Of a DNA stretch of 64,000 nt, positions 1 to 64,000 are shown piece by piece (the first letter of the stretch is position 1; every line of letters begins with the position of its first letter). Origin of the DNA: Vulcanimicrobiota bacterium (GTDB taxonomy: Bacteria; Vulcanimicrobiota; Vulcanimicrobiia; Vulcanimicrobiales; Vulcanimicrobiaceae). The notes beneath the pieces were generated by a model. That model had not been told where the DNA came from, ran no database searches, and saw only the letters and a program-made list of their open reading frames with translations. The stretch spans positions 25,169-89,168 of the forward strand of contig JAQBPK010000054.1 in assembly GCA_028287565.1 (NCBI GenBank), written 5' to 3'. A program made the translations under genes and the position numbers.

Positions 1-369
1 CAGCTTCGCGCGGACCTCCTCGTGTGCGACCCGCCATACGGTTCGACCTCGCTCGCGTGGGATCGCTGGCCGGAAGGTTGGCTGGAAACCGCGGCACTCG
101 CGTCGTCGTCGCTGTGGTGCTTCGGCACGCTCCGTATGTTCATGGCGCATGCGGCGGAGTTCACCGGGGCAAGCTGGTCGCTGCCGTCTCAGGACCTCGG
201 TTGGCTGTTCGACGACCACGTCGACGACATGCTGTGGGAGAAACATAACGGCAGCAGCTTTGTCGCGGACCGGTTTCGGCGCGTGCACGAATCGGTCGCT
301 CACTTCTACCGTGGCGATTGGAGCGCGCTTTACCACCTCCGGCCCTTCGGGGCTGGCTTGGCACGATGA
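1..369 (+). CDS. DNA methyltransferase, C-terminal part (5' end outside window)
   Basis: The reading frame is open from the first base, so the N-terminus lies to the left of the window. Near the start it carries DPPYG, the catalytic motif IV of N6-adenine/N4-cytosine DNA methyltransferases, preceded by a hydrophobic strand (ADLLVC) as in that family. Aromatic patches and an LWEKHNGSSF stretch follow, consistent with a small phage site-specific methylase. The AdoMet-binding FxGxG motif is not visible in this part. The stop overlaps the next start as ATGA, so it is co-translated with the helicase. Target specificity cannot be read from the sequence. Confidence 0.75.
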   Translation, partial: QLRADLLVCDPPYGSTSLAWDRWPEGWLETAALASSSLWCFGTLRMFMAHAAEFTGASWSLPSQDLGWLFDDHVDDMLWEKHNGSSFVADRFRRVHESVAHFYRGDWSALYHLRPFGAGLAR

Positions 370-1748
370 CGGCTGCGTACGAGGCATTCCTCGCATCGAA
401 GGTAGCGCTGGCCCAGCCGTGCGGAATCCGTGTTCCCGACGAGGCGCTCCCCTCGTGGCTTTTTGATTTCCAGCGAGCAATCACGCCGTGGGCGCTAGGT
501 CGCGGCCGCGCCGCAATCTTCGCCGCGACCGGGCTTGGCAAAACGGCGATGCAGCTCGCCTGGGCGGAGCGGGTCGCGATCGAGACCGCCGCCCCCGTTC
601 TGCTACTCGCACCGCTCGCCGTCGGTCAGCAGACCGCGGGAGAAGCGAAACGGTTCGGCGCCGCGGCAACGCTGTGCCGCGAACATTCTGACGTGCGGGC
701 GGGAATCAATATCACGAACTACGATCGGCTCGACCACTTCGACCCTTCGGCCTTCGGCGGCGTTGTACTCGACGAAAGCTCAATCCTCAAGGCGTACGAC
801 GGCGCGACGCGAGCGGCGCTGACCGAAGCGTTCTCCCGCACCGCGTATCGGCTCGCGTGCACGGCGACGCCGGCACCGAACGATATAATGGAGCTCGCGA
901 ACCACGCGGAGTTTCTCGGCGTGATGACTCGCGCCGAAATGCTAGCGACATTCTTCGTGCACGATGGAGGCGAAACGCAGAAGTGGCGGCTGAAGGGTCA
1001 CGCTGAGTCGGACTTCTGGCGGTGGATGGCATCGTGGGCTGTCATGTTCACGTCGCCGGCAGACTTGGGATTCGACGGCGAGCGCTACGTGCTGCCGCCG
1101 CTCTCGATTCGCGAGCACGTCCTCGACGCGCCCGCGACGTCGCACGATTCGCTGTTCGCCCTAGAGGCGTCAACGCTGATGGAGCGCCGCGCCGCCAGGC
1201 GTGCGAGTCTTTCGGATCGCGTGCGCCGCGTTGCCGAGCTCGTCGCGGCTGAACCGGACGAGCCGTGGCTGATCTGGTGCGACCTCAACGACGAAGCGGG
1301 AGCGCTTGCCGCCATCATTCCGGGCGCGACCGAGGTGCGCGGAACGGATGATCCCGATGAGAAGGAGTCCGCGCTGCTCGCATTCTCGCGCGGCGAAGCG
1401 CGCGTCCTCGTCACGAAACCGAGCATTGCGGGTTTCGGGATGAATTGGCAGCATTGCGCGCGGATCGCGTTTTGCGGCGTCTCCGACTCCTGGGAGGCGT
1501 TTCACCAGGCGATTCGGCGGTGCTGGCGCTTTGGGCAGCGGCGTGAAGTGTTGGTGCACGTCGTTAGTACGACGACGGAAAACGCCGTGCTGCGCAACCT
1601 GCAACGGAAGGAACGCGGCGCCGCTGCGATGACCGCGGCGATGGTGGCGCAAATGCAGCTGCATAGCGATGTCGTCCGCGGGCGACCGATCGCACCTGAC
1701 GCCGCCGAGCGACGATACATCATTCCTGAATGGCTGAAAGTAGCATGA
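366..1748 (+). CDS. SNF2-like DEAD/DEAH-box helicase
   Basis: A 460-residue superfamily 2 helicase. Visible motifs in order: Walker A ATGLGKT near residue 54, a DESS Walker B-type motif near 135, motif III-like TATPAPND near 165, and motif VI RRCWRFGQ near 385, which is the SNF2 pattern. ATG 366 is preferred over the upstream in-frame start at 318 because it overlaps the preceding stop (ATGA). It lies between two DNA methyltransferase genes, an arrangement common in phages; the helicase may help replication or remodel DNA for methylation. The partner and the exact reaction beyond ATP-driven translocation are inferred. Confidence 0.88.
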   Translation: MTAAYEAFLASKVALAQPCGIRVPDEALPSWLFDFQRAITPWALGRGRAAIFAATGLGKTAMQLAWAERVAIETAAPVLLLAPLAVGQQTAGEAKRFGAAATLCREHSDVRAGINITNYDRLDHFDPSAFGGVVLDESSILKAYDGATRAALTEAFSRTAYRLACTATPAPNDIMELANHAEFLGVMTRAEMLATFFVHDGGETQKWRLKGHAESDFWRWMASWAVMFTSPADLGFDGERYVLPPLSIREHVLDAPATSHDSLFALEASTLMERRAARRASLSDRVRRVAELVAAEPDEPWLIWCDLNDEAGALAAIIPGATEVRGTDDPDEKESALLAFSRGEARVLVTKPSIAGFGMNWQHCARIAFCGVSDSWEAFHQAIRRCWRFGQRREVLVHVVSTTTENAVLRNLQRKERGAAAMTAAMVAQMQLHSDVVRGRPIAPDAAERRYIIPEWLKVA

Positions 1749-2644
1749 TTGACCAATTCGTCTGCGACGACTTCGCGCTCTACAACGACGATTGCGTAGA
1801 GGTCGCGCGCAATCTGCCAGCGTCTTCGCTCCATTACGCTCTGTTCTCGCCGCCATTCGCGTCGCTCTACACGTATACGGCGAGCGAGCGCGATATGGGG
1901 AACTGCCGCGATCACGGGGAGTTCTTCGACCACTTCGCCTTCCTCGTCGCGGAGTTGCGCCGCGTTCTTAAGCCGGGACGCCTCGTGTCGTTCCATTGCA
2001 TGAACCTGCCCACGAAAAAGTCCGTGGACGGATGGATCGGGCTGCGCGACTTTCGCGGGGATCTGATCCGCGCATTCGAGCGCGAGCGATTCATCCTACA
2101 CAGCGAGGTCACGATCTGGAAGGACCCGGTGACGCAAATGCAGCGCACGAAGGCCTTGGGGCTGCTCTATAAGCAGCTTCGCAAGGACTCTGCAATGTCG
2201 CGCCAGGGCCTGCCCGACTATCTCGTCACGATGCGCGCACCAGGCGAGAATGCGGAACCGATCACCAAGGACACCACGACGTTCCCGGTCGGGCTGTGGC
2301 AAGAGTACGCGTCGCCCGTCTGGATGGACGTGAATCCGTCCGACACACTACAACGCGAGTCGGCGCGCGAAGAGAAGGACGAACGCCACATCGCTCCGCT
2401 GCAACTGTCTGTGATCCGCCGCGCAGTGACGCTTTGGACAAACCCGGCTGACATTGTGTTCTCGCCGTTCGCCGGCATCGGCAGCGAGGGTTATGAGGCG
2501 ATCAAGCTTGGTCGCCGGTTCGTCGGATCGGAGCTTAAGCGCTCTTACTACAACCAGGCGCTCGGGAATCTGCGAACCGCCGTCGCCGAGCGCGATATGT
2601 CGCTATTCGCGCAGCACCCCGGATCGGTAACGGCTGCATCGTGA
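1745..2644 (+). CDS. DNA methyltransferase (N4-cytosine/N6-adenine, beta class)
   Basis: A 299-residue AdoMet-dependent methylase. The catalytic motif SPPF (TSPPY type) is near residue 35, and the AdoMet-binding motif SPFAGIGSEG comes near residue 241. Catalytic motif before cofactor motif defines the beta class. ATG 1745 overlaps the helicase stop (ATGA) and has a weak GAAAG upstream; the in-frame ATG at 1730 lacks a ribosome site. It probably protects phage DNA from restriction, perhaps with the upstream methylase. The following 136 bases hold no gene but include an unusually AT-rich patch near 2694-2726 that could be a promoter; I could not fit convincing -35/-10 boxes. Confidence 0.88.
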   Translation: MIDQFVCDDFALYNDDCVEVARNLPASSLHYALFSPPFASLYTYTASERDMGNCRDHGEFFDHFAFLVAELRRVLKPGRLVSFHCMNLPTKKSVDGWIGLRDFRGDLIRAFERERFILHSEVTIWKDPVTQMQRTKALGLLYKQLRKDSAMSRQGLPDYLVTMRAPGENAEPITKDTTTFPVGLWQEYASPVWMDVNPSDTLQRESAREEKDERHIAPLQLSVIRRAVTLWTNPADIVFSPFAGIGSEGYEAIKLGRRFVGSELKRSYYNQALGNLRTAVAERDMSLFAQHPGSVTAAS

Positions 2645-2780
2645 TCGCCAGGCAAACCGGAACGGTCCGAGCGCGTAGCGCGAGTACCTCCGTAAAAATC
2701 CTTGCATATTATTCAGGAAATACTACCGAGGTTAGTCGCCGCGCACGCGGCTCCGATGCTCCGCATGGGCGGAGGGCGGG

Positions 2781-4583
2781 ATGAGAACCGTCGAAGTCTG
2801 CGACCTCTTCTGCGGCGCCGGCGGCTCATCGACCGGCCTACAGCGCGCAGCCGATGAGTTCGGCGTGCCGATGCGCTTGACGGCCGTGAACCATTGGGAC
2901 GTTGCGATCGCGACGCATTCGGCGAACCATCCCGAGCACCGGCATTGGTGCGAAGACATCGACACCGCAAAGCCGTTCAAGATCGTCCCCGAAGGCCACC
3001 TCGACATTTTGTGGGCGTCGCCGAGCTGCACGGAGCATTCGTACGCCAAGGGCGGCGGCGACGTCGACGATCAGAAGCGCGCGTCCGCGTGGGCGATTCC
3101 GCGCATGGTCGAAGCGCTGCGTCCGCGCGTCGTCGTCGTCGAGAACGTGCGCCCGTTCTTGAAGTGGGGTCCGGTTCAGGTCTCCAAGACCGGTAAGGTG
3201 CGGCCGATCGCGAGCCGCCGCGGCGAGACCTTCCGGGCGTGGTGCGCCGCGATCGAATCGCTCGGCTACACCTGCTCGTGGAACCTGCTTAACGCCGCCG
3301 ATTACGGCGAGCCGCAGACGCGCGTGCGGCTGTTCGTCACGTTCGTATCGAACGGCGTACGCTGGCGCTGGCCCGAGCCCTCGCACGCGCGGCCCGACTC
3401 GCTCGAGGTGTCCGCGGGGACGCGGCTCCCGTGGGTGGCGGCGCGGCGGATCATCGATTGGGCGCTGCCGTCGCAGTCCATCTTCGCTCGCGAGCGCCCG
3501 CTCTCGCCGAACACCATGCGGCGGATCGAGGCGGGCATCCGGCGCTACTGCGCGGGCCCGCTGGCCGAAGCGTTCTTGGTCGTGCTGCGCAAGCACGCGG
3601 ACGCGCAGAGCTGCGACGATCCGACGCCCACGGTGACGGCTGGCGGAACGCACATCGGGATTGCGGAGCCGACGCTGACGCCGTTCATCGGCGCGAACCG
3701 CACGAACAATGAAGCGCGCGACGTCGCGGACCCGATCGCGACGGTCACGACCGCGACGGGCGGCGGACTGTTCCTCGCGCAGCCGACGGCGTTCGTCCTC
3801 GGCCAGCACGGCGGGAGCGAAGCGCGTAGCGTCGACCAGCCGATCCCGACCGTCACGACGGACGGCTACACCCGCGTCTTCACGGTCGACGTGCGCCACG
3901 GCGAGGATGATATGCGGATGCAGCTCCTTGATGATCCGCTCGCGACCGTGACGGCAAAAAACGGCGTCGGGATCGTCGAGCCGTTCATCTCGTCGTACGA
4001 ACGCGAAGGCGACGGAATACCGTCTCGCCCGCGCTCGCTGGACGAACCCCTCGGAACGATCGTCACGCGCGACCGCTTCGCTGTGGTGGAACCGTTCATC
4101 ACGTCGTACTACGGCGATGGAGACGGCGGCGAGCACCAGCCGCGCTCGACGGACGATCCGCTGCCGACCGTCACGACCGCCAGCCGCTTTGGCGTCGTCG
4201 AACCGTTCCTCGCAGCGCACTTCGGCGAACGCGACGGCCAGGAGCCGCGAACGCATGCGGTCACTGAGCCGCTGCCGACCGTGACGCACCGAGGAGCCGG
4301 CGACCTCGTCGAGCCGATCATCGCACCCGCTGAGCCGAACGCGCCCGGCCGCGTCGTCGAAATCGACGGCAAGCCCTACGTGCTCGACGTGCGGTTCCGC
4401 ATGCTGCAGCCGCACGAGCTCGCGCTGGCGCAAGGCTTCCCCGCCGGTTACGTCTTCACCGGATCCAAAGCCGCGCAGACGGCGCAGATCGGCAACGCCG
4501 TCCCCGTCGGCGTCGCGCACGCGCTCGGCCGCGCCGCGCTCTACGCGCTCGGCTATCGCGAGACTGCGGAGTCCGTCGCGTGA
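2781..4583 (+). CDS. DNA C5-cytosine methyltransferase with expanded repeat region
   Basis: 600 residues. Motif I DLFCGAGGSSTGL is near residue 8, motif IV near residue 80 reads SPSCTEHS (SPSC rather than the usual PPC, catalytic Cys retained), motif VI ENVRPF is near 121, TRVRLF near 178, and the C-terminal QIGNAVP of motif X near 570. It transfers methyl to C5 of cytosine. Family members usually contain about one PLxTVTxxxxxxLVEP segment between the catalytic and C-terminal parts; here it occurs seven times in tandem, making the protein unusually long. No clear ribosome site precedes ATG 2781. The target sequence is unknown. An open frame mirrors the whole gene on the other strand and is judged a composition shadow. 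Confidence 0.92.
   Translation: MRTVEVCDLFCGAGGSSTGLQRAADEFGVPMRLTAVNHWDVAIATHSANHPEHRHWCEDIDTAKPFKIVPEGHLDILWASPSCTEHSYAKGGGDVDDQKRASAWAIPRMVEALRPRVVVVENVRPFLKWGPVQVSKTGKVRPIASRRGETFRAWCAAIESLGYTCSWNLLNAADYGEPQTRVRLFVTFVSNGVRWRWPEPSHARPDSLEVSAGTRLPWVAARRIIDWALPSQSIFARERPLSPNTMRRIEAGIRRYCAGPLAEAFLVVLRKHADAQSCDDPTPTVTAGGTHIGIAEPTLTPFIGANRTNNEARDVADPIATVTTATGGGLFLAQPTAFVLGQHGGSEARSVDQPIPTVTTDGYTRVFTVDVRHGEDDMRMQLLDDPLATVTAKNGVGIVEPFISSYEREGDGIPSRPRSLDEPLGTIVTRDRFAVVEPFITSYYGDGDGGEHQPRSTDDPLPTVTTASRFGVVEPFLAAHFGERDGQEPRTHAVTEPLPTVTHRGAGDLVEPIIAPAEPNAPGRVVEIDGKPYVLDVRFRMLQPHELALAQGFPAGYVFTGSKAAQTAQIGNAVPVGVAHALGRAALYALGYRETAESVA
3600..4330 (+). repeat. Seven imperfect tandem repeats inside the C5 methyltransferase
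   Basis: The protein unit is about 30-40 residues. Cores in order: DDPTPTVT, ADPIATVT, DQPIPTVT, DDPLATVT, DEPLGTIVT, DDPLPTVT, TEPLPTVT, most followed by a RFxVVEPF-like strand and a Gly/Asp-rich linker. The DNA repeats are diverged, so the expansion is not recent. They lie where the target-recognition region is expected. Confidence 0.85.
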
Positions 4584-4609
4584 CCGCATCATCTTCCAGG
4601 AGCGCCCCG

Positions 4610-4705
4610 ATGACCCACAAGCCCGAACCGACGACCGCAAAGAACGCTTTGATGGGTCGCGCGTTCCGCGCTCCTGACCCTTCGGGATTGCCGGTGGCGC
4701 GGTGA
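4610..4705 (+). CDS. Small 31-residue hypothetical protein
   Basis: Too short for standard gene finding but well supported by context: an AGGAG ribosome site lies about 6 bases before ATG 4610, and the stop overlaps the GTG start of the radical-SAM-like gene as GTGA. The product has an RAFRAPD segment and no recognised domain. It may act mainly to couple translation to the next gene. Confidence 0.5.
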   Translation: MTHKPEPTTAKNALMGRAFRAPDPSGLPVAR

Positions 4706-5802
4706 CGAAGGGGCGCGCGCTCGTCGTGAACGCATCCGTCGACCGCCCGCGTGGTGGTCGGCAGCAACTCGTCGCGTTCTACAACCTGGGCGCGCTGAAG
4801 CTCGCGGATTATTGGCGCGAGCAGGGCTTCGACGTGACGGAGCGTCCCGCGAATCCCGAAGGCCCGTTGCTCGACCTCGACGTGCGCGGATTCGATGCGG
4901 TCGGCGAGTCGGCGATATTCTCCTGGCACGTTCCACGCGCAGCTGAGATCGCGCACGCGGCGAAAGAGGCGGGCGCGAACGTCACCGCAGGCGGTCCCGG
5001 TTTCGTGAAACTGCGTTCGTGGTTCAAGGACCGCACCGGCGTCTCGCCGTTCTGGAAGCCGCATCCGAAGTTCGACCTACAACGCGCGAAACGCAAATAC
5101 GTCTACGCGGTGCGCGGGTGTGAAGGTGAGCGCCTCGACGACGGATCGCACCGCCCATGCGACTTCTGCCCGGTCATCGCGATCGAGGGTAGCGAGTACA
5201 AGTACGACGAGGACTTCATCCCCGCCGAATGCGAGCTCACGAACAATCCGTCCGGGATGCCGGAGTGGATGCAGGAAGCGGTCATCCGCAAGTACACGGT
5301 GACCGGGACAAAGCTCATCGACATGAAGAGCGGCTTCGAACCCGGGCATTTCGACGAGGCCGCGTATGCCCGGTGGCGTCCGATCATTCGCGGGCCGTGG
5401 CGCTGGGGCTTCGACCGCATCGACGAGGAGCACAACGCGGGGCGCATGGCGCGCATCCTGGCCGACGTGTCACCGCGCCGTAAGATGGTGTACGCCATGT
5501 GCGGGCACGAGCCGATCGCGACGTGCTACGAACGGGCGCGGAAGGTGATCGAGTGGGGTTGCGAGCCGTGGGTGCAGTTCATGATTCCGCTGACCGCTCG
5601 CGATCGCTACGACCCCGCGACGTGGGCCGACGAGGATCGGGTGAAGCTCGAAAAGTCGGAGTGGACGGTGCAGCTCGGCAACGACTTCGCGCGCTACTAC
5701 TGCGGGCGCATCTGGAAGGCGTCACCGATCTGGGAGTACCGTCCGCGCATACACGAACCGCCGCCGTTCGCTGCGCTGAAACCAGCGAGCATCGCGGCAT
5801 GA
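4702..5802 (+). CDS. Radical-SAM-like protein with an N-terminal Rossmann-type domain
   Basis: 366 residues. Residues 1-110 look like the Rossmann fold of B12-binding radical-SAM enzymes (LGALKLADYWREQGFDV, then AGGPGF), although no B12-ligand histidine motif is obvious. Near residues 139-156 is RGCEG, then 14 residues after the first Cys, CDFC: a C-x14-C-x2-C arrangement that could hold a 4Fe-4S cluster, unlike the standard CxxxCxxC. The rest resembles a TIM-barrel (FDRIDEEHNAGRMARIL, MVYAMCGHEP). It follows a DNA cytosine methyltransferase and could modify a base or nucleotide precursor; that role is inference. GTG 4702 is chosen because it overlaps the preceding small gene. Confidence 0.65.
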   Translation: MTKGRALVVNASVDRPRGGRQQLVAFYNLGALKLADYWREQGFDVTERPANPEGPLLDLDVRGFDAVGESAIFSWHVPRAAEIAHAAKEAGANVTAGGPGFVKLRSWFKDRTGVSPFWKPHPKFDLQRAKRKYVYAVRGCEGERLDDGSHRPCDFCPVIAIEGSEYKYDEDFIPAECELTNNPSGMPEWMQEAVIRKYTVTGTKLIDMKSGFEPGHFDEAAYARWRPIIRGPWRWGFDRIDEEHNAGRMARILADVSPRRKMVYAMCGHEPIATCYERARKVIEWGCEPWVQFMIPLTARDRYDPATWADEDRVKLEKSEWTVQLGNDFARYYCGRIWKASPIWEYRPRIHEPPPFAALKPASIAA

Positions 5803-5836
5803 GCAACGAAGTTCTAGGAACGGAGCGGAACGCGAA

Positions 5837-6292
5837 GTGACTTCTCACAACCTCAACCCCCCGACCCCCGATCCCTCCACCCGCGACACCGCCGCGGAGC
5901 GGGTACTCTCGATTCTGAGAAACGTCGATGACGAGACGCTCACGCAGGTCGTCGAGTACGCTGACACGGACGGCCGCGTTTGGAAGAACGACGTGGACCT
6001 CGCGCGATCGTACGTGGAAGCGTTCGCCGTTCTCCTAGAGCCCGCGCTCCGTGCCGCTCTGGACGCGCAGCCGGTGAACGAGGAGGCTGACAAGATCGCT
6101 GCCGCAATCGAGGACCGGATGCGGAAGCTGAAGCCATCGGTCTTTATGAAAGACGGCGCGGCAAACGTCATGCTCCACAACTTCGAGGTGATGGTGGCCT
6201 TCTTCGGGCGCAAGGATGAACCGAACCGATGGGGCGACCTCCGCGCCGCCCTCTCCTCCCAGAACCCCCAGAAGGGAGACGAGCGTGGATAA
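5837..6292 (+). CDS. Hypothetical phage protein
   Basis: 151 residues, acidic and helical, starting GTG 5837. A 13-codon frame (5799-5840) overlaps both the radical-SAM stop and this start, which would couple their translation. No domain is recognised. The stop overlaps the start of the next gene by a few codons. Confidence 0.7.
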   Translation: MTSHNLNPPTPDPSTRDTAAERVLSILRNVDDETLTQVVEYADTDGRVWKNDVDLARSYVEAFAVLLEPALRAALDAQPVNEEADKIAAAIEDRMRKLKPSVFMKDGAANVMLHNFEVMVAFFGRKDEPNRWGDLRAALSSQNPQKGDERG

Positions 6293-6683
6293 CGACGACG
6301 TGAACGACGGAGTGGGTCGGGCGCAAGCGCCCTCGGATGCTTCGCATAGGCCCGACAAGCATCCGGCGCTCTTGGGGTTTGAGGGTGCGATGATGTGTGA
6401 GTTCTGCGGTGCGGAGGCGAGCGATATGACGCGTCACTTAACGCACGCGGAGGCTGACGCGGTGGGGTTCACCTACGATGCTGGTGACGCAAGCGACTCG
6501 CAGGAGACATCGGAGACGCCCCAGCCTGCGGAGTCCTGTCGGGAGTGCGGACACTCCGACGCGACGAGCAACAGCGAGGACGGACTCGAATGGAAGATCA
6601 GTCCAACCGAAGCGATGGCTTTGCCTTTTAAGTGGGCGCTGCCCATGACTTCTTGGGCAACCGTCCTCTTATTTGTGCAAGCG
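6285..6683 (+). CDS. Zinc-finger-like protein, 3' end apparently lost at a junction
   Basis: Starts GTG 6285 with GGGAG about 6 bases upstream. Contains CEFCGAEASDMTRHLTHAE (a C-x2-C...H-x3-H-type finger, near residue 40) and a second CRECGHSD knuckle. The frame stays open to 8135, but beyond about 6650 it runs antisense to well-formed reverse-strand genes and changes character, so the natural end has probably been lost where the accessory segment begins. The end given is where the reverse-strand gene starts, not a stop codon. Confidence 0.5.
6648..6679 (+). repeat. Left copy of 32-bp imperfect direct repeat
   Basis: Matches 11008-11039 at 25 of 32 positions without gaps; shared cores are TTGGGCAACC and CTTATT. 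It lies at the point where the preceding gene loses coherence, so it may mark one edge of a 4.4-kb accessory segment. Confidence 0.6.
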
Positions 6684-6818
6684 CTAGTTCTCGCGCAGCA
6701 GCACGGGCCCGTACAGCGCGATCATCTCGTCCGCGCCGAAGGCTCGCACCTCGCCAATCGGTTCGTAGTCGTCCGAGTCGAGCCCGGCGCGAAGCTCGTC
6801 GAGGTCCAGGGGTTCCAT
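6684..6818 (-). CDS. Small acidic hypothetical protein (44 residues)
   Basis: ATG at 6818, TAG at 6684. Reads MEPLDLDELRAGLDSDD at the N-terminus, strongly acidic. It lies 42 bases after the XRE regulator and in the same frame as it, so it is probably the third gene of that operon. No ribosome site is obvious. Function unknown. Confidence 0.55.
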   Translation of the reverse strand: MEPLDLDELRAGLDSDDYEPIGEVRAFGADEMIALYGPVLLREN

Positions 6819-6860
6819 GCCGGGGACGGTGCCCGGTCCGGTCGCGCGGTAGTCGTCGCC

Positions 6861-7154
6861 TCAGCGGCGACGCCCCGTCGTCTCGGCGAGCCGCCGTTCG
6901 ACCTTGCGAAGCCGCCGGTCCAAGTCGTCGAATCGCTCGTTCAGGGACGAGTGCTCGCCGAGCGCGAGGTGGAGCGGGTCGATCCCCAAGGCGTTCGCGA
7001 TCCGCACGCCGAGCACCATGCTGGGGTTCTTGATCTGCCCGGCTTCGATCTGGCGAAGTGCACCCGGCGACGCGCCGACCGCCGCTGCGAGGTCCGGGAT
7101 GTTGAGCGCCTTCTCTTCGCGGATGCGGCGCATGCGCTCGCCGATGGTTTCCAC
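6861..7154 (-). CDS. XRE-family HTH transcriptional regulator
   Basis: 97 residues. The N-terminal half is a typical HTH_3 fold (MRRIREEKALNIPDLAAAVG, then ALRQIEAGQIKNPS); the C-terminal half is a charged coiled coil (LNERFDDLDRRLRKVERRL), likely for dimerisation. GTG 7154 directly follows the TAG of the upstream gene, so they are co-translated. It probably binds the TTGCAA repeat operator beyond 7560 and autoregulates the operon; that link is inferred from position. Confidence 0.85.
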   Translation of the reverse strand: METIGERMRRIREEKALNIPDLAAAVGASPGALRQIEAGQIKNPSMVLGVRIANALGIDPLHLALGEHSSLNERFDDLDRRLRKVERRLAETTGRRR

Positions 7155-7559
7155 CTAGCCGCACCAGGGCGGCGGCGGGATCGTCGGGTGCTTGCGCCGT
7201 TCGGCGTTCTCGGTCGCGACTTCTTCGGGCGGTCGGCGGTCGCCGTTCGCCGCGCACACCCAGACCTCGGCCTCGTTGCGGTAGCTGGTCGCCGCCAGCG
7301 CGCACACCAGGGCGAAGCGCAAGAACGCGGCGGCCTGCTCGTCGGCGGCCTGGACGACGATTTCCGCGCCGTCCGCCTTCGGGTCCGCCTGGGTGCCGTA
7401 GCGGCGCAGGAAGGCGCACAGGACGCGCGCGGTGCGCTCCTGGGGCGCGAGCATTCCGGCCGTGTTGACGTGCTGGTCGGCGTCCCCGACAACCTCGGCG
7501 ACGACGATGCGGAACAGGCGCGCGGGGCCGGTCCCCGGCTCGGTGCTGGTGTCACCCAT
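7155..7559 (-). CDS. Hypothetical protein, first gene of the XRE operon
   Basis: 134 residues starting MGDTSTEPGTG at ATG 7559. Reads as an alpha-helical soluble protein (AAAFLRFALVCALAATS). The start lies two bases from a tandem TTGCAA array and has no ribosome site, so it may be leaderless. It resembles no domain I recognise; regulator plus unknown gene plus a small acidic gene suggests a regulatory or toxin-antitoxin-like cassette, but no toxin motif is visible. Confidence 0.6.
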   Translation of the reverse strand: MGDTSTEPGTGPARLFRIVVAEVVGDADQHVNTAGMLAPQERTARVLCAFLRRYGTQADPKADGAEIVVQAADEQAAAFLRFALVCALAATSYRNEAEVWVCAANGDRRPPEEVATENAERRKHPTIPPPPWCG

Positions 7560-7561
7560 GC

Positions 7562-7583
7562 TTGCAAGATTGCAAGATTGCAA
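7562..7583. promoter_or_regulatory. Operator candidate: three TTGCAA palindromes, 8-bp period
   Basis: TTGCAA at 7562-7567, 7570-7575 and 7578-7583, separated by GA each time. TTGCAA is itself palindromic. The array fills the gap between the divergent genes starting at 7559 (-) and 7621 (+), where a regulator would bind. Confidence 0.6.
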
Positions 7584-7620
7584 AGCGGCGAACCTGCCGA
7601 AACGGCTGAAAGGTCGACCA

Positions 7621-7815
7621 ATGGCTCGCGAGGACCCGGCCCGCAAAGAGGCGGTCACGTTTCGGATCGCGCGCGACGTGCTCGCGCTGCTTCGCGCCGA
7701 AGCAATGGACGAGGGCCAGAACAAAGACAGCGGGCGCGTCTACAATCCGAGCGCGACGCTCGACCGTATCCTGCGCCAACACTACGCCGACAAACTGAAG
7801 CGCCGCACGAAGTAG
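7621..7815 (+). CDS. Ribbon-helix-helix-like small protein
   Basis: 64 residues, ATG 7621. The segment EAVTFRIARDVLALLRAEA followed by ATLDRILRQHY fits a strand-helix-helix DNA-binding fold. It is divergent from the XRE operon across the TTGCAA array and may be a second regulator or an antitoxin. The upstream in-frame start near 7432 runs antisense to another gene and is rejected. Confidence 0.6.
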   Translation: MAREDPARKEAVTFRIARDVLALLRAEAMDEGQNKDSGRVYNPSATLDRILRQHYADKLKRRTK

Positions 7816-7853
7816 CGGTAGCGCGTAGTCCGCGTAGGTTCGCGCCTCGGAGT

Positions 7854-8375
7854 TTAGTCGTCGCGCCGAACCAATCTCAATTGCAGAAGGCCGCTCACGA
7901 TCAGCAGCCCGAGGGCGGGATTGAACAGCCACGGATTGTCGATTGTCGCTATAGCTGTCGGCTTCGCGTTGACCGGGCAGGGCGTAGTCGAACCCACTCT
8001 CACGCCTCCCAAGTGGTCGGATTCATAGGCGATTCTGCCGTTGAGACAGAGCGCCGAAAAGGACGACAGACTGTAGGGGTTGTCGTCTGGTCCTCCCGTG
8101 ACAACCTTCAAGTCGGACGAGCCTCCGACGAATGAAACAGCCAACAGGACGGACCCAAGAATGTTCATGCCCAGCGCCGTGCGCAGTACAGAAGACCGAG
8201 GCACGCCCCAAAGTCGACTGGTTCTTTTTAGCGATGACGACGTTCGCTGTGGTGGGGCTGGCCTATGCGCGGGGGCCGGGGTTGTCGGCGGTGGCGCGGT
8301 GGCTTCGGCATCGCTAGGGCGGAGCAATCCCGCCGCACCCATCGCCGCCGCAATGCGGCGCTCGTCATCCTGCAC
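7854..8375 (-). CDS. Hypothetical two-TM membrane protein
   Basis: 173 residues. GTG 8375 has a strong GGAGG 6 bases upstream, so it is preferred over longer frames. After a Pro/Ser-rich cytoplasmic stretch come a TM segment (MNILGSVLLAVSFVGG), a loop with two Cys (SALCLNG, TPCPVN), and a second TM segment (FNPALGLLIVSGLLQLRLV). It lies 13 bases downstream of the transposase on the same strand, so it may be co-transcribed with it. Function unknown. Confidence 0.65.
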   Translation of the reverse strand: MQDDERRIAAAMGAAGLLRPSDAEATAPPPTTPAPAHRPAPPQRTSSSLKRTSRLWGVPRSSVLRTALGMNILGSVLLAVSFVGGSSDLKVVTGGPDDNPYSLSSFSALCLNGRIAYESDHLGGVRVGSTTPCPVNAKPTAIATIDNPWLFNPALGLLIVSGLLQLRLVRRDD

Positions 8376-8388
8376 CGTGAACCTCCAA

Positions 8389-9609
8389 TTAGGACGCCTT
8401 CCAGAACTCCGCTTCCACACCCAACTCATAGAACGACTGAACGAGGCAGCATAGATTATGGCAAAGGATTTTAGCGAGAAGCTCGTTGACCTGAGCAGCC
8501 GGCGACTTCGACCGGATGCGCGTCCCGAACTTAGCCTTGATCATGGAGAAGGTCGTCTCGACGTTCGACCGTTTGTGGTAGTGCGCGAGGAACTCCTCGC
8601 GGCGGTACATGTAGCAGAAGTACATACGCTGCCACAGCGACCCGTCGCCCTTCGAGTTCGGGGGAACCACGTTACTCTTGAATGGGATCAGCGGGAAGGC
8701 GCGAGCGTCGTCGATAGCGGCGAGGTTCCTCTTGCTCATGTACGCCTTGTCGGCGGAGAGCATCTCGACGCCGAAGCCGCGTCGGACGGTCGTGTCGAGG
8801 AGCGCGGGTAAATGGAGCGTGTCGGCGGAGTCGGGTCCGTAGTTCTCCGTGATTTTCACGGCGGTGACGGCGTTTGTTTTCGTGCCGATAACGACGTGCG
8901 CTTTGAGCCATTTCGCCTTCGACATTTCGCGCCCGTACTTGGCGCTGAACCACCGATGATAGTCCGACGTGGTAAAGCCGGACGAGTCGATCGCAAAGTC
9001 CGTTTCCAGCGCGGCGAGCGGGACGGCGCTTTGCTCAATCAGCGCGGTGAGAATCGGGGTGAGGTCGGGGTTCTCCAGCGCGTTAAAAATGGAATTGTAG
9101 TGCGGAGCGCGGTCGATGTAGCCTTTGTCGGCATATCCCCGCAGGTCGCACATGGCGCGACGCCCGGACGTTCCGCCGTAGACCTTCATAACCGCGCAGA
9201 ACACCGCGTCCGCGAGCGGGATGCGGGGACGGCCGCGCTTATAGATCGGATTGTCGATTGCACAGCACAGGTCGCGCAGCATTGCGGCGACGCGTTCCTT
9301 CTCGTTGACCTGCGCGGCATTGTACGCGGACCATTCCTGGCGGTACGTGAGCCGCAGTTGCTCCGTCACGGTGGATCCATCCGGCGCGGTCGTTTGTCGG
9401 CGCACGGTGTACTCGACCGCGAACACGTGCTTGCACGGCTTGGCGCGCTCTTCAAAGTCCGGGCACGTGCAGGTCGTGCCGCGCCGTTCGGTCGGGTCAA
9501 CGACGTACGTGCCACTTCCGCCCTGCGACGGGACGAGCCACAGCTCGCCCTTCTGGCGAAGCGTCTTGGTCGTTGCGATTTCGAGTCCGCGCTGCTCGCG
9601 TCCGTCCAC
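8389..9609 (-). CDS. DDE transposase (IS4-type) with N-terminal SWIM zinc finger
   Basis: 406 residues. N-terminal SWIM motif CTCPDFEERAKPCKHVF (C-x-C...C-x-H) near residues 46-62. The catalytic core has a first Asp in FAIDSSGF, a second in LSADKAYM, and YHKRSNVETTFSMIK, which matches Y-(2)-R-(3)-E-(6)-K, the YREK signature of IS4-type transposases. GTG 9609 has GGAGG upstream. The gene is intact. No terminal inverted repeats or target duplications could be found at either side, so mobility of this copy is uncertain. Confidence 0.88.
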   Translation of the reverse strand: MDGREQRGLEIATTKTLRQKGELWLVPSQGGSGTYVVDPTERRGTTCTCPDFEERAKPCKHVFAVEYTVRRQTTAPDGSTVTEQLRLTYRQEWSAYNAAQVNEKERVAAMLRDLCCAIDNPIYKRGRPRIPLADAVFCAVMKVYGGTSGRRAMCDLRGYADKGYIDRAPHYNSIFNALENPDLTPILTALIEQSAVPLAALETDFAIDSSGFTTSDYHRWFSAKYGREMSKAKWLKAHVVIGTKTNAVTAVKITENYGPDSADTLHLPALLDTTVRRGFGVEMLSADKAYMSKRNLAAIDDARAFPLIPFKSNVVPPNSKGDGSLWQRMYFCYMYRREEFLAHYHKRSNVETTFSMIKAKFGTRIRSKSPAAQVNELLAKILCHNLCCLVQSFYELGVEAEFWKAS

Positions 9610-9625
9610 TGTATTCCCTCCGATA

Positions 9626-9708
9626 TATCCTTAAAGATAATATATCAGAGAGAGGTGCGAGCGTCAACGCTTTACGGATACCTTGACAATGTATCCCTAA
9701 AGATAATA
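9626..9708. promoter_or_regulatory. Duplicated near-palindromic box between transposase and zinc-ribbon gene
   Basis: Two 17-bp boxes, 9626-9642 and 9692-9708, identical at 16 of 17 positions (TATCCyTAAAGATAATA), 66 bp apart. Each is nearly palindromic (TATC..TTAA..GATA). TTGACA at 9683-9688 lies just before the second box, whose GATAAT/TAATAC could serve as -10 for the plus-strand gene at 9719. Likely operator plus divergent promoters. Confidence 0.5.
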
Positions 9709-9718
9709 CCCTGGGCGC

Positions 9719-9859
9719 ATGGCAAAGGTGAAGCTCGACGGTTTTCGGTGCGACCGATGCGGCCACGAATGGCTCCCGCGCGAGCCCGGCAAAGCGCCCG
9801 TGGCCTGCCCGAAGTGCAAGAGCCCGTATTGGAACACGCCGAGGCGCGAAAAGGCGTAG
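9719..9859 (+). CDS. Small zinc-ribbon protein (46 residues)
   Basis: ATG 9719, TAG 9857. Two CxxC knuckles: FRCDRCGHEWLPR and ACPKCKSPYWNTPR, the pattern of small rubredoxin-like zinc ribbons. No ribosome site is obvious; a TTGACA box lies 31 bases upstream of the start. Probably a nucleic-acid or protein-binding accessory factor. Confidence 0.7.
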   Translation: MAKVKLDGFRCDRCGHEWLPREPGKAPVACPKCKSPYWNTPRREKA

Positions 9860-9922
9860 AGCGGACACGCATCCTGCAGGATACACCTGCGGGCCGTCGC
9901 GCGCCCGAACCGCCGCGACCGA

Positions 9923-9951
9923 TTGGCGGGGCTCGACAGGCGTGCTTTAAT
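9923..9951 (+). promoter_or_regulatory. Sigma70-type promoter (TTGGCG-17-TTTAAT, extended -10)
   Basis: -35 TTGGCG at 9923-9928, a 17-base spacer, -10 TTTAAT at 9946-9951 preceded by TGC (extended -10). The predicted transcription start, about 9958, is one base before ATG 9959. Confidence 0.5.
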
Positions 9952-9958
9952 AGGGACA

Positions 9959-10174
9959 ATGGAGACAATGCGCTGCGGCGCGGAGCCGAACCCGCGCGTC
10001 GCCGTCGCGGGCGTTCAGGCAACCGCCGCGCTGTTCGTCAATGAGCGAGGCGAACCGGTCGGCGCAATCGACAGCCGGGGTAACCTCGGCATCACCGGGG
10101 CGCTGTTTACGGTACCTTCGGGATGGGAGACGGAAGAGTCGGCGGCTCCTGAACGGCCTGTGCCTCCACGATAA
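9959..10174 (+). CDS. Small hypothetical protein, possibly leaderless
   Basis: 71 residues; ATG 9959 coincides with the predicted transcription start, while an alternative ATG 9968 has GGAG upstream. Contains NERGEPVGAIDSRGNLGI, a turn-rich segment reminiscent of beta-structured phage proteins. Its 3' end overlaps the convergent gene at 10107 by 68 bases, so one of the two ends may be wrong. Confidence 0.45.
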   Translation: METMRCGAEPNPRVAVAGVQATAALFVNERGEPVGAIDSRGNLGITGALFTVPSGWETEESAAPERPVPPR

Positions 10175-10481
10175 AGTAGGCGTCGTCGCCGAGCATTGTG
10201 GGGGTGTACTCCATGTGCGTGGCTTCGGAACCCGCTCCCGCGCTAGCGTAGAACCGAATCGCCTGATACAGGCCCGGCGGAGCGTCTGGCGGGATTTGAA
10301 CCGTGATCGAAACGCGCCGGTCGCCGATCACGACGCTGAACGCGCTATTAAACTTGTAAGCCGCCCCGCCAATACGGCGATACTGCGCCGTTGCGCGCGC
10401 CTCAGCCGGAAACGGGCCGTCAAACTCGACTTCGAACGAAAACGAGTCCCCGCGCCGAACGCGCTTCGCGTTTTGCTCCAT
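10107..10481 (-). CDS. Hypothetical beta-sandwich protein
   Basis: 124 residues from ATG 10481 (AGGG just upstream); a longer start at 10520 is possible. Alternating hydrophobic strands (DSFSFEVEFDGPF, SVVIGDRRVSITVQI) and a PPGLYQAIRFYA turn suggest an Ig-like or carbohydrate-binding fold. No signal peptide. Function unknown. Confidence 0.6.
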   Translation of the reverse strand: MEQNAKRVRRGDSFSFEVEFDGPFPAEARATAQYRRIGGAAYKFNSAFSVVIGDRRVSITVQIPPDAPPGLYQAIRFYASAGAGSEATHMEYTPTMLGDDAYFIVEAQAVQEPPTLPSPIPKVP

Positions 10482-10623
10482 ACTGCCCTGATCCCCTTCG
10501 GCTACCGGAGCGTCAATCATACTCGCCACGCGCCTCGACCGGCAACCCGCGCCGCTTTGGCGCACGTGTGCCAAACTCGCGGGGTCGCGCGCTATCGCAG
10601 CGCGGCGGCGGGCGCTAGACTTG

Positions 10624-10695
10624 ACGTAGGGACGGCGGCGCGCCGATCCGCGACGGGTCGGCCAACACCCTCGTCGTCGCCGTCCCTACGTTTTT
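10624..10695 (+). terminator. Long-stem intrinsic terminator
   Basis: A 17-bp stem (10624-10640 with 10675-10691, one G-T pair) closes a 34-base loop and is followed by T10691-T10695. Its unusually long loop may hold further structure. Confidence 0.65.
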
Positions 10696-10742
10696 CGGAC
10701 GCCTACGTGGTCACTGAGAGCGCAGAACGGCGCTCGCCAAGC

Positions 10743-10982
10743 CTAGTAGGCGATGTTGATGTTCCTGAGGCCCGGAAAAATCTCTGGCCCGGGAAACTGC
10801 TCATTCATTGCGTCGGTCGCGAAGTCAGAGAGGCTACTCGATTCCACGGGCCGCTTGGCCTTGATTTCGGAATCATTCTGCATATCGTAGTCGAGATACA
10901 GCGTGAAGCCGTCGAAGCGATTGATCGTCAGTCCACGGGTTGCGAGCCGCGCTGCATATGCGGCGAGCCTTGCGTCTGCCAT
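10743..10982 (-). CDS. Hypothetical protein (79 residues)
   Basis: ATG 10982 with a full AGGAGG ribosome site 6 bases upstream. Soluble, mixed composition (GLTINRFDGFTLYLDYDM). No domain recognised. Confidence 0.7.
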   Translation of the reverse strand: MADARLAAYAARLATRGLTINRFDGFTLYLDYDMQNDSEIKAKRPVESSSLSDFATDAMNEQFPGPEIFPGLRNINIAY

Positions 10983-11007
10983 AGGCGCCTCCTACCCAGA
11001 GTGGCCC

Positions 11008-11039
11008 ACTTTTTGGGCAACCCGCGCCTTATTCGGGCA
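11008..11039 (+). repeat. Right copy of 32-bp imperfect direct repeat, with hairpin
   Basis: Partner of 6648-6679 (25/32 identical). Here the repeat continues into an 8-bp hairpin, AACCCGCG (11019-11026) with CGCGGGTT (11041-11048). The GGGCA word recurs about every 18-20 bases (11015, 11035, 11053). Confidence 0.6.
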
Positions 11040-11207
11040 GCGCGGGTTAGATGGGCAAAGCCGCGCCGTCGTGGAGCCGCCGTTCTGCGAAGACGGAGCG
11101 CCCCATGCTCGCTATTGGTGCCGAGCCTGCTCCGAGCAACTCTACGCCACGGGCTGAGCGCCCGACCAAACGGTAGGCCAGCCCCTCGCGTTGAATAGCA
11201 CGAACAG

Positions 11208-11504
11208 GTGTCTGACCACCGCGCGCGGGACGCGACCCGCCTTTCGGACTTCGCGCCCGACGAGCTCGACGCGATCGAGCGGGGCCTCGTCGCTGTCGCG
11301 TACGAGATCGGGGAGCGCGGAACGCTCACGATGTCGGTTTCGCGGGGCCGGATATGCGACTGGGCCGCACTGATACCGGTACGCGGCGCACGCGACTCCG
11401 ACGGGCTCAGGCGCCGCCTTGACGCTTGGCGGGAGGTTCACGTCCCGGCCGGGGCCAACGTGGTGGACGGGCTGCTGCGCGTCCTCGCGCCGGACCCCCG
11501 ATGA
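11208..11504 (+). CDS. Hypothetical protein (98 residues)
   Basis: GTG 11208. Acidic N-terminal half (DFAPDELDAIERGLVAVAYE) followed by strands and a helix (SDGLRRRLDAWREV). It heads a short rightward run of genes toward the integrase. No domain recognised. Confidence 0.6.
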   Translation: MSDHRARDATRLSDFAPDELDAIERGLVAVAYEIGERGTLTMSVSRGRICDWAALIPVRGARDSDGLRRRLDAWREVHVPAGANVVDGLLRVLAPDPR

Positions 11505-11625
11505 ACGCGGCACCTCCGCTACTCGTCGCCACAACCGAATCGCGGCACACCCACCGGGACCCCCCGCACGGCCGCCGCTCAACGCCCCGTTCGGACGACG
11601 GGCGATTCGCGCTGGAGGCGATCAC

Positions 11626-12381
11626 GTGCACGATGCGATCCGCGACTTGAGCCGAGGACAAACGCTCGACGATCTGCTGGACGAGACGGAGCGGATCGCG
11701 GCCGACGGTGTGGTCGCGGCACGCGCGCGGTTCCGCACGGCCGCCGAGCTCGACGTGCTCGCGACCGCGATGGGCGCCGTGGAGGTCATCGACGGGACGA
11801 CGGGCCCGCGCATCGTGATCCCGCGCGAGCCGCGCATCGTACGAAGCATCACGATCGAGGAAGCGGACGCGGCCGGGCCCGCCGACTATGGCGTCACGTC
11901 GCCCGACGCCGTGATCGCGCGCGAGGACGCCCGGCACGGCGGCTTCGACGGCGACCCCGACCAGGTGCCGGGGTCGACGTACGCCGACCTCGAGGAATGC
12001 GCGGCCGGGAAACGGCGCGTCCGCGGCGCGAGCGGCGGCGACCAGGGGCCCAAGGCGCGACGAACCGGCGGCGCCGGCTCGATGGCGGGGCCGACGAAGG
12101 TGAGCCAGGAGAATTGGGACCACGAGCGCGGGGTGACGGGCGGCAAGGTCCGCCCCGTCGTCGTCGGCGCTCGCGTCACGCACGAATCGAAGGACGTGCT
12201 CGACGCCGACCAAAGCGCGTCGAACGGCGAGGTAATGGAGTCGGTCGCGATCGTGATGCGCAAGACGGGCCGCACGAAGCAGCAGGTGCTCGACGAGTTG
12301 AGCCGGCTCGCCGAGACGGGGATGATCGATCCGGACGTCGCCGATGCGCTGCCGACGCCGGTGAAGTCGAGCGCGGCGTGA
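11626..12381 (+). CDS. Hypothetical protein (251 residues)
   Basis: GTG 11626 with GGAGG 7 bases upstream, preferred over a longer frame beginning at 11419. N-terminal helices (DAIRDLSRGQTLDDLLDETERI), a Gly/Arg-rich linker near residues 125-150, and a C-terminal helical domain (TKQQVLDELSRLAETGMID). No family recognised. Confidence 0.7.
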   Translation: MHDAIRDLSRGQTLDDLLDETERIAADGVVAARARFRTAAELDVLATAMGAVEVIDGTTGPRIVIPREPRIVRSITIEEADAAGPADYGVTSPDAVIAREDARHGGFDGDPDQVPGSTYADLEECAAGKRRVRGASGGDQGPKARRTGGAGSMAGPTKVSQENWDHERGVTGGKVRPVVVGARVTHESKDVLDADQSASNGEVMESVAIVMRKTGRTKQQVLDELSRLAETGMIDPDVADALPTPVKSSAA

Positions 12382-12578
12382 GCAACGGATTCTGGCGGTG
12401 TGGATCGTGCGGCGCGGAGCACCCGAACAGTGAAGTCCACAAGCCGGGCTGCAAGAACACGGTGTGTCGGGGGTGTCATCTGCGTGGACGGCACCGAGAC
12501 GGCTGTTTGCGCGCTCCGGTTGACGCCGAGCACCCCGAGGTGAGAAAATTGGTGCACGCGATAGACCGGGACCGTTAA
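12378..12578 (+). CDS. Cysteine-rich zinc-binding protein
   Basis: 66 residues, GTG 12378 overlapping the upstream stop (GTGA). Cys/His spacing CGSCGAEH...CKNTVCRGCHLRGRHRDGC suggests two zinc sites. Its stop codon lies in the loop of the following hairpin. Confidence 0.65.
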   Translation: MSNGFWRCGSCGAEHPNSEVHKPGCKNTVCRGCHLRGRHRDGCLRAPVDAEHPEVRKLVHAIDRDR

Positions 12579-12599
12579 CGGTCGCCGGTTTCTTCTTTT
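12566..12599 (+). terminator. Intrinsic terminator overlapping a stop codon
   Basis: CCGG-GACCG-TTAA-CGGTC-CCGG stem-loop with one bulge, followed by a T-rich run (12588-12599). The TAA of the preceding gene forms part of the loop. Confidence 0.55.
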
Positions 12600-12614
12600 C
12601 CGGCCGAGGTGACG

Positions 12615-12836
12615 ATGCGCGCGAGCGAGCGTTCGGACTTCTACGGTTGGGTTCTCGATCCGCCGCCGTCCCTCGCGATCGTCCGCGACGCGCATGGGCG
12701 CAAGGCGGAAACCGCGGTCGAGGCTGATGCGCGCGAGCGACGGCGCAAGACGATGCCGGCTCCCAAGGGTCGGCGACGGGGGCCGCGGGGACGGGTCGAC
12801 GACGTCGCGTTTCACGACGAACCGACGCGCGAATAA
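12615..12836 (+). CDS. Basic hypothetical protein (73 residues)
   Basis: ATG 12615 with GAGG 5 bases upstream; GTG 12609 is an alternative. The C-terminal half is rich in Arg/Lys/Gly (APKGRRRGPRGRV). May bind nucleic acid. Confidence 0.5.
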   Translation: MRASERSDFYGWVLDPPPSLAIVRDAHGRKAETAVEADARERRRKTMPAPKGRRRGPRGRVDDVAFHDEPTRE

Positions 12837-12924
12837 CCAGAGCCGCCGCGACGACAAATACGCACGATAACACCCGTTCTCGTTCCTGCACGACCGAGTA
12901 CATAGAAGAGAGGCGGGTCCGACG

Positions 12925-13818
12925 ATGGCCGACGCGATCGTGCTCGTCGAACCCGCACTGCCGGCTGAAAAACGCGCTTATAAAATAAGCGACGGACGCA
13001 GGCCGACCGATCCCGAGCTGATCGACCTCTGGCTGCACGGTCGACCGCGCAACACCGTCACGGCCTACCGACGTGACGTGCGCCGGATGCTCGACTTCAT
13101 CGGCGTCCCGATCGGGGCCGTCCGACTCGTCGACCTTCACGCCTTCGCTGACTCGCTCGTCGGCGAACCTGCGACACGCAAGCGCGTGCTGAGCGCGACG
13201 AAGAGCCTACTGAAGTTCCTGGCCACGGCCGGCGCGATCGAGTACAACGTCGGCGCAGCGCTACGCGTGCCAAAGGGCCGCGACGCCCTGGCGGACCGGA
13301 TCCTCACCAAGGCCGACACGAAAAAGTTGCTCCGCTCGGGGCGACGGCCGCGCGACACCGCGCTACTGCGCCTGCTCTACGAGGGCGGCTTCCGCCGCGG
13401 CGAGCTCGCATCGCTGCGCTGGGTCGGAGTCGTTGCCGGCGAGGGATGCGCCTACGTCACCGTCGTGGGTAAGGGTTCGAAGACCCGGACCGTCCGCATC
13501 TCCAGCGACACGCTGGCCGCGCTCAACGCTCTCCGGGGCGAGGCGGCTGACGATGCGCCGGTCTTCACCGGACGACGCGGTGCCGCGCTCTCGGAGTCGC
13601 AGGTCTGGCGCGTCGTTCGCGGCGCTGCGAAGCGGGCGGGGCTGACCAAGCCGGTCAGTCCGCACTTCCTGCGACACGCGCACGCCTCGCACGCGCTCGA
13701 CGCCGGCGCCCCGATCGCGCTCGTCCGCGACACGCTCGGCCATTCGAGCGTCGCGGTCACGGACCGCTACCTTCACGCACGGCCAACCGAATCGAGCGGC
13801 AAGTACCTGCGGCTCTGA
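12925..13818 (+). CDS. Tyrosine recombinase / phage integrase
   Basis: 297 residues with an N-terminal SAM-like core-binding domain (about 20-105) and a catalytic domain. All catalytic residues are visible: Arg in GGFRRGELASL, Lys in VVGKGSKTRTV, HFLRHAHASH (H-x-x-R-H), GHSS, and the nucleophile Tyr in TDRYLHARP. Overall it is XerC/D-like in length. Expected to integrate the phage at a tRNA gene, but it lies 50 kb from the right attachment site and at least 12.9 kb from the left one, which is unusual. It may instead resolve multimers, with another integrase outside the window. Confidence 0.92.
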   Translation: MADAIVLVEPALPAEKRAYKISDGRRPTDPELIDLWLHGRPRNTVTAYRRDVRRMLDFIGVPIGAVRLVDLHAFADSLVGEPATRKRVLSATKSLLKFLATAGAIEYNVGAALRVPKGRDALADRILTKADTKKLLRSGRRPRDTALLRLLYEGGFRRGELASLRWVGVVAGEGCAYVTVVGKGSKTRTVRISSDTLAALNALRGEAADDAPVFTGRRGAALSESQVWRVVRGAAKRAGLTKPVSPHFLRHAHASHALDAGAPIALVRDTLGHSSVAVTDRYLHARPTESSGKYLRL

Positions 13819-13897
13819 CCATCGCGGCGCGCCGTAAGATTTCGGTGCGGTTTCTGTCCGCCCGAATGTCCCCACCCACCGACACTGAGAGGTGCCT

Positions 13898-14194
13898 ATG
13901 TCCTGGTATGTTCAATGCGCCGGCAAACCCGGTCCCGCGCTCGCTTCAGAGATCGAAAAGCAGTTCGATAACGCTCGGCGCGGCTGCGCGAACAATCCCG
14001 CCGAAGTCGCCGCGATCAACGCCCAAGCGGCACTTGTCGTAGTCGGCCTCCAGAATCTCACGAGCGACAAGGCCGCGGTCGCGATCTTCGCGTCCGGCCA
14101 CTACGTCCCGCGCAGCGAGTACAGCGGCGGCGCTACGCCCGAGCAGTTTCGCTGCGAGACGAAGGTCGAAACGCTCCTCAATTGGGCTGACTAG
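13898..14194 (+). CDS. Hypothetical phage protein (98 residues)
   Basis: ATG 13898 with GAGAGG upstream; the in-frame GTG 13892 overlaps that site. Helix-strand pattern with IEKQFDNARRGCANNPAEV and a C-terminal ASGHYVPRSEYS. No domain recognised. It opens the overlapping run of small genes before the terminase. Confidence 0.65.
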   Translation: MSWYVQCAGKPGPALASEIEKQFDNARRGCANNPAEVAAINAQAALVVVGLQNLTSDKAAVAIFASGHYVPRSEYSGGATPEQFRCETKVETLLNWAD

Positions 14195-14296
14195 CCTCAA
14201 CCCGTCCGCCGCCCAGCGCGCGCTCACCACGTCATCGACCGATGGGCCGACGACGCGGGGCGGCGGTCTTCACCTTTCGTCCGCGAGAAAGCACCG

Positions 14297-14518
14297 ATGA
14301 TGAGCGATGCCGAGAAGGGCCGTACGATCGTCGCGGTTGCTACTGCCTTCGAAGGCGTGCGCAACGGCGGCGAAGCGCACTGCTGCGCACGCTGCTCGCT
14401 GATGTTTCCGGCGCTGACCGAGAGCGGGAAGTGCGCGTTGTGCCGCCTTGGCGCATGGTTCGCCACGGCGACGCTTGACGATCTCGCTCGCTTCACGTGG
14501 ATGGGGACCTTATGCTGA
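14297..14518 (+). CDS. Zinc-ribbon small protein (73 residues)
   Basis: ATG 14297 (ATG 14300 also possible). Contains CCARCSLMFPALTESGKCALC, two CxxC knuckles 15 residues apart. Probably a small nucleic-acid- or protein-binding factor. Confidence 0.6.
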   Translation: MMSDAEKGRTIVAVATAFEGVRNGGEAHCCARCSLMFPALTESGKCALCRLGAWFATATLDDLARFTWMGTLC

Positions 14519-14766
14519 CCGACCTCCCCGCGCACGTGCTGCGCCTCGACAACGCGGTCGCGGCGGCGGTTGCGATTCTTGGCAGAGGTATAGTCCGCCA
14601 AGTAAGTGCGGATTCGACCGCATTTGTCAATCTATCCCGCGCCCGCGTCATCCTCGGTCTCGACGCCTGTCGACTCTGCAACGGCTCGCGCCGCTCGCCT
14701 GAGACCGGCGACCCCTGCGAAGTCTGCACGGTCGTCGGCGGTTCGTGGTATCCGGTGGTGCCGTGA
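14512..14766 (+). CDS. Small protein with C-terminal zinc ribbon (84 residues)
   Basis: ATG 14512 with GGGGA upstream, overlapping the previous gene by 7 bases. Helical N-terminus and a CRLCNGS...DPCEVC knuckle pair at the C-terminus, resembling DnaJ-type zinc ribbons often seen in phage small genes. Confidence 0.6.
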   Translation: MLTDLPAHVLRLDNAVAAAVAILGRGIVRQVSADSTAFVNLSRARVILGLDACRLCNGSRRSPETGDPCEVCTVVGGSWYPVVP

Positions 14767-15023
14767 ACTGGCCTGAGACGATCCTCGCGCTGTGCGCGCT
14801 GCTGGGCTCCGGCGCGATCGCCGCGGTGCTGCATTCCGCGATGCACGACCGCAAGCCCCGCGCGCCGCGACGCCGACGGTGCTACTGCACGCGCCACACC
14901 GGGCTTCCAGGGCGCGGCTACTGCGGAACGAGCGCACCGGCGCCAGTGATGCCGATGACCGGCCCTTTCGGCGATCTGCCGCCGACAAAGATGCGCCAAA
15001 CCGACACCGGGGCCCGAGGATGA
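14763..15023 (+). CDS. Small membrane protein (86 residues)
   Basis: GTG 14763 overlaps the upstream stop (GTGA). One N-terminal TM segment (TILALCALLGSGAIAAVL) followed by a basic Arg/Lys tail (RKPRAPRRRR) that predicts a cytoplasmic C-terminus. Confidence 0.6.
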   Translation: MNWPETILALCALLGSGAIAAVLHSAMHDRKPRAPRRRRCYCTRHTGLPGRGYCGTSAPAPVMPMTGPFGDLPPTKMRQTDTGARG

Positions 15024-15184
15024 CCGACCGCATCGTGTTCATCGACGACGAGCCGCTCGGCGCCAGTCGCATGCCGGACCGCATCGACGGTTGCAGCGTG
15101 CCGTACGGCCAGTTCGTGGCCGACTGGAACGGCGAGAACGAACCGGACGCCGACGACGTGGAGCGCCTCCGTGACGAAGACTGA
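15020..15184 (+). CDS. Small acidic hypothetical protein (54 residues)
   Basis: ATG 15020 overlaps the upstream stop (ATGA). Asp/Glu-rich (ENEPDADDVERLRDED). No domain recognised. Confidence 0.6.
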   Translation: MTDRIVFIDDEPLGASRMPDRIDGCSVPYGQFVADWNGENEPDADDVERLRDED

Positions 15185-15626
15185 GCCGGCGCACTTCGCC
15201 TCGCGCATCGGACCCGGCGCCGTGCACGTCGATGGCCGCCGGATCGAATACGCGCTCGCGCCGTGCAACCTCACGACGCCGCGCCTGCACATCCTCGACC
15301 TGTTTCCGTGCGGCGATGAACGCGCGCGACTCACGTTCTCGTTGCAAGGTGTCACGGACGACGCGACGCCCGACCAGCTGTACGACTTCGTCGCGCCGCA
15401 CATCTACCGCCGAGCCGCCGCGTTCATCCGCGGCTGCGACGAGAACGACGTCGCGCTGCCGCACCGCTACGCGAGCTTCCCGTTCGGGATGACCGAGGAC
15501 GAGATCGCGGCGAGCAACGCAGAGCTCCGGGCCATCATCGGGCGCATGGGAGTAAGCGCCGAGTCGGCCGCGTTCGACGCGAAGGTTTCCAGGCTCGAAG
15601 ACCACCGCCGCAGGCGCGCGTCGTGA
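15171..15626 (+). CDS. Hypothetical phage protein (151 residues)
   Basis: GTG 15171, overlapping the previous gene by 14 bases. Mixed alpha/beta composition with PRLHILDLFPCGDERARLTF and a C-terminal helix. Part of the overlapping pre-terminase run. Function unknown. Confidence 0.65.
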   Translation: MTKTEPAHFASRIGPGAVHVDGRRIEYALAPCNLTTPRLHILDLFPCGDERARLTFSLQGVTDDATPDQLYDFVAPHIYRRAAAFIRGCDENDVALPHRYASFPFGMTEDEIAASNAELRAIIGRMGVSAESAAFDAKVSRLEDHRRRRAS

Positions 15627-15835
15627 GCGAAGCCAGCATTCGCGCCGCACATCGTTTCACGGGCGCCGACCAAGCCAGCGGCCACGCGACGGTGTGCTAC
15701 TGCTCGTGCGGCGCGCGCTGGTATGATTCGCTGCTGGACTGCCCGGCACTCGAAGCGGCACTGGACGAGCTGCATCTGGCGCGCATTAATGACGACGGCG
15801 CGCCGCACGCTTCGTTCGACAGAACCGCGTCCTAG
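15623..15835 (+). CDS. Cysteine-containing small protein (70 residues)
   Basis: GTG 15623 overlaps the upstream stop (GTGA). A VCYCSCGARWYDS patch and a later Cys suggest a metal knuckle. Ends 18 bases before the small terminase gene. Confidence 0.6.
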   Translation: MSEASIRAAHRFTGADQASGHATVCYCSCGARWYDSLLDCPALEAALDELHLARINDDGAPHASFDRTAS

Positions 15836-15853
15836 CGACGCCCGGAGGTCTCG

Positions 15854-16351
15854 ATGGCTCGGAAGGGTGACGGCAAACCGACGCCGCCGAAGTCGCGGAA
15901 GCGCGTGCCGTCCGACAAACCGGGACAGCCTCGCGCGCGTACCGCACAGCAGCTGGAGCGCCAGGAGAAGGCATTCCTCGCCAGCGTCATCGACGGCAAG
16001 AGCGTCCGCGAGATCGCGGCCGAGCTCGGCGTTGACAAGGACACCGTGGTCTCGGACATCCGCCACGAAGAGCAGCGCCGGGCCGATGAGAACGCCGAGC
16101 GCCGCGAGGCGGACAAGGCCCGCTCGATCGCGTTCTACGAGACGGTCGCCCGCCGGGCGTTGCGCCGTGCCGAGATCAGCGACGAGATTCTCGAGCAAAT
16201 CCGCGACGGCGCGGAGTGCGAGAAGAAGGTCTCGGACCGCTCGTTCGATGCCGCGCTAAAGGCCCGGGAGCGGATCGACAAGTTGATCGGCCTCGACGCG
16301 CCGACGAAGGTCGACCTCGGCCTGCAGCAGTTGATGGACGCCTTGGAGTAG
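15854..16351 (+). CDS. Terminase small subunit
   Basis: 165 residues. Starts ATG 15854 with GGAGG upstream. Pro/Lys/Arg-rich N-terminus, then an HTH (GKSVREIAAELGVDKDTVVS, residues about 48-67) and long charged helices, the usual build of DNA-recognising small terminases. It lies directly upstream of the large subunit with a 2-base gap. It should bind the packaging site and start packaging. Confidence 0.75.
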   Translation: MARKGDGKPTPPKSRKRVPSDKPGQPRARTAQQLERQEKAFLASVIDGKSVREIAAELGVDKDTVVSDIRHEEQRRADENAERREADKARSIAFYETVARRALRRAEISDEILEQIRDGAECEKKVSDRSFDAALKARERIDKLIGLDAPTKVDLGLQQLMDALE

Positions 16352-16353
16352 AG

Positions 16354-17868
16354 ATGCCGAACGTCATCCGCTCCGATGCGCAGAAGCGGGCGGCGTTCGC
16401 GGAACGGCTGCGCCGGTACAAAGACGACCCGATCGGCTTCTGCCGCGACGTGCTCGACATGGATCCGCACGAGGGGCAGCAGCGTTGGCTCACGGAGTCC
16501 GGAGCGGGCCAGTGGCAGCCCGTCGACGTGAAGAGTCGCGCGCTAACGTGGCGCTGGCGCACGAGCGAGAACGCGCTCACGACCGGCAACCGCTGGGGCA
16601 AGTCGCACACCGCGGCCGCCAAGCGCATCTGGAAGGCCGTCTACCGCAAGGGTTGGGACGACGCGATCAAGGCCGCGATGCGCAAGAAGCACGCGCCGTA
16701 TCGCGGAATCAATATCTCGCTGACGGCGGACCAAGCCGGGCTCGTGTGGCGCAAGGCGTTCGGGATGCTGCAGGGGCCCAAGGCGGCCTGGCTGCTGCGC
16801 GACGTGAAGATGACGCCGTTTCCGACGTTCGAGTTCCTCAACGGCGCGCTGTTCGAAGCCCGCTCCACCGCGCGTGACGGCTTTCACCTGCTGGGCAACG
16901 ACTACGACGACGTCAACTGGGACGAAGCTGCCTTCGAACCAAAGTTCGGTTCGATCCTCGACAACGTGCTTCGGATGCGGTTGGTCGACCGGCGCGGTAC
17001 GCTCGACTACACGTCGACGGGCAACGGCCGCAACGAGTACGGCCGCTTCTTCCTCGAAGCGCGGGCGGGGAAACTTCCCGGCGTCTACGCCCAAACTGGG
17101 CCAAGCTACGAAAACCCACACGTTCCGGCCGATGAAGTCAAGAGAATCGCGGATCGCGTATCGGATCAAAAGCGCCGGCAAAACATCGGCGGCGAGATCG
17201 TCGACAACGGCGGCGACTTCTTCCCCGGCGATGACATCACAGCGTTCTGGGACTCCGACCTCAACGACCAGATCGACATCGTCAGCCGCGACGACGAGCA
17301 GATCCCGACGCGCATCCGCCTCATGCTTGGTGGGCAGGCGTGGGAGACGCGGTATCCGTCGCATCGGTACGTGCACGGCTGGGACCTAGCGGAACGCAAA
17401 GACTGGGCGACCGGATTCACGATCGACACGACGACGATGGTCGACGCGGACGGACGACCGCTCCGCATGCCGGTCGTCGAGTACGAGCGCTTTCACAAGC
17501 AAGGTTGGAAGCACGTCTACGCTCGCATCCGCGATCGCCACGCGCGATACGGCGGATCGGCGCGCGGCGTGACGGTCGTAGACTCAACCGGCGTCGGCGA
17601 CACCGTCGTCGAGGAGCTCGAAGACATCAGGGCCGAGGGCTATTGGTTCACCGGGCCCGCCAAAGACGATCTGCTCGCGAACTTGCAATCAGCGCTCAGC
17701 ACGCGCGAAGTCCGTGGCTTCTTCGTCGAGCAAGTCAACGACGAGCTGAGCTTCTACGACCGCAACGACAAAGGGCTCGTGAAAGACTGCGTCATGGGGC
17801 TCGCGCTCGCGGTGCTCTGGGCGATGCGCAACAAGCCGCGCCCGATGCTCCTTCCCCGCCTCGTCTAA
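16354..17868 (+). CDS. Terminase large subunit (ATPase and nuclease)
   Basis: 504 residues from ATG 16354 (GGAG 5 bases upstream); longer in-frame starts overlap the small subunit and are rejected. ATPase: Walker A TTGNRWGKSHTAA near residue 75, Walker B region DDVNWDEAAF near 187. RNase H-like nuclease: candidate acidic residues in GWDLAERKDWATG (near 343), VVDSTGVGD (near 410) and LVKDCVMG (near 478). It packages DNA into the prohead through the portal and cuts at initiation and termination. Confidence 0.93.
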   Translation: MPNVIRSDAQKRAAFAERLRRYKDDPIGFCRDVLDMDPHEGQQRWLTESGAGQWQPVDVKSRALTWRWRTSENALTTGNRWGKSHTAAAKRIWKAVYRKGWDDAIKAAMRKKHAPYRGINISLTADQAGLVWRKAFGMLQGPKAAWLLRDVKMTPFPTFEFLNGALFEARSTARDGFHLLGNDYDDVNWDEAAFEPKFGSILDNVLRMRLVDRRGTLDYTSTGNGRNEYGRFFLEARAGKLPGVYAQTGPSYENPHVPADEVKRIADRVSDQKRRQNIGGEIVDNGGDFFPGDDITAFWDSDLNDQIDIVSRDDEQIPTRIRLMLGGQAWETRYPSHRYVHGWDLAERKDWATGFTIDTTTMVDADGRPLRMPVVEYERFHKQGWKHVYARIRDRHARYGGSARGVTVVDSTGVGDTVVEELEDIRAEGYWFTGPAKDDLLANLQSALSTREVRGFFVEQVNDELSFYDRNDKGLVKDCVMGLALAVLWAMRNKPRPMLLPRLV

Positions 17869-17893
17869 CCGCTCACCACTACCGGAGGTCGCG

Positions 17894-17935
17894 ATGTCCA
17901 AACACGCCGCGACCGCCACCGGATTGTGCGCGTGA
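17894..17935 (+). CDS. 13-codon leader peptide coupled to the portal gene
   Basis: ATG 17894 carries the best ribosome site in this interval (CGGAGG, spacing about 5), and its TGA overlaps the portal GTG start as GTGA. The portal gene has no ribosome site of its own, so translation probably reaches it by termination-reinitiation. Encodes MSKHAATATGLCA. Confidence 0.5.
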   Translation: MSKHAATATGLCA

Positions 17936-19359
17936 GCGCCCCCACGCTGTACGGCCCCGACGGTCGCCCGCACGAGATCCGCAAAGCGGGAGTCGGCCCG
18001 ATGATCGCCGGCGCTGGTGCCACGTCGACCGTCTCGTCGATCATCGCGTCAGGCCAGCGCTCGCGCAACTACGACCTCGACGTGTACGCGATGCTGTCGG
18101 TGAAGCACCCGACGGTCTACGCCTGCATCACGCTGATCGCCGACGCCGTCGCCTCCGAAGGTTGGGAGATCGTCCCGCGAGGCCACCGCGGCGCCCAGCC
18201 GGCAAACGCGCAGACCGACCCCCGCGTCGCCGCCAATATCGCGGACGCCAACGACTTTTTCGCCATGGCGTCGCCGCACGAGACGGACCGCGCGCGAAAC
18301 CGGGGCATCGCCGCCGACCTCAAAACGTTCGGCTTCGCGGCGCTGCGCAAGAAGCGCGCGAACATTGAGGGCAAGCCCGTGCTCGCGGCGCTGGAGCGCG
18401 TCGACCCGCGAACGATCTCGATCCGGCTGAACGCCGCAGGAACAGCCGTCGACTCCTATCTGATCAAACGTCGCTCGAACGGCGCGCTCGCGACCTCCAC
18501 AAGCATGACAGAGATCGTTCCGCCCGCCGACATCGTGTTCTTCACGAGCTCCGGTGGCGACCCGATCACCGGCTTCACCTCGCCGCTCGAAGCGCTCGAC
18601 CTCACGCTCGCGACGGACCTCGCGCAGCGCCGCTATCGCGAGACGTACTGCCGGACCGGCGCGAAGCCCGGGCTCGTGCTGACCTCGGACACGTACGACG
18701 AGGACGCGTTCAAGGTCACCGAGGAGCAGATCCTCAAACAGCGCACCGGCGCGGCGAACGCGTACAAGACGCTGCTGCTGCCGGGCGGCTGGAAGATGGT
18801 CAACGTCCCGAGCGCCGGCGGCGACGACGCCGACTTCGTCGAGGCCACGGGGCTCAACCGCGAGGACATCACCGGCGTCTACCGCGTCCCGATGGGGATG
18901 GTGGTCTTCGCCGGCAACGCGCTGGGTAGCGGCGGCAAGGGCGAGGATCGCGAGTTCTTCGAGCGCTACGGCGTGCTGCCGGTCGAAGAGCTGATCTACG
19001 AGCGACTCACGATCTCCGTGCTGCGTGACGAGTTCGGCATCACGGACCTCGAAATGGTTCCCAAGCGCCGCAACGCGATGCGCGCCGACCGGCTCGACGA
19101 CGCGCTCAAGATGGTGCAGGTCGGCTTTGCGGGCGATGACGTTCGGACGTTCCTCAACGCGCCGCGCACCGAGCTGCCGGGCATGCAGACGCCGCTGTTC
19201 ATCCGCGCCGGCAAGAGCATCGCGGAAGACGAGCCGATCGATCCCGCCTCCGCAGGCGCAGCGACCACGACGGGCACTTCCGCCGACGCCGCGCAAGCGC
19301 AGCACGAGGTGGCCCAGAAGGGCGCGGGGCGCTTTCGCCGGGGACGCCAAGGCTACTGA
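17932..19359 (+). CDS. Portal protein (HK97-like)
   Basis: 475 residues. GTG 17932 is chosen because it overlaps the leader stop; GTG 17926 is the alternative. Portal-type features: an N-terminal region leading to VKHPTVYACITLIADAVAS, a central FTSSGGDPITGFTSPLEALDL, and NREDITGVYRVPMGMV near residue 315. It forms the dodecameric DNA channel at the prohead vertex. The last residues (AGRFRRGRQGY) look unnatural, and the reading continues better in the +1 frame as the MuF-like protein, suggesting a frameshift at a GGGG run (19326-19329). Confidence 0.9.
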   Translation: MSAPTLYGPDGRPHEIRKAGVGPMIAGAGATSTVSSIIASGQRSRNYDLDVYAMLSVKHPTVYACITLIADAVASEGWEIVPRGHRGAQPANAQTDPRVAANIADANDFFAMASPHETDRARNRGIAADLKTFGFAALRKKRANIEGKPVLAALERVDPRTISIRLNAAGTAVDSYLIKRRSNGALATSTSMTEIVPPADIVFFTSSGGDPITGFTSPLEALDLTLATDLAQRRYRETYCRTGAKPGLVLTSDTYDEDAFKVTEEQILKQRTGAANAYKTLLLPGGWKMVNVPSAGGDDADFVEATGLNREDITGVYRVPMGMVVFAGNALGSGGKGEDREFFERYGVLPVEELIYERLTISVLRDEFGITDLEMVPKRRNAMRADRLDDALKMVQVGFAGDDVRTFLNAPRTELPGMQTPLFIRAGKSIAEDEPIDPASAGAATTTGTSADAAQAQHEVAQKGAGRFRRGRQGY

Positions 19360-20167
19360 CGCCGTCGTCCGCAAGCGGGCAAAGAAGCTCGCGGCGTCGT
19401 TCGGCCGCATCCGCGACCAGCAACGCGACGACTTCCTCGCCGCTGTCGGTCTCGACGGCATCGAAAAGGCTGCGCGCAAGAAGCCGGACGGCACCGATGC
19501 TCCCGCGCTGACGGCCGACGAGATCGCCGCCATCCGTATCGCGATCGACGAGCTCGATCCCGTGCTGTACGCCGACGCGCTCTACGACGACATGACGGCG
19601 CTGGTGGAGGTCGCGTACAAAGACGCCGCCCGCCTCCTGGACGTCACCTCGTCGTTCGATGTGCCGCCGAAGTGGGCGCTGGAACACGTTCGCGAAGCCG
19701 CCGACCACGTCGCCTCGCTGATCGACGAGCGCGACCGGGCCGCCCTCACGACGGTGCTGGAAGACGCGCTCACCGAAGGGCTGAGCGCCGCCGATACCGC
19801 GCAGCGCCTGCACGACGCGTTCGACGTCATCGCGACGCCGGAGCGTACGACGCGATCGGACGCGTGGTTCGACACCGTGGCGCGCACGGAGCTTCAGCAG
19901 GCCGCGAACGACGGCCAGCGCGCGCTGTACGAAGCCGCCGGGATTCAAACCGTGCGCTGGCAGGCTGCGGAACCGTGCGACGAATGCGCCGCCTACGACG
20001 ACGAAGTCTACGCGCTCGACGACGTGCCCGAAGGTGGCCCCCCGATCCATCCGAACTGCCGCTGCGTCCTCGTACCGATGGACGAGGACCTCGGCGACCA
20101 CCGAGGTTCCGCCGAGGATCGCGCAGCCGCCCGCCGCGGCAACCAACCCGACGACACCGAGGAGTAG
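19331..20167 (+). CDS. MuF/SPP1 gp7-like head morphogenesis protein (no own start seen)
   Basis: About 278 residues of coherent protein in the +1 frame relative to the portal. The C-terminal domain is diagnostic: ARTELQQAANDGQR, WQAAEPCDECAAYDD and PPIHPNCRCVLVP. No plausible start codon or ribosome site lies near 19331; the frame is open upstream to 19025 but there only as a shadow of the portal. Removing one base at GGGG 19326-19329 would fuse it to the portal, and portal-MuF fusions are known in phages. This is either a fusion broken by a base error or a real frameshift. It probably acts in head assembly or as an ejected minor head protein. Confidence 0.8.
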   Translation, partial: AFAGDAKATDAVVRKRAKKLAASFGRIRDQQRDDFLAAVGLDGIEKAARKKPDGTDAPALTADEIAAIRIAIDELDPVLYADALYDDMTALVEVAYKDAARLLDVTSSFDVPPKWALEHVREAADHVASLIDERDRAALTTVLEDALTEGLSAADTAQRLHDAFDVIATPERTTRSDAWFDTVARTELQQAANDGQRALYEAAGIQTVRWQAAEPCDECAAYDDEVYALDDVPEGGPPIHPNCRCVLVPMDEDLGDHRGSAEDRAAARRGNQPDDTEE

Positions 20168-20168
20168 T

Positions 20169-20384
20169 ATGCTCACCGACGACGAGCGCGCAGTAGTTCA
20201 CTCGCTGGGCAAGTGCGCCTCGGACTTCTTTGCGCTGCCCGTAATGCACCCGTCAGACGTGCGCGAATTCGAAGCCGGAACGCACTCTCTGCAAAACATC
20301 GTCATGGCTCGCGCCGCCCAGCGCGCACATCCTGCGGATTTTCCGGTGAAGTCCCTGCCGCTGAAGCCCAGGAGTACCCCGTGA
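20169..20384 (+). CDS. Conserved small phage protein after MuF (71 residues)
   Basis: ATG 20169 with GGAG 4 bases upstream. Pattern SLGKCASDFFALPVMHPSD then HSLQNIVMARAAQRAHPADF resembles a small helical protein commonly found near phage head genes. Function unknown. Confidence 0.7.
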   Translation: MLTDDERAVVHSLGKCASDFFALPVMHPSDVREFEAGTHSLQNIVMARAAQRAHPADFPVKSLPLKPRSTP

Positions 20385-20539
20385 CCGACGACCAGCGCGA
20401 CCGCCGTCTCGACCGTGCCCAGACGCTCGCGAGCGCCGTCGGCGAGGTCGCGCGCAACATCATCGTCGCGGTCGCCGCCGCACGTGACCTTCAGGCCCAG
20501 CCGTCGAAGCCGACACCGCGTGCCGGGCTGCGCCGATGA
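20381..20539 (+). CDS. Small hypothetical protein (52 residues)
   Basis: GTG 20381 overlaps the previous stop (GTGA). One amphipathic helix (LASAVGEVARNIIVAVAAA). No domain recognised. Confidence 0.5.
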   Translation: MTDDQRDRRLDRAQTLASAVGEVARNIIVAVAAARDLQAQPSKPTPRAGLRR

Positions 20540-20685
20540 CGTACGTTCTCGCAGCCGCCCGATGCCTCACGGTCTCTGATCCGCGCTACGGCCGAGCATT
20601 CGCGCTGGAGCCCGGCGAACTGATCTTCGACCCGTACCTCGTGGAGTTGACGATGCGCGCGGGGATTCGGTTGCGGCGGGTGTAG
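20536..20685 (+). CDS. Small hypothetical protein (49 residues)
   Basis: ATG 20536 overlaps the preceding stop (ATGA). Contains EPGELIFDPYLVELTMRAGI, a compact conserved-looking segment. Function unknown. Confidence 0.55.
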   Translation: MTYVLAAARCLTVSDPRYGRAFALEPGELIFDPYLVELTMRAGIRLRRV

Positions 20686-20703
20686 CGTGGTAGAATTGGC
20701 GGG

Positions 20704-21069
20704 ATGAAACGCGCTACGTTGCTCGCCTCGATAGGCGCCACCGCGCTCGCGACCGCCATGCCGCTTCCGAACCTCGGAGTCACTTCGGCCGAGTCGCTGG
20801 CCGCGACGGAAGCCTTCGTCCCGATTATCCCATGGATCGACACCGGCGCCGGCCTCGTCGCATTCGCGGAAGCAACGGCAGCGCAGCAGCAAAAAGCGAT
20901 AGCGTATGCGCTCGACTTCTTGCGCACAGCGGCGACGGTTGGGTACGTCGGTCAGATCGCCTGCATTCGGATATGCGACACGCCCGGCCGTCCGAGCGCC
21001 GAGGAACTTCGTCGAGCAGGCCTGTGGCCCGTTATGAACCGAGCGCCGAAACTGTTGACCACGCAATAA
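20704..21069 (+). CDS. Hypothetical protein with possible signal sequence (121 residues)
   Basis: ATG 20704, weak GGCGGG upstream. N-terminus MKRATLLASIGATALATAM resembles a signal peptide or TM anchor; the rest is helical. Its position within the head module is odd for an exported protein. Confidence 0.55.
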   Translation: MKRATLLASIGATALATAMPLPNLGVTSAESLAATEAFVPIIPWIDTGAGLVAFAEATAAQQQKAIAYALDFLRTAATVGYVGQIACIRICDTPGRPSAEELRRAGLWPVMNRAPKLLTTQ

Positions 21070-21071
21070 GC

Positions 21072-21302
21072 GTGTCCCCCTACAACCCGCTCGCCATGCA
21101 ACGCATCCGCACCCGCAAAGCCGAGATCACGGCGCGCGTGAAAGCGGGCGAGATCACGGCGCAGCAGGGCGCGAAGCTGGCGCGCGAGTTCATCGACGAG
21201 ATGTTCCGACGACGCGGCGATCCCAAGCGCATCCCGATAGAGCGCGATGACACGCACGTCGAGACCGACGACGGCGCGTTCACGATACGCTGGCCGCGCT
21301 AG
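21072..21302 (+). CDS. Small hypothetical protein (76 residues)
   Basis: GTG 21072; ATG 21096 is an alternative and neither has a ribosome site. A basic helix (RIRTRKAEITARVKAGEITA) resembling a short SHOCT-like bundle precedes an acidic tail. Function unknown. Confidence 0.5.
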   Translation: MSPYNPLAMQRIRTRKAEITARVKAGEITAQQGAKLAREFIDEMFRRRGDPKRIPIERDDTHVETDDGAFTIRWPR

Positions 21303-21324
21303 CGACGAGATTTCCAAGGACCCC

Positions 21325-21351
21325 GAGCCGACGCGATGCGCCGGCTCTTTT
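21325..21351 (+). terminator. Intrinsic terminator
   Basis: GAGCCG (21325-21330) pairs with CGGCTC (21342-21347), followed by TTTT. Lies between the small head genes and the next transcription block. Confidence 0.55.
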
Positions 21352-21375
21352 CATGCCGAGAGGAACACCGCAAAC

Positions 21376-21924
21376 GTGAACGCTCGCCCGTTCGAGGACC
21401 TCAGTCTCACCGGACTGCTCTGGCTCTTCAATCGCGCCGTCCTGCATCCGCGCGGCTTCACGCTCGTCGTCATCACGGGCGACGATGGTCGCGCCATCGG
21501 CTGGCAGATCACGGGCGACGGCACGCAGCCGTTCGTCTTCGATCCCGAGACGGACGACGAGAAGTTCCGCGCCGTCGAGGCGTTCTTCGCCGCGGCCCGC
21601 TCCGAGCAACCGCAGGCCGCCGAGACCGCGTGCGGATGCCCCGCCGCCGGTCACCTCAAGACATGCGCCGTGGAGCTCGCGGACCAGGTCGCGAAGTTGA
21701 CGGCGGTGGTCGCGAGCGGCGGGCTGGAACGCTCGCGCGCGGTGGTCGCTACCGCCCTCAGTGACCATCCGTCGTTGCCGCCGCCGGTGCCCGTTGCCGC
21801 GACGGACTTCGCCGCTGCCCCCGTCACGTTCGAGTCAATCGTTTCCGCGCGACCTCGTTTCGGGCGCGACTCGTTCGACGCATCGTACGAGCAGGAGTCC
21901 AATATGGCGACGCGAGGCGCGTGA
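21376..21924 (+). CDS. Conserved phage head-module protein (182 residues)
   Basis: GTG 21376 chosen over a start 43 codons upstream. The N-terminal part (RPFEDLSLTGLLWLFNRAVL, GWQITGDGTQPFVFD) resembles a conserved hypothetical family in phages of high-GC hosts; the C-terminal half is Ala/Pro-rich. Role unknown, probably virion-associated by position. Confidence 0.65.
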   Translation: MNARPFEDLSLTGLLWLFNRAVLHPRGFTLVVITGDDGRAIGWQITGDGTQPFVFDPETDDEKFRAVEAFFAAARSEQPQAAETACGCPAAGHLKTCAVELADQVAKLTAVVASGGLERSRAVVATALSDHPSLPPPVPVAATDFAAAPVTFESIVSARPRFGRDSFDASYEQESNMATRGA

Positions 21925-22313
21925 TGGCAGACGTCTACTTCCACCTGAAGCCCCAAGCGGATGCCGACCGCCGCGCCGAGCGCCAGAAGGTCATCGCGAT
22001 GCGGCGCCTTGGCTACGAAAAGAACGGCCTGCACGTCTACCTCGACAGCGACACGGCGCGCGAGATGCTGCTGGAGATCGACCGCAAGTACTTCCGCCAA
22101 GAGTTTTTCGAGCTCGCCGATCCCGATTCGAACGTCGAGGTCATCTGCCGCGGCTGCCGGCGCCGCCACATCATCCCGCGCAGTGTTCCGTCGTTCAAGT
22201 GCCCGTGCTCGCCGCATGAAGAGCGCTCGACCGGCTACAACCGCGCCGAGCTCGCAGAGCGCGATCTTCTGACCGCGCGCAAGCCCGCGCAGAGCGGCCT
22301 GCTCACCGCGTAG
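21924..22313 (+). CDS. Hypothetical protein with zinc knuckle (129 residues)
   Basis: ATG 21924 overlaps the preceding TGA by one base (TGATG). Basic helical N-terminus and VICRGCRRRHIIPRSVPSF, then CPC, a likely metal site. Function unknown. Confidence 0.65.
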   Translation: MADVYFHLKPQADADRRAERQKVIAMRRLGYEKNGLHVYLDSDTAREMLLEIDRKYFRQEFFELADPDSNVEVICRGCRRRHIIPRSVPSFKCPCSPHEERSTGYNRAELAERDLLTARKPAQSGLLTA

Positions 22314-22402
22314 CGCGCACCGCGCGCGATCCACCGATTCCCTTCGGACGGCGCTGCTGCGTCGCGTCCGTGTTCGCACACGCCCAACGGAGGCAACCAG
22401 CC

Positions 22403-23011
22403 ATGTCCGACACCAGCAAACCCACCAGTATCCTCGGCGTCATCCGCAAAGGCCGCGAGGCCCGAATCGCCGCCGAAGCGACCGCGAATGCCCCGGAAAC
22501 CACGACCGAGGAGAAACCCGTCGAGAAGGCGGCCGAGATCGACGTCCTCTTCAAGGCGGGCTCGCTCGACGCCGAGCGCGGAGTCATCACCGCCTTCGCG
22601 AGCGCCGCGGGAATCGTGGACCGCGACGGCGACCGCATCTCGCAGGACGACCTCACGAGCATGGCCTACGGGTTCACCGGCTCGCAGACGCGCGTGTTCA
22701 AGGCGAATCACACGGACGTTCTCGACAAGGTCGAGCTCGTGGGTTCGATCGTCGGCGCACCGATCCTCAAGAGCGGCCGCACGATCGCGCTGGGCGAGGA
22801 GCTTCCGCCGCAGAGCGACAGCGACCCGCGCGTTGCCAAGGGTGAAGCCGTCGACCTCGTGATCGGGATGAACATCGAAAAGGGCAAGGCGACGCACTGG
22901 CTCGTCGAGCTCGACCCGCACGACCCCGAAATCGTCGAGAAGGCGAAGACCGGCGGGCTCGCGGGGCTCTCGGTCGGCATCCGCGCATCGCGCACGCCGG
23001 CGGAGGCGTAG
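22403..23011 (+). CDS. Prohead protease, XkdF-like
   Basis: 202 residues; ATG 22403 follows GGAGG by 10 bases. The segment GVITAFASAAGIVDRDGDRI, then FKANHTD and a later GLAGLSVGI match the XkdF-type phage serine protease layout; the His of KANHTD is a likely catalytic residue. Expected to trim capsid and scaffold during maturation. It is directly followed by the scaffold gene. Confidence 0.75.
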   Translation: MSDTSKPTSILGVIRKGREARIAAEATANAPETTTEEKPVEKAAEIDVLFKAGSLDAERGVITAFASAAGIVDRDGDRISQDDLTSMAYGFTGSQTRVFKANHTDVLDKVELVGSIVGAPILKSGRTIALGEELPPQSDSDPRVAKGEAVDLVIGMNIEKGKATHWLVELDPHDPEIVEKAKTGGLAGLSVGIRASRTPAEA

Positions 23012-23015
23012 GCGC

Positions 23016-24137
23016 ATGCCCGAGATCAACGACCTCAGCGTGAAGGGTATGGACGAGCTCACGTTCGTCTTCACTGAATTCGGCGGCCAGAAATGGCAGC
23101 AGCGCAATCAAGACGCCATTACGCTCATCACCAAGGGCGGCCCCGAAGCTGACACCGCGAAATCAAAGTCGTTCCTCGGCGACCTGTGGAGCAAGGTCGC
23201 TGGCAAGGCCGCTCCGGCGGAAGCAACCGCGGCCGCTCCCGCCGCGACGACCAAGGCTGACGCCGAGGGTGGCGACCTCGCGACGACAATCGCCGAGAAC
23301 GCAGCCGACTGGGCCGCGCGCTCGATGTCGTGGGATGCGCTCTCGGCGCTGATCTGCCAACTGAACTGCGACCTCTCGATGGTCTTCCAGTCCGGCGATG
23401 CGTTCACCGACGACGAGAAGAAGATCGCGGCGCAGCGCTGCATCGAAGCGTTCGGGGCCGCGGCGTACAAGCTGCTCCCGATGCTGCTGGGCAACGTCGA
23501 GATCGGTCTCGTCGACGACGTCTCCAAAGCGGGCGCACGGCACTCCAAGAAGGACGCGGAGCGCATCAAAAAGATCGGCGAGCACGCGGGCGCGATCAAC
23601 GATCTGCACGGCCAGCTGATGGATGCCGAGGATGCGAAGGACGGCGCTAGCGACGAGGCGACGGAGAAGGGCGCGACCGCGCAACCGGACGCCGTTGCCG
23701 CAACGATCGCGCCGAGCACTGCTCCTCCAGCCGAAACTGTCGCATCGAAGGCTGACGCCGCGCAACCGCCCGCACAGCAACCGCCCGCGGAACCGGCCTT
23801 GGCTGCGATGCTGAAGGCGACGCTCGACGCGTTCACCGCAACGCTGCAGCAGTCGGTGACGACGCAGCTCGAAACGCACGCGAAGGCGTTTGACGATCGG
23901 TTCGTCGCGCTCGACGACAAGATCGCGAAGGCGACGGCCGCGAAGCCCGAACCGTCGCCGCTGCAAGCGTCCGTCGCGGCGATCAAAGCTGCGCAGCTGC
24001 CGACCGCGCCAGCGGGCGCGCCCGCGCTCACGACGACCGGCGAGTACAAGGCGGGTGCGCTGATCGAGCTTCCGCCGGTCCAACACGACGGATCGATCCG
24101 CGGCATCCTCAAGGCGAAGCGCGAGCAGCAGGCCTAG
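23016..24137 (+). CDS. Scaffold-like capsid assembly protein
   Basis: 373 residues, Ala/Lys/Glu/Pro-rich. A helical domain (about 95-190, SWDALSALICQLNCDLSMVF) is followed by a long low-complexity and coiled region (ATLDAFTATLQQSVTTQLET) and a C-terminal patch with GSIRGILKAKRE. Position between protease and capsid and its composition fit a scaffold. ATG 23016. Confidence 0.65.
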   Translation: MPEINDLSVKGMDELTFVFTEFGGQKWQQRNQDAITLITKGGPEADTAKSKSFLGDLWSKVAGKAAPAEATAAAPAATTKADAEGGDLATTIAENAADWAARSMSWDALSALICQLNCDLSMVFQSGDAFTDDEKKIAAQRCIEAFGAAAYKLLPMLLGNVEIGLVDDVSKAGARHSKKDAERIKKIGEHAGAINDLHGQLMDAEDAKDGASDEATEKGATAQPDAVAATIAPSTAPPAETVASKADAAQPPAQQPPAEPALAAMLKATLDAFTATLQQSVTTQLETHAKAFDDRFVALDDKIAKATAAKPEPSPLQASVAAIKAAQLPTAPAGAPALTTTGEYKAGALIELPPVQHDGSIRGILKAKREQQA

Positions 24138-24176
24138 CCAATCTGTCCCGGCCGCGCGCGCGGCCGCCCCACCCCC

Positions 24177-24205
24177 GAGAGCGTTCCTTGAGCGCTCTCC
24201 TTTTT
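24177..24205 (+). terminator. Intrinsic terminator before the capsid gene
   Basis: GAGAGCG (24177-24183) pairs with CGCTCTC (24193-24199), then C and TTTTT. Likely partial termination, letting capsid be transcribed or processed at a different level. Confidence 0.7.
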
Positions 24206-24231
24206 CGCATGCCCGATTAGGAGGGCTCTCC

Positions 24232-25272
24232 ATGGAAATGGTCACCCAGTTCATCACGAAGGCCGCGTACGACACCTCGGTCGGCGCGAACGCGATGCGT
24301 CAGGATCTCTCCGACGTCATCACCGCGCTCGAAACGCGCGAACGCCCCGTCTCGCAGGGCGCGCCGCAAATCGACGTCGGCAACACCACGCACCAGTGGC
24401 TCGAACAGGGCCGCAACGGCGTGGCGGGCAACGGCGGCTCCCCGGTCGCCTCGTACGCGGAAGCCGCGACGCCCAACACGGCCGCCAAAGCGCCCGTCAA
24501 ACCGTCCAACAAGGTCGCGCACGTCGGTCTGACCGCTCAGGTCTCCGACACCGTCGCGGCCACGTGGACGCGCGGCGGTGCGTTCACGCTTCAGCTCGGC
24601 GACGAAGTGAAGCTCCTCACCGAAGCAATGGACGAGCAGATCGAGCTCGCGTCGCTCGACTGCCTGGACTTCATCGAGTGCCTGCACGTCTCGGGCGATT
24701 CGGCCTCGGGTGCGTTCGCGGGCGGCCAGCCCGACGGCATGATCAAGTGGATCACCGCCGGCGGCACGGTCGTCGTCACGGGCGGCACGAGCGGAACGCC
24801 GGTCAACATGGCGCTCTCGTTCATCCAGAAGGGCGCGCGTCAGGCGCTCGAATCGCACGCGCCGGCAGTGGACACGATCCTCGTGCCGCCCGAGCTGATC
24901 TACGACATCAACTCGTACGTCGGCAACGGCGCGAGCCGTCCGATCACGGTCATCGCAGGAAGCGGGCCCAACGGCCTCGGCAACCTCGTGGCGGGCAACG
25001 GAACCGTCGGCTGGGTCAACACGGGCCACGGCCTCGCAGAAGTGAAGGTCGAGCCCGATCTCTCGCCGCTGTTCAACCCGCTGATCTCGCAGTGCCACGT
25101 GATCATGTACGCCAAGCGTCTCGTGAAGCACGGCAACCTGATCAAGTTCGGCAGCGTGCCGCTCGCCAAGACCGGCACGTCGGTGCAGGTCATGGTGAAC
25201 AACGTGTTCACGCAGGAATACCGGATCCCCAAACACGCGATCCTAATTCCCAACGTCCAGTCAGCATTCTGA
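24232..25272 (+). CDS. Major capsid protein
   Basis: 346 residues; ATG 24232 with AGGAGGG upstream, one of the strongest ribosome sites here. The N-terminal AYDTSVGANAMRQDLSDVIT and ETRERPVSQG, and the central LVPPELIYDINSYVGNG, resemble SU10-type (DUF5309-like) HK97-fold capsid proteins. Synteny with protease and scaffold supports the call. Confidence 0.8.
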   Translation: MEMVTQFITKAAYDTSVGANAMRQDLSDVITALETRERPVSQGAPQIDVGNTTHQWLEQGRNGVAGNGGSPVASYAEAATPNTAAKAPVKPSNKVAHVGLTAQVSDTVAATWTRGGAFTLQLGDEVKLLTEAMDEQIELASLDCLDFIECLHVSGDSASGAFAGGQPDGMIKWITAGGTVVVTGGTSGTPVNMALSFIQKGARQALESHAPAVDTILVPPELIYDINSYVGNGASRPITVIAGSGPNGLGNLVAGNGTVGWVNTGHGLAEVKVEPDLSPLFNPLISQCHVIMYAKRLVKHGNLIKFGSVPLAKTGTSVQVMVNNVFTQEYRIPKHAILIPNVQSAF

Positions 25273-25319
25273 GTCCGTCGGCGGATAGCGGCGTAAGTTG
25301 CTGATCCGCTACCGGCCGT

Positions 25320-25370
25320 GCTCGCGCGCGTCGTCATCTTCGCTTCGGCGATCGTGCGGCGCGCGCGAGC
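25320..25370. other. 11-bp stem hairpin between capsid and glycosyltransferase genes
   Basis: GCTCGCGCGCG (25320-25330) pairs perfectly with CGCGCGCGAGC (25360-25370) around a 29-base loop. No T-run follows, so it may pause or stabilise RNA rather than terminate. Confidence 0.5.
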
Positions 25371-25401
25371 GCGGCCTCGTTCCTGAATCCCTGGAGAACC
25401 G

Positions 25402-26493
25402 ATGTCGCGTAACGGTCCACGTCAACAGCGCGTCGAGAAGCCGAGCGTTCGTGCTCAGCAGCCCGCAGCGCCGGACGACTCCACTTCGCAGCGCGCCGCG
25501 CTACGCGTCGACGTACGCGCGCTAGCGCCGATCGCTCCGTACTTGGACGCCATCGAGCCGCTCGCAGCCGCGCTCGCGGAGATCGACGTGACGTTCGCAA
25601 CCGGCGACGACGTGCAAGCCCACGACCCCATTCTTTTCATCGGCGAGCCCGCGCGCTGGCAATCGTTCCCCGACCGCCGCAGCATCGGCGCGCTCGCGCC
25701 CGACGCGTCGGCGCTGCCGGACGCCGCGGTCATCGCGCTCGCGTGCGTGGACGCAATTCTCGCTCCCTCGCAGTGGGCCGCCGGCATCGTGCGCAACGCC
25801 GCTCCCGAGCACGTGCGCGTCATCATCGCACAGCCGGGCGTCGACACCGCTGCGTTCCCGCTCGTCGAGCGCGTGCGCGGACCCGTCTTTCGCCTGCTGG
25901 TCGATCTCGGCCACGTGGATGCGATTCGCGGCGGCGCGGACCTTGCGATCAACGCCTTCGCACGCGCCTTCCCCGACCGTGACGACGTGCAACTCGTCAT
26001 CGACGCGGCCGCTCCGATCGAGATCTCGCGGCCCGACCTACGCGTCGCCTTCTCGCGCGAGCGCCGCAGTGCGGCCGACCGGGCGCGACTCTTCGCTTCG
26101 GTCGACGCGCTCGTGCACGTCCCGCGCTGCGACCCCGATGGACGCACCGCGCTGGCTGCGATGGCGGCCGGCCTGCCGGTGATCCTTGCGGACGGATCGG
26201 CGCTCCATGAGATTGCCGAGCACGCGCTCGCGGTTCCGACGCGCGACGTCCCGGCGTACGGCTCCGAAGCCGGTGCAAACGCGCGCTGGTACGAGGCCGA
26301 CGTCGACGCGCTCGCGGACGCCATGCGCTCCGTCGAGACCGACTACGCCACCGCGCTGGAACGCGCCCGCGCCGCCTCGGAGTACGTCGCGCGCACGCGG
26401 ACCTGGGCCGCAACCGCGGCGGCAATTCGAACAGCGCTCGACCGCATCGAGCACCCCGACACCTCACCCGCCGCCCTGGAGATAACCGCATGA
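25402..26493 (+). CDS. GT-B (GT4-like) glycosyltransferase in the virion module
   Basis: 363 residues; ATG 25402 with TGGAGA upstream. C-terminal Rossmann half carries the GT4 pattern LAPSQWAAGIVRNA (near 115), DALVHVPRCDPDGRTALAAMAAGLPVI (about 235-260) and HEIAEHALAVPTRD. The usual E-x7-E reads D-x-D-G-R, so sugar-nucleotide contacts may differ. N-terminal 30 residues are Gln/Arg-rich and disordered. Located between capsid and connector genes and overlapping the next gene (ATGA), it could decorate capsid or the following protein with sugar; that is inference. Confidence 0.75.
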   Translation: MSRNGPRQQRVEKPSVRAQQPAAPDDSTSQRAALRVDVRALAPIAPYLDAIEPLAAALAEIDVTFATGDDVQAHDPILFIGEPARWQSFPDRRSIGALAPDASALPDAAVIALACVDAILAPSQWAAGIVRNAAPEHVRVIIAQPGVDTAAFPLVERVRGPVFRLLVDLGHVDAIRGGADLAINAFARAFPDRDDVQLVIDAAAPIEISRPDLRVAFSRERRSAADRARLFASVDALVHVPRCDPDGRTALAAMAAGLPVILADGSALHEIAEHALAVPTRDVPAYGSEAGANARWYEADVDALADAMRSVETDYATALERARAASEYVARTRTWAATAAAIRTALDRIEHPDTSPAALEITA

Positions 26494-27170
26494 TCCGCAA
26501 GATTTACCTGGTCCTGGCGACCGCGCTGCTGGCGCTCACGCCCCTGGCATTCGCACCGAGCGTTGCGCTCGCCGATCCAAGCAACAGCACGCAGTTCGCC
26601 TTTTCGGTCTCCGGCAACGGCGTGGCCGCAACGCTGCCGCTCAACGGCCATCAGACCTGCATCACCACCATTACGAACATCGGCGGCGGCGCGAAGATCG
26701 CGCTCACCACGTCGGCCGACGGCTTCGCATTCAACGCCCCGACCGCCGGCGCCACGGTCGCCAACGCGACCGGAACGTACGTCACGTCGGTCTCCTCGCA
26801 AATGGCGATCGCCGCCACCGTCTCCGGCTACGTCTCGGGTTCGGTCGCGGGCTCGATCCACTGCTCCAGCGATCCGTACGTCGCCCCGCGCGACTTCAGC
26901 GCGTCGGTTCCGTCGGGCGCCGCGAACACCATCGTGAAGAACGCACCCGGAGCGATCGTGTCGGTGCTGATCACCGTGGCGGGCACCGGAACGGGCAACG
27001 TCCTGTGCTACGACAACGCGACGACCAACTCGGGCACCGTCGTCGCGGTCTTCGCCGCGACGATCGCGGTTGGTCCGCTCTCGCTCCCCCTACCGAAAAT
27101 GCCGCTCGCCAACGGGCTGACGTGCGTCAACGTCGCGAGCGGTCCGGTCTTCACCGTCTCCTACCAGTAA
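26490..27170 (+). CDS. Secreted or virion beta-structured protein with signal peptide
   Basis: 226 residues, ATG 26490 overlapping the glycosyltransferase stop. A canonical signal peptide (MIRKIYLVLATALLALTPLA, cleavage likely after VALA at about 29) precedes a Ser/Thr/Ala-rich beta protein with scattered Cys. The C-terminus (PLANGLTCVNVASGPVFTVSYQ-type ending) resembles small phage head proteins. A signal peptide inside a head module is unusual; it may be a surface-expressed moron or a glycosylation substrate. Confidence 0.65.
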   Translation: MIRKIYLVLATALLALTPLAFAPSVALADPSNSTQFAFSVSGNGVAATLPLNGHQTCITTITNIGGGAKIALTTSADGFAFNAPTAGATVANATGTYVTSVSSQMAIAATVSGYVSGSVAGSIHCSSDPYVAPRDFSASVPSGAANTIVKNAPGAIVSVLITVAGTGTGNVLCYDNATTNSGTVVAVFAATIAVGPLSLPLPKMPLANGLTCVNVASGPVFTVSYQ

Positions 27171-27224
27171 CGCGACGGCGCTCGGCGCCGCGCAAACCAG
27201 CTACGCAGCCAGAGAGGACGACGC

Positions 27225-28421
27225 ATGCAGCTCGCCACGTCGTACCTCTCTGTCTCGGACTACAAAAAGCTCCCCAACGACAACGCGACCTTGCTGAACC
27301 GTCCCGACGATCAGCTGAGCGCGATTCTCGTGCGCGCGTCGGGCTACGCGAATGCGATCATGAAGCGCAATCTGCTGGCGCGCGAGCGCATCGAGTTCAT
27401 CACCGGCGACGATACCGCATCGCTCTCGCTGGGCTCCTCGCCGGTCATCTACGTGCGGCAGATCGAGTTCCTCCAGCCGGGCGCCAGCGGCTACGTGCTA
27501 CCGGCGTCGACGATCCTGCTGGACGCCCCCAAGGGCATCATCGAGACGTACGCGCCGATCGCGCTCCAAGGCGTCGGCTACCAGGCCGTGTTTCCGAGCG
27601 GCGTGCGGTTCGCCGTGACGTTCGCGAGCGGCTACGGCTACAATCCCGCCGCCGCCCCCGCGTGGTCGTCGGCCGACGCGCCTGTATCGGTCGCTAGTCT
27701 GGTGCCGGGCGCATCGTACACGCTGGGCATCACGACCCGCACCGCGTGGGGCGAGACGCTCCCGAGCCTGCGGACCGTCACGACGTCGACCGGCGCCATC
27801 ACGCCGACCGTGGCACCCACGCTGGGCGCGTTCAAGTACCGGCTGTTCCTGGGGCGCGGAGCGACCGCGACGACGACCGTCAGCGCGATCGCGGGAGCGA
27901 CCTCTTTCACGTTTGCCGCGAATCCCGGCTACGCGGTGGGCGCACGCATCACGCTCGATCCGATGGGCCCGCTCGCCGAGACCGTCACGGTCGTGACCGC
28001 GGGCGCGACGCTCGCAACGACGGCCGCGGTGAACGCGCACCCGAGCGGCACGCTGGTGTGCCCGGAGTTGACGCTGGTGGGCGAGATGCCCGGCACGCTG
28101 TTCTCGCCCGCGCCGATCACGACGACGATCGCGAGCGCCGCGACGCCGGATGGTCAGTACGCCGAAGTTGCGCCGCTGGTGGACTCGTCGGCTGCGCCAA
28201 CGCCGCCCGAGATCATCGAGGCCGTGCAGTTGCTGGCGCTCTCGTCCATCTACGAGCGCAACAACCTCGCGAACCGCGGCATCGCGATGACGGTGTCGGG
28301 CGAGAAGCGCACGCAGTGGAAATCGACCGAGGGGAGCAGCGGGCGCGGGACGCCGACGCTGTGGCAACAGGCCGAAGACTTGCTCGCCGGACTCAAGCTC
28401 TCGGGCGTCTTCGGGAAGTAG
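27225..28421 (+). CDS. Head-tail connector with inserted beta domains
   Basis: 398 residues; ATG 27225 with AGAGAGG upstream. Residues 1-60 (YLSVSDYKKL, ILVRASGYANAIMKRNLL) look like a gp6-type head-tail adaptor. Residues about 150-300 hold fibronectin-like and VTAG-type beta modules (YTLGITTRTAWGETLPS; GAKITL-like strands) found also in the tail tube and tail proteins. The C-terminal helix (IIEAVQLLALSSIYERNNL) resumes the connector fold. About twice the usual length because of the insertions. Confidence 0.65.
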   Translation: MQLATSYLSVSDYKKLPNDNATLLNRPDDQLSAILVRASGYANAIMKRNLLARERIEFITGDDTASLSLGSSPVIYVRQIEFLQPGASGYVLPASTILLDAPKGIIETYAPIALQGVGYQAVFPSGVRFAVTFASGYGYNPAAAPAWSSADAPVSVASLVPGASYTLGITTRTAWGETLPSLRTVTTSTGAITPTVAPTLGAFKYRLFLGRGATATTTVSAIAGATSFTFAANPGYAVGARITLDPMGPLAETVTVVTAGATLATTAAVNAHPSGTLVCPELTLVGEMPGTLFSPAPITTTIASAATPDGQYAEVAPLVDSSAAPTPPEIIEAVQLLALSSIYERNNLANRGIAMTVSGEKRTQWKSTEGSSGRGTPTLWQQAEDLLAGLKLSGVFGK

Positions 28422-28424
28422 TCG

Positions 28425-28802
28425 ATGTTCGAAACGCTTTCGCTCGACCGCTCCGGCGAAGACACCGAGACCGCGACGATCATCAGCGAGACGACTCACG
28501 CTGACGGCTCGACGACCGCCTCGTCCGTCTACAGCGGGGCCGTCGACTTCCAGCCCAAAACGGGCTCGACCGTCACGGATCCGTCGGGCATCAACCAAAC
28601 CGTTGACGCGCTGCTGCTGATCAATCCCGCGGCGGATGGAACGCTTCCGTCCATCGCGATCAGCGACGGCGGGCCGACCTTCGTCGCGACCGTCGCGGGG
28701 CTGCGCTACGACGTCATCTTCGCCGCGCACTGGAACGCGCCACCCACACACCTCGCCCTCCACCTCAAGCGCGGCAAGCAACGCTTCACCGAGACGCGCT
28801 GA
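28425..28802 (+). CDS. Head closure / head-tail joining protein
   Basis: 125 residues, ATG 28425, 3 bases after the connector. Beta-rich with a central VTDPSGINQTVDALLLI and a C-terminal HLALHLKRGKQ. Assigned mainly by position between connector and tail-completion genes. Confidence 0.55.
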   Translation: MFETLSLDRSGEDTETATIISETTHADGSTTASSVYSGAVDFQPKTGSTVTDPSGINQTVDALLLINPAADGTLPSIAISDGGPTFVATVAGLRYDVIFAAHWNAPPTHLALHLKRGKQRFTETR

Positions 28803-28833
28803 GCGTCGTCCTTTCGCCCGCCAGGAGGCCGCG

Positions 28834-29337
28834 ATGTCCGAGATCGGCGGCATGGACTCATTACGCGCTCGGCTGAGCGCGATGAAGGCCGCGACCCAGG
28901 ACATGCGCCCCGCGCTGCTGCGCGCCGGGATCGTCGTGCTCAAGGCCGCCGCTGACCGCATCGACGCCGGTGGGCCCGGCTGGCCGCCGAACAAGACGCA
29001 CACGCCGCTGCTACACCGCACGGGGCGACTGCTGGCGTCCCTGACGCTCGGCGGTTCGGGCAACGTCCAGCAGATCGATGGCGATACGATCATGGTCGGG
29101 ACGAACGTTCAGTACGCGCGCTGGCTACAAGACGGGACGAACGGCTCGATCCGTGCGCGCAAGCAGCAGCGCATCGCCAGTAGCATGGGCGCAGCGGGCT
29201 TCCTCGTGCACACAAGGGCCGAGCGATCCGGCGGATTGCCCGCGCGACCGTACCTCTTCATGGACGAGCAAATCGCCGATCGCATCACGCACATTTTCGC
29301 GAAATACATCATGGGCGCTGGCGCGCCGGGAGCGTAG
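28834..29337 (+). CDS. Phage virion morphogenesis protein (tail)
   Basis: 167 residues; ATG 28834 with GGAGG 5 bases upstream. LLHRTGRLLASLT, YARWLQDGTNG and the C-terminal GLPARPYLFMDEQIADRI are typical of the Mu gpG-like virion morphogenesis family. Needed for tail completion and head-tail joining. Confidence 0.8.
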   Translation: MSEIGGMDSLRARLSAMKAATQDMRPALLRAGIVVLKAAADRIDAGGPGWPPNKTHTPLLHRTGRLLASLTLGGSGNVQQIDGDTIMVGTNVQYARWLQDGTNGSIRARKQQRIASSMGAAGFLVHTRAERSGGLPARPYLFMDEQIADRITHIFAKYIMGAGAPGA

Positions 29338-29338
29338 C

Positions 29339-29887
29339 ATGGCGACGTCGGCAGCGATCCTGGGCTTCGAGATGCTCGACGCGCTTCACGCTGCGTTCAG
29401 CGCCGAGATGCACGCGGGCGGCAAGCTCGCGAACCTGGTGAGCCTGCGCAAGACGAATCAGCTCGCGCAGAACGCTGCGGTGAATCCCAGCGACGTCGTG
29501 GGCGGCATTAAGATGCACGGCCACGGCACACCGCGACCGGTCGGGCAGCGCGTGCGCGATGTCGACGTGCCGTTCGATATCATCCTCGCGGCGCGCTCGC
29601 AAAAGACCCCCGCCGTCGTGGGTGGAGCGGGCGGCAAGATCGCACTCGCGGATGACGCGCTCGCGGCCCTGCGCCCGGTGATCGACGACGGAGCGGGCGG
29701 CGGAGTCGTCGGCGTGCTCAACAACCCCGCGCTGTTCGGGCTACCGCAAGGCGGCCAGTCTTTGGCGCAGAGCAGCGAGCTCGGCAAGGGCGACTTCTTC
29801 GAAGACCTCCAGGGCGAGGGCGCAGATCAGTCCGTGTGGGTCATCTACGCGGTCGAGTACGTCGTCGTCGGCCGCTACCACTTCTAA
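29339..29887 (+). CDS. Tail completion-like hypothetical protein (182 residues)
   Basis: ATG 29339, one base after the previous stop. Helical N-terminus, a central VGQRVRDVDVPFDIILAAR strand region and Gly-rich loops. Position suggests a tail terminator or completion protein; no family motif is definite. Confidence 0.55.
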   Translation: MATSAAILGFEMLDALHAAFSAEMHAGGKLANLVSLRKTNQLAQNAAVNPSDVVGGIKMHGHGTPRPVGQRVRDVDVPFDIILAARSQKTPAVVGGAGGKIALADDALAALRPVIDDGAGGGVVGVLNNPALFGLPQGGQSLAQSSELGKGDFFEDLQGEGADQSVWVIYAVEYVVVGRYHF

Positions 29888-29899
29888 GGGAGTACCACC

Positions 29900-30148
29900 A
29901 TGCAGATCAAGATGCGCGCCGACGCGCCGCAAGAAGCCCTGAACATCGAAGGCTACTACTTCGAGCGCGGCGAGACCGCACGCGACCGCGCCGGCAACCC
30001 GATCGATTTCGATGCCGAGCTCGGCGCGTCGATCCTGACGAACCCGAACTTCGAAGCCGTCGCGCCCGCGCCGGTCGCGCCCAGCGCGCCGCCTGCAAAG
30101 AACGCGCCGCCCGCGATCTCGTCCGACTCCGAATCCGCCAAGCCGTAA
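29900..30148 (+). CDS. Small hypothetical tail-module protein (82 residues)
   Basis: ATG 29900 with AGGGAG upstream. Structured N-terminal half (ALNIEGYYFERGETARDRAG) and a Pro/Ala-rich tail. Function unknown. Confidence 0.6.
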   Translation: MQIKMRADAPQEALNIEGYYFERGETARDRAGNPIDFDAELGASILTNPNFEAVAPAPVAPSAPPAKNAPPAISSDSESAKP

Positions 30149-30189
30149 CAACCGCGTAGCCCGCTGCGCGGGCATTCGCTCTACCTCGT

Positions 30190-30219
30190 AGCCGCACGCG
30201 TTCCACGTCGCGGCTTTTT
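30190..30219 (+). terminator. Intrinsic terminator before the tail tube gene
   Basis: AGCCGC-ACG pairs with CGT-GCGGCT (30190-30215), followed by T-run 30215-30219. Confidence 0.6.
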
Positions 30220-30234
30220 CTATTGGAGGGCCAC

Positions 30235-31482
30235 ATGCCCAACGCAGTCGCACAAGCCACCAGCATCGGCTACACCAAAGAGATCACGTTCGGCACGTTC
30301 GCGGTTCCGACGATCTTCCCGAACTACGAGACGTGGTCGCCTTCGCCCAAGAACATCGCGATCAAACGCCCGACCACGCGCAGGCGCGCCGGCCAGTCGA
30401 TGCCTGCGACGGGCGGCTACGAGTTCTCAGCGTCGCTCCGCGTGGGCGCCGAGCCCGACACGCTCTTCCCGCTGCTGGCGTACTTCTTCGGCTCGCAGAC
30501 GACGCCGAGCGCGTACATCTACGCCGTCACCGCGCTGACGTCCGGTACGGCTGTCGCGTCCAACGTTTCGCTTCCGGTCACCGCCGGCACCGGCACGAAG
30601 TTCCAGAACGGCGACTCCGTCATCGTGGGCGCCGGCACGGCGAATGTCGAGACCTGCGTCATCAACGCGATCCCGACCGCGAACGCCATTCAGGTCGCGG
30701 CCACGACCAAGACGCATCTCACCGCCGATACCGTGCAGGGCCTCTCGCCCACCGCGTACGGCTCGACACTCAGCCTGGCGCTCTCGACGATCCCCTCGTT
30801 CTCGCTCGAATACAACCGCGTGAACGACGCTATCGACTACGTGGGCTGCAAGCTCGACACGCTCAAGATCAGCATCGCGCCGGGTCAGCAGCTGATGTGC
30901 GACTTCGGCCTCGTCGCGGCGAACGAAGTCATCAACGTCTCACCAACCACGCCGTCGTTCTCGACGCTGTTCCCGCTGGTGTCCGAGGCGAACATCAACG
31001 GTGCCGCCAGCGTCAACTACAACGGCGTGAACCTCACGGCCGCCAACACGACGCTCGTGCGCAAGTTCGACCTCCAGGTGAACAACAATCTGGACAAGGG
31101 CTTCCGCACTGCGGCATCGCGCTTCGTTCAGGACTTCCCGCTGGGCCAGCGCACCGGCTCGGGCTCGATTGTCCTCTCGTTCCCCGACAACACCAAGTAC
31201 AAGGACTTTCTGGGCCTCTCGACCGCGACGGGGCCGCAGGGCTCGATTGCGGGCGTGCAGCTCAACTACGCGATCTCCACGCAGAGCCTCATCGACCCGA
31301 CGCGTCTGGTCGCGTATTCGGTGAACTTCACGATGCCCAACCTGTTCCTCAACGGCGACGCCGTGCCGGGCAAGCTCTCGGGCGCGCTCGAGCAGACGCT
31401 CAGCTTCGACCTGGCGGAGACGTCCGGGGCGAACAACGACGTCCAGGCCCTCATCGTCGGCGGCTCCGCGGTGGTGTACTGA
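30235..31482 (+). CDS. Major tail tube protein
   Basis: 415 residues; ATG 30235 with GGAGGG upstream (an in-frame start at 30223 overlaps that site). The N-terminus YTKEITFGTFAVPT and the C-terminal half, with SFSLEYNRVNDAIDYVGC and VAYSVNFTMPN, resemble tail tube proteins of siphophages. Residues about 103-165 hold an inserted LPVTAGTGTKFQNGDSVIVG module shared with the connector and the large tail protein. Confidence 0.75.
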   Translation: MPNAVAQATSIGYTKEITFGTFAVPTIFPNYETWSPSPKNIAIKRPTTRRRAGQSMPATGGYEFSASLRVGAEPDTLFPLLAYFFGSQTTPSAYIYAVTALTSGTAVASNVSLPVTAGTGTKFQNGDSVIVGAGTANVETCVINAIPTANAIQVAATTKTHLTADTVQGLSPTAYGSTLSLALSTIPSFSLEYNRVNDAIDYVGCKLDTLKISIAPGQQLMCDFGLVAANEVINVSPTTPSFSTLFPLVSEANINGAASVNYNGVNLTAANTTLVRKFDLQVNNNLDKGFRTAASRFVQDFPLGQRTGSGSIVLSFPDNTKYKDFLGLSTATGPQGSIAGVQLNYAISTQSLIDPTRLVAYSVNFTMPNLFLNGDAVPGKLSGALEQTLSFDLAETSGANNDVQALIVGGSAVVY

Positions 31483-32078
31483 TGACCCCTGAGGAACTCG
31501 CTGCGAAGAAGAAGGCGCGCGATGCGAAGCGCAACGAGGGCAAGCCGTGCAAGGAATGCGCGGCTGTTCAGCCGGACCATGCGGCTACGTGCTCGCTGTA
31601 CGTGGCGCCGGTGGCGAAGGATGCGAGCGGAGATCTCGGGGACGCCGAGGTCCAAGCCGCGATCCTCTCGCCCAAGCCGTTCCCCGTCACGTTCGGCGGC
31701 GAGGCATCGCAGATGTACCCGCTGCCGGCGAACGAGCGCTGCGAAGTCGCATGGGAGTTTTGGCCGTCCGTGATCGGAGCGGCGCGCGAGATCGGGCCGC
31801 TTCCGATGAACGACGAGACACCCGCGGGCGAGAAGCTCGTGCTGCTCATCGGGCGCTGCGCGCGCGCGCTCGTTCGCAACGCGAACCTCAAGGCGCAGTT
31901 CGTGCGTTTCGTCGCGCGCTCGGAGTTCGCTCCCGACGCCGACCCCGATGACTCGTTGCTCGAAGCGCGAGCCAAGTTGATCGACCGCACCACCGAGCCC
32001 GAAGAACTGTTCGCCGCGCTCAGCCGCTTCTACGTGACCGAGGTGGTCGGCCCAAAAGCGATGGCGCAGCCGAAGTAG
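31482..32078 (+). CDS. Tail assembly chaperone (shorter, G-type product)
   Basis: 198 residues; ATG 31482 overlaps the tail tube stop (TGATG). N-terminal CKECAAVQPDHAATC may bind metal; the rest is helical with VLLIGRCARALVRNANLKAQ and SRFYVTEVVGPKAMAQ. Two consecutive overlapping chaperone frames before the tape measure gene are universal in long-tailed phages. The slippery heptamer near its end allows the longer form. Confidence 0.8.
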   Translation: MTPEELAAKKKARDAKRNEGKPCKECAAVQPDHAATCSLYVAPVAKDASGDLGDAEVQAAILSPKPFPVTFGGEASQMYPLPANERCEVAWEFWPSVIGAAREIGPLPMNDETPAGEKLVLLIGRCARALVRNANLKAQFVRFVARSEFAPDADPDDSLLEARAKLIDRTTEPEELFAALSRFYVTEVVGPKAMAQPK

Positions 32079-32311
32079 CCGACGACGATCTGCGCCCGAC
32101 GTTCTTCGAGATGCGCCAGGCGGTAGCAAACCGGCTGAGCCGCACCGCCGAGCGCGTCGGGCGCACGATGACGTTCGATCAGCTTCGGCTGCACTTCTTC
32201 TGGATCGAGCGCGAGCGTGCGCGTCAACTGCGCGCCGACGAGATCGCGATTGCGCGTGGCATCACGCGCGGCGCATGGGGCAAGGACCCCGACACCGGAC
32301 AAGCATTGTAA
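31482..32311 (+). CDS. Tail assembly chaperone, -1 frameshift product (GT-type)
   Basis: Reading shifts -1 at C CCA AAA (32051-32057), so the protein continues after Pro-Lys as SDGAAEVADDDLRPTFFE and ends at 32311, giving about 276 residues. The extension (FFEMRQAVANRLSR, DQLRLHFFWIERERARQL) has normal protein composition and has no ribosome site of its own at the ATG 32111. In lambda the equivalent gpGT contacts the tape measure and tail tube proteins; here that is inferred from position. Confidence 0.75.
32051..32057 (+). promoter_or_regulatory. Programmed -1 ribosomal frameshift site (C CCA AAA)
   Basis: CCCAAAA fits X XXY YYY in the chaperone zero frame (codons CCA at 32052, AAA at 32055), 18 bases before the zero-frame stop, and the -1 frame is open from here to 32311. 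Confidence 0.75.
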
Positions 32312-32326
32312 GGGACGGAGGGCCTC

Positions 32327-35300
32327 GTGGGAAACGTCGACGAGAAGCTCACCGTTACCGTCGCTACACCCGGAACCGATGTCGCTGCGAAGGCGATCGA
32401 AAACTTCGATCAGCGCCTGGCCGCCCTTGAGCAGGCGTACATAAAGACGACAGCCGCCGGAAAAGCGCACGCCGACAGTCACAAGTCCACTGCGGACGCG
32501 ATGCAGCACGGCACGAAGGCCGCGCACGAGCACGTCGACGCGATGACCAACGTCGCCGAGCACGTCAGCATCGCCTCTAAGGGCCTCGGCGTCCTAGGCC
32601 TGGAGGCCGACGCCGCGGCCGTCAAGGTCGACGGACTCGCCGCGGTGGTGCGCGGACTTGGCGCGGCCGCGCCAGAGCTGCTCGCCATCGGCGCAGTGGT
32701 CGCCATCGGCGCGGCCGCGTTCTCGTTCCTGAAGGAATCGGTCGACGAAGCGGCGCGCTCGGAGCGCGAGCTCGTCACGATCGGCGCACTGCTCAAGAAC
32801 CAAAGTGTCGCGGATTGGAAAGAGCAAACCAAAGCCGTCGACGAGTACGCGGCAAATATCGCGCGCACGAGCGTCTTTCAGAAGACGGACGCGCTGGCCG
32901 GTATTCAGGCGATGCTCACGGCGGGTTTGTCGTACAACGACGCTATCCGCTCGCAGTCAGCCGCGATGGAGTTGGCAGTCGCGACGACGACAAGCCTCGC
33001 ATCTGCCGACCAAATGCTGGCCGCCGCATACGACGGCCGCACGCGCACGCTTGTGAAGCTCGGCCTCATCACGAAGGAAGAGGCTAACAACGGAATCCTG
33101 TACGAGACGATTCTTCAACGTATCCACGACCGCATGGGCGGATCTGCAGCGGCTGCGCTCGATTCGTTTTCGGGTAAGGTGCAGAACCTCGCGAACCTCA
33201 CGGGGCTGCTGAAGGAAGAGTTCGGCACCGCGCTGCTGCCGGTGCTCGGTGCGTTCGAAGACGCGATGCGTGGCGGCGTCGTTGCGATGCAGCCGCTGGC
33301 GGACGAGTTCCGAAGCTGGGCGCAACAGAATCTCCCGGAACTAAAACTGGGCGCGCAGGGCTTCGGCGACCTTATGATCGGCCTGGCGGAGCGCGCTCTG
33401 CCGGCCGTTGAGCACGGCACTCAAATCGTCATCGACGAACTCGCCAAGCTCGGTAAATCTTTCGGTACATCGGATGACCCGATCGACAAGTTCAAGGCCG
33501 GCCTCCACGACGCGGGCGAAGCGGCAAAGTCGGTAAAGACGACCATCGACGCAATCCATAGCGCGCTCGCCCCGCTCGTCGAAGCCATGAAATTGTACCA
33601 CCAATGGCAGGAGGCCGGTAACGAATCGGCCCGCCAGTTCGGCGTGGTCCTCAATCCGGCCGACTTGGGTCAACAGACGCAAGCCCTCATGACGCTTAGC
33701 GGCTGGGTGAAATCGATCGCGGACTACTTCGGTGCCGCTACTGAGGGCGCAGGGAAGTTCCTGGACCGCTTACAGGGCATCACTGATGCACAAAGGGAAC
33801 TGGCGCGCGTTAAATTCTTTGAAGAGCACGGCGGTTCGCTTTCGCCCACCGCCTCGGATGCCGGCGAGGGCCGCGCCGCGCACGCCGCATCGCAGAGCGC
33901 GGCGAACGGCTGGAACAACTATCTTATCGAACAGGCGAAGCGCCTCGGGATCGACCCCGCTTTCGCGATGGCGATCAAGCGTGCCGAATTAGGCGGCTCC
34001 TATGACGGCAGCGCTACGTCGCCGGCCGGCGCGATCGGCCCGATGCAGGTTATGCCGGGCGAGCATGGCCAACCGCGCGTCATCGGCGGCGTCTCGTACA
34101 CCGAAGCCGACCTCCGTGACCCCGCGAAGAACGTCGTCGCCGGTCTCACCTATCTCGCAGAGCAGCTGCAGCACTTTCATCGCGACAAGTGGCTTGCGGC
34201 GGCGGCGTACAATGCCGGACCGGGCGCGGTCGACAAGTTCGGCGGCATCCCGAAATTCTCCGAGACGCGCGACTATGTTTCAAAGGTCGCGATGTTCATG
34301 GGCGAGCGCGGCATCCCGGGGCGTGAGTTCCTGGGTCGCGAGACGCCGCACACGGACAAGTCGCCACGGGTCATTCCCGGCGCGAAGCACGGAACCCCCG
34401 AAGGGTACGATCCGCCGGCGCCGAGCGAGGTTAAGCGCGACAAGGTTGATCCGTTCACTCAAGCGGCAAAGCAGCTGAAGGCCGATCTCGACGCGATTAC
34501 GCGCTCGGAGGAGGACTACGCGAAAGCCGTTGCGCTCGCAGGCGGCGCCGATGAGCGCGCCATCGCGACGCTCGACTTAAAGAAGAAGACCTCGGCGGAC
34601 GCGGCCGAGGAAATCGCCATCCTGAACAGCCACGTCAAAACGCAGCAGGAGCTCCAGCCGCGCCTCACCGAGCAGCTCAAGGACGAGGACCAAGCGCGCC
34701 GCGCGGCGATCGCCTCCCTCAATGCGTTCAATGCCGCCCACAAGGGCACGAAGCTCAGTAACGACGACAAAGACGAACTGAAGCGTCTCGAAAAAAGCAA
34801 GACAGAGACCGCGGCCGAGTACGACCGCACGCGGCACTACATCGAAGAGAATAACGCGCAGATCGAAGCGATGCTTCAGAAGATCGGCGCGCTCGTACCA
34901 AAGACATACGAGTACAAAGCCGCGCTCAAAGCGCTGTCTGGACAGCTCGTAGACCAGCAGCGACAGTTTGCCGATGAAGCCGCAACGTACGGTCAGTCGC
35001 TGGAAACGCAGCGCGCTTACTGGGAGCAGCGTGTTGCCGGCGCGACGAGCGCGGCGAAGGCGACCGAGTACGCGCTCAAAGTCGCAGATGCCGAGCAAGC
35101 GATCAAACGCGCCAACACCGATCTCGTCACGCACAAGGCGGTCAAGGACCAGGCCGTCCAGGAAGAGCTTGCGACGTATGGACTGAGCCTCGAAGCGCAG
35201 ATCGCGTACTACACCGCGCGCTTCTCGAATCTCAAGCGCGAGAACAAGCTCGAATGGGACGAGTACGCAGCGCTCTACGACAAAATCCAGGACCTGCACA

Positions 35301-36748
35301 AGCAATTCACCGAGCAATGGCAGACGCGCGAGTCCGGCTGGCTCGACGGGATCATCAAGCATACGACCTCACTGCGCGATACGCTTAAGAACATCTGGTC
35401 GACGATCTTCGACGATCTCGCAAAGTCGTTCGAGCAGAAGATCGTTCACGGGGCGATGTTCACGCGCCTCAACGACATGATCGCCAAGGCGTTTGGGCTG
35501 CCGACGGCGTTCGGAGCGGAATCGCCCAACGGCGGCGACCCGTCGCAAAACGCTCTCACGGCGTCAACGAAAGCGGTGACCGCCGCGACGACGACGCGCA
35601 CGACCGCAGAGACCACGGCGACGACCGCGACGCAAGCGGCTACCGCTGCGCTGGGCGGCTTCACGACGGCTCTCCAAGTCGCCGCGAGCGCGGCGGGATC
35701 GGGATCGGCGAGCGCGCTGAGCCTCGGCGGCGGCAAGGACGGCCTGAACATCGGGTCGATCGCGGGCAAGGCGATTGCGCCCGGCACCGGCGTTCCGACC
35801 GACGTGACGCAAATCGCCGGCCGGAACATCGACCTCTCGCTGCCGGGTCAGTCGTCGATGCCCGGCGGTGCCGCGGGCGGCTGGGTGAACGGCGGCGGCC
35901 TCAACTTCTCCGGCGCCGGCGCGATGCAAGGACTGATGATCGCGCAACTCGTCAACGGCATGACCGGCGGGAATCCGATCTGGGGCAGCGTCGGCGGTGC
36001 AATTGGTGGTGCGTTCTTCGGGCCGGTCGGCTCCGCGGTGGGCTCGCTCATCGGCGGGCAATTCGGCCCGCACTGGGGACCGGCGTCGAACTATCCCGAT
36101 CGCAGCGACCCGTCCTACAAGCCGTGGCTCGACGCGTACAACAACGGCTCGCCCAGCGACGGCGGGTTCAAGCTCGAAGCCGCGCTCAAGAACATCAACC
36201 CCGCTACGCTTTCGGGGCAGATGCTCGCCGACTACAACTACCTCAAGGGGCTGGGCGGCTCCAACGGCGACCTCGGTATCAAGAACGAGCACAACGGCGT
36301 CTTCACGTTCGGATCGGGGCTGACGGCATCGGTCGCGGACTTCCGCGCCGCGGTCGATCGGTTCTCCGCCGCGAGTTCGTCGCTCCAGTTCTCCTCGCTG
36401 TTCACGATCACGCGCAGCTACCCGGATCCGAACATCGGGCACCTCTCGGCAAACGGCACGTACACGCCGCAGACGATCACGGTGAATCCGAACGGGGCTT
36501 CGTCGACCGGTAGCGGCTCGACGGGAACCGGCGGCGGTTCCGGTGGCGGCGGTACCGCGAATCGCGCCGCGGACGTGCACGTACACGTCGCGGTCCAAGG
36601 CAACGTCATCGGCGCGACGCCCGAAGACCTCGGCAACGCCATTGCCCCGGCCGTCGCGACCGCACTCAACCGGCGCAACGCGAACCTCACGCCGGGCGGC
36701 GGCACGCAGTGGAGCGGCGCGGGCTCGTCGCGGTACGCGCGCGTCTAG
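32327..36748 (+). CDS. Tail tape measure protein with lytic transglycosylase domain
   Basis: 1473 residues; GTG 32327 with GGAGGG upstream. N-terminal coiled and hydrophobic region (LLAIGAVVAIGAAAFSFL near 120). Residues about 530-655 form an SLT-type transglycosylase: AELGGSYDG with the likely catalytic Glu, AIGPMQVMPGEHG and AAAYNAGPGAVDKFGG. Long coiled coils follow (820-980), then Ala/Thr-rich and Gly-rich hydrophobic stretches (IGGAFFGPVGSAVGSLIGG). It sets tail length and locally digests peptidoglycan during DNA entry. The family size implies a tail of roughly 200 nm by the usual length ratio. Confidence 0.92.
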   Translation: MGNVDEKLTVTVATPGTDVAAKAIENFDQRLAALEQAYIKTTAAGKAHADSHKSTADAMQHGTKAAHEHVDAMTNVAEHVSIASKGLGVLGLEADAAAVKVDGLAAVVRGLGAAAPELLAIGAVVAIGAAAFSFLKESVDEAARSERELVTIGALLKNQSVADWKEQTKAVDEYAANIARTSVFQKTDALAGIQAMLTAGLSYNDAIRSQSAAMELAVATTTSLASADQMLAAAYDGRTRTLVKLGLITKEEANNGILYETILQRIHDRMGGSAAAALDSFSGKVQNLANLTGLLKEEFGTALLPVLGAFEDAMRGGVVAMQPLADEFRSWAQQNLPELKLGAQGFGDLMIGLAERALPAVEHGTQIVIDELAKLGKSFGTSDDPIDKFKAGLHDAGEAAKSVKTTIDAIHSALAPLVEAMKLYHQWQEAGNESARQFGVVLNPADLGQQTQALMTLSGWVKSIADYFGAATEGAGKFLDRLQGITDAQRELARVKFFEEHGGSLSPTASDAGEGRAAHAASQSAANGWNNYLIEQAKRLGIDPAFAMAIKRAELGGSYDGSATSPAGAIGPMQVMPGEHGQPRVIGGVSYTEADLRDPAKNVVAGLTYLAEQLQHFHRDKWLAAAAYNAGPGAVDKFGGIPKFSETRDYVSKVAMFMGERGIPGREFLGRETPHTDKSPRVIPGAKHGTPEGYDPPAPSEVKRDKVDPFTQAAKQLKADLDAITRSEEDYAKAVALAGGADERAIATLDLKKKTSADAAEEIAILNSHVKTQQELQPRLTEQLKDEDQARRAAIASLNAFNAAHKGTKLSNDDKDELKRLEKSKTETAAEYDRTRHYIEENNAQIEAMLQKIGALVPKTYEYKAALKALSGQLVDQQRQFADEAATYGQSLETQRAYWEQRVAGATSAAKATEYALKVADAEQAIKRANTDLVTHKAVKDQAVQEELATYGLSLEAQIAYYTARFSNLKRENKLEWDEYAALYDKIQDLHKQFTEQWQTRESGWLDGIIKHTTSLRDTLKNIWSTIFDDLAKSFEQKIVHGAMFTRLNDMIAKAFGLPTAFGAESPNGGDPSQNALTASTKAVTAATTTRTTAETTATTATQAATAALGGFTTALQVAASAAGSGSASALSLGGGKDGLNIGSIAGKAIAPGTGVPTDVTQIAGRNIDLSLPGQSSMPGGAAGGWVNGGGLNFSGAGAMQGLMIAQLVNGMTGGNPIWGSVGGAIGGAFFGPVGSAVGSLIGGQFGPHWGPASNYPDRSDPSYKPWLDAYNNGSPSDGGFKLEAALKNINPATLSGQMLADYNYLKGLGGSNGDLGIKNEHNGVFTFGSGLTASVADFRAAVDRFSAASSSLQFSSLFTITRSYPDPNIGHLSANGTYTPQTITVNPNGASSTGSGSTGTGGGSGGGGTANRAADVHVHVAVQGNVIGATPEDLGNAIAPAVATALNRRNANLTPGGGTQWSGAGSSRYARV

Positions 36749-37005
36749 CGGACCACGGGTTTCCCGCAGAAGCAGATGCGGCGTACGGGCCCGCCGTCGT
36801 TCACTTGGCGGTGCCCGTCTTCGCATAGGATCGCGGGCTTCCACGCGGCGACCAGCGCAGCGAGTTGCGCGTGCGTGAAGCCGCCATCGAGCGTTATCTC
36901 GTTCGCGTCCGGACTTGCGAGATAGACGTGACCGCCCGCGCCCGCGTGCTCGCCGAGCGCGTTTACCGCGGCGACTAGCTCTTCCGAAAACTCCGTCGTC
37001 TCCAT
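36745..37005 (-). CDS. Small Cys/His-containing protein, antisense to its neighbours
   Basis: 86 residues, ATG 37005, overlapping the tape measure 3' end by 4 bases. Coherent sequence (GGHVYLASPDANEITLDGG) ending in CEDGHRQ...RRICFCGKPVVR, a possible zinc site. The ribosome site sits very close to the start, so the start is uncertain. A lone reverse-strand gene within the tail operon may be a moron. Confidence 0.5.
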   Translation of the reverse strand: METTEFSEELVAAVNALGEHAGAGGHVYLASPDANEITLDGGFTHAQLAALVAAWKPAILCEDGHRQVNDGGPVRRICFCGKPVVR

Positions 37006-37010
37006 TCCTC

Positions 37011-37036
37011 AGCCGTTCGACCGCGAGCGGCTTTTT
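37011..37036 (+). terminator. Intrinsic terminator upstream of the tail protein gene
   Basis: AGCCG-t-TCG pairs with CGA-g-CGGCT (37011-37032), followed by TTTTT. Confidence 0.6.
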
Positions 37037-37051
37037 CTTTGAGGTGCTTCC

Positions 37052-40000
37052 ATGCCAGCTCCCGACGTTCGCGTATCGGTCTGGAAGCCGGACATGAGCA
37101 CGTGCTACACGCGCGATTGCATTGCAGATTTCGCTGGCGGGCGGATTGTATACGAAGATTCGCCGGGCGGCTGCGGCGCCGGCGAGCTCGGTCTGGGCCT
37201 GTACTACGAACAGGTCGAGCAGCGCGGCTACTACACGCAGCTCAACATCGTCGAGGTCAGCACCGGCGACGACGTGCTCGCGCAGACGATCACGTCGAAC
37301 CTCGCGACCAACAGCGATTCGCTTTCGGGCTGGTCGCTCAACAACATCACGGTCGGCACCAGCGGCCCCGGCGGCTCGACCGACTTCGAATACGCAGGGA
37401 CCGGCTCGGCCTCACCGGACTCGTTCGCGTACCGGGTTGTTTCCGTCACGGCCGGTCAGCGCTACTCGTTCTCCGTGTGGGTCGACAACTCGGCGACGAC
37501 GAGCGGCAACTGCGCGATCCAGCTCTTCAAGTCCGATCTCTCGACCGTCTATCAGCAGACGCTCATCCCGGCCGGCAGCGCCGCGGGCCGCTTCACCGTC
37601 CAGAATTGGCTGTGCCCCGGCGGCGTGACGCAGGTGGCGCTCATCGCCGCGCACGTCACCAGCGCCGTCGTGGCGGTCGGGCAGAAGGTGAAGTGGTCGC
37701 GGCCGATGTTCGAGGCCAAGAGCACCTCGTCGGCCTGGTACGTGCCCGCGGCCGCCACGACGCGGGTGTACGTGAGCGACAATCGCCCCTACGACACCAG
37801 CCAGGGCGAAGATCAACCGCAACTCTACTTGTGGGACGGCGCCGCGCTCACGATGGGAATCCCGGTCGTGGGCTCGCCCGGGCTCGACCCAGAGGCCGCG
37901 CGCTGGTATCTCACGTGCAACGCGCCGCTCACGATGCCGGGCAACCCCGGGACCATCGGCGCGTACGGCCTCGGCGCCGTCGTCGGCCGGCGGCGCTACG
38001 CGGGCGTGATCCGTCAGCGCCAGCGCACCAACGATCGCTCGCCACGCGCGACGGTGCGCCTGGGCCCGCTCAGCTCGGCGTTCGACGAGGTCCAGGACGG
38101 CTACACGGTCGGCGGCGGTTCCAGTACCGACGTCACCACCGCGATCTATCAGTTCTTGCTCAACGCGCCCGCAACGCGGTGGCCGCAACTCTCGATCTCG
38201 GCCGGCAACTTCGCCGGGACGACCGGCTCGACGTTCTCGGGCAACCGCGCCCAAGCCACGGTCGGCCAGATGATCAACGACGCGCTCTCGGCGGTCGGCG
38301 CGCTCGCGACGGCAATGACGGGCTCGACTGCGGCGGGCGCCAACACGGTGCTGCCGGTAACGGCGGGGACGGGCGCGAGCTTCGCCGCCGGCGCGACGAT
38401 CACGGTCGGCTCGGGCGCCACGCAAGAGAACTGCGTCGTCGCTTCGGCCGCGGCGAACTCCGTCACCGTCGCCTCGACCATTTACCCGCACGCGAACGCC
38501 GACCCGATCACGTGCGCGTCGCCCGACAAGTGGTTCGTGCGCGTCGGCCACGATCGCGCGCCCCGCATGGTGCGCCTGTACCGCGGCGCGACGAACGCGT
38601 ACACGTACAATCTGACGCTGGCGCAAGGAACGCACGCCTACGAGCCCGTGCAGGTGCAGGTCACCGATCAGGACTGCGCGACGTTCTACAACGCCGTGCT
38701 GGTCAACGGCAACACCAATCCCTCAACGCAGCAGCCGTATTCGGCGCTCGTGGTGGATTGGGCGTCGGTGAATCTCACCGGGCGCCAGATCGACGGCCCG
38801 CCGCAGACCATCACGGCGCTCACGTCGGATGCCGCGTGCGCAGCCGCAGCGCTGGGCCTGCTGGATCAGTTCTCGCTGGGGCAACTGCGCGGGACGTTCC
38901 GGCTCTATACGCGCAACGACTTCGTCGCCGACGTAAAGCCGCAAGGTCTCTCGAACGGCGATGCCGTGCGTGGCGTCAACAACGTCACGATCACGAACTT
39001 CGAGACCGGCGCGTCCAACGTGTTCGGCCTGGTGACCTCGGTCGTCACGACGCTGGACTTCCAAAGTGGTGACGCGTGGCAGGACGTGGCATTCCAGCCC
39101 TTCGAGCCCGACTGGAACGCCGCGCTGCTGGAGAACGGGAACGCGATCGCGACGGCGCTGCATGCGGGCGTCGGGCCCGGCGGCGGCACCGGGCAATACT
39201 CGGTCTCGCCCAACGCGTTTCCGCCCACGTACTCCTCGGCGTCGCTGGTGCTCGCGACGCCCGCCTTCACGGCGGTCTTCGGGCCGGGCGGCACGGGGCA
39301 AACCGCCATCCCAGCGCACAACACCACGCTGCCGGCGTCGGCGACCTCGTGGATCTGGCTGCAAGCGAACCTCACGTGGACCACCACGAGCACGCCGAGC
39401 AAGCCCGGAGCGGGCGCGATCCTGTACGGCTATGCAACGACCAGCGCGATCGGGATTCTCGGGTTCACGCCGAGCGCATCGGTCGAGCTGCTGTGGATTC
39501 CCGCCCCGGCCGGCACGAGCGTCGCGCTGAGCGGCCAGAGCGCGACGGTCAAGACGTACTCGACCGGTTTCATTGATATTTCGGTTACACTGCCGTTCAC
39601 TATCTCAGGCACCAGCGCAGTTGACTGGATCGGACAATTCCAAGTCCTCGTTGGGTTTTACGATCCGGCGTCGCTCGGCAAGCTCCAGCTCATCAAGTCA
39701 GAAGCAGCGGCGAAGTCGCTCACCGGCGCGATAACCGCCTCAATAAACGGGCTGCCGAAGAATTATGCCGGGCAGGCGTCTTCGTTCGCGTACTACTTCG
39801 AGCTGCGTGTTATCGCCACCGACGGTTCGTACAGCACGACATCGGTTGATTGGACAGTTGCCGAAGGAAACACCGGCGTCACGACCAGCGCGTACGCGAA
39901 CCAGCCAGTGTTGACGACATCGGCAATGTTCAACGCACAGGGCTCGATGGTGCCGTTCGTGACGGACATCAATTTAACGGTGACCGCCCCAGCCGGACAA

Positions 40001-40318
40001 ACATACATCACCGCCTCGACGAATGCAGGTTCGATATACAGAGCTGATGGAACCACGGTCAGCGTTCCGGCGCGAACCCAGAACTCATCGTCAGGACTCG
40101 ATACGACGGGCGCTACCACCTACTATGTCGCGGCATCCGTTGGCGCCACAAGTGGGACCACTGGAACTATGAGCTTCACCTTCTTCACGGGGACACCAAC
40201 GATCGCGCAGCAGCAGGCTTTGCTCGCCGACGGATATGTCGTACTCATCACTCCTGCGGCGTCGCCGCGCCCGAGCGGCGGCGGCTCTGGCGGCGGAAGC
40301 GGAAAGAGGTACCTCTGA
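37052..40318 (+). CDS. Large tail tip / host-recognition protein
   Basis: 1088 residues; ATG 37052 after TTGAGG. Residues about 90-230 look like a carbohydrate-binding jelly roll (NNITVGTSGPGG, YRVVSVTAGQRYSFSVWVDN). Residues 240-650 include baseplate-like segments (FVRVGHDRAPRMVRLYRG) and the shared VTAGTGASFAAGATITVG module near 430-475. The last third is Ser/Thr/Ala-rich beta structure. From about 39560 to the end the DNA becomes noticeably less G/C-biased, suggesting a recently exchanged receptor-binding tip. It ends in a Gly/Ser linker (SGGGSGGGSG). Probably the tail hub and adhesin. Confidence 0.7.
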   Translation: MPAPDVRVSVWKPDMSTCYTRDCIADFAGGRIVYEDSPGGCGAGELGLGLYYEQVEQRGYYTQLNIVEVSTGDDVLAQTITSNLATNSDSLSGWSLNNITVGTSGPGGSTDFEYAGTGSASPDSFAYRVVSVTAGQRYSFSVWVDNSATTSGNCAIQLFKSDLSTVYQQTLIPAGSAAGRFTVQNWLCPGGVTQVALIAAHVTSAVVAVGQKVKWSRPMFEAKSTSSAWYVPAAATTRVYVSDNRPYDTSQGEDQPQLYLWDGAALTMGIPVVGSPGLDPEAARWYLTCNAPLTMPGNPGTIGAYGLGAVVGRRRYAGVIRQRQRTNDRSPRATVRLGPLSSAFDEVQDGYTVGGGSSTDVTTAIYQFLLNAPATRWPQLSISAGNFAGTTGSTFSGNRAQATVGQMINDALSAVGALATAMTGSTAAGANTVLPVTAGTGASFAAGATITVGSGATQENCVVASAAANSVTVASTIYPHANADPITCASPDKWFVRVGHDRAPRMVRLYRGATNAYTYNLTLAQGTHAYEPVQVQVTDQDCATFYNAVLVNGNTNPSTQQPYSALVVDWASVNLTGRQIDGPPQTITALTSDAACAAAALGLLDQFSLGQLRGTFRLYTRNDFVADVKPQGLSNGDAVRGVNNVTITNFETGASNVFGLVTSVVTTLDFQSGDAWQDVAFQPFEPDWNAALLENGNAIATALHAGVGPGGGTGQYSVSPNAFPPTYSSASLVLATPAFTAVFGPGGTGQTAIPAHNTTLPASATSWIWLQANLTWTTTSTPSKPGAGAILYGYATTSAIGILGFTPSASVELLWIPAPAGTSVALSGQSATVKTYSTGFIDISVTLPFTISGTSAVDWIGQFQVLVGFYDPASLGKLQLIKSEAAAKSLTGAITASINGLPKNYAGQASSFAYYFELRVIATDGSYSTTSVDWTVAEGNTGVTTSAYANQPVLTTSAMFNAQGSMVPFVTDINLTVTAPAGQTYITASTNAGSIYRADGTTVSVPARTQNSSSGLDTTGATTYYVAASVGATSGTTGTMSFTFFTGTPTIAQQQALLADGYVVLITPAASPRPSGGGSGGGSGKRYL

Positions 40319-40653
40319 TGAAGCCCGTGATCGGTGTTGCGACGTCTCAGTCAGCCATTCACGGCTATCTCGACACGCACGTCTCCCTCTATCACGGCAC
40401 TCTCCTCGCGAAAGGAGCGTTCGTATTTACGGCTGTTCCGAGAGAAGGCGCGCACGACATTCACGCGGCATTCGATGCGGACCCCAGCATCTCAGCGTTG
40501 CCGGATTCGCTCGACGCCGTCTTGTCCGACGCGGCGCTGCTCAAGAAGCTGGCGAAACTCGCGCTGCCAAAGACGGCGCCGTCGGTGCGCGACGCGCGCG
40601 CGGCTCTCCACGCGCTCGGCGTCACGCACCTCTTTGATCCACGGCTGACCTAG
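40318..40653 (+). CDS. Hypothetical protein after the tail tip gene (111 residues)
   Basis: ATG 40318 overlaps the preceding TGA. Contains HGTLLAKGAFVFTAVPREGA and a C-terminal helix-turn (SVRDARAALHALGVTHLF). Could be a small virion or tail-fibre accessory protein. Confidence 0.6.
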   Translation: MKPVIGVATSQSAIHGYLDTHVSLYHGTLLAKGAFVFTAVPREGAHDIHAAFDADPSISALPDSLDAVLSDAALLKKLAKLALPKTAPSVRDARAALHALGVTHLFDPRLT

Positions 40654-40799
40654 GTGAGCCGTCTCGCAAGTCTCTTCGCTCGCCGCGTGACCTCTTCCGA
40701 AACGAGTTTCGCCAGTATTGCGGAGCGGTTATCTTGCCGCTCTTTGTGCATCATGGCTTCGAGATGATCGTCAACGGCTGGCGGCGCCAAATCATCCAC
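40650..40799 (-). CDS. Possible small helical DNA-binding protein (49 residues)
   Basis: GTG 40799; KERQDNRSAILAKLVSEEVTR resembles the helix pair of ribbon-helix-helix proteins. Weak ribosome site and no upstream promoter seen; the 215 bases between it and the next gene hold nothing I recognise. Confidence 0.35.
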   Translation of the reverse strand: MDDLAPPAVDDHLEAMMHKERQDNRSAILAKLVSEEVTRRAKRLARRLT

Positions 40800-41014
40800 T
40801 GACCCAGGCGTGTGGGTTTGTAAAGATGCGCCGAAACGCCGATGCGCGTGGACTCGAATCGAAGAGGTTGAAAAAAGCGGCGCGAGAAGGCTCCGCTGCC
40901 CCGCCAAGGTCGCGCTTACCGGACCTGACAAACGAAAACTGCAGCGCCGCCTCAGGGGGAGGTTGTAGGAGGGGGACGTGCGTTGGTGAGAGCGGCGGTA
41001 TTTCTTGCCACCGG

Positions 41015-41683
41015 TCAGCGTGACGCTGACGACTCTTCCCGCGCCAGCGCCGCCTCGCACTCGTCCCCAAACGCGTCAGAACACATTCCCCATTCGCGCT
41101 TGCCGTCGCGAACATCGCGCGCGAGTTGAGCCTTCTGGGCGTCCGTCATGTGGCCGTCGTACTCAGGGCCGTCCGAACCGTCGTAGTCGTCGCTGACGCC
41201 GAGCCCGTTGTCGAAGTCGCTCAGGATGGTCGTGACGTCTCCGACGAGCTCCCAAACGACTTCCCGGATCGCGTCGCGCTCAGCCTCGAATTCCTGGTCA
41301 TCCCCCGCGCTATTTGCGGGGATTAGCTCGTCGTTCACCTCGCGCATGATGTCCTCGATCGCGTAGATCATGGCTTTCAAGCGCGTCTGGATTCGGTCGA
41401 TGTACGGCTGGCGCGCAGCCGCCTCGTCGCGGTCCGATCGCTCCAACGGCGGTAGGGCCATCTGAGCCGCGCCCTCACGGCCTGTAGGGTTGTCGAGCAT
41501 GGCGGGACCTTCCGGCGCGCGAGCGTTGCCGCGCGCGGCTTCAGTGATGAGCCGGGAGACGACGGCAGATCGATTCCCGCCGGGCCCGCCGGCCAGGTTG
41601 TCAAGCTGAGCGATCACGCCTGGCACCAGGCTAACCCCGACCTTAACGGCGCGCTCAGCCGCGGATTTCCTCGGTCTAGTCAT
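41015..41683 (-). CDS. Ribbon-helix-helix regulator with long C-terminal domain
   Basis: 222 residues. N-terminal AVKVGVSLVPGVIAQLDNLA then NRSAVVSRLITEAARG is a CopG-type ribbon-helix-helix. The C-terminal 130 residues are acidic and helical (IREVVWELVGDVTTILSDFD). ATG 41683 sits at the transcription start predicted from TATTAT at 41691-41696, so the mRNA would be leaderless. A 12-bp inverted repeat overlaps both its own start and the divergent promoter, implying autoregulation and control of the rightward genes at 41812 onward. Confidence 0.75.
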   Translation of the reverse strand: MTRPRKSAAERAVKVGVSLVPGVIAQLDNLAGGPGGNRSAVVSRLITEAARGNARAPEGPAMLDNPTGREGAAQMALPPLERSDRDEAAARQPYIDRIQTRLKAMIYAIEDIMREVNDELIPANSAGDDQEFEAERDAIREVVWELVGDVTTILSDFDNGLGVSDDYDGSDGPEYDGHMTDAQKAQLARDVRDGKREWGMCSDAFGDECEAALAREESSASR

Positions 41684-41747
41684 GGTGGAAATAATACTAC
41701 GGAACCCTTGCCACCGCAAGGCCGTGGTGGTACGATATTTCCACCAT
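41682..41747. promoter_or_regulatory. Divergent promoter pair with 12-bp inverted operator
   Basis: ATGGTGGAAATA (41682-41693) and its exact reverse complement (41736-41747) flank two promoters: rightward TTGCCA (41708-41713), 17 bases, TACGAT (41731-41736); leftward TTGCGG (41719-41714), 17 bases, TATTAT (41696-41691). The -35 boxes lie back to back inside the palindrome CCTTGCCACCGCAAGG. Confidence 0.75.
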
Positions 41748-41811
41748 AACACAGCGGCCCCGCCGGTGTATCAGACCGACGAGGCCCGTCACCCGAAAGC
41801 GGTACTTTCGA

Positions 41812-42042
41812 ATGACCCAGCACCCTTCGCCCGGCCGCGTCGTCTCCCTCGCCGAGTATCGCACGAGCCGACCGCCCGTGACCGAACCGCCTCACCCGTC
41901 CCCGAACGCGCCGGCCGCCGTCGCCTCGCTCGCGCAGCGCCGCGCCGAGAACGCGCTCGCGCGCATCGAGAACGGCATGGCGGACCTCAAGGATCGGCTG
42001 CACCGCATAGCCGCACTCGCGGGAATTGAGGACGCCGCGTGA
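41812..42042 (+). CDS. Hypothetical protein (76 residues)
   Basis: ATG 41812, first gene rightward of the divergent switch, about 70 bases after the predicted transcription start. Pro-rich first half and a coiled-coil C-terminus (ALARIENGMADLKDRLHRIA). Confidence 0.6.
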   Translation: MTQHPSPGRVVSLAEYRTSRPPVTEPPHPSPNAPAAVASLAQRRAENALARIENGMADLKDRLHRIAALAGIEDAA

Positions 42043-42509
42043 ACGGCCGCGACACGCTCGCCGCGGCGGCAAAAATCGCCACGGCCGCCGCTAAGCGTCG
42101 CGACCCGCGCATGCCGCTCTCACCAGACGTACCCGCACAGGTCCGCCTAGCGCAGGAGAACCTCGGCGACTACCTCTACGAGCTTGAGTCCCAGGCCGCG
42201 ATCACGCGCACATTGCAGAAGCAGCTCGCGCGGCTGCTCGAACATCCCAACCTGCTCGACGAGGACGTCGTGTGGACCGCCCTGCGAGGTGATGGCGCCG
42301 TCCCGCTCTGGCTACGCGCCACGAGTGGCGACTGGCACTCCGACCGGTCGCGGCTCACCGGCGCGCAGGACAATCTGTGGTGTGCGCTGATGCTCGCTAC
42401 CGGCGCAGCGCGAGAACAAGCCAATGGCGACTTCGTCGACAGCGGCCCCCATCGCGCGGACTACGAAGCGACCCGGGCCGCATGGTTCGCTCGTGAGGAA
42501 GCGGCGTGA
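42039..42509 (+). CDS. Hypothetical protein (156 residues)
   Basis: GTG 42039 overlaps the preceding stop (GTGA). Helical, with GDYLYELESQAAITRTLQKQ and a Trp-containing LWCALMLATGAAREQ. No domain recognised; same operon as the regulator-controlled genes. Confidence 0.6.
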   Translation: MNGRDTLAAAAKIATAAAKRRDPRMPLSPDVPAQVRLAQENLGDYLYELESQAAITRTLQKQLARLLEHPNLLDEDVVWTALRGDGAVPLWLRATSGDWHSDRSRLTGAQDNLWCALMLATGAAREQANGDFVDSGPHRADYEATRAAWFAREEAA

Positions 42510-42559
42510 CAAGCGAAAAGAGGTTTCTGGCGACGATGGAAGATGAGGTCGCGCGATGA
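42506..42559 (+). CDS. 17-residue linking frame
   Basis: GTG 42506 overlaps the upstream stop and its own TGA overlaps the next ATG (ATGA). Together they form an unbroken chain, so it may serve to pass ribosomes to the next gene. Confidence 0.4.
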   Translation: MTSEKRFLATMEDEVAR

Positions 42560-43200
42560 CCAAGCGCTCCGCTCTCGCGCCCGTCTCAGCAGGCGCGGAT
42601 CACGCGATAGCACTGTCCGAGCCGTACGTCGCGCGCATCGTTGTGCAGGGCACCGCGCCGTTCTTGTTTCACGCGTACAACGTCGAAAGCGTAGAAGAGA
42701 AAGGCCGCGCAGCGAAAGGCTCCGCGGCGAAGAAATCTGATGACCTTGAATCGTACGTCTACCGCGTCGGCGATGACGACGAACGGCTTGGCGTACCGGG
42801 CGCGAACTTCTGCGCTGCCCTCGCGACGGCGGCAAAGTCCATGCAGGACCCGCGCTCGCCGCGCAAGTCGATGATGGACCTCGTGAAAGCGAGCGTCATT
42901 CCGCTCGATCCCGTCGCGCCGTTCGTGCCCGACGTGACGGAATGGGATTATGTCGACCGGCGGCGCGTCGTCGTGCAGCGAAACGCTGTGCCACGATCGC
43001 GGCCAGCCATGCACAAGGGGTGGAAAGTGGCGTTTACCGTCCTCGTCAACGCGCCGGAATATATCCCGCCTGACGTATTGAACGCACTCGCGGTCAAGGC
43101 CGGGATGTTCCAAGGCGTCGGCGATTTCCGGCCGACGTACGGGCGTTTTAACATCATCGCCTTCGAGCATGGTGATGTCGAATCACTCGCGAAGACGTAG
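42556..43200 (+). CDS. Conserved phage protein, possibly RAMP/RRM-fold
   Basis: 214 residues, ATG 42556. Recognisable as a widespread but uncharacterised phage family: VVQGTAPFLFHAYN at the N-terminus, KKSDDLESYVYR, QDPRSPRKSMMDL, RRRVVVQRNAVPRSRP and GVGDFRPTYGRFNI at the C-terminus. The N-terminal strand pattern and the C-terminal Gly-x-Phe-Arg...Tyr-Gly-Arg-Phe are reminiscent of RAMP-type RNA-binding proteins (Cas7-like), but that is a weak inference. It is followed by a pentanucleotide array. Confidence 0.6.
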   Translation: MTKRSALAPVSAGADHAIALSEPYVARIVVQGTAPFLFHAYNVESVEEKGRAAKGSAAKKSDDLESYVYRVGDDDERLGVPGANFCAALATAAKSMQDPRSPRKSMMDLVKASVIPLDPVAPFVPDVTEWDYVDRRRVVVQRNAVPRSRPAMHKGWKVAFTVLVNAPEYIPPDVLNALAVKAGMFQGVGDFRPTYGRFNIIAFEHGDVESLAKT

Positions 43201-43209
43201 ACGTAGCGG

Positions 43210-43294
43210 GGCGTGGAAAGCCACGGCTAGGTAAGCTACGCCAAGGTATGGCCTGGTGAGTCATGGTAAGGTGTGCCACGGCGAGGTATGGGAA
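43210..43294. repeat. Degenerate pentanucleotide array (17 units)
   Basis: From 43210 the sequence can be cut into 17 consecutive pentamers, all beginning with G and most of form GGYNN or GCYAM (for example ggtaa, ggtat, gccac, ggcta). It ends at the terminator hairpin. Confidence 0.65.
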
Positions 43295-43322
43295 ACGGAG
43301 AACCGGCTTCGGTTCTCCGTTT
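43293..43322. terminator. Strong hairpin terminator between convergent genes
   Basis: AAACGGAGAACC (43293-43304) pairs perfectly with GGTTCTCCGTTT (43311-43322), 12 bp with a GGCTTC loop. A-tract on one side and T-tract on the other suggest it can work in both directions. Confidence 0.7.
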
Positions 43323-43343
43323 CAGTCTCGCTCGCTCCGCGCC

Positions 43344-44342
43344 CTAGAACGGGAAGAAGCCGCCTGCACCGTACACAGCGAGCGTTCCAATCTCGGCGTC
43401 ATTCTCGCACAGCGTTGTTGAACCACCGCAGCCGACTGCGCCGCGGCGGAACTTCGCATAGTCACCCATCGCGCCCTTGATGACGAGGACGCCATACGTA
43501 CTCGGAGCAGCCAGAATCGCGCCTACGCTAAGTGTCGCTCCAGTCGAAGTAAATGGTAGCGCCGTCGAAATGGCAGCGATTGGCGTAGCGTCGGTGTATG
43601 CCTGAAAACCGGCCGGCGCGTGCAGTGTCGTTGCGGCGGTTGATTTATCAGCACACGCCGGTCCAGTAAGATAAACATCGGCGGCGCCGGTGTTCTGGGT
43701 CGGCGAGATGGTGCCGTTCGCGATTATAAGCCCTTCGACCGCGCCGATTGTTATCGACGCCGGGCATCCGAGCGTCGGGTCTGCGTAAGTACGCACGCCG
43801 ATGCTAGAAGACACCACACCGCCATAGGACAAGGTCGCGATCGTCGAACCTGTCGTGGAGCCGCCGTTCATTTGGGCGACGGCGACCGGGCCCGGAGAAG
43901 CGCTAGGATTCGACGATGGAGTTGCCTGGGGCACGGGCGATGCGACCGAACTATCGGCGACAGTGACGCTAGGTGAGCCAGAGGGTGCCGGAGCTGGGCT
44001 ACCATTCTGATCCGTGAATGAAACGATAACCGTCGCGACTGTCTCAGCGCTCGTCACGGCAAACGAACGCGGATTTATGTTCGCCGCCCCCACCTCGATC
44101 GGCTCGGCTGACGTCGTCGCGAGCGGCGACCGTCCGCGCGCCGTCGTCGACGTCGTACTCGAATGCGCCGCGCCGATCCACGACAGGTGCGCGGAGATGA
44201 CCCGCGGCGTCGGACTCGCTGTTGGTGTGCTGGTCGGCGCCGGCGTCCCGGTATTGATCGGCGGCGGGCTCGCGGCGCCACCGTTGCAGGCCGCGAGGCC
44301 AGCGGCGGCGAGCAGTACGCTCGCGGCGATGGAAAGTCTCAC
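43344..44342 (-). CDS. Putative lipoprotein moron
   Basis: 332 residues; GTG 44342 with AGGAG upstream. A lipoprotein signal with lipobox LAAC (MRLSIAASVLLAAAGLAAC) is followed by a Pro/Thr/Ser-rich spacer (PAPTSTPTASPTP) and Ser/Thr-rich Ig-like segments. It lies on the reverse strand between the regulator-controlled genes and the lysis genes, so it may be expressed from the prophage. Possible roles are superinfection exclusion or altering the host surface; both are inferred. Confidence 0.7.
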   Translation of the reverse strand: MRLSIAASVLLAAAGLAACNGGAASPPPINTGTPAPTSTPTASPTPRVISAHLSWIGAAHSSTTSTTARGRSPLATTSAEPIEVGAANINPRSFAVTSAETVATVIVSFTDQNGSPAPAPSGSPSVTVADSSVASPVPQATPSSNPSASPGPVAVAQMNGGSTTGSTIATLSYGGVVSSSIGVRTYADPTLGCPASITIGAVEGLIIANGTISPTQNTGAADVYLTGPACADKSTAATTLHAPAGFQAYTDATPIAAISTALPFTSTGATLSVGAILAAPSTYGVLVIKGAMGDYAKFRRGAVGCGGSTTLCENDAEIGTLAVYGAGGFFPF

Positions 44343-44478
44343 CCTGTGTCTCCTTGGCGCTGGGCGCCGGCTGTGGTGCCTCTACGATAGCGCGCCTGGC
44401 TTCTCCGTGACCGAACCGCCGCGCAACGTGCGGTAGCGCTTCTTTCCACACGCCCCTTGGGCGAGATCGGGAACCGCC

Positions 44479-44991
44479 ATGACACCCTCTTCGGGCGCTA
44501 CGGCGCACCCGATCGTGACCCTCGTGCTCCCACAGGTTCAGACCGCGATCAATATCGCGATCGGGTTCTTCGTGCTGCTCGCCACCCTCACGGCCTCGGC
44601 GTTCCTGATCCCCAAAGCCCGGCTGATCCGCGAGCGCAACGATGCGCAGGACTGGGTGAAGCGGCTCGAAGGCCGGCTGACCGCGCAGAGTTCGGACCTC
44701 GCGGCGGTGCTGGCGAACGTTGAGGCGCTACGCGGCGAGATCGCGGGGATGCGCGATGTCATCGCGGGCATGCACTCCGAGGCGCTGGTGACCCGCAAGA
44801 CGCTCGTGGTGGCACTTCGGTACGTCGCTGCGCTCATGCTGTTCATTCGCTCGCGCCGGCCGGTCGGCGAGACGCCCGCGATCCCCGCCGAAATCAGCGA
44901 TGGCGTGCTCGACGAGATTCGCGCGCAGGAGCTGGGGCACACCGCCGACGTTCAGGGTGCCAGCGGCATGACCGCTCCGGTCGCGCCGTGA
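44479..44991 (+). CDS. Membrane-anchored coiled-coil protein (lysis cassette)
   Basis: 170 residues; ATG 44479. One N-terminal TM segment (AINIAIGFFVLLATLTASAFL) then a coiled coil (LAAVLANVEALRGEIAGMRDV) and a second hydrophobic stretch (VVALRYVAALMLFI). Overlaps the endolysin gene (GTGA). Could be a holin or an inner-membrane spanin subunit. Confidence 0.6.
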   Translation: MTPSSGATAHPIVTLVLPQVQTAINIAIGFFVLLATLTASAFLIPKARLIRERNDAQDWVKRLEGRLTAQSSDLAAVLANVEALRGEIAGMRDVIAGMHSEALVTRKTLVVALRYVAALMLFIRSRRPVGETPAIPAEISDGVLDEIRAQELGHTADVQGASGMTAPVAP

Positions 44992-45470
44992 CCAAGCTCA
45001 GCCCGAACTTCTCGCTCGAAGAGCTGACGCACAGCGACACCGCGGCCGTGCACGGAATCGACAACGCGCCGCCGGCCGGATCTGTCGAGCACCTTCGGCT
45101 CGCGACGCTGGCGGTCTACTTGGAGAAGGTGCGGCGCATCCTCGGCGGTCGCGCGATCCGGATCCACGACGCCTACCGCTGCCCGCGCGTCAACGCGCTC
45201 GTGGGCGGCGTCCCGCACAGCGCGCACACCGAGGGCTTCGCGGCGGACTTCGACGTCGCGGGGCAGACGCCGTACGAGACGGCCATGCTCCTCGATGCGG
45301 CTGCGCACCGCGGCGAGCTCGTTTTCGATCAGCTCATCCTCGAGCAGCTGCCAGCTCCGACGTGGGTTCACATCGGCCGGCGGCTGCACAGCGAGGACAA
45401 CCCTCCGCGTCTTCAGCGGCTCACCAAGGCCGCGGGCGGCGCCTATCTCGACGGGATCGTGAAGCCATGA
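44988..45470 (+). CDS. Endolysin, M15-type peptidase
   Basis: 160 residues, GTG 44988. NFSLEELTHSDTA at the N-terminus, SAHTEGFAADFDV with His and Asp zinc ligands near residue 75, and the final WVHIG near 125 are the M15 (D-Ala-D-Ala carboxypeptidase-like) zinc site. Cuts peptide cross-links in peptidoglycan at lysis. No signal peptide, so it needs a holin. Confidence 0.88.
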   Translation: MTKLSPNFSLEELTHSDTAAVHGIDNAPPAGSVEHLRLATLAVYLEKVRRILGGRAIRIHDAYRCPRVNALVGGVPHSAHTEGFAADFDVAGQTPYETAMLLDAAAHRGELVFDQLILEQLPAPTWVHIGRRLHSEDNPPRLQRLTKAAGGAYLDGIVKP

Positions 45471-45754
45471 ACATCGCCGCCGCCCTGAACCGGCTCAATT
45501 CGCATCGCGTGTTCGGAATCGGCTTGGGCACCGCGTTGTCGTCCGTCGCGATCCTCGCCGCCGACCACAGCGTCTCGCAGCAGATCGCGCACGTCGCGGC
45601 CTCGCACGGTGCGGTCGGTCCGATCGCCGCCGATGTCGCGGGCGCGTGGTGGTCGACGGCCGTCGCGTCCGCGCAGGCTGCGCTTCCGCCCGCCATCATC
45701 GCAGCCGCGTTCGGACGCCCGCCCAACGTGCCCGCCGGTCCGGTGAAGCCGTGA
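45467..45754 (+). CDS. Holin candidate (95 residues)
   Basis: ATG 45467 overlaps the endolysin stop. Two moderately hydrophobic segments (VFGIGLGTALSSVAILAA and AALPPAIIAAAF) around a small polar loop. Its place after endolysin suggests a holin or related lysis protein. Confidence 0.55.
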   Translation: MNIAAALNRLNSHRVFGIGLGTALSSVAILAADHSVSQQIAHVAASHGAVGPIAADVAGAWWSTAVASAQAALPPAIIAAAFGRPPNVPAGPVKP

Positions 45755-46002
45755 AGTGGCTTCTGCTCGCCGTCGCGCTCGTCGTGCCGCCGTCCGCGAT
45801 GCTCGCGGCGCGTCCGCTCGACGGACCCTCCGTTCATGCCGGAACCTGGCACGTCGAGTACTGGGAAGCGGGCGGCGAGTTCACGCTGCGCGTTTCGGAG
45901 GCTGCGTACCGTGCGGACGTCGCGGCCGGTTCGTGCGGCCCGCGGTCGCACGTCTCGCTGTGGCCGCGCTCGCGCACCGTCAGCGTGGTCTGCCAGGTCT
46001 GA
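45751..46002 (+). CDS. Small secreted protein at end of lysis cassette (83 residues)
   Basis: GTG 45751 overlaps the previous stop (GTGA). Signal-like N-terminus MKWLLLAVALVVPPSAMLAA, then a beta-rich domain with two Cys (GSCGP, VVCQV). Could be periplasmic, but no lipobox is present. Confidence 0.55.
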   Translation: MKWLLLAVALVVPPSAMLAARPLDGPSVHAGTWHVEYWEAGGEFTLRVSEAAYRADVAAGSCGPRSHVSLWPRSRTVSVVCQV

Positions 46003-46017
46003 ACGAACGGGTCGCGG

Positions 46018-46089
46018 ATAACGGAACAGGTCCACGCGCGCAGCCGTCATAACGGAACACTCGTCCTCGTCGAGCTACCGATAACGGAA
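46018..46089. repeat. Three ATAACGGAA boxes, 31-32 bp apart
   Basis: ATAACGGAA at 46018-46026, 46049-46057 and 46081-46089. The centre spacing is about three helical turns, so all would lie on one face of the DNA. Confidence 0.65.
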
Positions 46090-46238
46090 ACCGTATGGGG
46101 GTAGGGTCGCCGCCCGGCACACCTGTGCCAACCTCGCCCCCGCATCCCTAGCGCCGCGCCGCTCCACGCGGTACGATGGTCGCGAGGCGGCGGCGTATCG
46201 CGGCGACGCGATCCACACCCGACGTCGTCGCCTCCACG

Positions 46239-46267
46239 TTGACAGCCGCCGCGAATCGCCGTACGAT
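46239..46267 (+). promoter_or_regulatory. Sigma70-type promoter TTGACA-17-TACGAT
   Basis: Consensus -35 TTGACA at 46239-46244, exactly 17 bases, -10 TACGAT at 46262-46267. The same -10 is used by the switch promoter at 41731. No gene starts directly downstream. Confidence 0.65.
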
Positions 46268-46273
46268 GTGCGC

Positions 46274-46402
46274 GCTGGGGCGAGCGCCTCGAAGCCCTGG
46301 CGCCGAACCGGACCGCGGTTTTAGGCAGCGTCGGTCCCTCTCGCGCTCGGATACCGGCACTAGCGAAACTCTGGCCGTCGCCTTCACGGGCGGCGGCCTT
46401 TT
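46274..46402 (+). ncRNA. Candidate small RNA (about 130 nt)
   Basis: Bounded by the promoter at 46239-46267 and the terminator at 46373-46402. No acceptable reading frame lies inside. Local stems are visible (GCGCT with AGCGC near 46272-46287; GGACC with GGTCC near 46310-46337). Its 3' end overlaps no gene; possible targets are unknown. Confidence 0.45.
46373..46402 (+). terminator. Intrinsic terminator, 10-bp stem
   Basis: GGCCGTCGCC (46373-46382) pairs with GGCGGCGGCC (46389-46398) with one T-G pair, loop TTCACG, then TTTT. Confidence 0.7.
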
Positions 46403-46408
46403 GCCGTT

Positions 46409-46474
46409 TCAGCGCTCGTGCAGGAACAGCGCCGTCCGGCGACCTGGTTCGACGAGGTAGTACGCAATGCTCAC
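46409..46474 (-). CDS. 21-residue hypothetical protein, last of leftward cluster
   Basis: GTG 46474 overlaps the upstream stop (GTGA). Encodes MSIAYYLVEPGRRTALFLHE-type sequence of normal composition. Very small; supported by coupling alone. Confidence 0.35.
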   Translation of the reverse strand: MSIAYYLVEPGRRTALFLHER

Positions 46475-46659
46475 GAGCGCGTCTCGCCCGTTGAGTCGGG
46501 CGGCAAGCGACGTCGCCGTGACGGCCGCTCCGGCACCATCACGCGCTCGACGAGCCGCCTCTCGCTCTCGGTGGGCTCGTATCGGTTGACGGCGAGCATG
46601 CTCTCGCGTGGGTCGCGCGTGCGGTCGCCATCGAACGGCCCGCCGACAAGCTCGATCAC
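46471..46659 (-). CDS. Small phage protein with ELVGGPFDGD motif (62 residues)
   Basis: GTG 46659. IELVGGPFDGDRTRD at the N-terminus is a motif I associate with a common small phage and host protein family of unknown role. A 10-codon frame (46656-46688) links it to the next gene upstream through overlapping stop/start codons. Confidence 0.6.
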   Translation of the reverse strand: MIELVGGPFDGDRTRDPRESMLAVNRYEPTESERRLVERVMVPERPSRRRRLPPDSTGETRS

Positions 46660-46684
46660 GGCACCTCGGTCATCCGCTGCTCGG

Positions 46685-46861
46685 TCATCGCGGCGTCACC
46701 AACTCCTCGACGCGCGTGCACTGTTCGAACGTCACGTCCGCGAAGAACGGCGGCTGCTTCGCGACCCACGTCTCGGCGGCTTCTTGCGATTCGAAGGGGC
46801 CGTGCACGCGCTCCACGTCCGCGTCGTAGTCCGGCGTCATCTCGACGACGACCCAGGTCAC
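46685..46861 (-). CDS. Hypothetical protein (58 residues)
   Basis: GTG 46861 overlaps the upstream stop. TWVVVEMTPDYDADVERVHG then PFESQEAAETWVAK, a small alpha/beta pattern seen in phage proteins of unknown role. Confidence 0.6.
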   Translation of the reverse strand: MTWVVVEMTPDYDADVERVHGPFESQEAAETWVAKQPPFFADVTFEQCTRVEELVTPR

Positions 46862-47055
46862 AGCTTCGGCCTGCGCTGGTTCGCGCCGTCCGTCCAGCGC
46901 AGCGGTGGTCCCACCCGTGCAAGCCGCGCGTTCGCGGCTGCGACCATGAGCGCGGTGCTGCGCGAAAGGCTGTCGTTGAGGTCGGCCATTCCGATCAAGA
47001 ACTTCCGCCACCGGCGGCGCTCAGACGGCGACAGGCGCTGGCGCGGGAACATCAT
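46858..47055 (-). CDS. Hypothetical basic protein (65 residues), possibly leaderless
   Basis: ATG 47055. A TAGGAT -10-like box at 47062-47067 (reverse strand) would place the transcription start on this ATG; no -35 or ribosome site is evident. Basic helical protein (RRRWRKFLIGMADLNDSL). First gene of a four-gene leftward overlapping cluster. Confidence 0.55.
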   Translation of the reverse strand: MMFPRQRLSPSERRRWRKFLIGMADLNDSLSRSTALMVAAANARLARVGPPLRWTDGANQRRPKL

Positions 47056-47103
47056 GCCGCCATCCTACCATGACCGCACGCCCGCCGCCGCGAACCCGGC
47101 CAT

Positions 47104-47313
47104 ATGCGATCCGACGAATGGAGCGATCTAGACGCGAGCGCGAGGGGGCGCGTGGAGGTGGCGCGCGATGCGTTAGTGGCCGCCGTCGGTGGAGGCGATC
47201 CGCTGAACTTCGACGAGGACCATATCGCGCTCGCGGTCGTGCGGGCCCTGTTCCCGGGCGAAGAACGGTGCGGGCCCGATTGCGGCGTGACGCACGCGCA
47301 CTACACGGTCTAA
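47104..47313 (+). CDS. Hypothetical protein (69 residues)
   Basis: ATG 47104, divergent from the leftward cluster. Acidic helical N-terminus and C-terminal GEERCGPDCGVTHAHYTV with Cys and His that may bind metal. It opens a rightward run reaching 49458. Confidence 0.6.
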   Translation: MRSDEWSDLDASARGRVEVARDALVAAVGGGDPLNFDEDHIALAVVRALFPGEERCGPDCGVTHAHYTV

Positions 47314-47337
47314 GGCCCGGGTCCCCGCGCACGCGGC

Positions 47338-47697
47338 GTGGAATTGGGCGGGATGGCGCACGTTGTGGATTCGCTGATCTGTCGCGACTACGGATACGCA
47401 TGGCGGGCCGGATGGCGCTGGGTGCTATGGTACGCGCGGTACCGACGATTCCTTGCCGCGCTCCGCACCGTCTGGTACACGCTGATTCTCGGTCACATCG
47501 GAGAAGCGTGTCGAGAATGCGGACGGCCGTATCTCCACTGGTGGGCCGCCGACGATCTCTATGCGAGCGCGACAGGCAAGGGCCGAAGATCAAACGGTGA
47601 AGCGGCGCCCGGTCTGTACTGTCTCGAATGCTTCGACCGCAAGGCACTCGCGCAGGGGATCAAGCTGCGCTGGATTCCCGAGAGGTGGACACCGTGA
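47338..47697 (+). CDS. Zinc-ribbon protein (119 residues)
   Basis: GTG 47338 or ATG 47353. Aromatic N-terminus, then CRECGRPYLHWWAADDLYA and GLYCLECFDRKALAQG, a treble-clef-like CxxC pair frequent in phage hypothetical proteins. Confidence 0.65.
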   Translation: MELGGMAHVVDSLICRDYGYAWRAGWRWVLWYARYRRFLAALRTVWYTLILGHIGEACRECGRPYLHWWAADDLYASATGKGRRSNGEAAPGLYCLECFDRKALAQGIKLRWIPERWTP

Positions 47698-48242
47698 GCA
47701 CCTCGACCGGCGGCCCGCCCGGCCGCGACTGGACCGACGAGGACGCCGCCGAGACGTCCGCGATGTTCACCTGGCTGCGCGCGATAGCGTTCGATCCGGC
47801 GTCGTACGTGGTGACGCGCGACGGATGCAGCGCAACCGTGTCGTCGCGGCTGGCCGTGCAGATGCCGGAGAAGCGGGACGCGGATGGCACCGCGGCCGTT
47901 CCTACGCGGTCCCCTACCGTCGTGAGCAACGACCCACTCGGCGAAAGCGCGCGCGAGCGTCTCTGGGCGCACCCGGCGACGGTGCTGCCGCTTGTCGACG
48001 GCGTCGAGGTTCGAATCACGCCGAAGTCGCCGTTCATCGAACGCGGCGCGCCGCGAACCGCGCCCGCTCAGTGGCCGCCGCTCGGGACGGTGTTCGCGCC
48101 GCACTTCTCGCGCGCGGACGTGGAGCGCGCCGCCGATGCTGTCGCGAACTACGACAGGCACTCGGCGTTGACGAGCGTTGCTACGGTTCGCGCTGCGCTC
48201 CGCGCCGTGTTCCCGCACGCGACGTTTGAGGGCGAGACGTGA
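47694..48242 (+). CDS. Hypothetical protein (182 residues)
   Basis: GTG 47694 overlaps the previous stop (GTGA). Mixed alpha/beta, ending in helices (SRADVERAADAVANYDRHSA). No domain recognised. Confidence 0.6.
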   Translation: MSTSTGGPPGRDWTDEDAAETSAMFTWLRAIAFDPASYVVTRDGCSATVSSRLAVQMPEKRDADGTAAVPTRSPTVVSNDPLGESARERLWAHPATVLPLVDGVEVRITPKSPFIERGAPRTAPAQWPPLGTVFAPHFSRADVERAADAVANYDRHSALTSVATVRAALRAVFPHATFEGET

Positions 48243-48502
48243 AAGGTCGACAACGCGGCGCACGGTACGATCCCGAGCCGCCGCACGCGCTCTGCGAGAT
48301 AAACGCGTTCTTGCGCGAGCATCTCGGCAAGCAACTCTTCATCGACTACGGCTTCCGCGACGAGGATAATCGCTCGTACTCCGATCTCGCGACGGCCGCT
48401 ATCGTGAACGAGGTTCGCATCCCGGTCGAAGTGCGACTCGTTGACGCCGAGGGCGAAGCCGTGTTTTGCACGGAATGCGTGCCCGCGAGCAACGCGTCGT
48501 GA
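48239..48502 (+). CDS. Hypothetical protein (87 residues)
   Basis: GTG 48239 overlaps the previous stop. CEINAFLREHLGKQLFIDYG and later VFCTECVP; acidic. Function unknown. Confidence 0.6.
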   Translation: MKGRQRGARYDPEPPHALCEINAFLREHLGKQLFIDYGFRDEDNRSYSDLATAAIVNEVRIPVEVRLVDAEGEAVFCTECVPASNAS

Positions 48503-48717
48503 CCGCGCTCGACGTCATCCTCGCCGCGCTCCTCATCCTAGCACTCGGCCCGGCGCTCGCCTTCATCGCGGTCGCCATCGCGGTCCTCACGATGCGGCCG
48601 GACGACATAGCGGCGCAGAAGGCGCGACACGACGCGGCGATCGCGGAACTCGGGCGCGCGTTGACGGAATCGTTCGCGCCGATGCTGGCTGTGATTGCGG
48701 GAGCGTTGCGACGGTGA
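48499..48717 (+). CDS. Small membrane protein (72 residues)
   Basis: GTG 48499 overlaps the previous stop. Long hydrophobic N-terminal stretch (DVILAALLILALGPALAFIA) with a short amphipathic C-terminal helix. Confidence 0.6.
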   Translation: MTALDVILAALLILALGPALAFIAVAIAVLTMRPDDIAAQKARHDAAIAELGRALTESFAPMLAVIAGALRR

Positions 48718-48890
48718 GCCTCGTCGTCATCGTGATCGTCGCGATCCCTGTTCTCGCTGGAATAGCCTTCGCAGTCGTCGTGGAAGGCACGTACGCAGCG
48801 CTGCTCATGTGCGAGTCAGATGAGGAGCGCGCCGCGCTCCTCTCCACCTTGCCAAGGTTGGCACGCTGGGCGTTCGAGGTGACATGGTGA
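48714..48890 (+). CDS. Small membrane protein (58 residues)
   Basis: GTG 48714 overlaps the previous stop. TM segment SLVVIVIVAIPVLAGIAFAV then an amphipathic tail (ESDEERAALLSTLPRLARW). Two adjacent single-TM proteins may act as a pair. Confidence 0.6.
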   Translation: MSLVVIVIVAIPVLAGIAFAVVVEGTYAALLMCESDEERAALLSTLPRLARWAFEVTW

Positions 48891-49303
48891 CTGCCGACCG
48901 TGGTGAGAACGCCAGCAGACTGCGTCTGCACAACTGCCAGGCTGGCTGTCGCGACCACCGTGTCCAGGTATGGTTCGCGGACGGCAGCGAACGCACCATG
49001 CTGTATGACGAGTACCGCGACCTGGAGCTCGCGAACCTACGAGCCGTGCGATTCCTGTCCTACTTCGATGCCGATCCGCCGCAACCGCCGGGCGAAGACG
49101 ACGAGATTCGCGTCTACTATCCCGACGGCACAACCGAGACGATGACGCGCGCCGCGCATCGGCAGAAGTTGCTCGCGTGGATCGCGCCATTCGTGCATCC
49201 GGGCGATGACGTGCAGGTCAGCTGTGACGGCATGAGCGTGCGCGTTCATCGGCGTTCGCCGGGCGTGATTCCGATCGGCCCGCCGTGGGTGAGCATCGGG
49301 TGA
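48884..49303 (+). CDS. Hypothetical protein (139 residues)
   Basis: ATG 48884 (GTG 48887 would give a GTGA overlap). Beta-rich with HRVQVWFADGSERTMLYDEY and a repeat-like DDEIRVYYPDGTTETMTRAAH; these two halves resemble each other, suggesting an internal duplication. Confidence 0.6.
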   Translation: MVTADRGENASRLRLHNCQAGCRDHRVQVWFADGSERTMLYDEYRDLELANLRAVRFLSYFDADPPQPPGEDDEIRVYYPDGTTETMTRAAHRQKLLAWIAPFVHPGDDVQVSCDGMSVRVHRRSPGVIPIGPPWVSIG

Positions 49304-49458
49304 GCGGCGAGAAGCGCCCGATACTGGATGTTCGCGCTTGGTGGTATCTCGGACGGGAAGGCGACGCGACGACGTTTCAATTTGGCGACGCGCCGCCATC
49401 GTACGAACTTGAGTACGCCCGCGTCACCGATCCCGAACCCGAACCGGACGAAGCCTAA
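49300..49458 (+). CDS. Small hypothetical protein (52 residues)
   Basis: GTG 49300 overlaps the previous stop (GTGA). Acidic; RPILDVRAWWYLGREGDATT at the N-terminus. Its stop overlaps the convergent gene by 4 bases. Confidence 0.5.
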   Translation: MSGEKRPILDVRAWWYLGREGDATTFQFGDAPPSYELEYARVTDPEPEPDEA

Positions 49459-49712
49459 CCCCGCCCAAACCGCCCCACATCGAAATGCGCCGCCAGCGAG
49501 TCGGCGATCACCCGCGCCGTCTCAGCCGTGCGCTCCGGCGTGAACGCGACACGGTCGCCGATGCGGATAACGACGTGCGCCGGCTCATCCTCGACGATGA
49601 TCTCTGCGGCACCGTAGCGCAGTACAACCGTCTTGCCGCGCCGGGTCGCGCGCACGTCGAGCTTGGCGCGCAGGGCGGCGACGAGGGCGTGGGTCCAAGC
49701 TTCGAACGTCAC
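49455..49712 (-). CDS. Hypothetical protein (85 residues)
   Basis: GTG 49712 overlaps the upstream stop. Alpha-beta pattern (EAWTHALVAALRAKLDVRAT, VLRYGAAEIIVEDEPAHVVI). Last gene of a leftward cluster from 50700. Confidence 0.6.
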   Translation of the reverse strand: MTFEAWTHALVAALRAKLDVRATRRGKTVVLRYGAAEIIVEDEPAHVVIRIGDRVAFTPERTAETARVIADSLAAHFDVGRFGRG

Positions 49713-49801
49713 CAGCCGTAGAAGTCGCGGTGCGCGGCGACCGCGTTGAGAATGTCGTCGTCTGAGAGCGGGCCTGGGTCGGGCAGCGCGGCGCCGTTCA
49801 T
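49709..49801 (-). CDS. 30-residue hypothetical protein
   Basis: ATG 49801 overlaps the upstream gene; its stop overlaps the next start. MNGAALPDPGPLSDDDILNA: a short helix. Supported by coupling only. Confidence 0.4.
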   Translation of the reverse strand: MNGAALPDPGPLSDDDILNAVAAHRDFYGW

Positions 49802-50241
49802 CGGTCGGAACGCGCGTGGCTGAACGCGCTTCGCACGAACTCGACGACCTCGCGCTCGGTCGCGCCGATGGTCGCGGCGCGCTTCGCACACTCGTACACG
49901 GCGGCGATCTGCCATCGCCGTTCGTCGTCACCGTGCTTAGCTGGATCGTATTGCTCGGACACCGTGAGCGCGTAGGGCTTGCCAAAGCCGAGGCGGATGT
50001 ACGCGAGTTCGATTGCCGTCTCGACGAGCGCGCGAATCTCATGCTCGGTCCGCGTATCGCCCGAGCGCAGCGCGCGCTCGACGCCGGGGATCGTCTCGGC
50101 CGCGCGGTCGCGCGTGACGAGTACCAGCGCGGTCGCCAGTACGATCTCGGCGTCCGTCTCCGGCAGCGCGCGCACCGCGTCGCACACGACGCGGCCGGCG
50201 GCGTCCATCTGATCGCTGCGCGCAACGAACCTATCTTCCAC
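49798..50241 (-). CDS. Hypothetical helical protein (147 residues)
   Basis: GTG 50241. Almost all helical (VVCDAVRALPETDAEIVLAT, EREVVEFVRSAFSHA). No domain recognised. Same leftward cluster. Confidence 0.6.
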   Translation of the reverse strand: MEDRFVARSDQMDAAGRVVCDAVRALPETDAEIVLATALVLVTRDRAAETIPGVERALRSGDTRTEHEIRALVETAIELAYIRLGFGKPYALTVSEQYDPAKHGDDERRWQIAAVYECAKRAATIGATEREVVEFVRSAFSHARSDR

Positions 50242-50377
50242 GGCACGCAGTTCCGAGCGGCGCGTGGACGACTTGGCCGCCGCTCAGCGGATACCGAATC
50301 GAGAGCGTCGGGATGAAGGTGTCGCCGTCGAACGAGACCACGTCCTGCCACGCCGGGAGATAGCGGTCGGCGATCAT
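50231..50377 (-). CDS. Small hypothetical protein (48 residues)
   Basis: ATG 50377 overlaps the upstream stop (ATGA) and overlaps the next gene by 11 bases. Contains VVSFDGDTFIPTLSIRYPLS, a beta-rich segment. Confidence 0.45.
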   Translation of the reverse strand: MIADRYLPAWQDVVSFDGDTFIPTLSIRYPLSGGQVVHAPLGTACRGR

Positions 50378-50700
50378 GGCTTGCGCTTCGCGCGCGGGCG
50401 CTTCGGCGTGGCCGCAGGAGCCGGCTTCTTCGGAACCGGCTTCGGCGGCAACGTCGCTCCGTGTCGCTCCGCCTCTTCGACGACGAGCTCGCCCACGGCG
50501 GCGGACTTGCTTCTGACTCCGCGTCGGGCGACGACGAAGTCCAGAGCTGCGCGCTCGCGCGGGTCGAGTGTAATCTCGATACCGCGCGCACGGTCCTCCT
50601 CTTCGAATCCCGGATGGCCGCGCCGGTTCCCGGTCGCTTTGCGGACCACGTCCGGCCGATTAGAAACCCGGGCAGAAAACCCTTGCGTCGGCGTCGTCAC
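50374..50700 (-). CDS. Ribbon-helix-helix-like regulator, probably leaderless
   Basis: 108 residues. GTG 50700 coincides with the predicted transcription start of a TATAAT box at 50707-50712. The core GIEITLDPRERAALDFVVAR then RSKSAAVGELVVEEAERHG resembles a ribbon-helix-helix; the C-terminus is Pro/Lys/Ala-rich. The start codon at 50796 would put the coding region across its own promoter, so it is rejected. Likely an autoregulated repressor heading the leftward cluster. Confidence 0.6.
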   Translation of the reverse strand: MTTPTQGFSARVSNRPDVVRKATGNRRGHPGFEEEDRARGIEITLDPRERAALDFVVARRGVRSKSAAVGELVVEEAERHGATLPPKPVPKKPAPAATPKRPRAKRKP

Positions 50701-50706
50701 GGTGCT

Positions 50707-50712
50707 ATTATA
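50707..50712 (-). promoter_or_regulatory. Consensus -10 TATAAT for a leftward leaderless transcript
   Basis: Reverse-strand TATAAT exactly 7 bases before GTG 50700. A matching -35 box is not convincing. The divergent plus-strand gene starts at 50750, so the short gap serves both directions. Confidence 0.6.
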
Positions 50713-50749
50713 TACCCGGACGACAAAATGCACCATAGGGAAGACGAAG

Positions 50750-50935
50750 ATGCCGCACAGCCTCACCAACACCCACCGCTCGAACCTCCGCCGCATCCCG
50801 GTCGCGCTGCACTACCGCGCACACCTCGCGGCCGATCCTCCGTGCGGCAACCGCTACGGGCGCGCGACGAGCCACCGCGACGCCGTGACGTGCCGCGAAT
50901 GCCGCGAGGGGCTCGGGCTGAAGGACGCGGCGTGA
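50750..50935 (+). CDS. Small zinc-knuckle protein (61 residues)
   Basis: ATG 50750 with AGGGAAG upstream. Basic, with PPCGNRYGRATSHRDAVTCRECR (C...CxxC). Starts a rightward run that ends with the DNA hypermodification genes. Confidence 0.6.
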   Translation: MPHSLTNTHRSNLRRIPVALHYRAHLAADPPCGNRYGRATSHRDAVTCRECREGLGLKDAA

Positions 50936-51072
50936 TGGCGACCTACTTCCCGCCCGTGGTCACCGAAGGAATCGCGCCGCATCCGTTCGCCGGCGACCGT
51001 GACGGGCCGTGCACGAGTTGCGGCGACCCGTTGTGGACGCATGATGAACCCGATGCGAGCGAGGTGGCGTGA
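50935..51072 (+). CDS. Small zinc-knuckle protein (45 residues)
   Basis: ATG 50935 overlaps the previous stop (TGATG). HPFAGDRDGPCTSCGDPLWTHD-type CxxC...H site. Confidence 0.55.
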   Translation: MATYFPPVVTEGIAPHPFAGDRDGPCTSCGDPLWTHDEPDASEVA

Positions 51073-51296
51073 TGCGCTTTCAGCTCACCATCGAACTCCG
51101 CGACGGCATGACGGGCGGCTCAGTCGCTCGCGCGATCCGCGGCGTTGCCGCTATCCTGAAAGCGTACCGCGCAAACGTCGCGCTATCTCCGCTGACAACG
51201 AGCGGCGCGGGCGGGCTGATCGAGTCGGCGCTGACCGTGCGTGATTTGCAAGGGCGCGTCATCGGCTCGTGGTCCGTCACGGAGGACGAGTCGTGA
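51072..51296 (+). CDS. Hypothetical protein (74 residues)
   Basis: ATG 51072 overlaps the previous stop. Beta-alpha-beta pattern (MRFQLTIELRDGMTGGSVAR, ALTVRDLQGRVIGSWSVTED). Confidence 0.6.
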   Translation: MRFQLTIELRDGMTGGSVARAIRGVAAILKAYRANVALSPLTTSGAGGLIESALTVRDLQGRVIGSWSVTEDES

Positions 51297-51685
51297 TGCG
51301 CCCCGATACCGCGAAGGCCCCCGCCGACACTCTCGCGATGCTCGATGCAGCGCTGGCTCGCGCAGACAGATACGGACGCATACAGTACGCTCGCGTCGCG
51401 AAGGGGCAAGTCGTCGATTACGCTGCGATTGGTTCGACCTTCGAGGATGACGCGGACTTCGTCGTTCTCCCGCATTCGTTCGCCACGCCCGGCGTCGTAT
51501 TCTGTGATGACAGCCGCGGCTTCGTTCACCCGTTCGACGAGGCTCGTCGGCTCTTGGCGAACGATGCGCCAGAGGCACTCTGCTCCTGCGGCCACGTAGC
51601 AGGGTCGATGAACTGTTCGAACATGAGCGCCGAAGCGCACGGCGGCGGGACACTCGCGCTTCCGCCGAGCGAGGCAAACCGATGA
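51296..51685 (+). CDS. Hypothetical protein (129 residues)
   Basis: ATG 51296 (GTG 51293 alternative). ADFVVLPHSFATPGVVFCDD and a C-terminal CSCGHVAGSMNC Cys cluster. Function unknown. Confidence 0.6.
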   Translation: MRPDTAKAPADTLAMLDAALARADRYGRIQYARVAKGQVVDYAAIGSTFEDDADFVVLPHSFATPGVVFCDDSRGFVHPFDEARRLLANDAPEALCSCGHVAGSMNCSNMSAEAHGGGTLALPPSEANR

Positions 51686-52119
51686 CAAACACCGCGAAGG
51701 CCCTGAGCGCCGCGGAACTCGTGAAGCTGGCGGAGGAGGCTGCGACGGAGTGGTTCGCGCGATCCACCCGTATCACGAAGGGCGTTCCGTACATGTGCGT
51801 CTACGAGGACGGCTTATACGACTACGCCACGAAGTTGCTGACGCAATGCCAAGGCGTCAACGGATTCGACCTCGTCTTCTGTGCCCCGCTCACCCCCGAG
51901 AACGTCGCCTCCCCGCTCGCGCTGAAAAGGGCGCTGCTCGCGAGCGCGATCGTGGTCGAACCCTCGACGCCACGAAGCCCGCGATGGTTCTTCGCAAAGC
52001 TGGGTGGCCGAATGATCGCTACGCCCGCGAAAAACGGAGAAGGACCGACGCCGGAGATCGCGCTATCGCGCGGCCTCGACGCCCTACTCGCGTCTCCCCC
52101 GCCCGTGGAGAAGGCGTGA
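51682..52119 (+). CDS. Hypothetical protein, paralogue A (145 residues)
   Basis: ATG 51682 overlaps the previous stop. Shares a central block with the gene at 52651: FCAPLTPENVASPLALKRAL and ASAIVVE. No known domain. Confidence 0.6.
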   Translation: MTNTAKALSAAELVKLAEEAATEWFARSTRITKGVPYMCVYEDGLYDYATKLLTQCQGVNGFDLVFCAPLTPENVASPLALKRALLASAIVVEPSTPRSPRWFFAKLGGRMIATPAKNGEGPTPEIALSRGLDALLASPPPVEKA

Positions 52120-52514
52120 TGGCCGACAAACCGCCGATCCGCGCCGATGCAGCCGAATGCCACATCGTCTCGTACGCCGATTTCGTGCGAATGCCGGAAG
52201 GGACGATCTTCTCGACGTGGGAGCCGAACATCGTTGGCGAGCCGATGGTGAAAGGCGAGACGTGGTTCGACGAAGACGGAAGCCCGCTCGACTTCATCGA
52301 GTCCACGCTCGGCGCTCGTCTGTATCTCGAAGACAAAGGGGGCGTCGACCACCGCAACCCACGCATCGCGGTCGACCGAATCGCCGGTCGTAACGGACTG
52401 TTTGAGCGCGAGGCGGAGTTTATCGTGTATCCGCCCGCCGCGATCCGACTGATGATCGCACGACTTAAAGAGGCGTTGGCGGCGTCTGCCTCGGGCGAAA
52501 CGGAGGGTGCGTGA
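52119..52514 (+). CDS. Hypothetical phage protein (131 residues)
   Basis: ATG 52119 overlaps the previous stop. SYADFVRMPEGTIFSTWEPN, a segment frequent in phage small proteins; C-terminal helix (AIRLMIARLKEALAASA). Confidence 0.6.
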   Translation: MADKPPIRADAAECHIVSYADFVRMPEGTIFSTWEPNIVGEPMVKGETWFDEDGSPLDFIESTLGARLYLEDKGGVDHRNPRIAVDRIAGRNGLFEREAEFIVYPPAAIRLMIARLKEALAASASGETEGA

Positions 52515-52651
52515 TGCACATTCAACCTGACGCGTGGTGGTGGGCAGTCGCCGGTGCCGGGCTCGGCATTCTGTGGAGCATCCAAGCCGCGCTCTATCGT
52601 ATCGCTCGCGCCGTCGAAGCGGCGAACGACATTGCGCGGAAGGAACGCTGA
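52514..52651 (+). CDS. Small membrane protein (45 residues)
   Basis: ATG 52514 overlaps the previous stop and its TGA overlaps the next ATG. One TM helix (WWWAVAGAGLGILWSIQAAL) and a basic tail. Confidence 0.55.
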   Translation: MHIQPDAWWWAVAGAGLGILWSIQAALYRIARAVEAANDIARKER

Positions 52652-53106
52652 TGGCTGAGCACAACGCTGCCGAGATCGTCGGGCTGGCGCGCGAGATCGT
52701 CCCGAAGCAATACGACGGCGCGCGGCGGATGGCTGCGCGATACAAGCACGAGTACATGAACGTCGTTCGCGACGTCACGGGCGAAGCGGCGGCCTACACG
52801 ACGCGCTACCGTCCCAGCGAGAAAGCCGTGCTCTCCGCGCCGCTAAACGCCGAGACGACGGCTTCACCCGAGGCGCTCTCGCGCGCGCTGGTCGCCAGCC
52901 GCATCGTCGTCGAGGACGCATGGCTCCTGCGCGGCTACAAGACCGCGCGGCTGACCGGCATCGGCGGTATCCGATCATTCAGCACGTCGGGCAGCGAGGA
53001 GGATGCGCGCAACGGGCTGCTCGACCACCTGTTCGCAACGGAGCCCGACGCAGCCCACGCGCGCCTCGTCGAGTCCATCGTGTTCGATGCGGAGGGGACG
53101 TCGTAG
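52651..53106 (+). CDS. Hypothetical protein, paralogue B (151 residues)
   Basis: ATG 52651. The block LSAPLNAETTASPEALSRAL, VASRIVVE matches paralogue A at 51682, so the two arose by duplication. Stop overlaps the DpdA-like gene start. Confidence 0.6.
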   Translation: MAEHNAAEIVGLAREIVPKQYDGARRMAARYKHEYMNVVRDVTGEAAAYTTRYRPSEKAVLSAPLNAETTASPEALSRALVASRIVVEDAWLLRGYKTARLTGIGGIRSFSTSGSEEDARNGLLDHLFATEPDAAHARLVESIVFDAEGTS

Positions 53107-53873
53107 TGCGATTCTTCGTCGGCCTGCACCATCCGCACGTCGCCGGGCGATTCGCCACCGCGTTCATCAGCGTCAACGCGCTCCGTCGCCGCAAGGGCGC
53201 GTTCCCGGCGCAGGACTGGATCATGGACAGCGGCGCGTTCTCGACGATTGCCAAGCACGGCGGCTATCCCGAACCTGTCTCCGAATACGCTGCCGAAATC
53301 CGGCGCTGGGCCGCGAACGGCAACCTGCTTGCGGCGGTCGCGCAGGACTACATGTGCGAGGCGTGGATGCTCGCGAAGACGGGGCTCACCGTCGCGGATC
53401 ATCAGCGCCTCACCATCGAACGCTACGATGAGCTAGCCGCAAACGACACGGCGGGTGTGTGCGTCATGCCGGTGTTGCAGGGCTTCGAGCCCGCCGAGTA
53501 CGTCGCGCACCTTCGCGCCTACGGCACTCGCCTCGCGCCCGGCGCATGGGTCGGCGTCGGCTCGGTCTGCAAGCGCAACGGCAATGCAGCCACCATCGAA
53601 GCCGTGCTGCGCGCAATCAAGAACGAGCGCCCCGACCTGCGCCTGCACGGGTTCGGGCTGAAGACCACGGCGCTCGCGTCGGAAGCGGTGCGCGAGCTGC
53701 TCGACACCGCCGATAGCATGGCGTGGTCGTACGCCGCTCGGCGACAGGGCCGCGACGCGAACGATTGGACTGAAGCACGCCGGTTCGCCGATCTCATCGA
53801 GACCATGCCGATCCAGCGCCGGCTGTTCGCGCAGCGCGCATCGTGGCGACCGGCGGAAGCGGCGCTGGCGTGA
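53106..53873 (+). CDS. DpdA-like tRNA-guanine transglycosylase family protein
   Basis: 255 residues, GTG 53106. Pattern matches the TGT-type family of phages and plasmids: IMDSGAFSTIAKHGGY near residue 38 (catalytic Asp region), CVMPVLQGFEP near 118, APGAWVGVGSVCKRNG near 146, LHGFGLKTTAL near 180 and SMAWSYAARRQG near 203. DpdA enzymes replace guanine in DNA with a 7-deazaguanine derivative. The gene overlaps the hypermodification gene. No preQ0 synthesis genes (folE/queC/D/E types) are recognised here, so precursor would come from the host or from outside the window. Confidence 0.75.
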   Translation: MRFFVGLHHPHVAGRFATAFISVNALRRRKGAFPAQDWIMDSGAFSTIAKHGGYPEPVSEYAAEIRRWAANGNLLAAVAQDYMCEAWMLAKTGLTVADHQRLTIERYDELAANDTAGVCVMPVLQGFEPAEYVAHLRAYGTRLAPGAWVGVGSVCKRNGNAATIEAVLRAIKNERPDLRLHGFGLKTTALASEAVRELLDTADSMAWSYAARRQGRDANDWTEARRFADLIETMPIQRRLFAQRASWRPAEAALA

Positions 53874-54745
53874 AGCCTGACGCCTACCAGATCCTCGTCC
53901 ACTGGATCACCGAGCGCGAGACCATCCGGCGCAAGAAGGAAGCGGGCGAGCCGCGCCCATGGACGAGCGATCCGATCCTCGCGGAATGGCGCTTCTGCAA
54001 CGTGAACCGCTGCGACGACCGCGAGACGCGCTGGATCTTTGAGCACATCATCGCGGCGCACGCCGACTCCGAGACGCTGTGGTTCAACCTCGCGATCGCG
54101 CGGTTCGTGAATTGGTCGCCCGCGCTCGCCCACATCGGGTACTTCGACGAATGGAATGCCGAGCATTTCGTCTGCGCCGTCCTCGACATGCAGCGCCACG
54201 GCGAGAAGGTCTACACGGGCGCGTACATGATCCCGGCCGGCGGCTCAGGTGTCCCGAAGCACGAGTTCCTCGCGGACGAGGTGTTCACTCCGCTCTGGCG
54301 GCTGCGCGGCGAGCGCCCGTGGGCGAAGCAGTGCTCGGAATGGGACGCGTTCTTCCGGCGCGTCCGGTGCATGGGCGACTTCCTGCGTAACCAGATCATC
54401 ACCGATATGAAGTACACGGCGGACTTACCACGGGACGCGACGCCGGATTGGACGTGGTTCGTGCTCGCCGGGCCGGGAACGCAGCGGGGACTCAGCCGCC
54501 TCCACGGCCGTCCGCTCGATACGAAATGGCGCGTTGACAATTCATGCTACGCGCTCTACGGGCTACGCGACCGACTGCGGGCGGACGGCGTTCTCGCCGA
54601 GACGCCGACAATCTTCGACGACCTGAACAACGTCTCGAATTGCATGTGCGAGTTCGATAAGTATTCGCGCGTGCTCCTCGGCGAAGGAACGCCGCGCGCG
54701 CGGTATGCGCCGCGGGTGATGGGTCTGTTCGGCGCGACGGGCTGA
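53870..54745 (+). CDS. Putative DNA base hypermodification protein
   Basis: 291 residues, GTG 53870 overlapping the DpdA-like stop. ITERETIRRKKEAGEPRPWT at the N-terminus, DPILAEWRFCNVNRCDDRET, LWFNLAIARFVNW, GEKVYTGAYMIPAGG and WAKQCSEWDAFFRRV match the helical family grouped with 5-hydroxymethyl-dU kinase / alpha-glutamyl-putrescinyl-thymine pyrophosphorylase proteins of DNA-hypermodifying phages. In that family the reaction acts on a modified pyrimidine in DNA. Which branch this belongs to, and whether it works with the DpdA-like protein, cannot be told from the sequence. Confidence 0.7.
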   Translation: MKPDAYQILVHWITERETIRRKKEAGEPRPWTSDPILAEWRFCNVNRCDDRETRWIFEHIIAAHADSETLWFNLAIARFVNWSPALAHIGYFDEWNAEHFVCAVLDMQRHGEKVYTGAYMIPAGGSGVPKHEFLADEVFTPLWRLRGERPWAKQCSEWDAFFRRVRCMGDFLRNQIITDMKYTADLPRDATPDWTWFVLAGPGTQRGLSRLHGRPLDTKWRVDNSCYALYGLRDRLRADGVLAETPTIFDDLNNVSNCMCEFDKYSRVLLGEGTPRARYAPRVMGLFGATG

Positions 54746-54749
54746 CCAG

Positions 54750-55101
54750 CTACCGCCGCCACCGCCGCAGGATCTCCGCGCGCGGCTCCCGCCAGCGTCA
54801 TCCGCCCTGAGCAAACTGCCGCATGCAGCGCGTTCTCGTCGCGGTCCTTCGCCTTCGCCTCGGCACGCGGTTGCGGCGCGAGGTTCGCGACGTCGTTCGT
54901 CCCCGCCAGCTCCAGCGGTATGACGTGGTCGAGCGTCCAACCGCGACGCTGACCGCGCGGGATGCCGGCGGCGGCGTAGACGCGATCGCGCACGTCGCGC
55001 GGCACGTGACGGTGGGCGCGCGCGTAGCCCGGCGTGCAGACCTGCGCGGCCGTCACGGTCGGATCGAACGCGCCCAGCGCGACGGCCAGCAGTAGTACCA
55101 T
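54750..55101 (-). CDS. Secreted HNH-type nuclease with apparent frameshift
   Basis: ATG 55101. A signal-like N-terminus (MVLLLAVALGAFDPTVTAA) precedes CTPGYARAHRHVPRDVRDR and WTLDHVIPLELAGTNDVANL (HNH, DHVIPLELAG), then NALHAAVCSGRMTLA. As sequenced the frame then runs on without the usual ending. Removing one base at CCC 54788-54790 yields a natural end (LAEPRAEILRRW) with a stop at 54750, which I take as the true end. A signal peptide on an HNH nuclease suggests a periplasmic or competition role. Confidence 0.6.
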
Positions 55102-55139
55102 GCGCGTTAGTCCGTCGCCGAAGCACGCCTCCCTGCGCG

Positions 55140-55172
55140 ACGAAGCCCGAGCTGGCGAAACCCGGGCTTCGT
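55140..55172. other. Perfect 10-bp stem hairpin between reverse-strand genes
   Basis: ACGAAGCCCG (55140-55149) pairs with CGGGCTTCGT (55163-55172) around a 13-base loop; no T-run on either side. May mark an RNA end or processing site between the secreted protein and HNH genes. Confidence 0.45.
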
Positions 55173-55193
55173 TCACCGCGCCGCGGGCGGCGG

Positions 55194-55601
55194 CTACGAC
55201 GTCCAATCGTACCGGAACGGCAGCGGGAACGGCACACCGAGCCGCGCGCATTCCTCGCGAGCTAGCCGCGTGATCTCGTCGCCGTTGACCATCGTGCGTA
55301 TAAAGTCTGTCTTGCGGAGCGGCCCTTTGGGCTGCAGCGTGATGCCATAGACGCCGCGCGACATTGCGCACGTCCACGCCCCGCCAGTGTAGTCGTTCCA
55401 AGCCGTGAACGGACGGCCGTCAGCGTCGAGGAACGCAAGGACGCATGGCGCGGATAGCTGCGCCTCAAGGCGGAACACGCGTGCTCCGCGGGCTATGTGG
55501 TGCTCGATCGTCGCCGACCGCAACCCCGCCCCCGCCGAAACCGGCACCGCGGCTGCGGCGAGCGTGGCGGCGATGGCGGTGAGGAACTTGGTTCGGATCA
55601 T
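55194..55601 (-). CDS. Secreted hypothetical protein (135 residues)
   Basis: ATG 55601 with GGAGG 5 bases upstream. Signal peptide MIRTKFLTAIAATLAAAAVP ending near VSAGA, then a domain with paired Cys (APCVLAF, WTCAMS) and a C-terminal EECARLGVPFPLPFRYDW. Probably periplasmic. Confidence 0.65.
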   Translation of the reverse strand: MIRTKFLTAIAATLAAAAVPVSAGAGLRSATIEHHIARGARVFRLEAQLSAPCVLAFLDADGRPFTAWNDYTGGAWTCAMSRGVYGITLQPKGPLRKTDFIRTMVNGDEITRLAREECARLGVPFPLPFRYDWTS

Positions 55602-55960
55602 GCTGCCTCCACAATCTCTGGTCGTTCGCCACGCGCCGCACGAGCTTCCGCGCGAAAGAACAGCGCTTCGGACGGCTCACCGCGCTCCGCAAGCGATCGC
55701 TCCCGATACGTCTCGCGCACCAGGATGCCGGGGTAGGCGAGGAATCGGTAGACGACGACTTCCTCGGTTTCTCCGACTTCGGACGTCACACTCGCTGGGT
55801 CCCCGTCGAGATAAAACGTCCTCATCCACCGCGAGGCGCAAACACGCTGAAGACGCACGACGCTCGGCTTGCCGCCCGGTAGCGCGCTGGCAAGCCGCGT
55901 CGCCGCGAACAGCACCGCCGTCGCGCCCGCGTAGTGGAGCGCAACGCGCAGCAGGGTCAC
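55598..55960 (-). CDS. Hypothetical protein with N-terminal TM segment (120 residues)
   Basis: GTG 55960. RVALHYAGATAVLFAATRLA (TM), then a beta-rich region with VVVYRFLAYPGILVRETYRE. Its stop overlaps the secreted protein start (ATGA). Confidence 0.55.
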   Translation of the reverse strand: MTLLRVALHYAGATAVLFAATRLASALPGGKPSVVRLQRVCASRWMRTFYLDGDPASVTSEVGETEEVVVYRFLAYPGILVRETYRERSLAERGEPSEALFFRAEARAARGERPEIVEAA

Positions 55961-56157
55961 GCCTCGCGCTCCATTGCATCGGCCAGCTCGCGCAAACGTC
56001 GCGCGACCTGCGGGAGGTGTTTCTTGGGAACCGTGAACTGCGCGGCGCCGTAGAAGCCGCCGCCATCGTCGGGCGTGATAGCGATGACGCGCTCGCCGTC
56101 CCCCGCGTCCATGTCGCGCAACGGAAGCGAGAACGTCATCTGTGGGTAGTACCTCAC
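55957..56157 (-). CDS. Hypothetical protein (66 residues)
   Basis: GTG 56157 overlaps the upstream stop. YYPQMTFSLPLRDMDAGDGE and GFYGAAQFTVPKKHLPQVAR. Function unknown. Confidence 0.55.
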   Translation of the reverse strand: MRYYPQMTFSLPLRDMDAGDGERVIAITPDDGGGFYGAAQFTVPKKHLPQVARRLRELADAMEREA

Positions 56158-56513
56158 GCCGCCGGCGCCGCGTCCGTCGAAGCAGCCTCGGGCGCCGCGG
56201 CCTTCTCATCGGCAGCGTCCGTCTTCGGCACGTCCTCCGCGAACGAGATCCCGTACCGCGCCGCCGCAGTTTCGAGATCCATCGGCGCCGCCGTCCTCGT
56301 CGCGGGATCGTAGACGATCACGCTGCCGATGCGCGCCGCGACGTCGCCGGTCGGCGTCTCGATCCACGTGTCGGCTTCGGGTCGCAGGATGATGACCTCG
56401 CGGCGTTCGGACGCGCGGGTGCCGTGCTCTTCGGCGAGCTCGCGCATCGTCACGGCGGTGATCGTGCGCGGGAGCTTCACGGGGGCGAGCGGTGTCTGGG
56501 CGGGCGTGGTCAT
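56154..56513 (-). CDS. Hypothetical protein (119 residues)
   Basis: ATG 56513 with AAAGGACC upstream. A structured region (ITAVTMRELAEEHGTRASER, VIILRPEADTWIETPTG) and an Ala/Glu-rich tail. Function unknown. Confidence 0.6.
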   Translation of the reverse strand: MTTPAQTPLAPVKLPRTITAVTMRELAEEHGTRASERREVIILRPEADTWIETPTGDVAARIGSVIVYDPATRTAAPMDLETAAARYGISFAEDVPKTDAADEKAAAPEAASTDAAPAA

Positions 56514-56524
56514 GGTGGGTCCTT

Positions 56525-57118
56525 TCAGAGCGGGTGAGGTCGAGCGCCGGCGGCGCGGGCGTCGAGCGGGCGAGACCGGACGTTCGGAATGAAGACCGTT
56601 TGAGAAGCGCGGCAACCGCGCGGGCAAGGCTTCGACGTGATGCCGTACGTGCCGAAGTTGTCCACAGAGATCGGCTCGTTAACGAAGCCGCTTCCGCGAC
56701 ACAGCGCGCACGGCGGCGGCTGGACGCGATAGCCTTCGCGTTCCAGGAGCGCCTTTGCGGCGGCGACGTCATCACGGATCGTCCGGTTCTCGTGCGCGAT
56801 ACGCGCGATTTCGTCGACCAACCATTCCAGCGCCGCTTCCCGGTCCTCGCCGAAGCGAACGCCGTGCGCGACGTGGACGAGCTCGTGCCGCACGATGTGC
56901 TCGATACCGGCTTCGTGGGTGAACGCGCGCGGGTCGATAAAGATCAGTGCCTCGCAGCCGTTCTCCTCAGGCGACCCGAACGTCGCTCCGTACGTATCCG
57001 TTCCGTGCTTCGAGAGGTCGCTGATCTGTACGCCAATCGCAACGTCGCCGAGGTCGAGCCAGCCGCGCTCGCTTTCGATGATCGTCACGACGCGCTCGCG
57101 CATCTGCTTCCTGTTCAC
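56525..57118 (-). CDS. HExxH metallopeptidase-like protein with zinc ribbon
   Basis: 197 residues; GTG 57118 overlaps the upstream HNH gene. IEHIVRHELVHVAHG near residue 79 is a zinc-protease HExxH helix; a C-terminal CALCRGSGFVNEP...KPCPRGC knuckle follows. Resembles SprT-like or minigluzincin phage proteins. It may process a host defence or phage structural protein; substrate unknown. Confidence 0.65.
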   Translation of the reverse strand: MNRKQMRERVVTIIESERGWLDLGDVAIGVQISDLSKHGTDTYGATFGSPEENGCEALIFIDPRAFTHEAGIEHIVRHELVHVAHGVRFGEDREAALEWLVDEIARIAHENRTIRDDVAAAKALLEREGYRVQPPPCALCRGSGFVNEPISVDNFGTYGITSKPCPRGCRASQTVFIPNVRSRPLDARAAGARPHPL

Positions 57119-57699
57119 GACGCCCTCAGCAGCGGCATACGCCCACGCCGCGCGTCCGCGCGTTCGCGGGCCTGCTGCGCCGTGATGCGGCGGTGGCACG
57201 GGCCACACAGCGTTTCAAGGTTGTCGAGGTGGTGGATGCACGATACTTCGGCGTGCGCGCCGAGCGCGGGCGTCTTGTGGTTCACTTCGAGCTGGTACCG
57301 GCGCGCGAGTGCGGCCTTCGCGTCGTCATGCGCGGTGAGCGCGTCGCGAAACGCGCGGCCCGCCTCGCTCCGGTGCCATTCGAAGAGCGCGCACGGGAGC
57401 GGCGACGGGAACACGGGGCGCACCGGCAGCAACGCCGACTCAGCCTCGGGCGGTGCTCCATCGGAGCCGCATCGCACGCACGCGTAGTCGTCGCGCTCTA
57501 AGGCGGCGGCGCGTGCGCTCGACCAACCGTGGTTGTTCCACGCCTCACGGTATGCGGCGCTCACACACCCGTCTGAGCACCAGCGGCGTCGGCGTGGCGG
57601 AAGCGGCGCGCTGCACGCGACGACAGCGCAGCGACCCGGGACCGCCTGCAACTGCGGCCGGTACGGACACGACTCCGGCAGCGTGTCGAATTGGTTCAC
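57115..57699 (-). CDS. HNH endonuclease
   Basis: 194 residues; GTG 57699 with GGGGAAGG upstream. CSDGC, SARAAALERDDYACVRCG, and the HNH core LEVNHKTPALGAHAEVSC then HHLDNLETLCGPCHRRITAQ with the metal Cys pairs. A free-standing homing-type or packaging-associated nuclease; target unknown. Confidence 0.85.
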   Translation of the reverse strand: MNQFDTLPESCPYRPQLQAVPGRCAVVACSAPLPPRRRRWCSDGCVSAAYREAWNNHGWSSARAAALERDDYACVRCGSDGAPPEAESALLPVRPVFPSPLPCALFEWHRSEAGRAFRDALTAHDDAKAALARRYQLEVNHKTPALGAHAEVSCIHHLDNLETLCGPCHRRITAQQARERADARRGRMPLLRAS

Positions 57700-57872
57700 G
57701 ACGCCTTCCCCCTCGCACGCGCCGCGCACAGCGAGCAATCCGTGATCGTCCGCACCGTCGGCGCGTCAGCCGCGATCGTGAGACCGCAGTACGTCAGCGT
57801 GGCGTTCCAGTCCGCGTAGTGGAAGAAGGCGGCGCGGTCGTTGTCGGATGGCTGGGCTCGGACGGTTCTCAT
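57696..57872 (-). CDS. Small Cys-containing protein (58 residues)
   Basis: ATG 57872. FHYADWNATLTYCGLTIAAD and TDCSLCAARARG suggest a zinc knuckle, a pattern frequent in small phage proteins. Confidence 0.6.
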   Translation of the reverse strand: MRTVRAQPSDNDRAAFFHYADWNATLTYCGLTIAADAPTVRTITDCSLCAARARGKAS

Positions 57873-58747
57873 TCGCCGCGCGCTTTTGCGATCTCGGCGG
57901 GGGTGGCGGGTCGAACCCCCATCGCCGCCAAGTGCGGATCGTCGCACCGCACCCCGCCACCCGTCAAACGAATGGCGCCATCCGTATCTACAATGCGTAG
58001 CCCGTACGTCCCGATGTGGACCCAATCGCCCGGCTTGTACGTCGGCTCCGGCTTCGGTTGACTGAGGAGCGCGAGTATCCGGTTTAGCGCCTCTTCGACG
58101 CTCATCGAGCCCGGAACGACGACGCCTTGCCGTTTATTCGCATAGACGGTCGCGTACACGGCGATAGCGTGTAGCAACGGCGCGCGAACGTCCGCCAGCG
58201 TCGGCCCCGGCTCGCGCAGCACGCCGCGCAGGCCGTGCAACAGATTGCGCGCCGCTTCGTGTGCGGCGTCCCTCTCTTCGTCCGTGATTCTATCCGGCAA
58301 TATGCTGCCGTGGCGAAACTCGAAGAGGGCGCACGCCGTGAAGTCCTGCGCTTCGACCTCGCGCCGCTCAGCGTCCGTTAGCTGCGCCCGGCATTGCGGC
58401 GAAGCGCACGCGGCACGCGGTCCGTCGACTTTCGTGACGCCGTGCCGCTCCTGGTGGAGATGGCTCGTCGGGAGGACCTGGTTCGTCAGCAGCGCGAGAA
58501 CCTTGTTGCATGACACGACTTCGCGCTGGTCGCCGCGGTCGCGGGCTTCGTCGCGCAGGATGAGGACGCTGGTGCGGAGCGTTGCGAGCGTCGGCTCGGC
58601 AGGATCGCGCAGGAGCCTGCGCTCGGCTAGCAATGCGACCGCCGTTGAAAAGTAGGTGTCCGCTCTATGCGCGCACGCTTCAAGGGCGAATGCGTAGTCG
58701 CGCGATAGCGTCCCATCCGGGTCGATGCGCTTGAGAATGTCGCTCAC
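57869..58747 (-). CDS. Hypothetical protein (292 residues)
   Basis: GTG 58747. Mostly helical; a central ACASPQCRAQL Cys pair and a C-terminal beta domain (YKPGDWVHIGTYGLRIVDTD) like an SH3-type fold. The DNA strand and neighbours place it in the leftward accessory operon. Confidence 0.6.
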   Translation of the reverse strand: MSDILKRIDPDGTLSRDYAFALEACAHRADTYFSTAVALLAERRLLRDPAEPTLATLRTSVLILRDEARDRGDQREVVSCNKVLALLTNQVLPTSHLHQERHGVTKVDGPRAACASPQCRAQLTDAERREVEAQDFTACALFEFRHGSILPDRITDEERDAAHEAARNLLHGLRGVLREPGPTLADVRAPLLHAIAVYATVYANKRQGVVVPGSMSVEEALNRILALLSQPKPEPTYKPGDWVHIGTYGLRIVDTDGAIRLTGGGVRCDDPHLAAMGVRPATPAEIAKARGE

Positions 58748-58839
58748 CGATCCTGCACCTTGCAGCCGAGCGCGTACAGCAGCAGCCCCGGGACGGCGAA
58801 GAAGAAGCCGACGATCTGGAGGAGCGTGGAAAGTCTCAC
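58744..58839 (-). CDS. 31-residue membrane peptide
   Basis: GTG 58839 overlaps its neighbour at the stop (GTGA). One TM span (LLQIVGFFFAVPGLLLYALG). Very small but well coupled. Confidence 0.45.
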   Translation of the reverse strand: MRLSTLLQIVGFFFAVPGLLLYALGCKVQDR

Positions 58840-59228
58840 GTCGCCCGCTTCTTCGCGCGAGCCGCCTCGGTGCGCGTGCCCTTCTGCTCGGCGGCGGCAC
58901 GCGAGACAGTCGCGACCTTGCCCACGACGTTCTCGCGGTACCATTTGCGGATCGCGCGGCGCTTCTTGCCTGGCGACTTCACGCGCGGCGGAAGCTCGCC
59001 GAGATGCGTGGCGCCCGTCACGGTCCCGAGCGCGGGTGGCTTCTTCGACAGCGCCGCGCGTGTCCCGCGCAATCGCGGCGCGTTTACCACGAGCGTTCCT
59101 TTCCTCGCGCTGTCGTGTGCCAGGCGCGGATACTTTGACGGCTTGACGGGCTTCGGCGTGACGGCGCGCTTGGATTTCTTGTGCTTCACGGCGGCGGCGA
59201 CTTTGGCGTCGCGGAGGGCGGCTTTCAT
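58836..59228 (-). CDS. Highly basic protein (130 residues)
   Basis: ATG 59228. Lys/Arg/Ala-rich throughout (VKHKKSKRAVTPKPVKPSKY, PGKKRRAIRKWYRENVVGK). Probably nucleic-acid binding; could be a histone-like or tail-region protein. Confidence 0.55.
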   Translation of the reverse strand: MKAALRDAKVAAAVKHKKSKRAVTPKPVKPSKYPRLAHDSARKGTLVVNAPRLRGTRAALSKKPPALGTVTGATHLGELPPRVKSPGKKRRAIRKWYRENVVGKVATVSRAAAEQKGTRTEAARAKKRAT

Positions 59229-59431
59229 TCGGTGATCTCCTGAAGGTCGGCATACGCGCGGACCATCGCGACAGCGTCGCCGGAACGAAGGGCGGCGCGG
59301 GCGCGTTCCAGCGCGGGCCGGATGATCGCATGCAGCGCGATCTGTGACGCGGGCGGAATCGCCTCGTACTGCGACGCGATCTCCTCGACGCGAGCGATCT
59401 CACCCGGAAGGGCGGTAGCGACTGAACTCAC
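59225..59431 (-). CDS. Hypothetical helical protein (68 residues)
   Basis: GTG 59431 overlaps its neighbours. VEEIASQYEAIPPASQIALH and LQEITE; a two-helix bundle. Function unknown. Confidence 0.55.
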   Translation of the reverse strand: MSSVATALPGEIARVEEIASQYEAIPPASQIALHAIIRPALERARAALRSGDAVAMVRAYADLQEITE

Positions 59432-60033
59432 GCGTGCCCCACCCGCCGCGCCACACGATCGCGCTTGTTCGCAGCGCGACGCTTCGCCGTGCCTTTCTGC
59501 TGCGATGGCTCCTTCGCGATCCGCGCGCGGCGTTGCGGGTCCATCGCGCGGGAACGCTGTGCGCCGGATGGGGTCCATAGTTTGGTGGGCTTTGCGATGT
59601 GCGTTACTCCGAATGACTGGTTTACGAGCGGCGCTGCGACGATATCCGTGCCGAGATCGAAGTGCAACGTCTGCACGTAGTCGAGGATCGCGGCACCGGC
59701 TCGCGCACCGAGGCGCTCGTCGCACAGCGCGACGAAGTCCGTTTCCTCGCCCTTGCGGCGCGGCGTCATTGCGGCGGAGAACACGACCGGGTGCGCCTCG
59801 ATGAGGTCCGCTATCTCGGCGAACGATAGCCCGGCGTCGTTGCACCGTACGAGCGCGTCGACTTCGAGCTTTGTGAAGCCGAGCGCCTGGGCGACGCGTT
59901 CGTATTCGCTCGATAGAGGCGATGCGAAACTTTGCATTGCCTCCCCGATCCAAACGTTCGGCTCGACGGCCTCTTGCGCCATCCCGGCTTTGAACACCGT
60001 AAAGGTCGGGCCATAGTCCCACGAGGCTAGCAC
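59428..60033 (-). CDS. Hypothetical protein (201 residues)
   Basis: GTG 60033. Central HTH-like segment (LGFTKLEVDALVRCNDAGLS, FAEIADLIEAHPVVF) and a basic C-terminal tail. May be DNA-binding. Confidence 0.55.
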   Translation of the reverse strand: MLASWDYGPTFTVFKAGMAQEAVEPNVWIGEAMQSFASPLSSEYERVAQALGFTKLEVDALVRCNDAGLSFAEIADLIEAHPVVFSAAMTPRRKGEETDFVALCDERLGARAGAAILDYVQTLHFDLGTDIVAAPLVNQSFGVTHIAKPTKLWTPSGAQRSRAMDPQRRARIAKEPSQQKGTAKRRAANKRDRVARRVGHA

Positions 60034-60255
60034 CTACTCGATGACCTCCAGCGCGCATCCGACGAAGCACACGCCCGCGGTTGGATCGTCGGGCGGACCG
60101 ATGCGAATGGTGCCGGTGATTTGACGGTCCCCGTTCGCACGGAGCGCTGTCGTTACGAGGTCGCGGTTTTTCGCGAAGTGGTCGCGGTCGGTTTCCACGA
60201 CGGGGATTTCCGGCGTGACGAGCGGGGCGAGTGGTGCGAGCGCGGTGGTCGGCAT
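60034..60255 (-). CDS. Hypothetical protein (73 residues)
   Basis: ATG 60255 with AAAGGGCC upstream. Beta-rich C-terminus (RQITGTIRIGPPDDPTAGVC). Its TAG is immediately followed by the next GTG. Confidence 0.55.
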   Translation of the reverse strand: MPTTALAPLAPLVTPEIPVVETDRDHFAKNRDLVTTALRANGDRQITGTIRIGPPDDPTAGVCFVGCALEVIE

Positions 60256-60287
60256 CGTGGCCCTTTCGAGAGATGAAGCCGTTGCGG

Positions 60288-60458
60288 TCACAGCCATCCG
60301 GCCGCCCGCGCGAAGATGAGGCCCGCGACGCCAAGCGTGAACCATCCGAACGGAATCGCGAGCGACGTGCCGCCTCTCGTGACGGTCATCATCGGACCGG
60401 GCGGGATCGGTTTGAATGCGCGGCAGTCGGGCTCGCAGGGGGCGTGCGTGCAGGTCAT
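60288..60458 (-). CDS. Small membrane protein (56 residues)
   Basis: ATG 60458. Cys/Pro-rich N-terminus (MTCTHAPCEPDCRAFKPIPP) and one C-terminal TM span (GTSLAIPFGWFTLGVAGLIF). Confidence 0.5.
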   Translation of the reverse strand: MTCTHAPCEPDCRAFKPIPPGPMMTVTRGGTSLAIPFGWFTLGVAGLIFARAAGWL

Positions 60459-60465
60459 CGGCGCG

Positions 60466-61017
60466 TTACTTCGCCACCTTGAAGATCACCGGCTGCGTGT
60501 CGTCCTCGGTCGGCATCGACGAATAGTCGTATTCGTTGTTCGTCTGAACGAGAACGCCGTCCGACGTATAGAAGAAGACGCAGCGATCGCTCTTGCCACC
60601 GTACGATCCCATGTCGTTCGCCTGATCGACGACAGGCGCGTCGTGGTAGCCGCCGCCGCTGCCGCCCTGCCAGAGCTGATGCTGCGAAGGCGTGAGCTGA
60701 GCATCGCACGGCAACACCTTGCCGCGCACCTTGAAGTGTCGTACCTTCTGCCCGATCGCTGGCGGGTAGATCGTGACGTACCCGGTGGTCCCGACCTGGG
60801 CCATATCGTGCATATATTCGCCGAGTTGCTCCAGCTCGTTGTTTCGCGTGATGCGCCGCGCCTCGCGTTCGTAGATCAGACGTCCTTGATCTTTGAGCTG
60901 GAGCTGCTCCGTGGTCGTCAGGTTGTTATCGGTCGCGCCGCCGTTGCCACCGCAGCCCGAAGCGGTCGATTGCGCGAGCAGCATCGTCGCGAGGACGCAA
61001 GACTTGAAGATCATCAT
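60466..61017 (-). CDS. Putative lipoprotein (183 residues)
   Basis: ATG 61017 overlaps the upstream stop. MMIFKSCVLATMLLAQSTAS then GCGGNGG looks like a lipobox (TASGC). The mature part is mixed with a CDAQLTPSQHQLWQGGSGGG region and a C-terminal TEDDTQPVIFKVAK. Follows the membrane protein at 61014-61457; the two could be an inner/outer membrane pair. Confidence 0.6.
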   Translation of the reverse strand: MMIFKSCVLATMLLAQSTASGCGGNGGATDNNLTTTEQLQLKDQGRLIYEREARRITRNNELEQLGEYMHDMAQVGTTGYVTIYPPAIGQKVRHFKVRGKVLPCDAQLTPSQHQLWQGGSGGGYHDAPVVDQANDMGSYGGKSDRCVFFYTSDGVLVQTNNEYDYSSMPTEDDTQPVIFKVAK

Positions 61018-61457
61018 TTGTCGCAGGCTCCCGGGTCGAGGTGAGAAGGCAGGCTGATCGAGCGGAACTGTCCGCTGTTGAAGTTCGTGGCTTGGCCGTT
61101 GTAGTCGGTCGCGATAGCCGTGCAGGCTTGCTGATTGGCGACGATGCCGTCCCGGTCGGCCTTCAGCGTATCCATGTCGGCCTTCGCAGCGGTGTCCGTT
61201 GCGAGCGCCTTCTCGAAGCGCGCGACGTTGGCGAGTTTTGCCTCGTATTCCTGATTGACCGCGTAGAAGTAGTTTTGCTTCTGAATGATGTTCCCGGTCT
61301 GGAGGTTCGCGCCCTGAACGCGCGCCGGCGCGGTGACGGCAAGCCCGAACCATTGGGTGTACGCCCCGATGATTCCAAGCGCGGTGACGACGACAATCGC
61401 GACGACGATCGAAAGGCTGATGTAGCCGCCTGCGCGGGCGGTGTCGCGGCCGTTCAT
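61014..61457 (-). CDS. Membrane-anchored periplasmic coiled-coil protein (147 residues)
   Basis: ATG 61457 with GAGG 6 bases upstream. N-terminal TM segment (YISLSIVVAIVVVTALGIIG) then a coiled coil (YEAKLANVARFEKALATDTA). LemA-like or inner-membrane spanin-like arrangement; it is away from the lysis cassette, so spanin is only one option. Confidence 0.6.
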   Translation of the reverse strand: MNGRDTARAGGYISLSIVVAIVVVTALGIIGAYTQWFGLAVTAPARVQGANLQTGNIIQKQNYFYAVNQEYEAKLANVARFEKALATDTAAKADMDTLKADRDGIVANQQACTAIATDYNGQATNFNSGQFRSISLPSHLDPGACDK

Positions 61458-61537
61458 CGCAACCTCGCCCGCAGCCGAACGAGCAGCAGCGCGGGAGCGA
61501 GGCGGCAACCGGTGCGGGGGCCGCGGTAGACCCTCAC
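61454..61537 (-). CDS. 27-residue linking frame
   Basis: GTG 61537 overlaps the upstream stop and its TGA overlaps ATG 61457. Arg/Leu-rich peptide; likely only for translational coupling. Confidence 0.35.
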   Translation of the reverse strand: MRVYRGPRTGCRLAPALLLVRLRARLR

Positions 61538-61851
61538 GATGCGCTCCCGTGCGGTGCGATGACGCGGTCGGTCCAGCGCTGGACGACCTGATCGATTGCG
61601 CTTTGAAGGCCCTCCGCGGTGGGCTCGATTGCGCCGTGAATGTAGACGTTGACGACGGTGGGCTCGCGGAGCGGGGCCGAGCCGAGCGTGAATGCGCCTT
61701 CGCTTTCGCGCGACTCGTCTGGTGCGGCGGTATCCGGTCCGACGACGATGCGCCGCGCTTCGTCGAGGACTTCGAGGGCGTCGTCGGGGTGTTGGCGGCC
61801 CACGAGGTTCAGTATCTGCCCGACCTGGATTTGCTTTTCAACCGGATTCAT
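61534..61851 (-). CDS. Hypothetical protein (105 residues)
   Basis: ATG 61851 overlaps the upstream stop. GQILNLVGRQHPDDALEVLD and EPTVVNVYIHGAIEPTAEG; mixed alpha/beta. Function unknown. Confidence 0.55.
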   Translation of the reverse strand: MNPVEKQIQVGQILNLVGRQHPDDALEVLDEARRIVVGPDTAAPDESRESEGAFTLGSAPLREPTVVNVYIHGAIEPTAEGLQSAIDQVVQRWTDRVIAPHGSAS

Positions 61852-62075
61852 CACGCGACCGCCCGCGGCACGTGCGTCACGGACTTGGTCGGGAACATTC
61901 CGGCGATCTCCAGATGCGTCAGCGCCATCGCGCGCTCGCGGCCGTCGGGGTACTTCGTGCGGATCAGCGCGTCGAGGTTGTCGAACATCGAGCGCCCCGT
62001 CTCGATCAGCGCCGCCTCTTCGGGCGTCACGGACCCGACCCGCTCGTGCGGGCCGGGCTTGCGTAGATCGGCCAT
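61851..62075 (-). CDS. Candidate Acb2/Tad1-like anti-defence protein
   Basis: 74 residues, ATG 62075. A helical hairpin with FDNLDALIRTKYPDGRERAM then ALTHLEIAGMF resembles the PxxREkSlALTkLEEAxMW core of Acb2/Tad1 hairpin proteins, which sequester cyclic nucleotides or gcADPR to block CBASS or Thoeris signalling. The WANAxIA ending is replaced by FPTKSVTH, so the match is partial. Length fits. It lies in the accessory operon next to the attachment site, a usual place for anti-defence genes. Confidence 0.5.
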   Translation of the reverse strand: MADLRKPGPHERVGSVTPEEAALIETGRSMFDNLDALIRTKYPDGRERAMALTHLEIAGMFPTKSVTHVPRAVA

Positions 62076-62302
62076 CAGACGCCGACCGTTTCCGGGAACA
62101 CGCGCGACGGCCACCCGCCCGGCGGCGCGGCGCCCTCGGCGTGGTACTGATGGTCCATCGCGTTCGCGTCGGGCAGCACGTCATTCGCGAGGAAGCGCAG
62201 CGCTTCGGTCGTCGCGTGCGCGTGGCCGTGATCCATCGCGGAGAACGTTCGGGTGCGCGTCGGCCCGAACGAACCCGCGACGGTGATCGTGATCTGGCCC
62301 AC
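62075..62302 (-). CDS. Hypothetical protein (75 residues)
   Basis: GTG 62302. GQITITVAGSFGPTRTRTFS then a His-rich MDHGHAHATTEALRFLANDV. Overlaps the next start (ATG). Function unknown. Confidence 0.55.
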   Translation of the reverse strand: MGQITITVAGSFGPTRTRTFSAMDHGHAHATTEALRFLANDVLPDANAMDHQYHAEGAAPPGGWPSRVFPETVGV

Positions 62303-62305
62303 CGG

Positions 62306-62677
62306 TTACGTGCCGGTCGTTCCGAGCGCCGCGTCGATGCGCGCGAGCGCGATCCCGAGCGCCTTGGTGATCCCGGCCTGCACCGTCGTCGTGAACTGAC
62401 GCTCGGCCGGTGCGGCGGCGGCCTGGAAGAGCGGGGCAACGAACGGGCGCATCTGCGAGGGCACGAAGTCCATCGCGACGTCCGTCACGGCTTGCTCGAT
62501 GAGCGGGATCTCGTTGCCGAGATTCGTTGCGACGTGCCCGAGCAGGACGTGGATGCCAGCGCGCGCGTCGGTGAGGGCCTGGACGCCCGCGGCTTTGGCG
62601 TCGGTGATGACTTGGTGCACGGCGGGATCCGCGAGGATCGTCTCGGTCGTGGTCGGCGTGGTCGCCATGGTCGTCAA
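62306..62677 (-). CDS. Hypothetical helical protein (123 residues)
   Basis: TTG 62677 is preferred because GGGAG lies about 6 bases upstream; ATG 62668 is the alternative. Amphipathic helices (VHQVITDAKAAGVQALTDAR, ITKALGIALARIDAALG). First gene of the leftward operon near the prophage end. Confidence 0.55.
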   Translation of the reverse strand: MTTMATTPTTTETILADPAVHQVITDAKAAGVQALTDARAGIHVLLGHVATNLGNEIPLIEQAVTDVAMDFVPSQMRPFVAPLFQAAAAPAERQFTTTVQAGITKALGIALARIDAALGTTGT

Positions 62678-62828
62678 GGCTCGCTCCCTGCCGGCGGTGC
62701 CGGCGGTCAGCGCGCCCGGCGGCCATTCGCGGTCCGCGAGGCGCTAGGGTGTTGCGGGACCGTTGACGAGGAGCGACCTTTCGCCCTGCGCGCGAGGAGT
62801 CACCCGGGTGTCACGGGCCTTCCAAACG

Positions 62829-62846
62829 GTTCCACTTCGTTCCACT
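62829..62846 (+). repeat. Tandem GTTCCACT repeat, 10-bp period
   Basis: GTTCCACT at 62829-62836 and 62839-62846, one helical turn apart, about 90 bases inside the prophage end. Could be an arm-type integrase or regulator site. Confidence 0.4.
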
Positions 62847-62935
62847 CCGAAGCACTTGATTCGAGGCGAAATGGCCAACGCTGCACTGCGTTTCTCGGCG
62901 ATTTACGCACAAGTCTTCCGTGCGCACCAAAGCCC

Positions 62936-62989
62936 AACGGTTTGCCTTCCAAGCAAGAGTCGCGGGTTCGATTCCCGCCGCCCGCTCCA
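62936..62989 (+). other. Truncated tRNA-Gly(TCC) 3' half: prophage attachment site
   Basis: Anticodon stem-loop TTTGC-CTTCCAA-GCAAG (62941-62957, anticodon TCC), variable AGTC, T arm GCGGG-TTCGATT-CCCGC (62962-62978), acceptor CGCCCGC, T, CCA (to 62989). The matching 5' acceptor GCGGGCG and D arm are missing upstream, where phage DNA begins. So this is the right-hand att core; the intact tRNA should lie at the other prophage end. Confidence 0.8.
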
Positions 62990-62993
62990 TCCG

Positions 62994-63024
62994 AAAGCCA
63001 TACGGCGTATGGCTTTTCTTTTTT
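62994..63024 (+). terminator. tRNA terminator
   Basis: AAAGCCATAC (62994-63003) pairs with GTATGGCTTT (63007-63016), loop GGC, then a T-rich tail to 63024. Bacterial-type terminator directly after the tRNA 3' end, belonging to the host side. Confidence 0.8.
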
Positions 63025-63228
63025 CAGCCGATCGCCGAACCGAGGCTGTCGCCGAAGATATCAGCCGCTCACTGGTAAGGCAAAGTGCCGTATCTTGCGC
63101 GCAACCAAAGCTGTTGAGCCGCGTTGCAGTCGGCGACATCCCGCGCGCGCAGTTCCAATTCGTCGCCGACGTCGTACGCCGAGCGGACGCTATGCGATCG
63201 TCAAAAGGCTGCGTGCGGGCCGTGCGCG

Positions 63229-64000
63229 CTAATGCTTTCGCTCCGACAATGTGGCGGTCCAGGCACGAAGTCTTCCGAGCACGCGTCTGACGCGCCGGTA
63301 GGATGCGGTGCTGCCATTCGCTGCGCTCGGCGCGGGTTCGACGACGCCGTTATCCGTCGCGACCGGCGCCGGCTCTTCCGCCGCGGCGTCCCGCGGAATC
63401 TCATCGGGCGCGTCAGGCACGGCTGTCGTCGCAGCCTCCGCCGGATCGTGCGGCACCGCGGGACCGGCGTTCGGCACATCTTCAGCAGCGGCAACGGCAA
63501 CGGCGGGCGGAGCCGCGGCGGGCGCTGGCGGGGGCGTGGGACGCTGTTCCGTTTGCTCCACGATTTTCTCGATATGCGCGCGCAGGTTCGCGTACGCGCC
63601 GATTCCGAAGCGGCCCGATGCGATGTCGGCGCGCAACCACTGGTTGAGCAAGAGCTGGCGGTAGAAATGGTGGCGGTCCACTTCGCCCGTGACGGTGTTG
63701 CCGAGGACGCCGGACTGCTGCGCGCGCGAGCGCCAGTGGTAGAACGCCAAGTACTGCGGGATCATGAAGACTTCGTACTTGGACAGAAAACGGATCAAAA
63801 AATCCCAGTCGCCGACGTACGGGATTGCTTCGTACAACGCGCCGAGCTCCTCGAATGCGGCGCGGGTGAACAGGAACGAGATCGGCGGGATGAAGTTCGA
63901 CGCCAGCATGCGGTCGAGGCTCAGAAAACCCGGCGGCGCGAAGTCGTTGAACGGCTCGATCGAATCGGTCTGCACGAGGTTGCCGTGCACCTGTTCCATC
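63229..64000 (-). CDS. Family 2 glycosyltransferase, C-terminal part (5' end outside window)
   Basis: Chromosomal gene on the host side of the junction; the N-terminus lies beyond position 64000. ISFLFTRAAFEELGALYEAI then YVGDWDFLIRFLSKYEVF is the acceptor region of GT2 enzymes; a Pro/Ala-rich acidic linker and a basic C-terminus follow. Probably adds sugar to cell-surface polysaccharide. The interval 63025-63228 before it holds no gene I can support. Confidence 0.75.
   Translation of the reverse strand, partial: MEQVHGNLVQTDSIEPFNDFAPPGFLSLDRMLASNFIPPISFLFTRAAFEELGALYEAIPYVGDWDFLIRFLSKYEVFMIPQYLAFYHWRSRAQQSGVLGNTVTGEVDRHHFYRQLLLNQWLRADIASGRFGIGAYANLRAHIEKIVEQTEQRPTPPPAPAAAPPAVAVAAAEDVPNAGPAVPHDPAEAATTAVPDAPDEIPRDAAAEEPAPVATDNGVVEPAPSAANGSTASYRRVRRVLGRLRAWTATLSERKH

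Follow-up and report, generated by a model that had tools for sequence, protein, structure and literature searches.

A promoter-to-terminator unit without a gene, and its predicted small RNA, behind the late operon of a probable temperate phage

A stand-alone promoter-to-terminator unit that contains no gene was found behind the late operon of a phage. As judged from its promoter and terminator, it is predicted to give a non-coding RNA of ~129 nt (46274–46402, plus strand), with a start 7 nt past the −10 hexamer. The likeliest use of such a unit would be as a source of a small regulatory RNA acting in trans. We give even chances to the explanation as a whole, a stand-alone unit read by host polymerase into a non-coding RNA. 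That the RNA is made at all is rather probable; a regulatory function for it is less likely than not, though a fair possibility. The promoter, the terminator, the absence of a gene and the convergent context are read from the DNA itself, and from these we infer transcription, its timing and every functional step. All coordinates refer to the window, the whole 64-kb stretch that was analysed (G000:C327:25169-89168), which comes from a 4.8-Mb draft genome in 399 contigs.

A host-type promoter and a strong terminator

The −35 hexamer TTGACA (46239–46244) and the −10 hexamer TACGAT (46262–46267) lie on the plus strand with a spacer of 17. Together they match 10 of 12 consensus positions, which bears out the near-consensus promoter proposed in an earlier sequence-only reading of this DNA. 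Full sigma-70 matches of the form TTGACA-N16-18-TANNNT occur twice in the 64-kb window, versus 0.06 expected from shuffled sequence; the second copy adjoins a transposase gene.

The host genome served as an outside test of the promoter pattern, with the reversed pattern as a control. TTGACA-N16-18-TANNAT had 13 matches in the window's own genome (G000), compared with 2 for the reversed pattern, and 105 versus 7 when summed over 11 genomes of the genus. All 13 matches in the window's genome were intergenic, outside coding frames. One of them precedes a tRNA-Ala gene and another overlaps an SOS-box-like palindrome. TACGAT recurs as the −10 hexamer in several other TTGACA-promoter matches of the genus. 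These counts are good evidence that 46239–46267 is a working host-type promoter. More generally, TTGACA-17-TANNAT would mark likely transcription starts in the genus and could aid in finding further RNA genes.

The other end of the unit is formed by an intrinsic terminator hairpin on the plus strand (46373–46398), GGCCGTCGCC-TTCACG-GGCGGCGGCC, which is followed by TTTTG (46399–46403). Its stem has the 10 pairs previously ascribed to it, one of them G-U, and an 11th pair, U-G, closes the loop. The −10 hexamer ends 105 nt before the stem, again as first described. In a stem-based scan, this hairpin alone in the window combined a stem of 10 bp or more with a T-run, compared with 0.07 per shuffle. 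Hairpins with at least 8 pairs and a T-run numbered three in the window, this one included, versus 0.5 per shuffle, and all were intergenic. Folded alone, the hairpin has a dG of −23.3 kcal/mol (z −5.6), and with its TTTT it is the strongest terminator of the window. The T-run is short, with only four U in the tail. A simple terminator scan missed the hairpin because it requires 5 T; the stem-based scan recovered it.

Between 46002 and 46373 there was no other strong terminator, so the hairpin probably serves the late operon as well. Promoter and terminator are both rare, and it is very unlikely that chance placed them on the same strand within 105 nt.

Coding potential and structure of the predicted transcript

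No ATG, GTG or TTG was found in 46274–46372. About 3.0 start codons are expected per 99 nt of the window, and 5% of its 99-mers are free of them; among shuffles of this TG-poor stretch, 29% were start-free too. The missing start codons argue against coding, but are no signal by themselves. Two frames cross the stretch, one of 94 aa on the plus strand (codon score −25.5) and one of 79 aa on the minus strand (−13.6). Both scores are negative, and the claim that no acceptable reading frame lies between promoter and terminator therefore held. An own host-type promoter (46239–46267), an intrinsic terminator (46373–46398) and the lack of a coding frame, all looked for as marks of a small-RNA gene, were found here.

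The product had also been predicted to be structured, and this did not hold. Without the terminator, the body folds like shuffled sequence, with z between 0.0 and +1.0 (0.02 for 46274–46358, 0.13 for 46274–46372, and +1.0 for 46280–46380). What had looked like a structured product is the G+C content plus the terminator. A predicted unpaired linker, ACUAGCGAAACUCU, occupies 46359–46372.

A search of Rfam 15 gave no family match to the unit at the gathering score. When the threshold was relaxed, the best match was terminator-like (ncS037, E 1.6), and the others were weaker. A tRNA search of the stretch found none.

Phage context and relatives

The phage genes of the window include those for a portal (17932–19359; PHROG 2662, E 2e-33), a major head protein (24232–25272; weak PHROG match) and a tape-measure-like protein with a lytic domain (32327–36748). 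The major head protein shares 50% and 45% identity with genes of two further contigs from the host family. Other genes encode a tyrosine integrase (12925–13818; Pfam PF00589, E 5e-30) as well as a repressor-like regulator (6861–7154), and the phage is therefore most likely temperate.

The plus-strand late operon runs up to 46002. It contains an endolysin gene (44988–45470, plus strand; PHROG 894, E 1.9e-30) and ends with the gene of a small protein with a signal-peptide-like start (45751–46002, plus strand; codon score +14.8), for which a family search gave no match. The three neighbours of the endolysin gene (44479–44991, 45467–45754 and 45751–46002) show a codon signal. None of them had a convincing family match, which makes a part in lysis no more than likely. 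The unit had been placed after "lysis genes", and this stands for the endolysin, the one lysis gene identified, but less firmly for its neighbours.

Beyond the unit lies a convergent minus-strand gene of 58 aa (46685–46861), whose clear codon signal (+22.4) contrasts with the score of −17.1 for an overlapping plus frame of 237 aa (46418–47131). The boundary is therefore convergent, as had been stated, and no plus-strand gene has the unit as its leader; the same scores ruled out an mRNA leader for 46418–47131.

DNA homologues of the stretch were found neither in phage records, nor in 98 related genomes, nor in 117 genomes of the class, and an exact-core search of viral contigs gave no copy. Two partial matches were treated as chance. 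The best DNA match (L011; 76% over 62 nt) falls among long open frames, probably within a coding gene. The −10 region gave an 18-nt match in L008, where TTGACA is missing at the corresponding distance. Searching the viral contigs by terminase, capsid and two other genes yielded no related phages. Endolysin relatives in the genus were rejected for comparison: the copy in G007 adjoins host-like genes, and the one in G008 has unrelated flanks.

Head genes like those of the window recur on two contigs from other genera within the host family. One of these head-gene relatives has another contig (L061, G024:C180), on which tape-measure and tail genes related to those of the window are found. There, the tail genes are followed by the relative's own small late genes and, close behind, by a minus-strand integrase. 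The last late plus frame (13405–13896) and the minus frame (13965–14216) are separated by a 69 bp gap, and this convergent junction has neither a TTGACA-type promoter nor such a terminator. Since a syntenic related prophage is without the unit, the unit looks like an accessory stretch, a lineage-specific and moron-like acquisition; the comparison comprises a single syntenic relative, whose frames were picked by eye in an ORF list.

How the unit might work

The host RNA polymerase with its housekeeping sigma factor would start near 46274 from TTGACA-17-TACGAT. Transcription would stop at the intrinsic terminator (46373–46402), leaving the ~129-nt non-coding RNA. The same terminator would close the late-operon transcription coming from 46002, and would shield the convergent minus-strand genes. 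From a promoter of the host type one would expect expression to be independent of phage activators, and so perhaps to occur in the lysogen. In the likeliest use, as a small regulatory RNA in trans, the linker at 46359–46372 could be the seed.

A more specific version of this reading is a functional lysogen RNA, made by the host polymerase and relying on the host Hfq, that targets messages of the host or of superinfecting phages. The host belongs to a high-GC bacterial lineage on which little work has been done. In this version, which we consider unlikely, the unit would be a small-RNA moron unrelated to the described families. Hfq (PF17209) is encoded in all 11 genomes of the genus, and ProQ (PF04352) in none of them. 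The RNAs bound by Hfq in enteric bacteria need about 7 U in the tail. The long U tail expected of an Hfq client is absent here, as the unit ends in UUUUG. Duplex energies with the translation-start regions of the window were no better than those of shuffled RNA (68 of 100 shuffles were as good), and antisense targeting of the phage start regions was rejected, the duplex scan having given no signal.

The label "phage small RNA" can thus be kept in part. A gene-less promoter-to-terminator unit, in a probably temperate phage and at a convergent boundary, is what was found; for a regulatory role, the searches gave no homologue, the folding no structure beyond that of shuffled sequence, and the duplex scan no antisense target.

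Alternative explanations

The main rival to a regulatory RNA is the idle transcript of a gene-less cassette, and it fits almost as well. The unit would be a moron-like cassette without working cargo, in which promoter and terminator are real, the short RNA is functionless and the gene was lost or never present. The terminator would have been retained because it ends the late operon. An idle RNA agrees with a body just as structured as shuffled sequence, with the failure to find sequence conservation in the genomes, phage records and viral contigs searched, with the syntenic prophage in which the convergent frames stand 69 bp apart without the unit, and with the missing target signal at the start regions of the window. 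However, it is difficult to see why a phage would keep a near-consensus promoter that has nothing to drive, and the 99-nt body holds neither a start codon nor a recognisable gene remnant. We regard an idle cassette as possible, but would not bet on it.

Alternatively, only the terminator matters. It would end late transcription 371 nt past the last gene, and the promoter hexamers would be a chance match. The hairpin does lie on the correct strand, and no strong terminator comes sooner after the operon. A chance match is difficult to reconcile with the rarity of full TTGACA/TANNNT pairs, expected 0.06 times in the window, or with the position of such matches outside genes in 13 of 13 cases in G000, and this explanation appears quite improbable.

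An attenuator of the kind known from lambda is less probable still. In the lambda pR'-6S RNA system, a strong promoter is followed by a terminator ~100–200 nt on; a short RNA is made by default, and an antiterminator permits read-through to distal genes. The layout here is alike, with a strong promoter, ~100 nt and a nearby terminator, and G000 holds another promoter-terminator leader close before a plus-strand frame (L047). But the unit comes after the late genes, not before them, and the same-direction genes directly downstream of lambda pR' are replaced by minus-strand genes. The next 650 bp are antisense to minus-strand genes (46471–47055), with a plus frame that is non-coding.

A short mRNA for a small protein is hardly credible: the 94-aa and 79-aa frames that cross the stretch either begin outside the transcript or are read from the opposite strand, their codon scores are those given above, and the transcript body has none of the three start codons.

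Comparison with known systems

Small RNAs in prophages of E. coli O157 occur at late-region intergenic sites with convergent genes (PMC4104026). The EcOnc RNAs lie between moron genes and a phage frame, and AgvB antagonises GcvB (PMC4104026). The transcriptome of a Salmonella prophage gave nine candidate non-coding RNAs, a counterpart of OOP included (PMC7067206). By analogy, the unit may work like these RNAs.

Like AgvB/EcOnc01 and relatives (PMC4104026), it is a candidate gene for a short, apparently lineage-specific RNA that a temperate phage carries in an intergenic late-region site with convergent transcription. In contrast to the unit, which is predicted from sequence and has no Rfam match, the AgvB/EcOnc01 RNAs were found bound to Hfq, and AgvB has GcvB as its target (PMC4104026). 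OOP RNA of lambda and BTP1 is likewise a short phage RNA with a promoter of its own and an intrinsic terminator at its end, but OOP is antisense to cII (PMC7067206), whereas the unit overlaps no gene. The opposite-strand frame at its position (46148–46387, minus strand) has the codon score of −13.6.

The unit also resembles a phage moron, as a stand-alone promoter and terminator at the edge of the late genes, in an accessory stretch that is absent from the same place in L061. A moron carries a protein gene; the unit has none.

The unit belongs to no described RNA family, phage small RNAs as a kind being already known. If transcribed, it would extend phage small-RNA genes, described in enteric bacteria, to a distant bacterial lineage. 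The precise promoter and terminator make the candidate RNA easy to test.

Other elements in the window and the genus

Between the last late gene and the promoter, there are three exact copies of ATAACGGAA on the plus strand (46018–46026, 46049–46057 and 46081–46089), spaced 31 and 32 bp apart, i.e., three helical turns. The window has no further copies (0.16 expected), and the rest of the genome lacks the paired arrangement. The triplet looks like a putative protein-binding array. A 36-nt direct repeat with 72% identity (46157–46192 and 46247–46282, plus strand) contains a second TACGAT at 46172; a good −35 is absent ahead of the first copy.

Several other promoters were seen in the genus. A promoter of the form TTGACAAG...GGTCTACCAT, or close to it, recurs with strong similarity at one locus (L045, 1501–1529) and its genus counterparts; its spacer is palindromic and rich in C/G. 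This promoter is present in most genus genomes, at about one copy each, and is probably a conserved regulated promoter. The spacer of a TTGACA promoter in L040 (1501–1529) holds a CGAACATATGTTCG-like palindrome, resembling SOS boxes of the Gram-positive type. Similar spacer palindromes are found in TTGACA matches of G001, G003, G004, G007, G008, G009 and G010. In L047 (1502–1580), a promoter and a hairpin with TTTTCTTTTT within ~15 nt precede a plus frame from ~1605, a likely attenuator leader.

Within the late operon, a terminator-like hairpin with CTTTTT (24177–24199, plus strand) separates the gene 23016–24137 from that of the major head protein. A second plus-strand terminator-like hairpin (37012–37031) adjoins a minus-strand gene of 86 aa (36745–37005), which is inserted in the late operon in a moron-like manner. 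A transposase gene (8389–9609, minus strand; DDE_Tnp_1 with SWIM zinc finger) lies in the early region of the phage, and promoter-like sites on both strands (9639–9712) are found just upstream of it.
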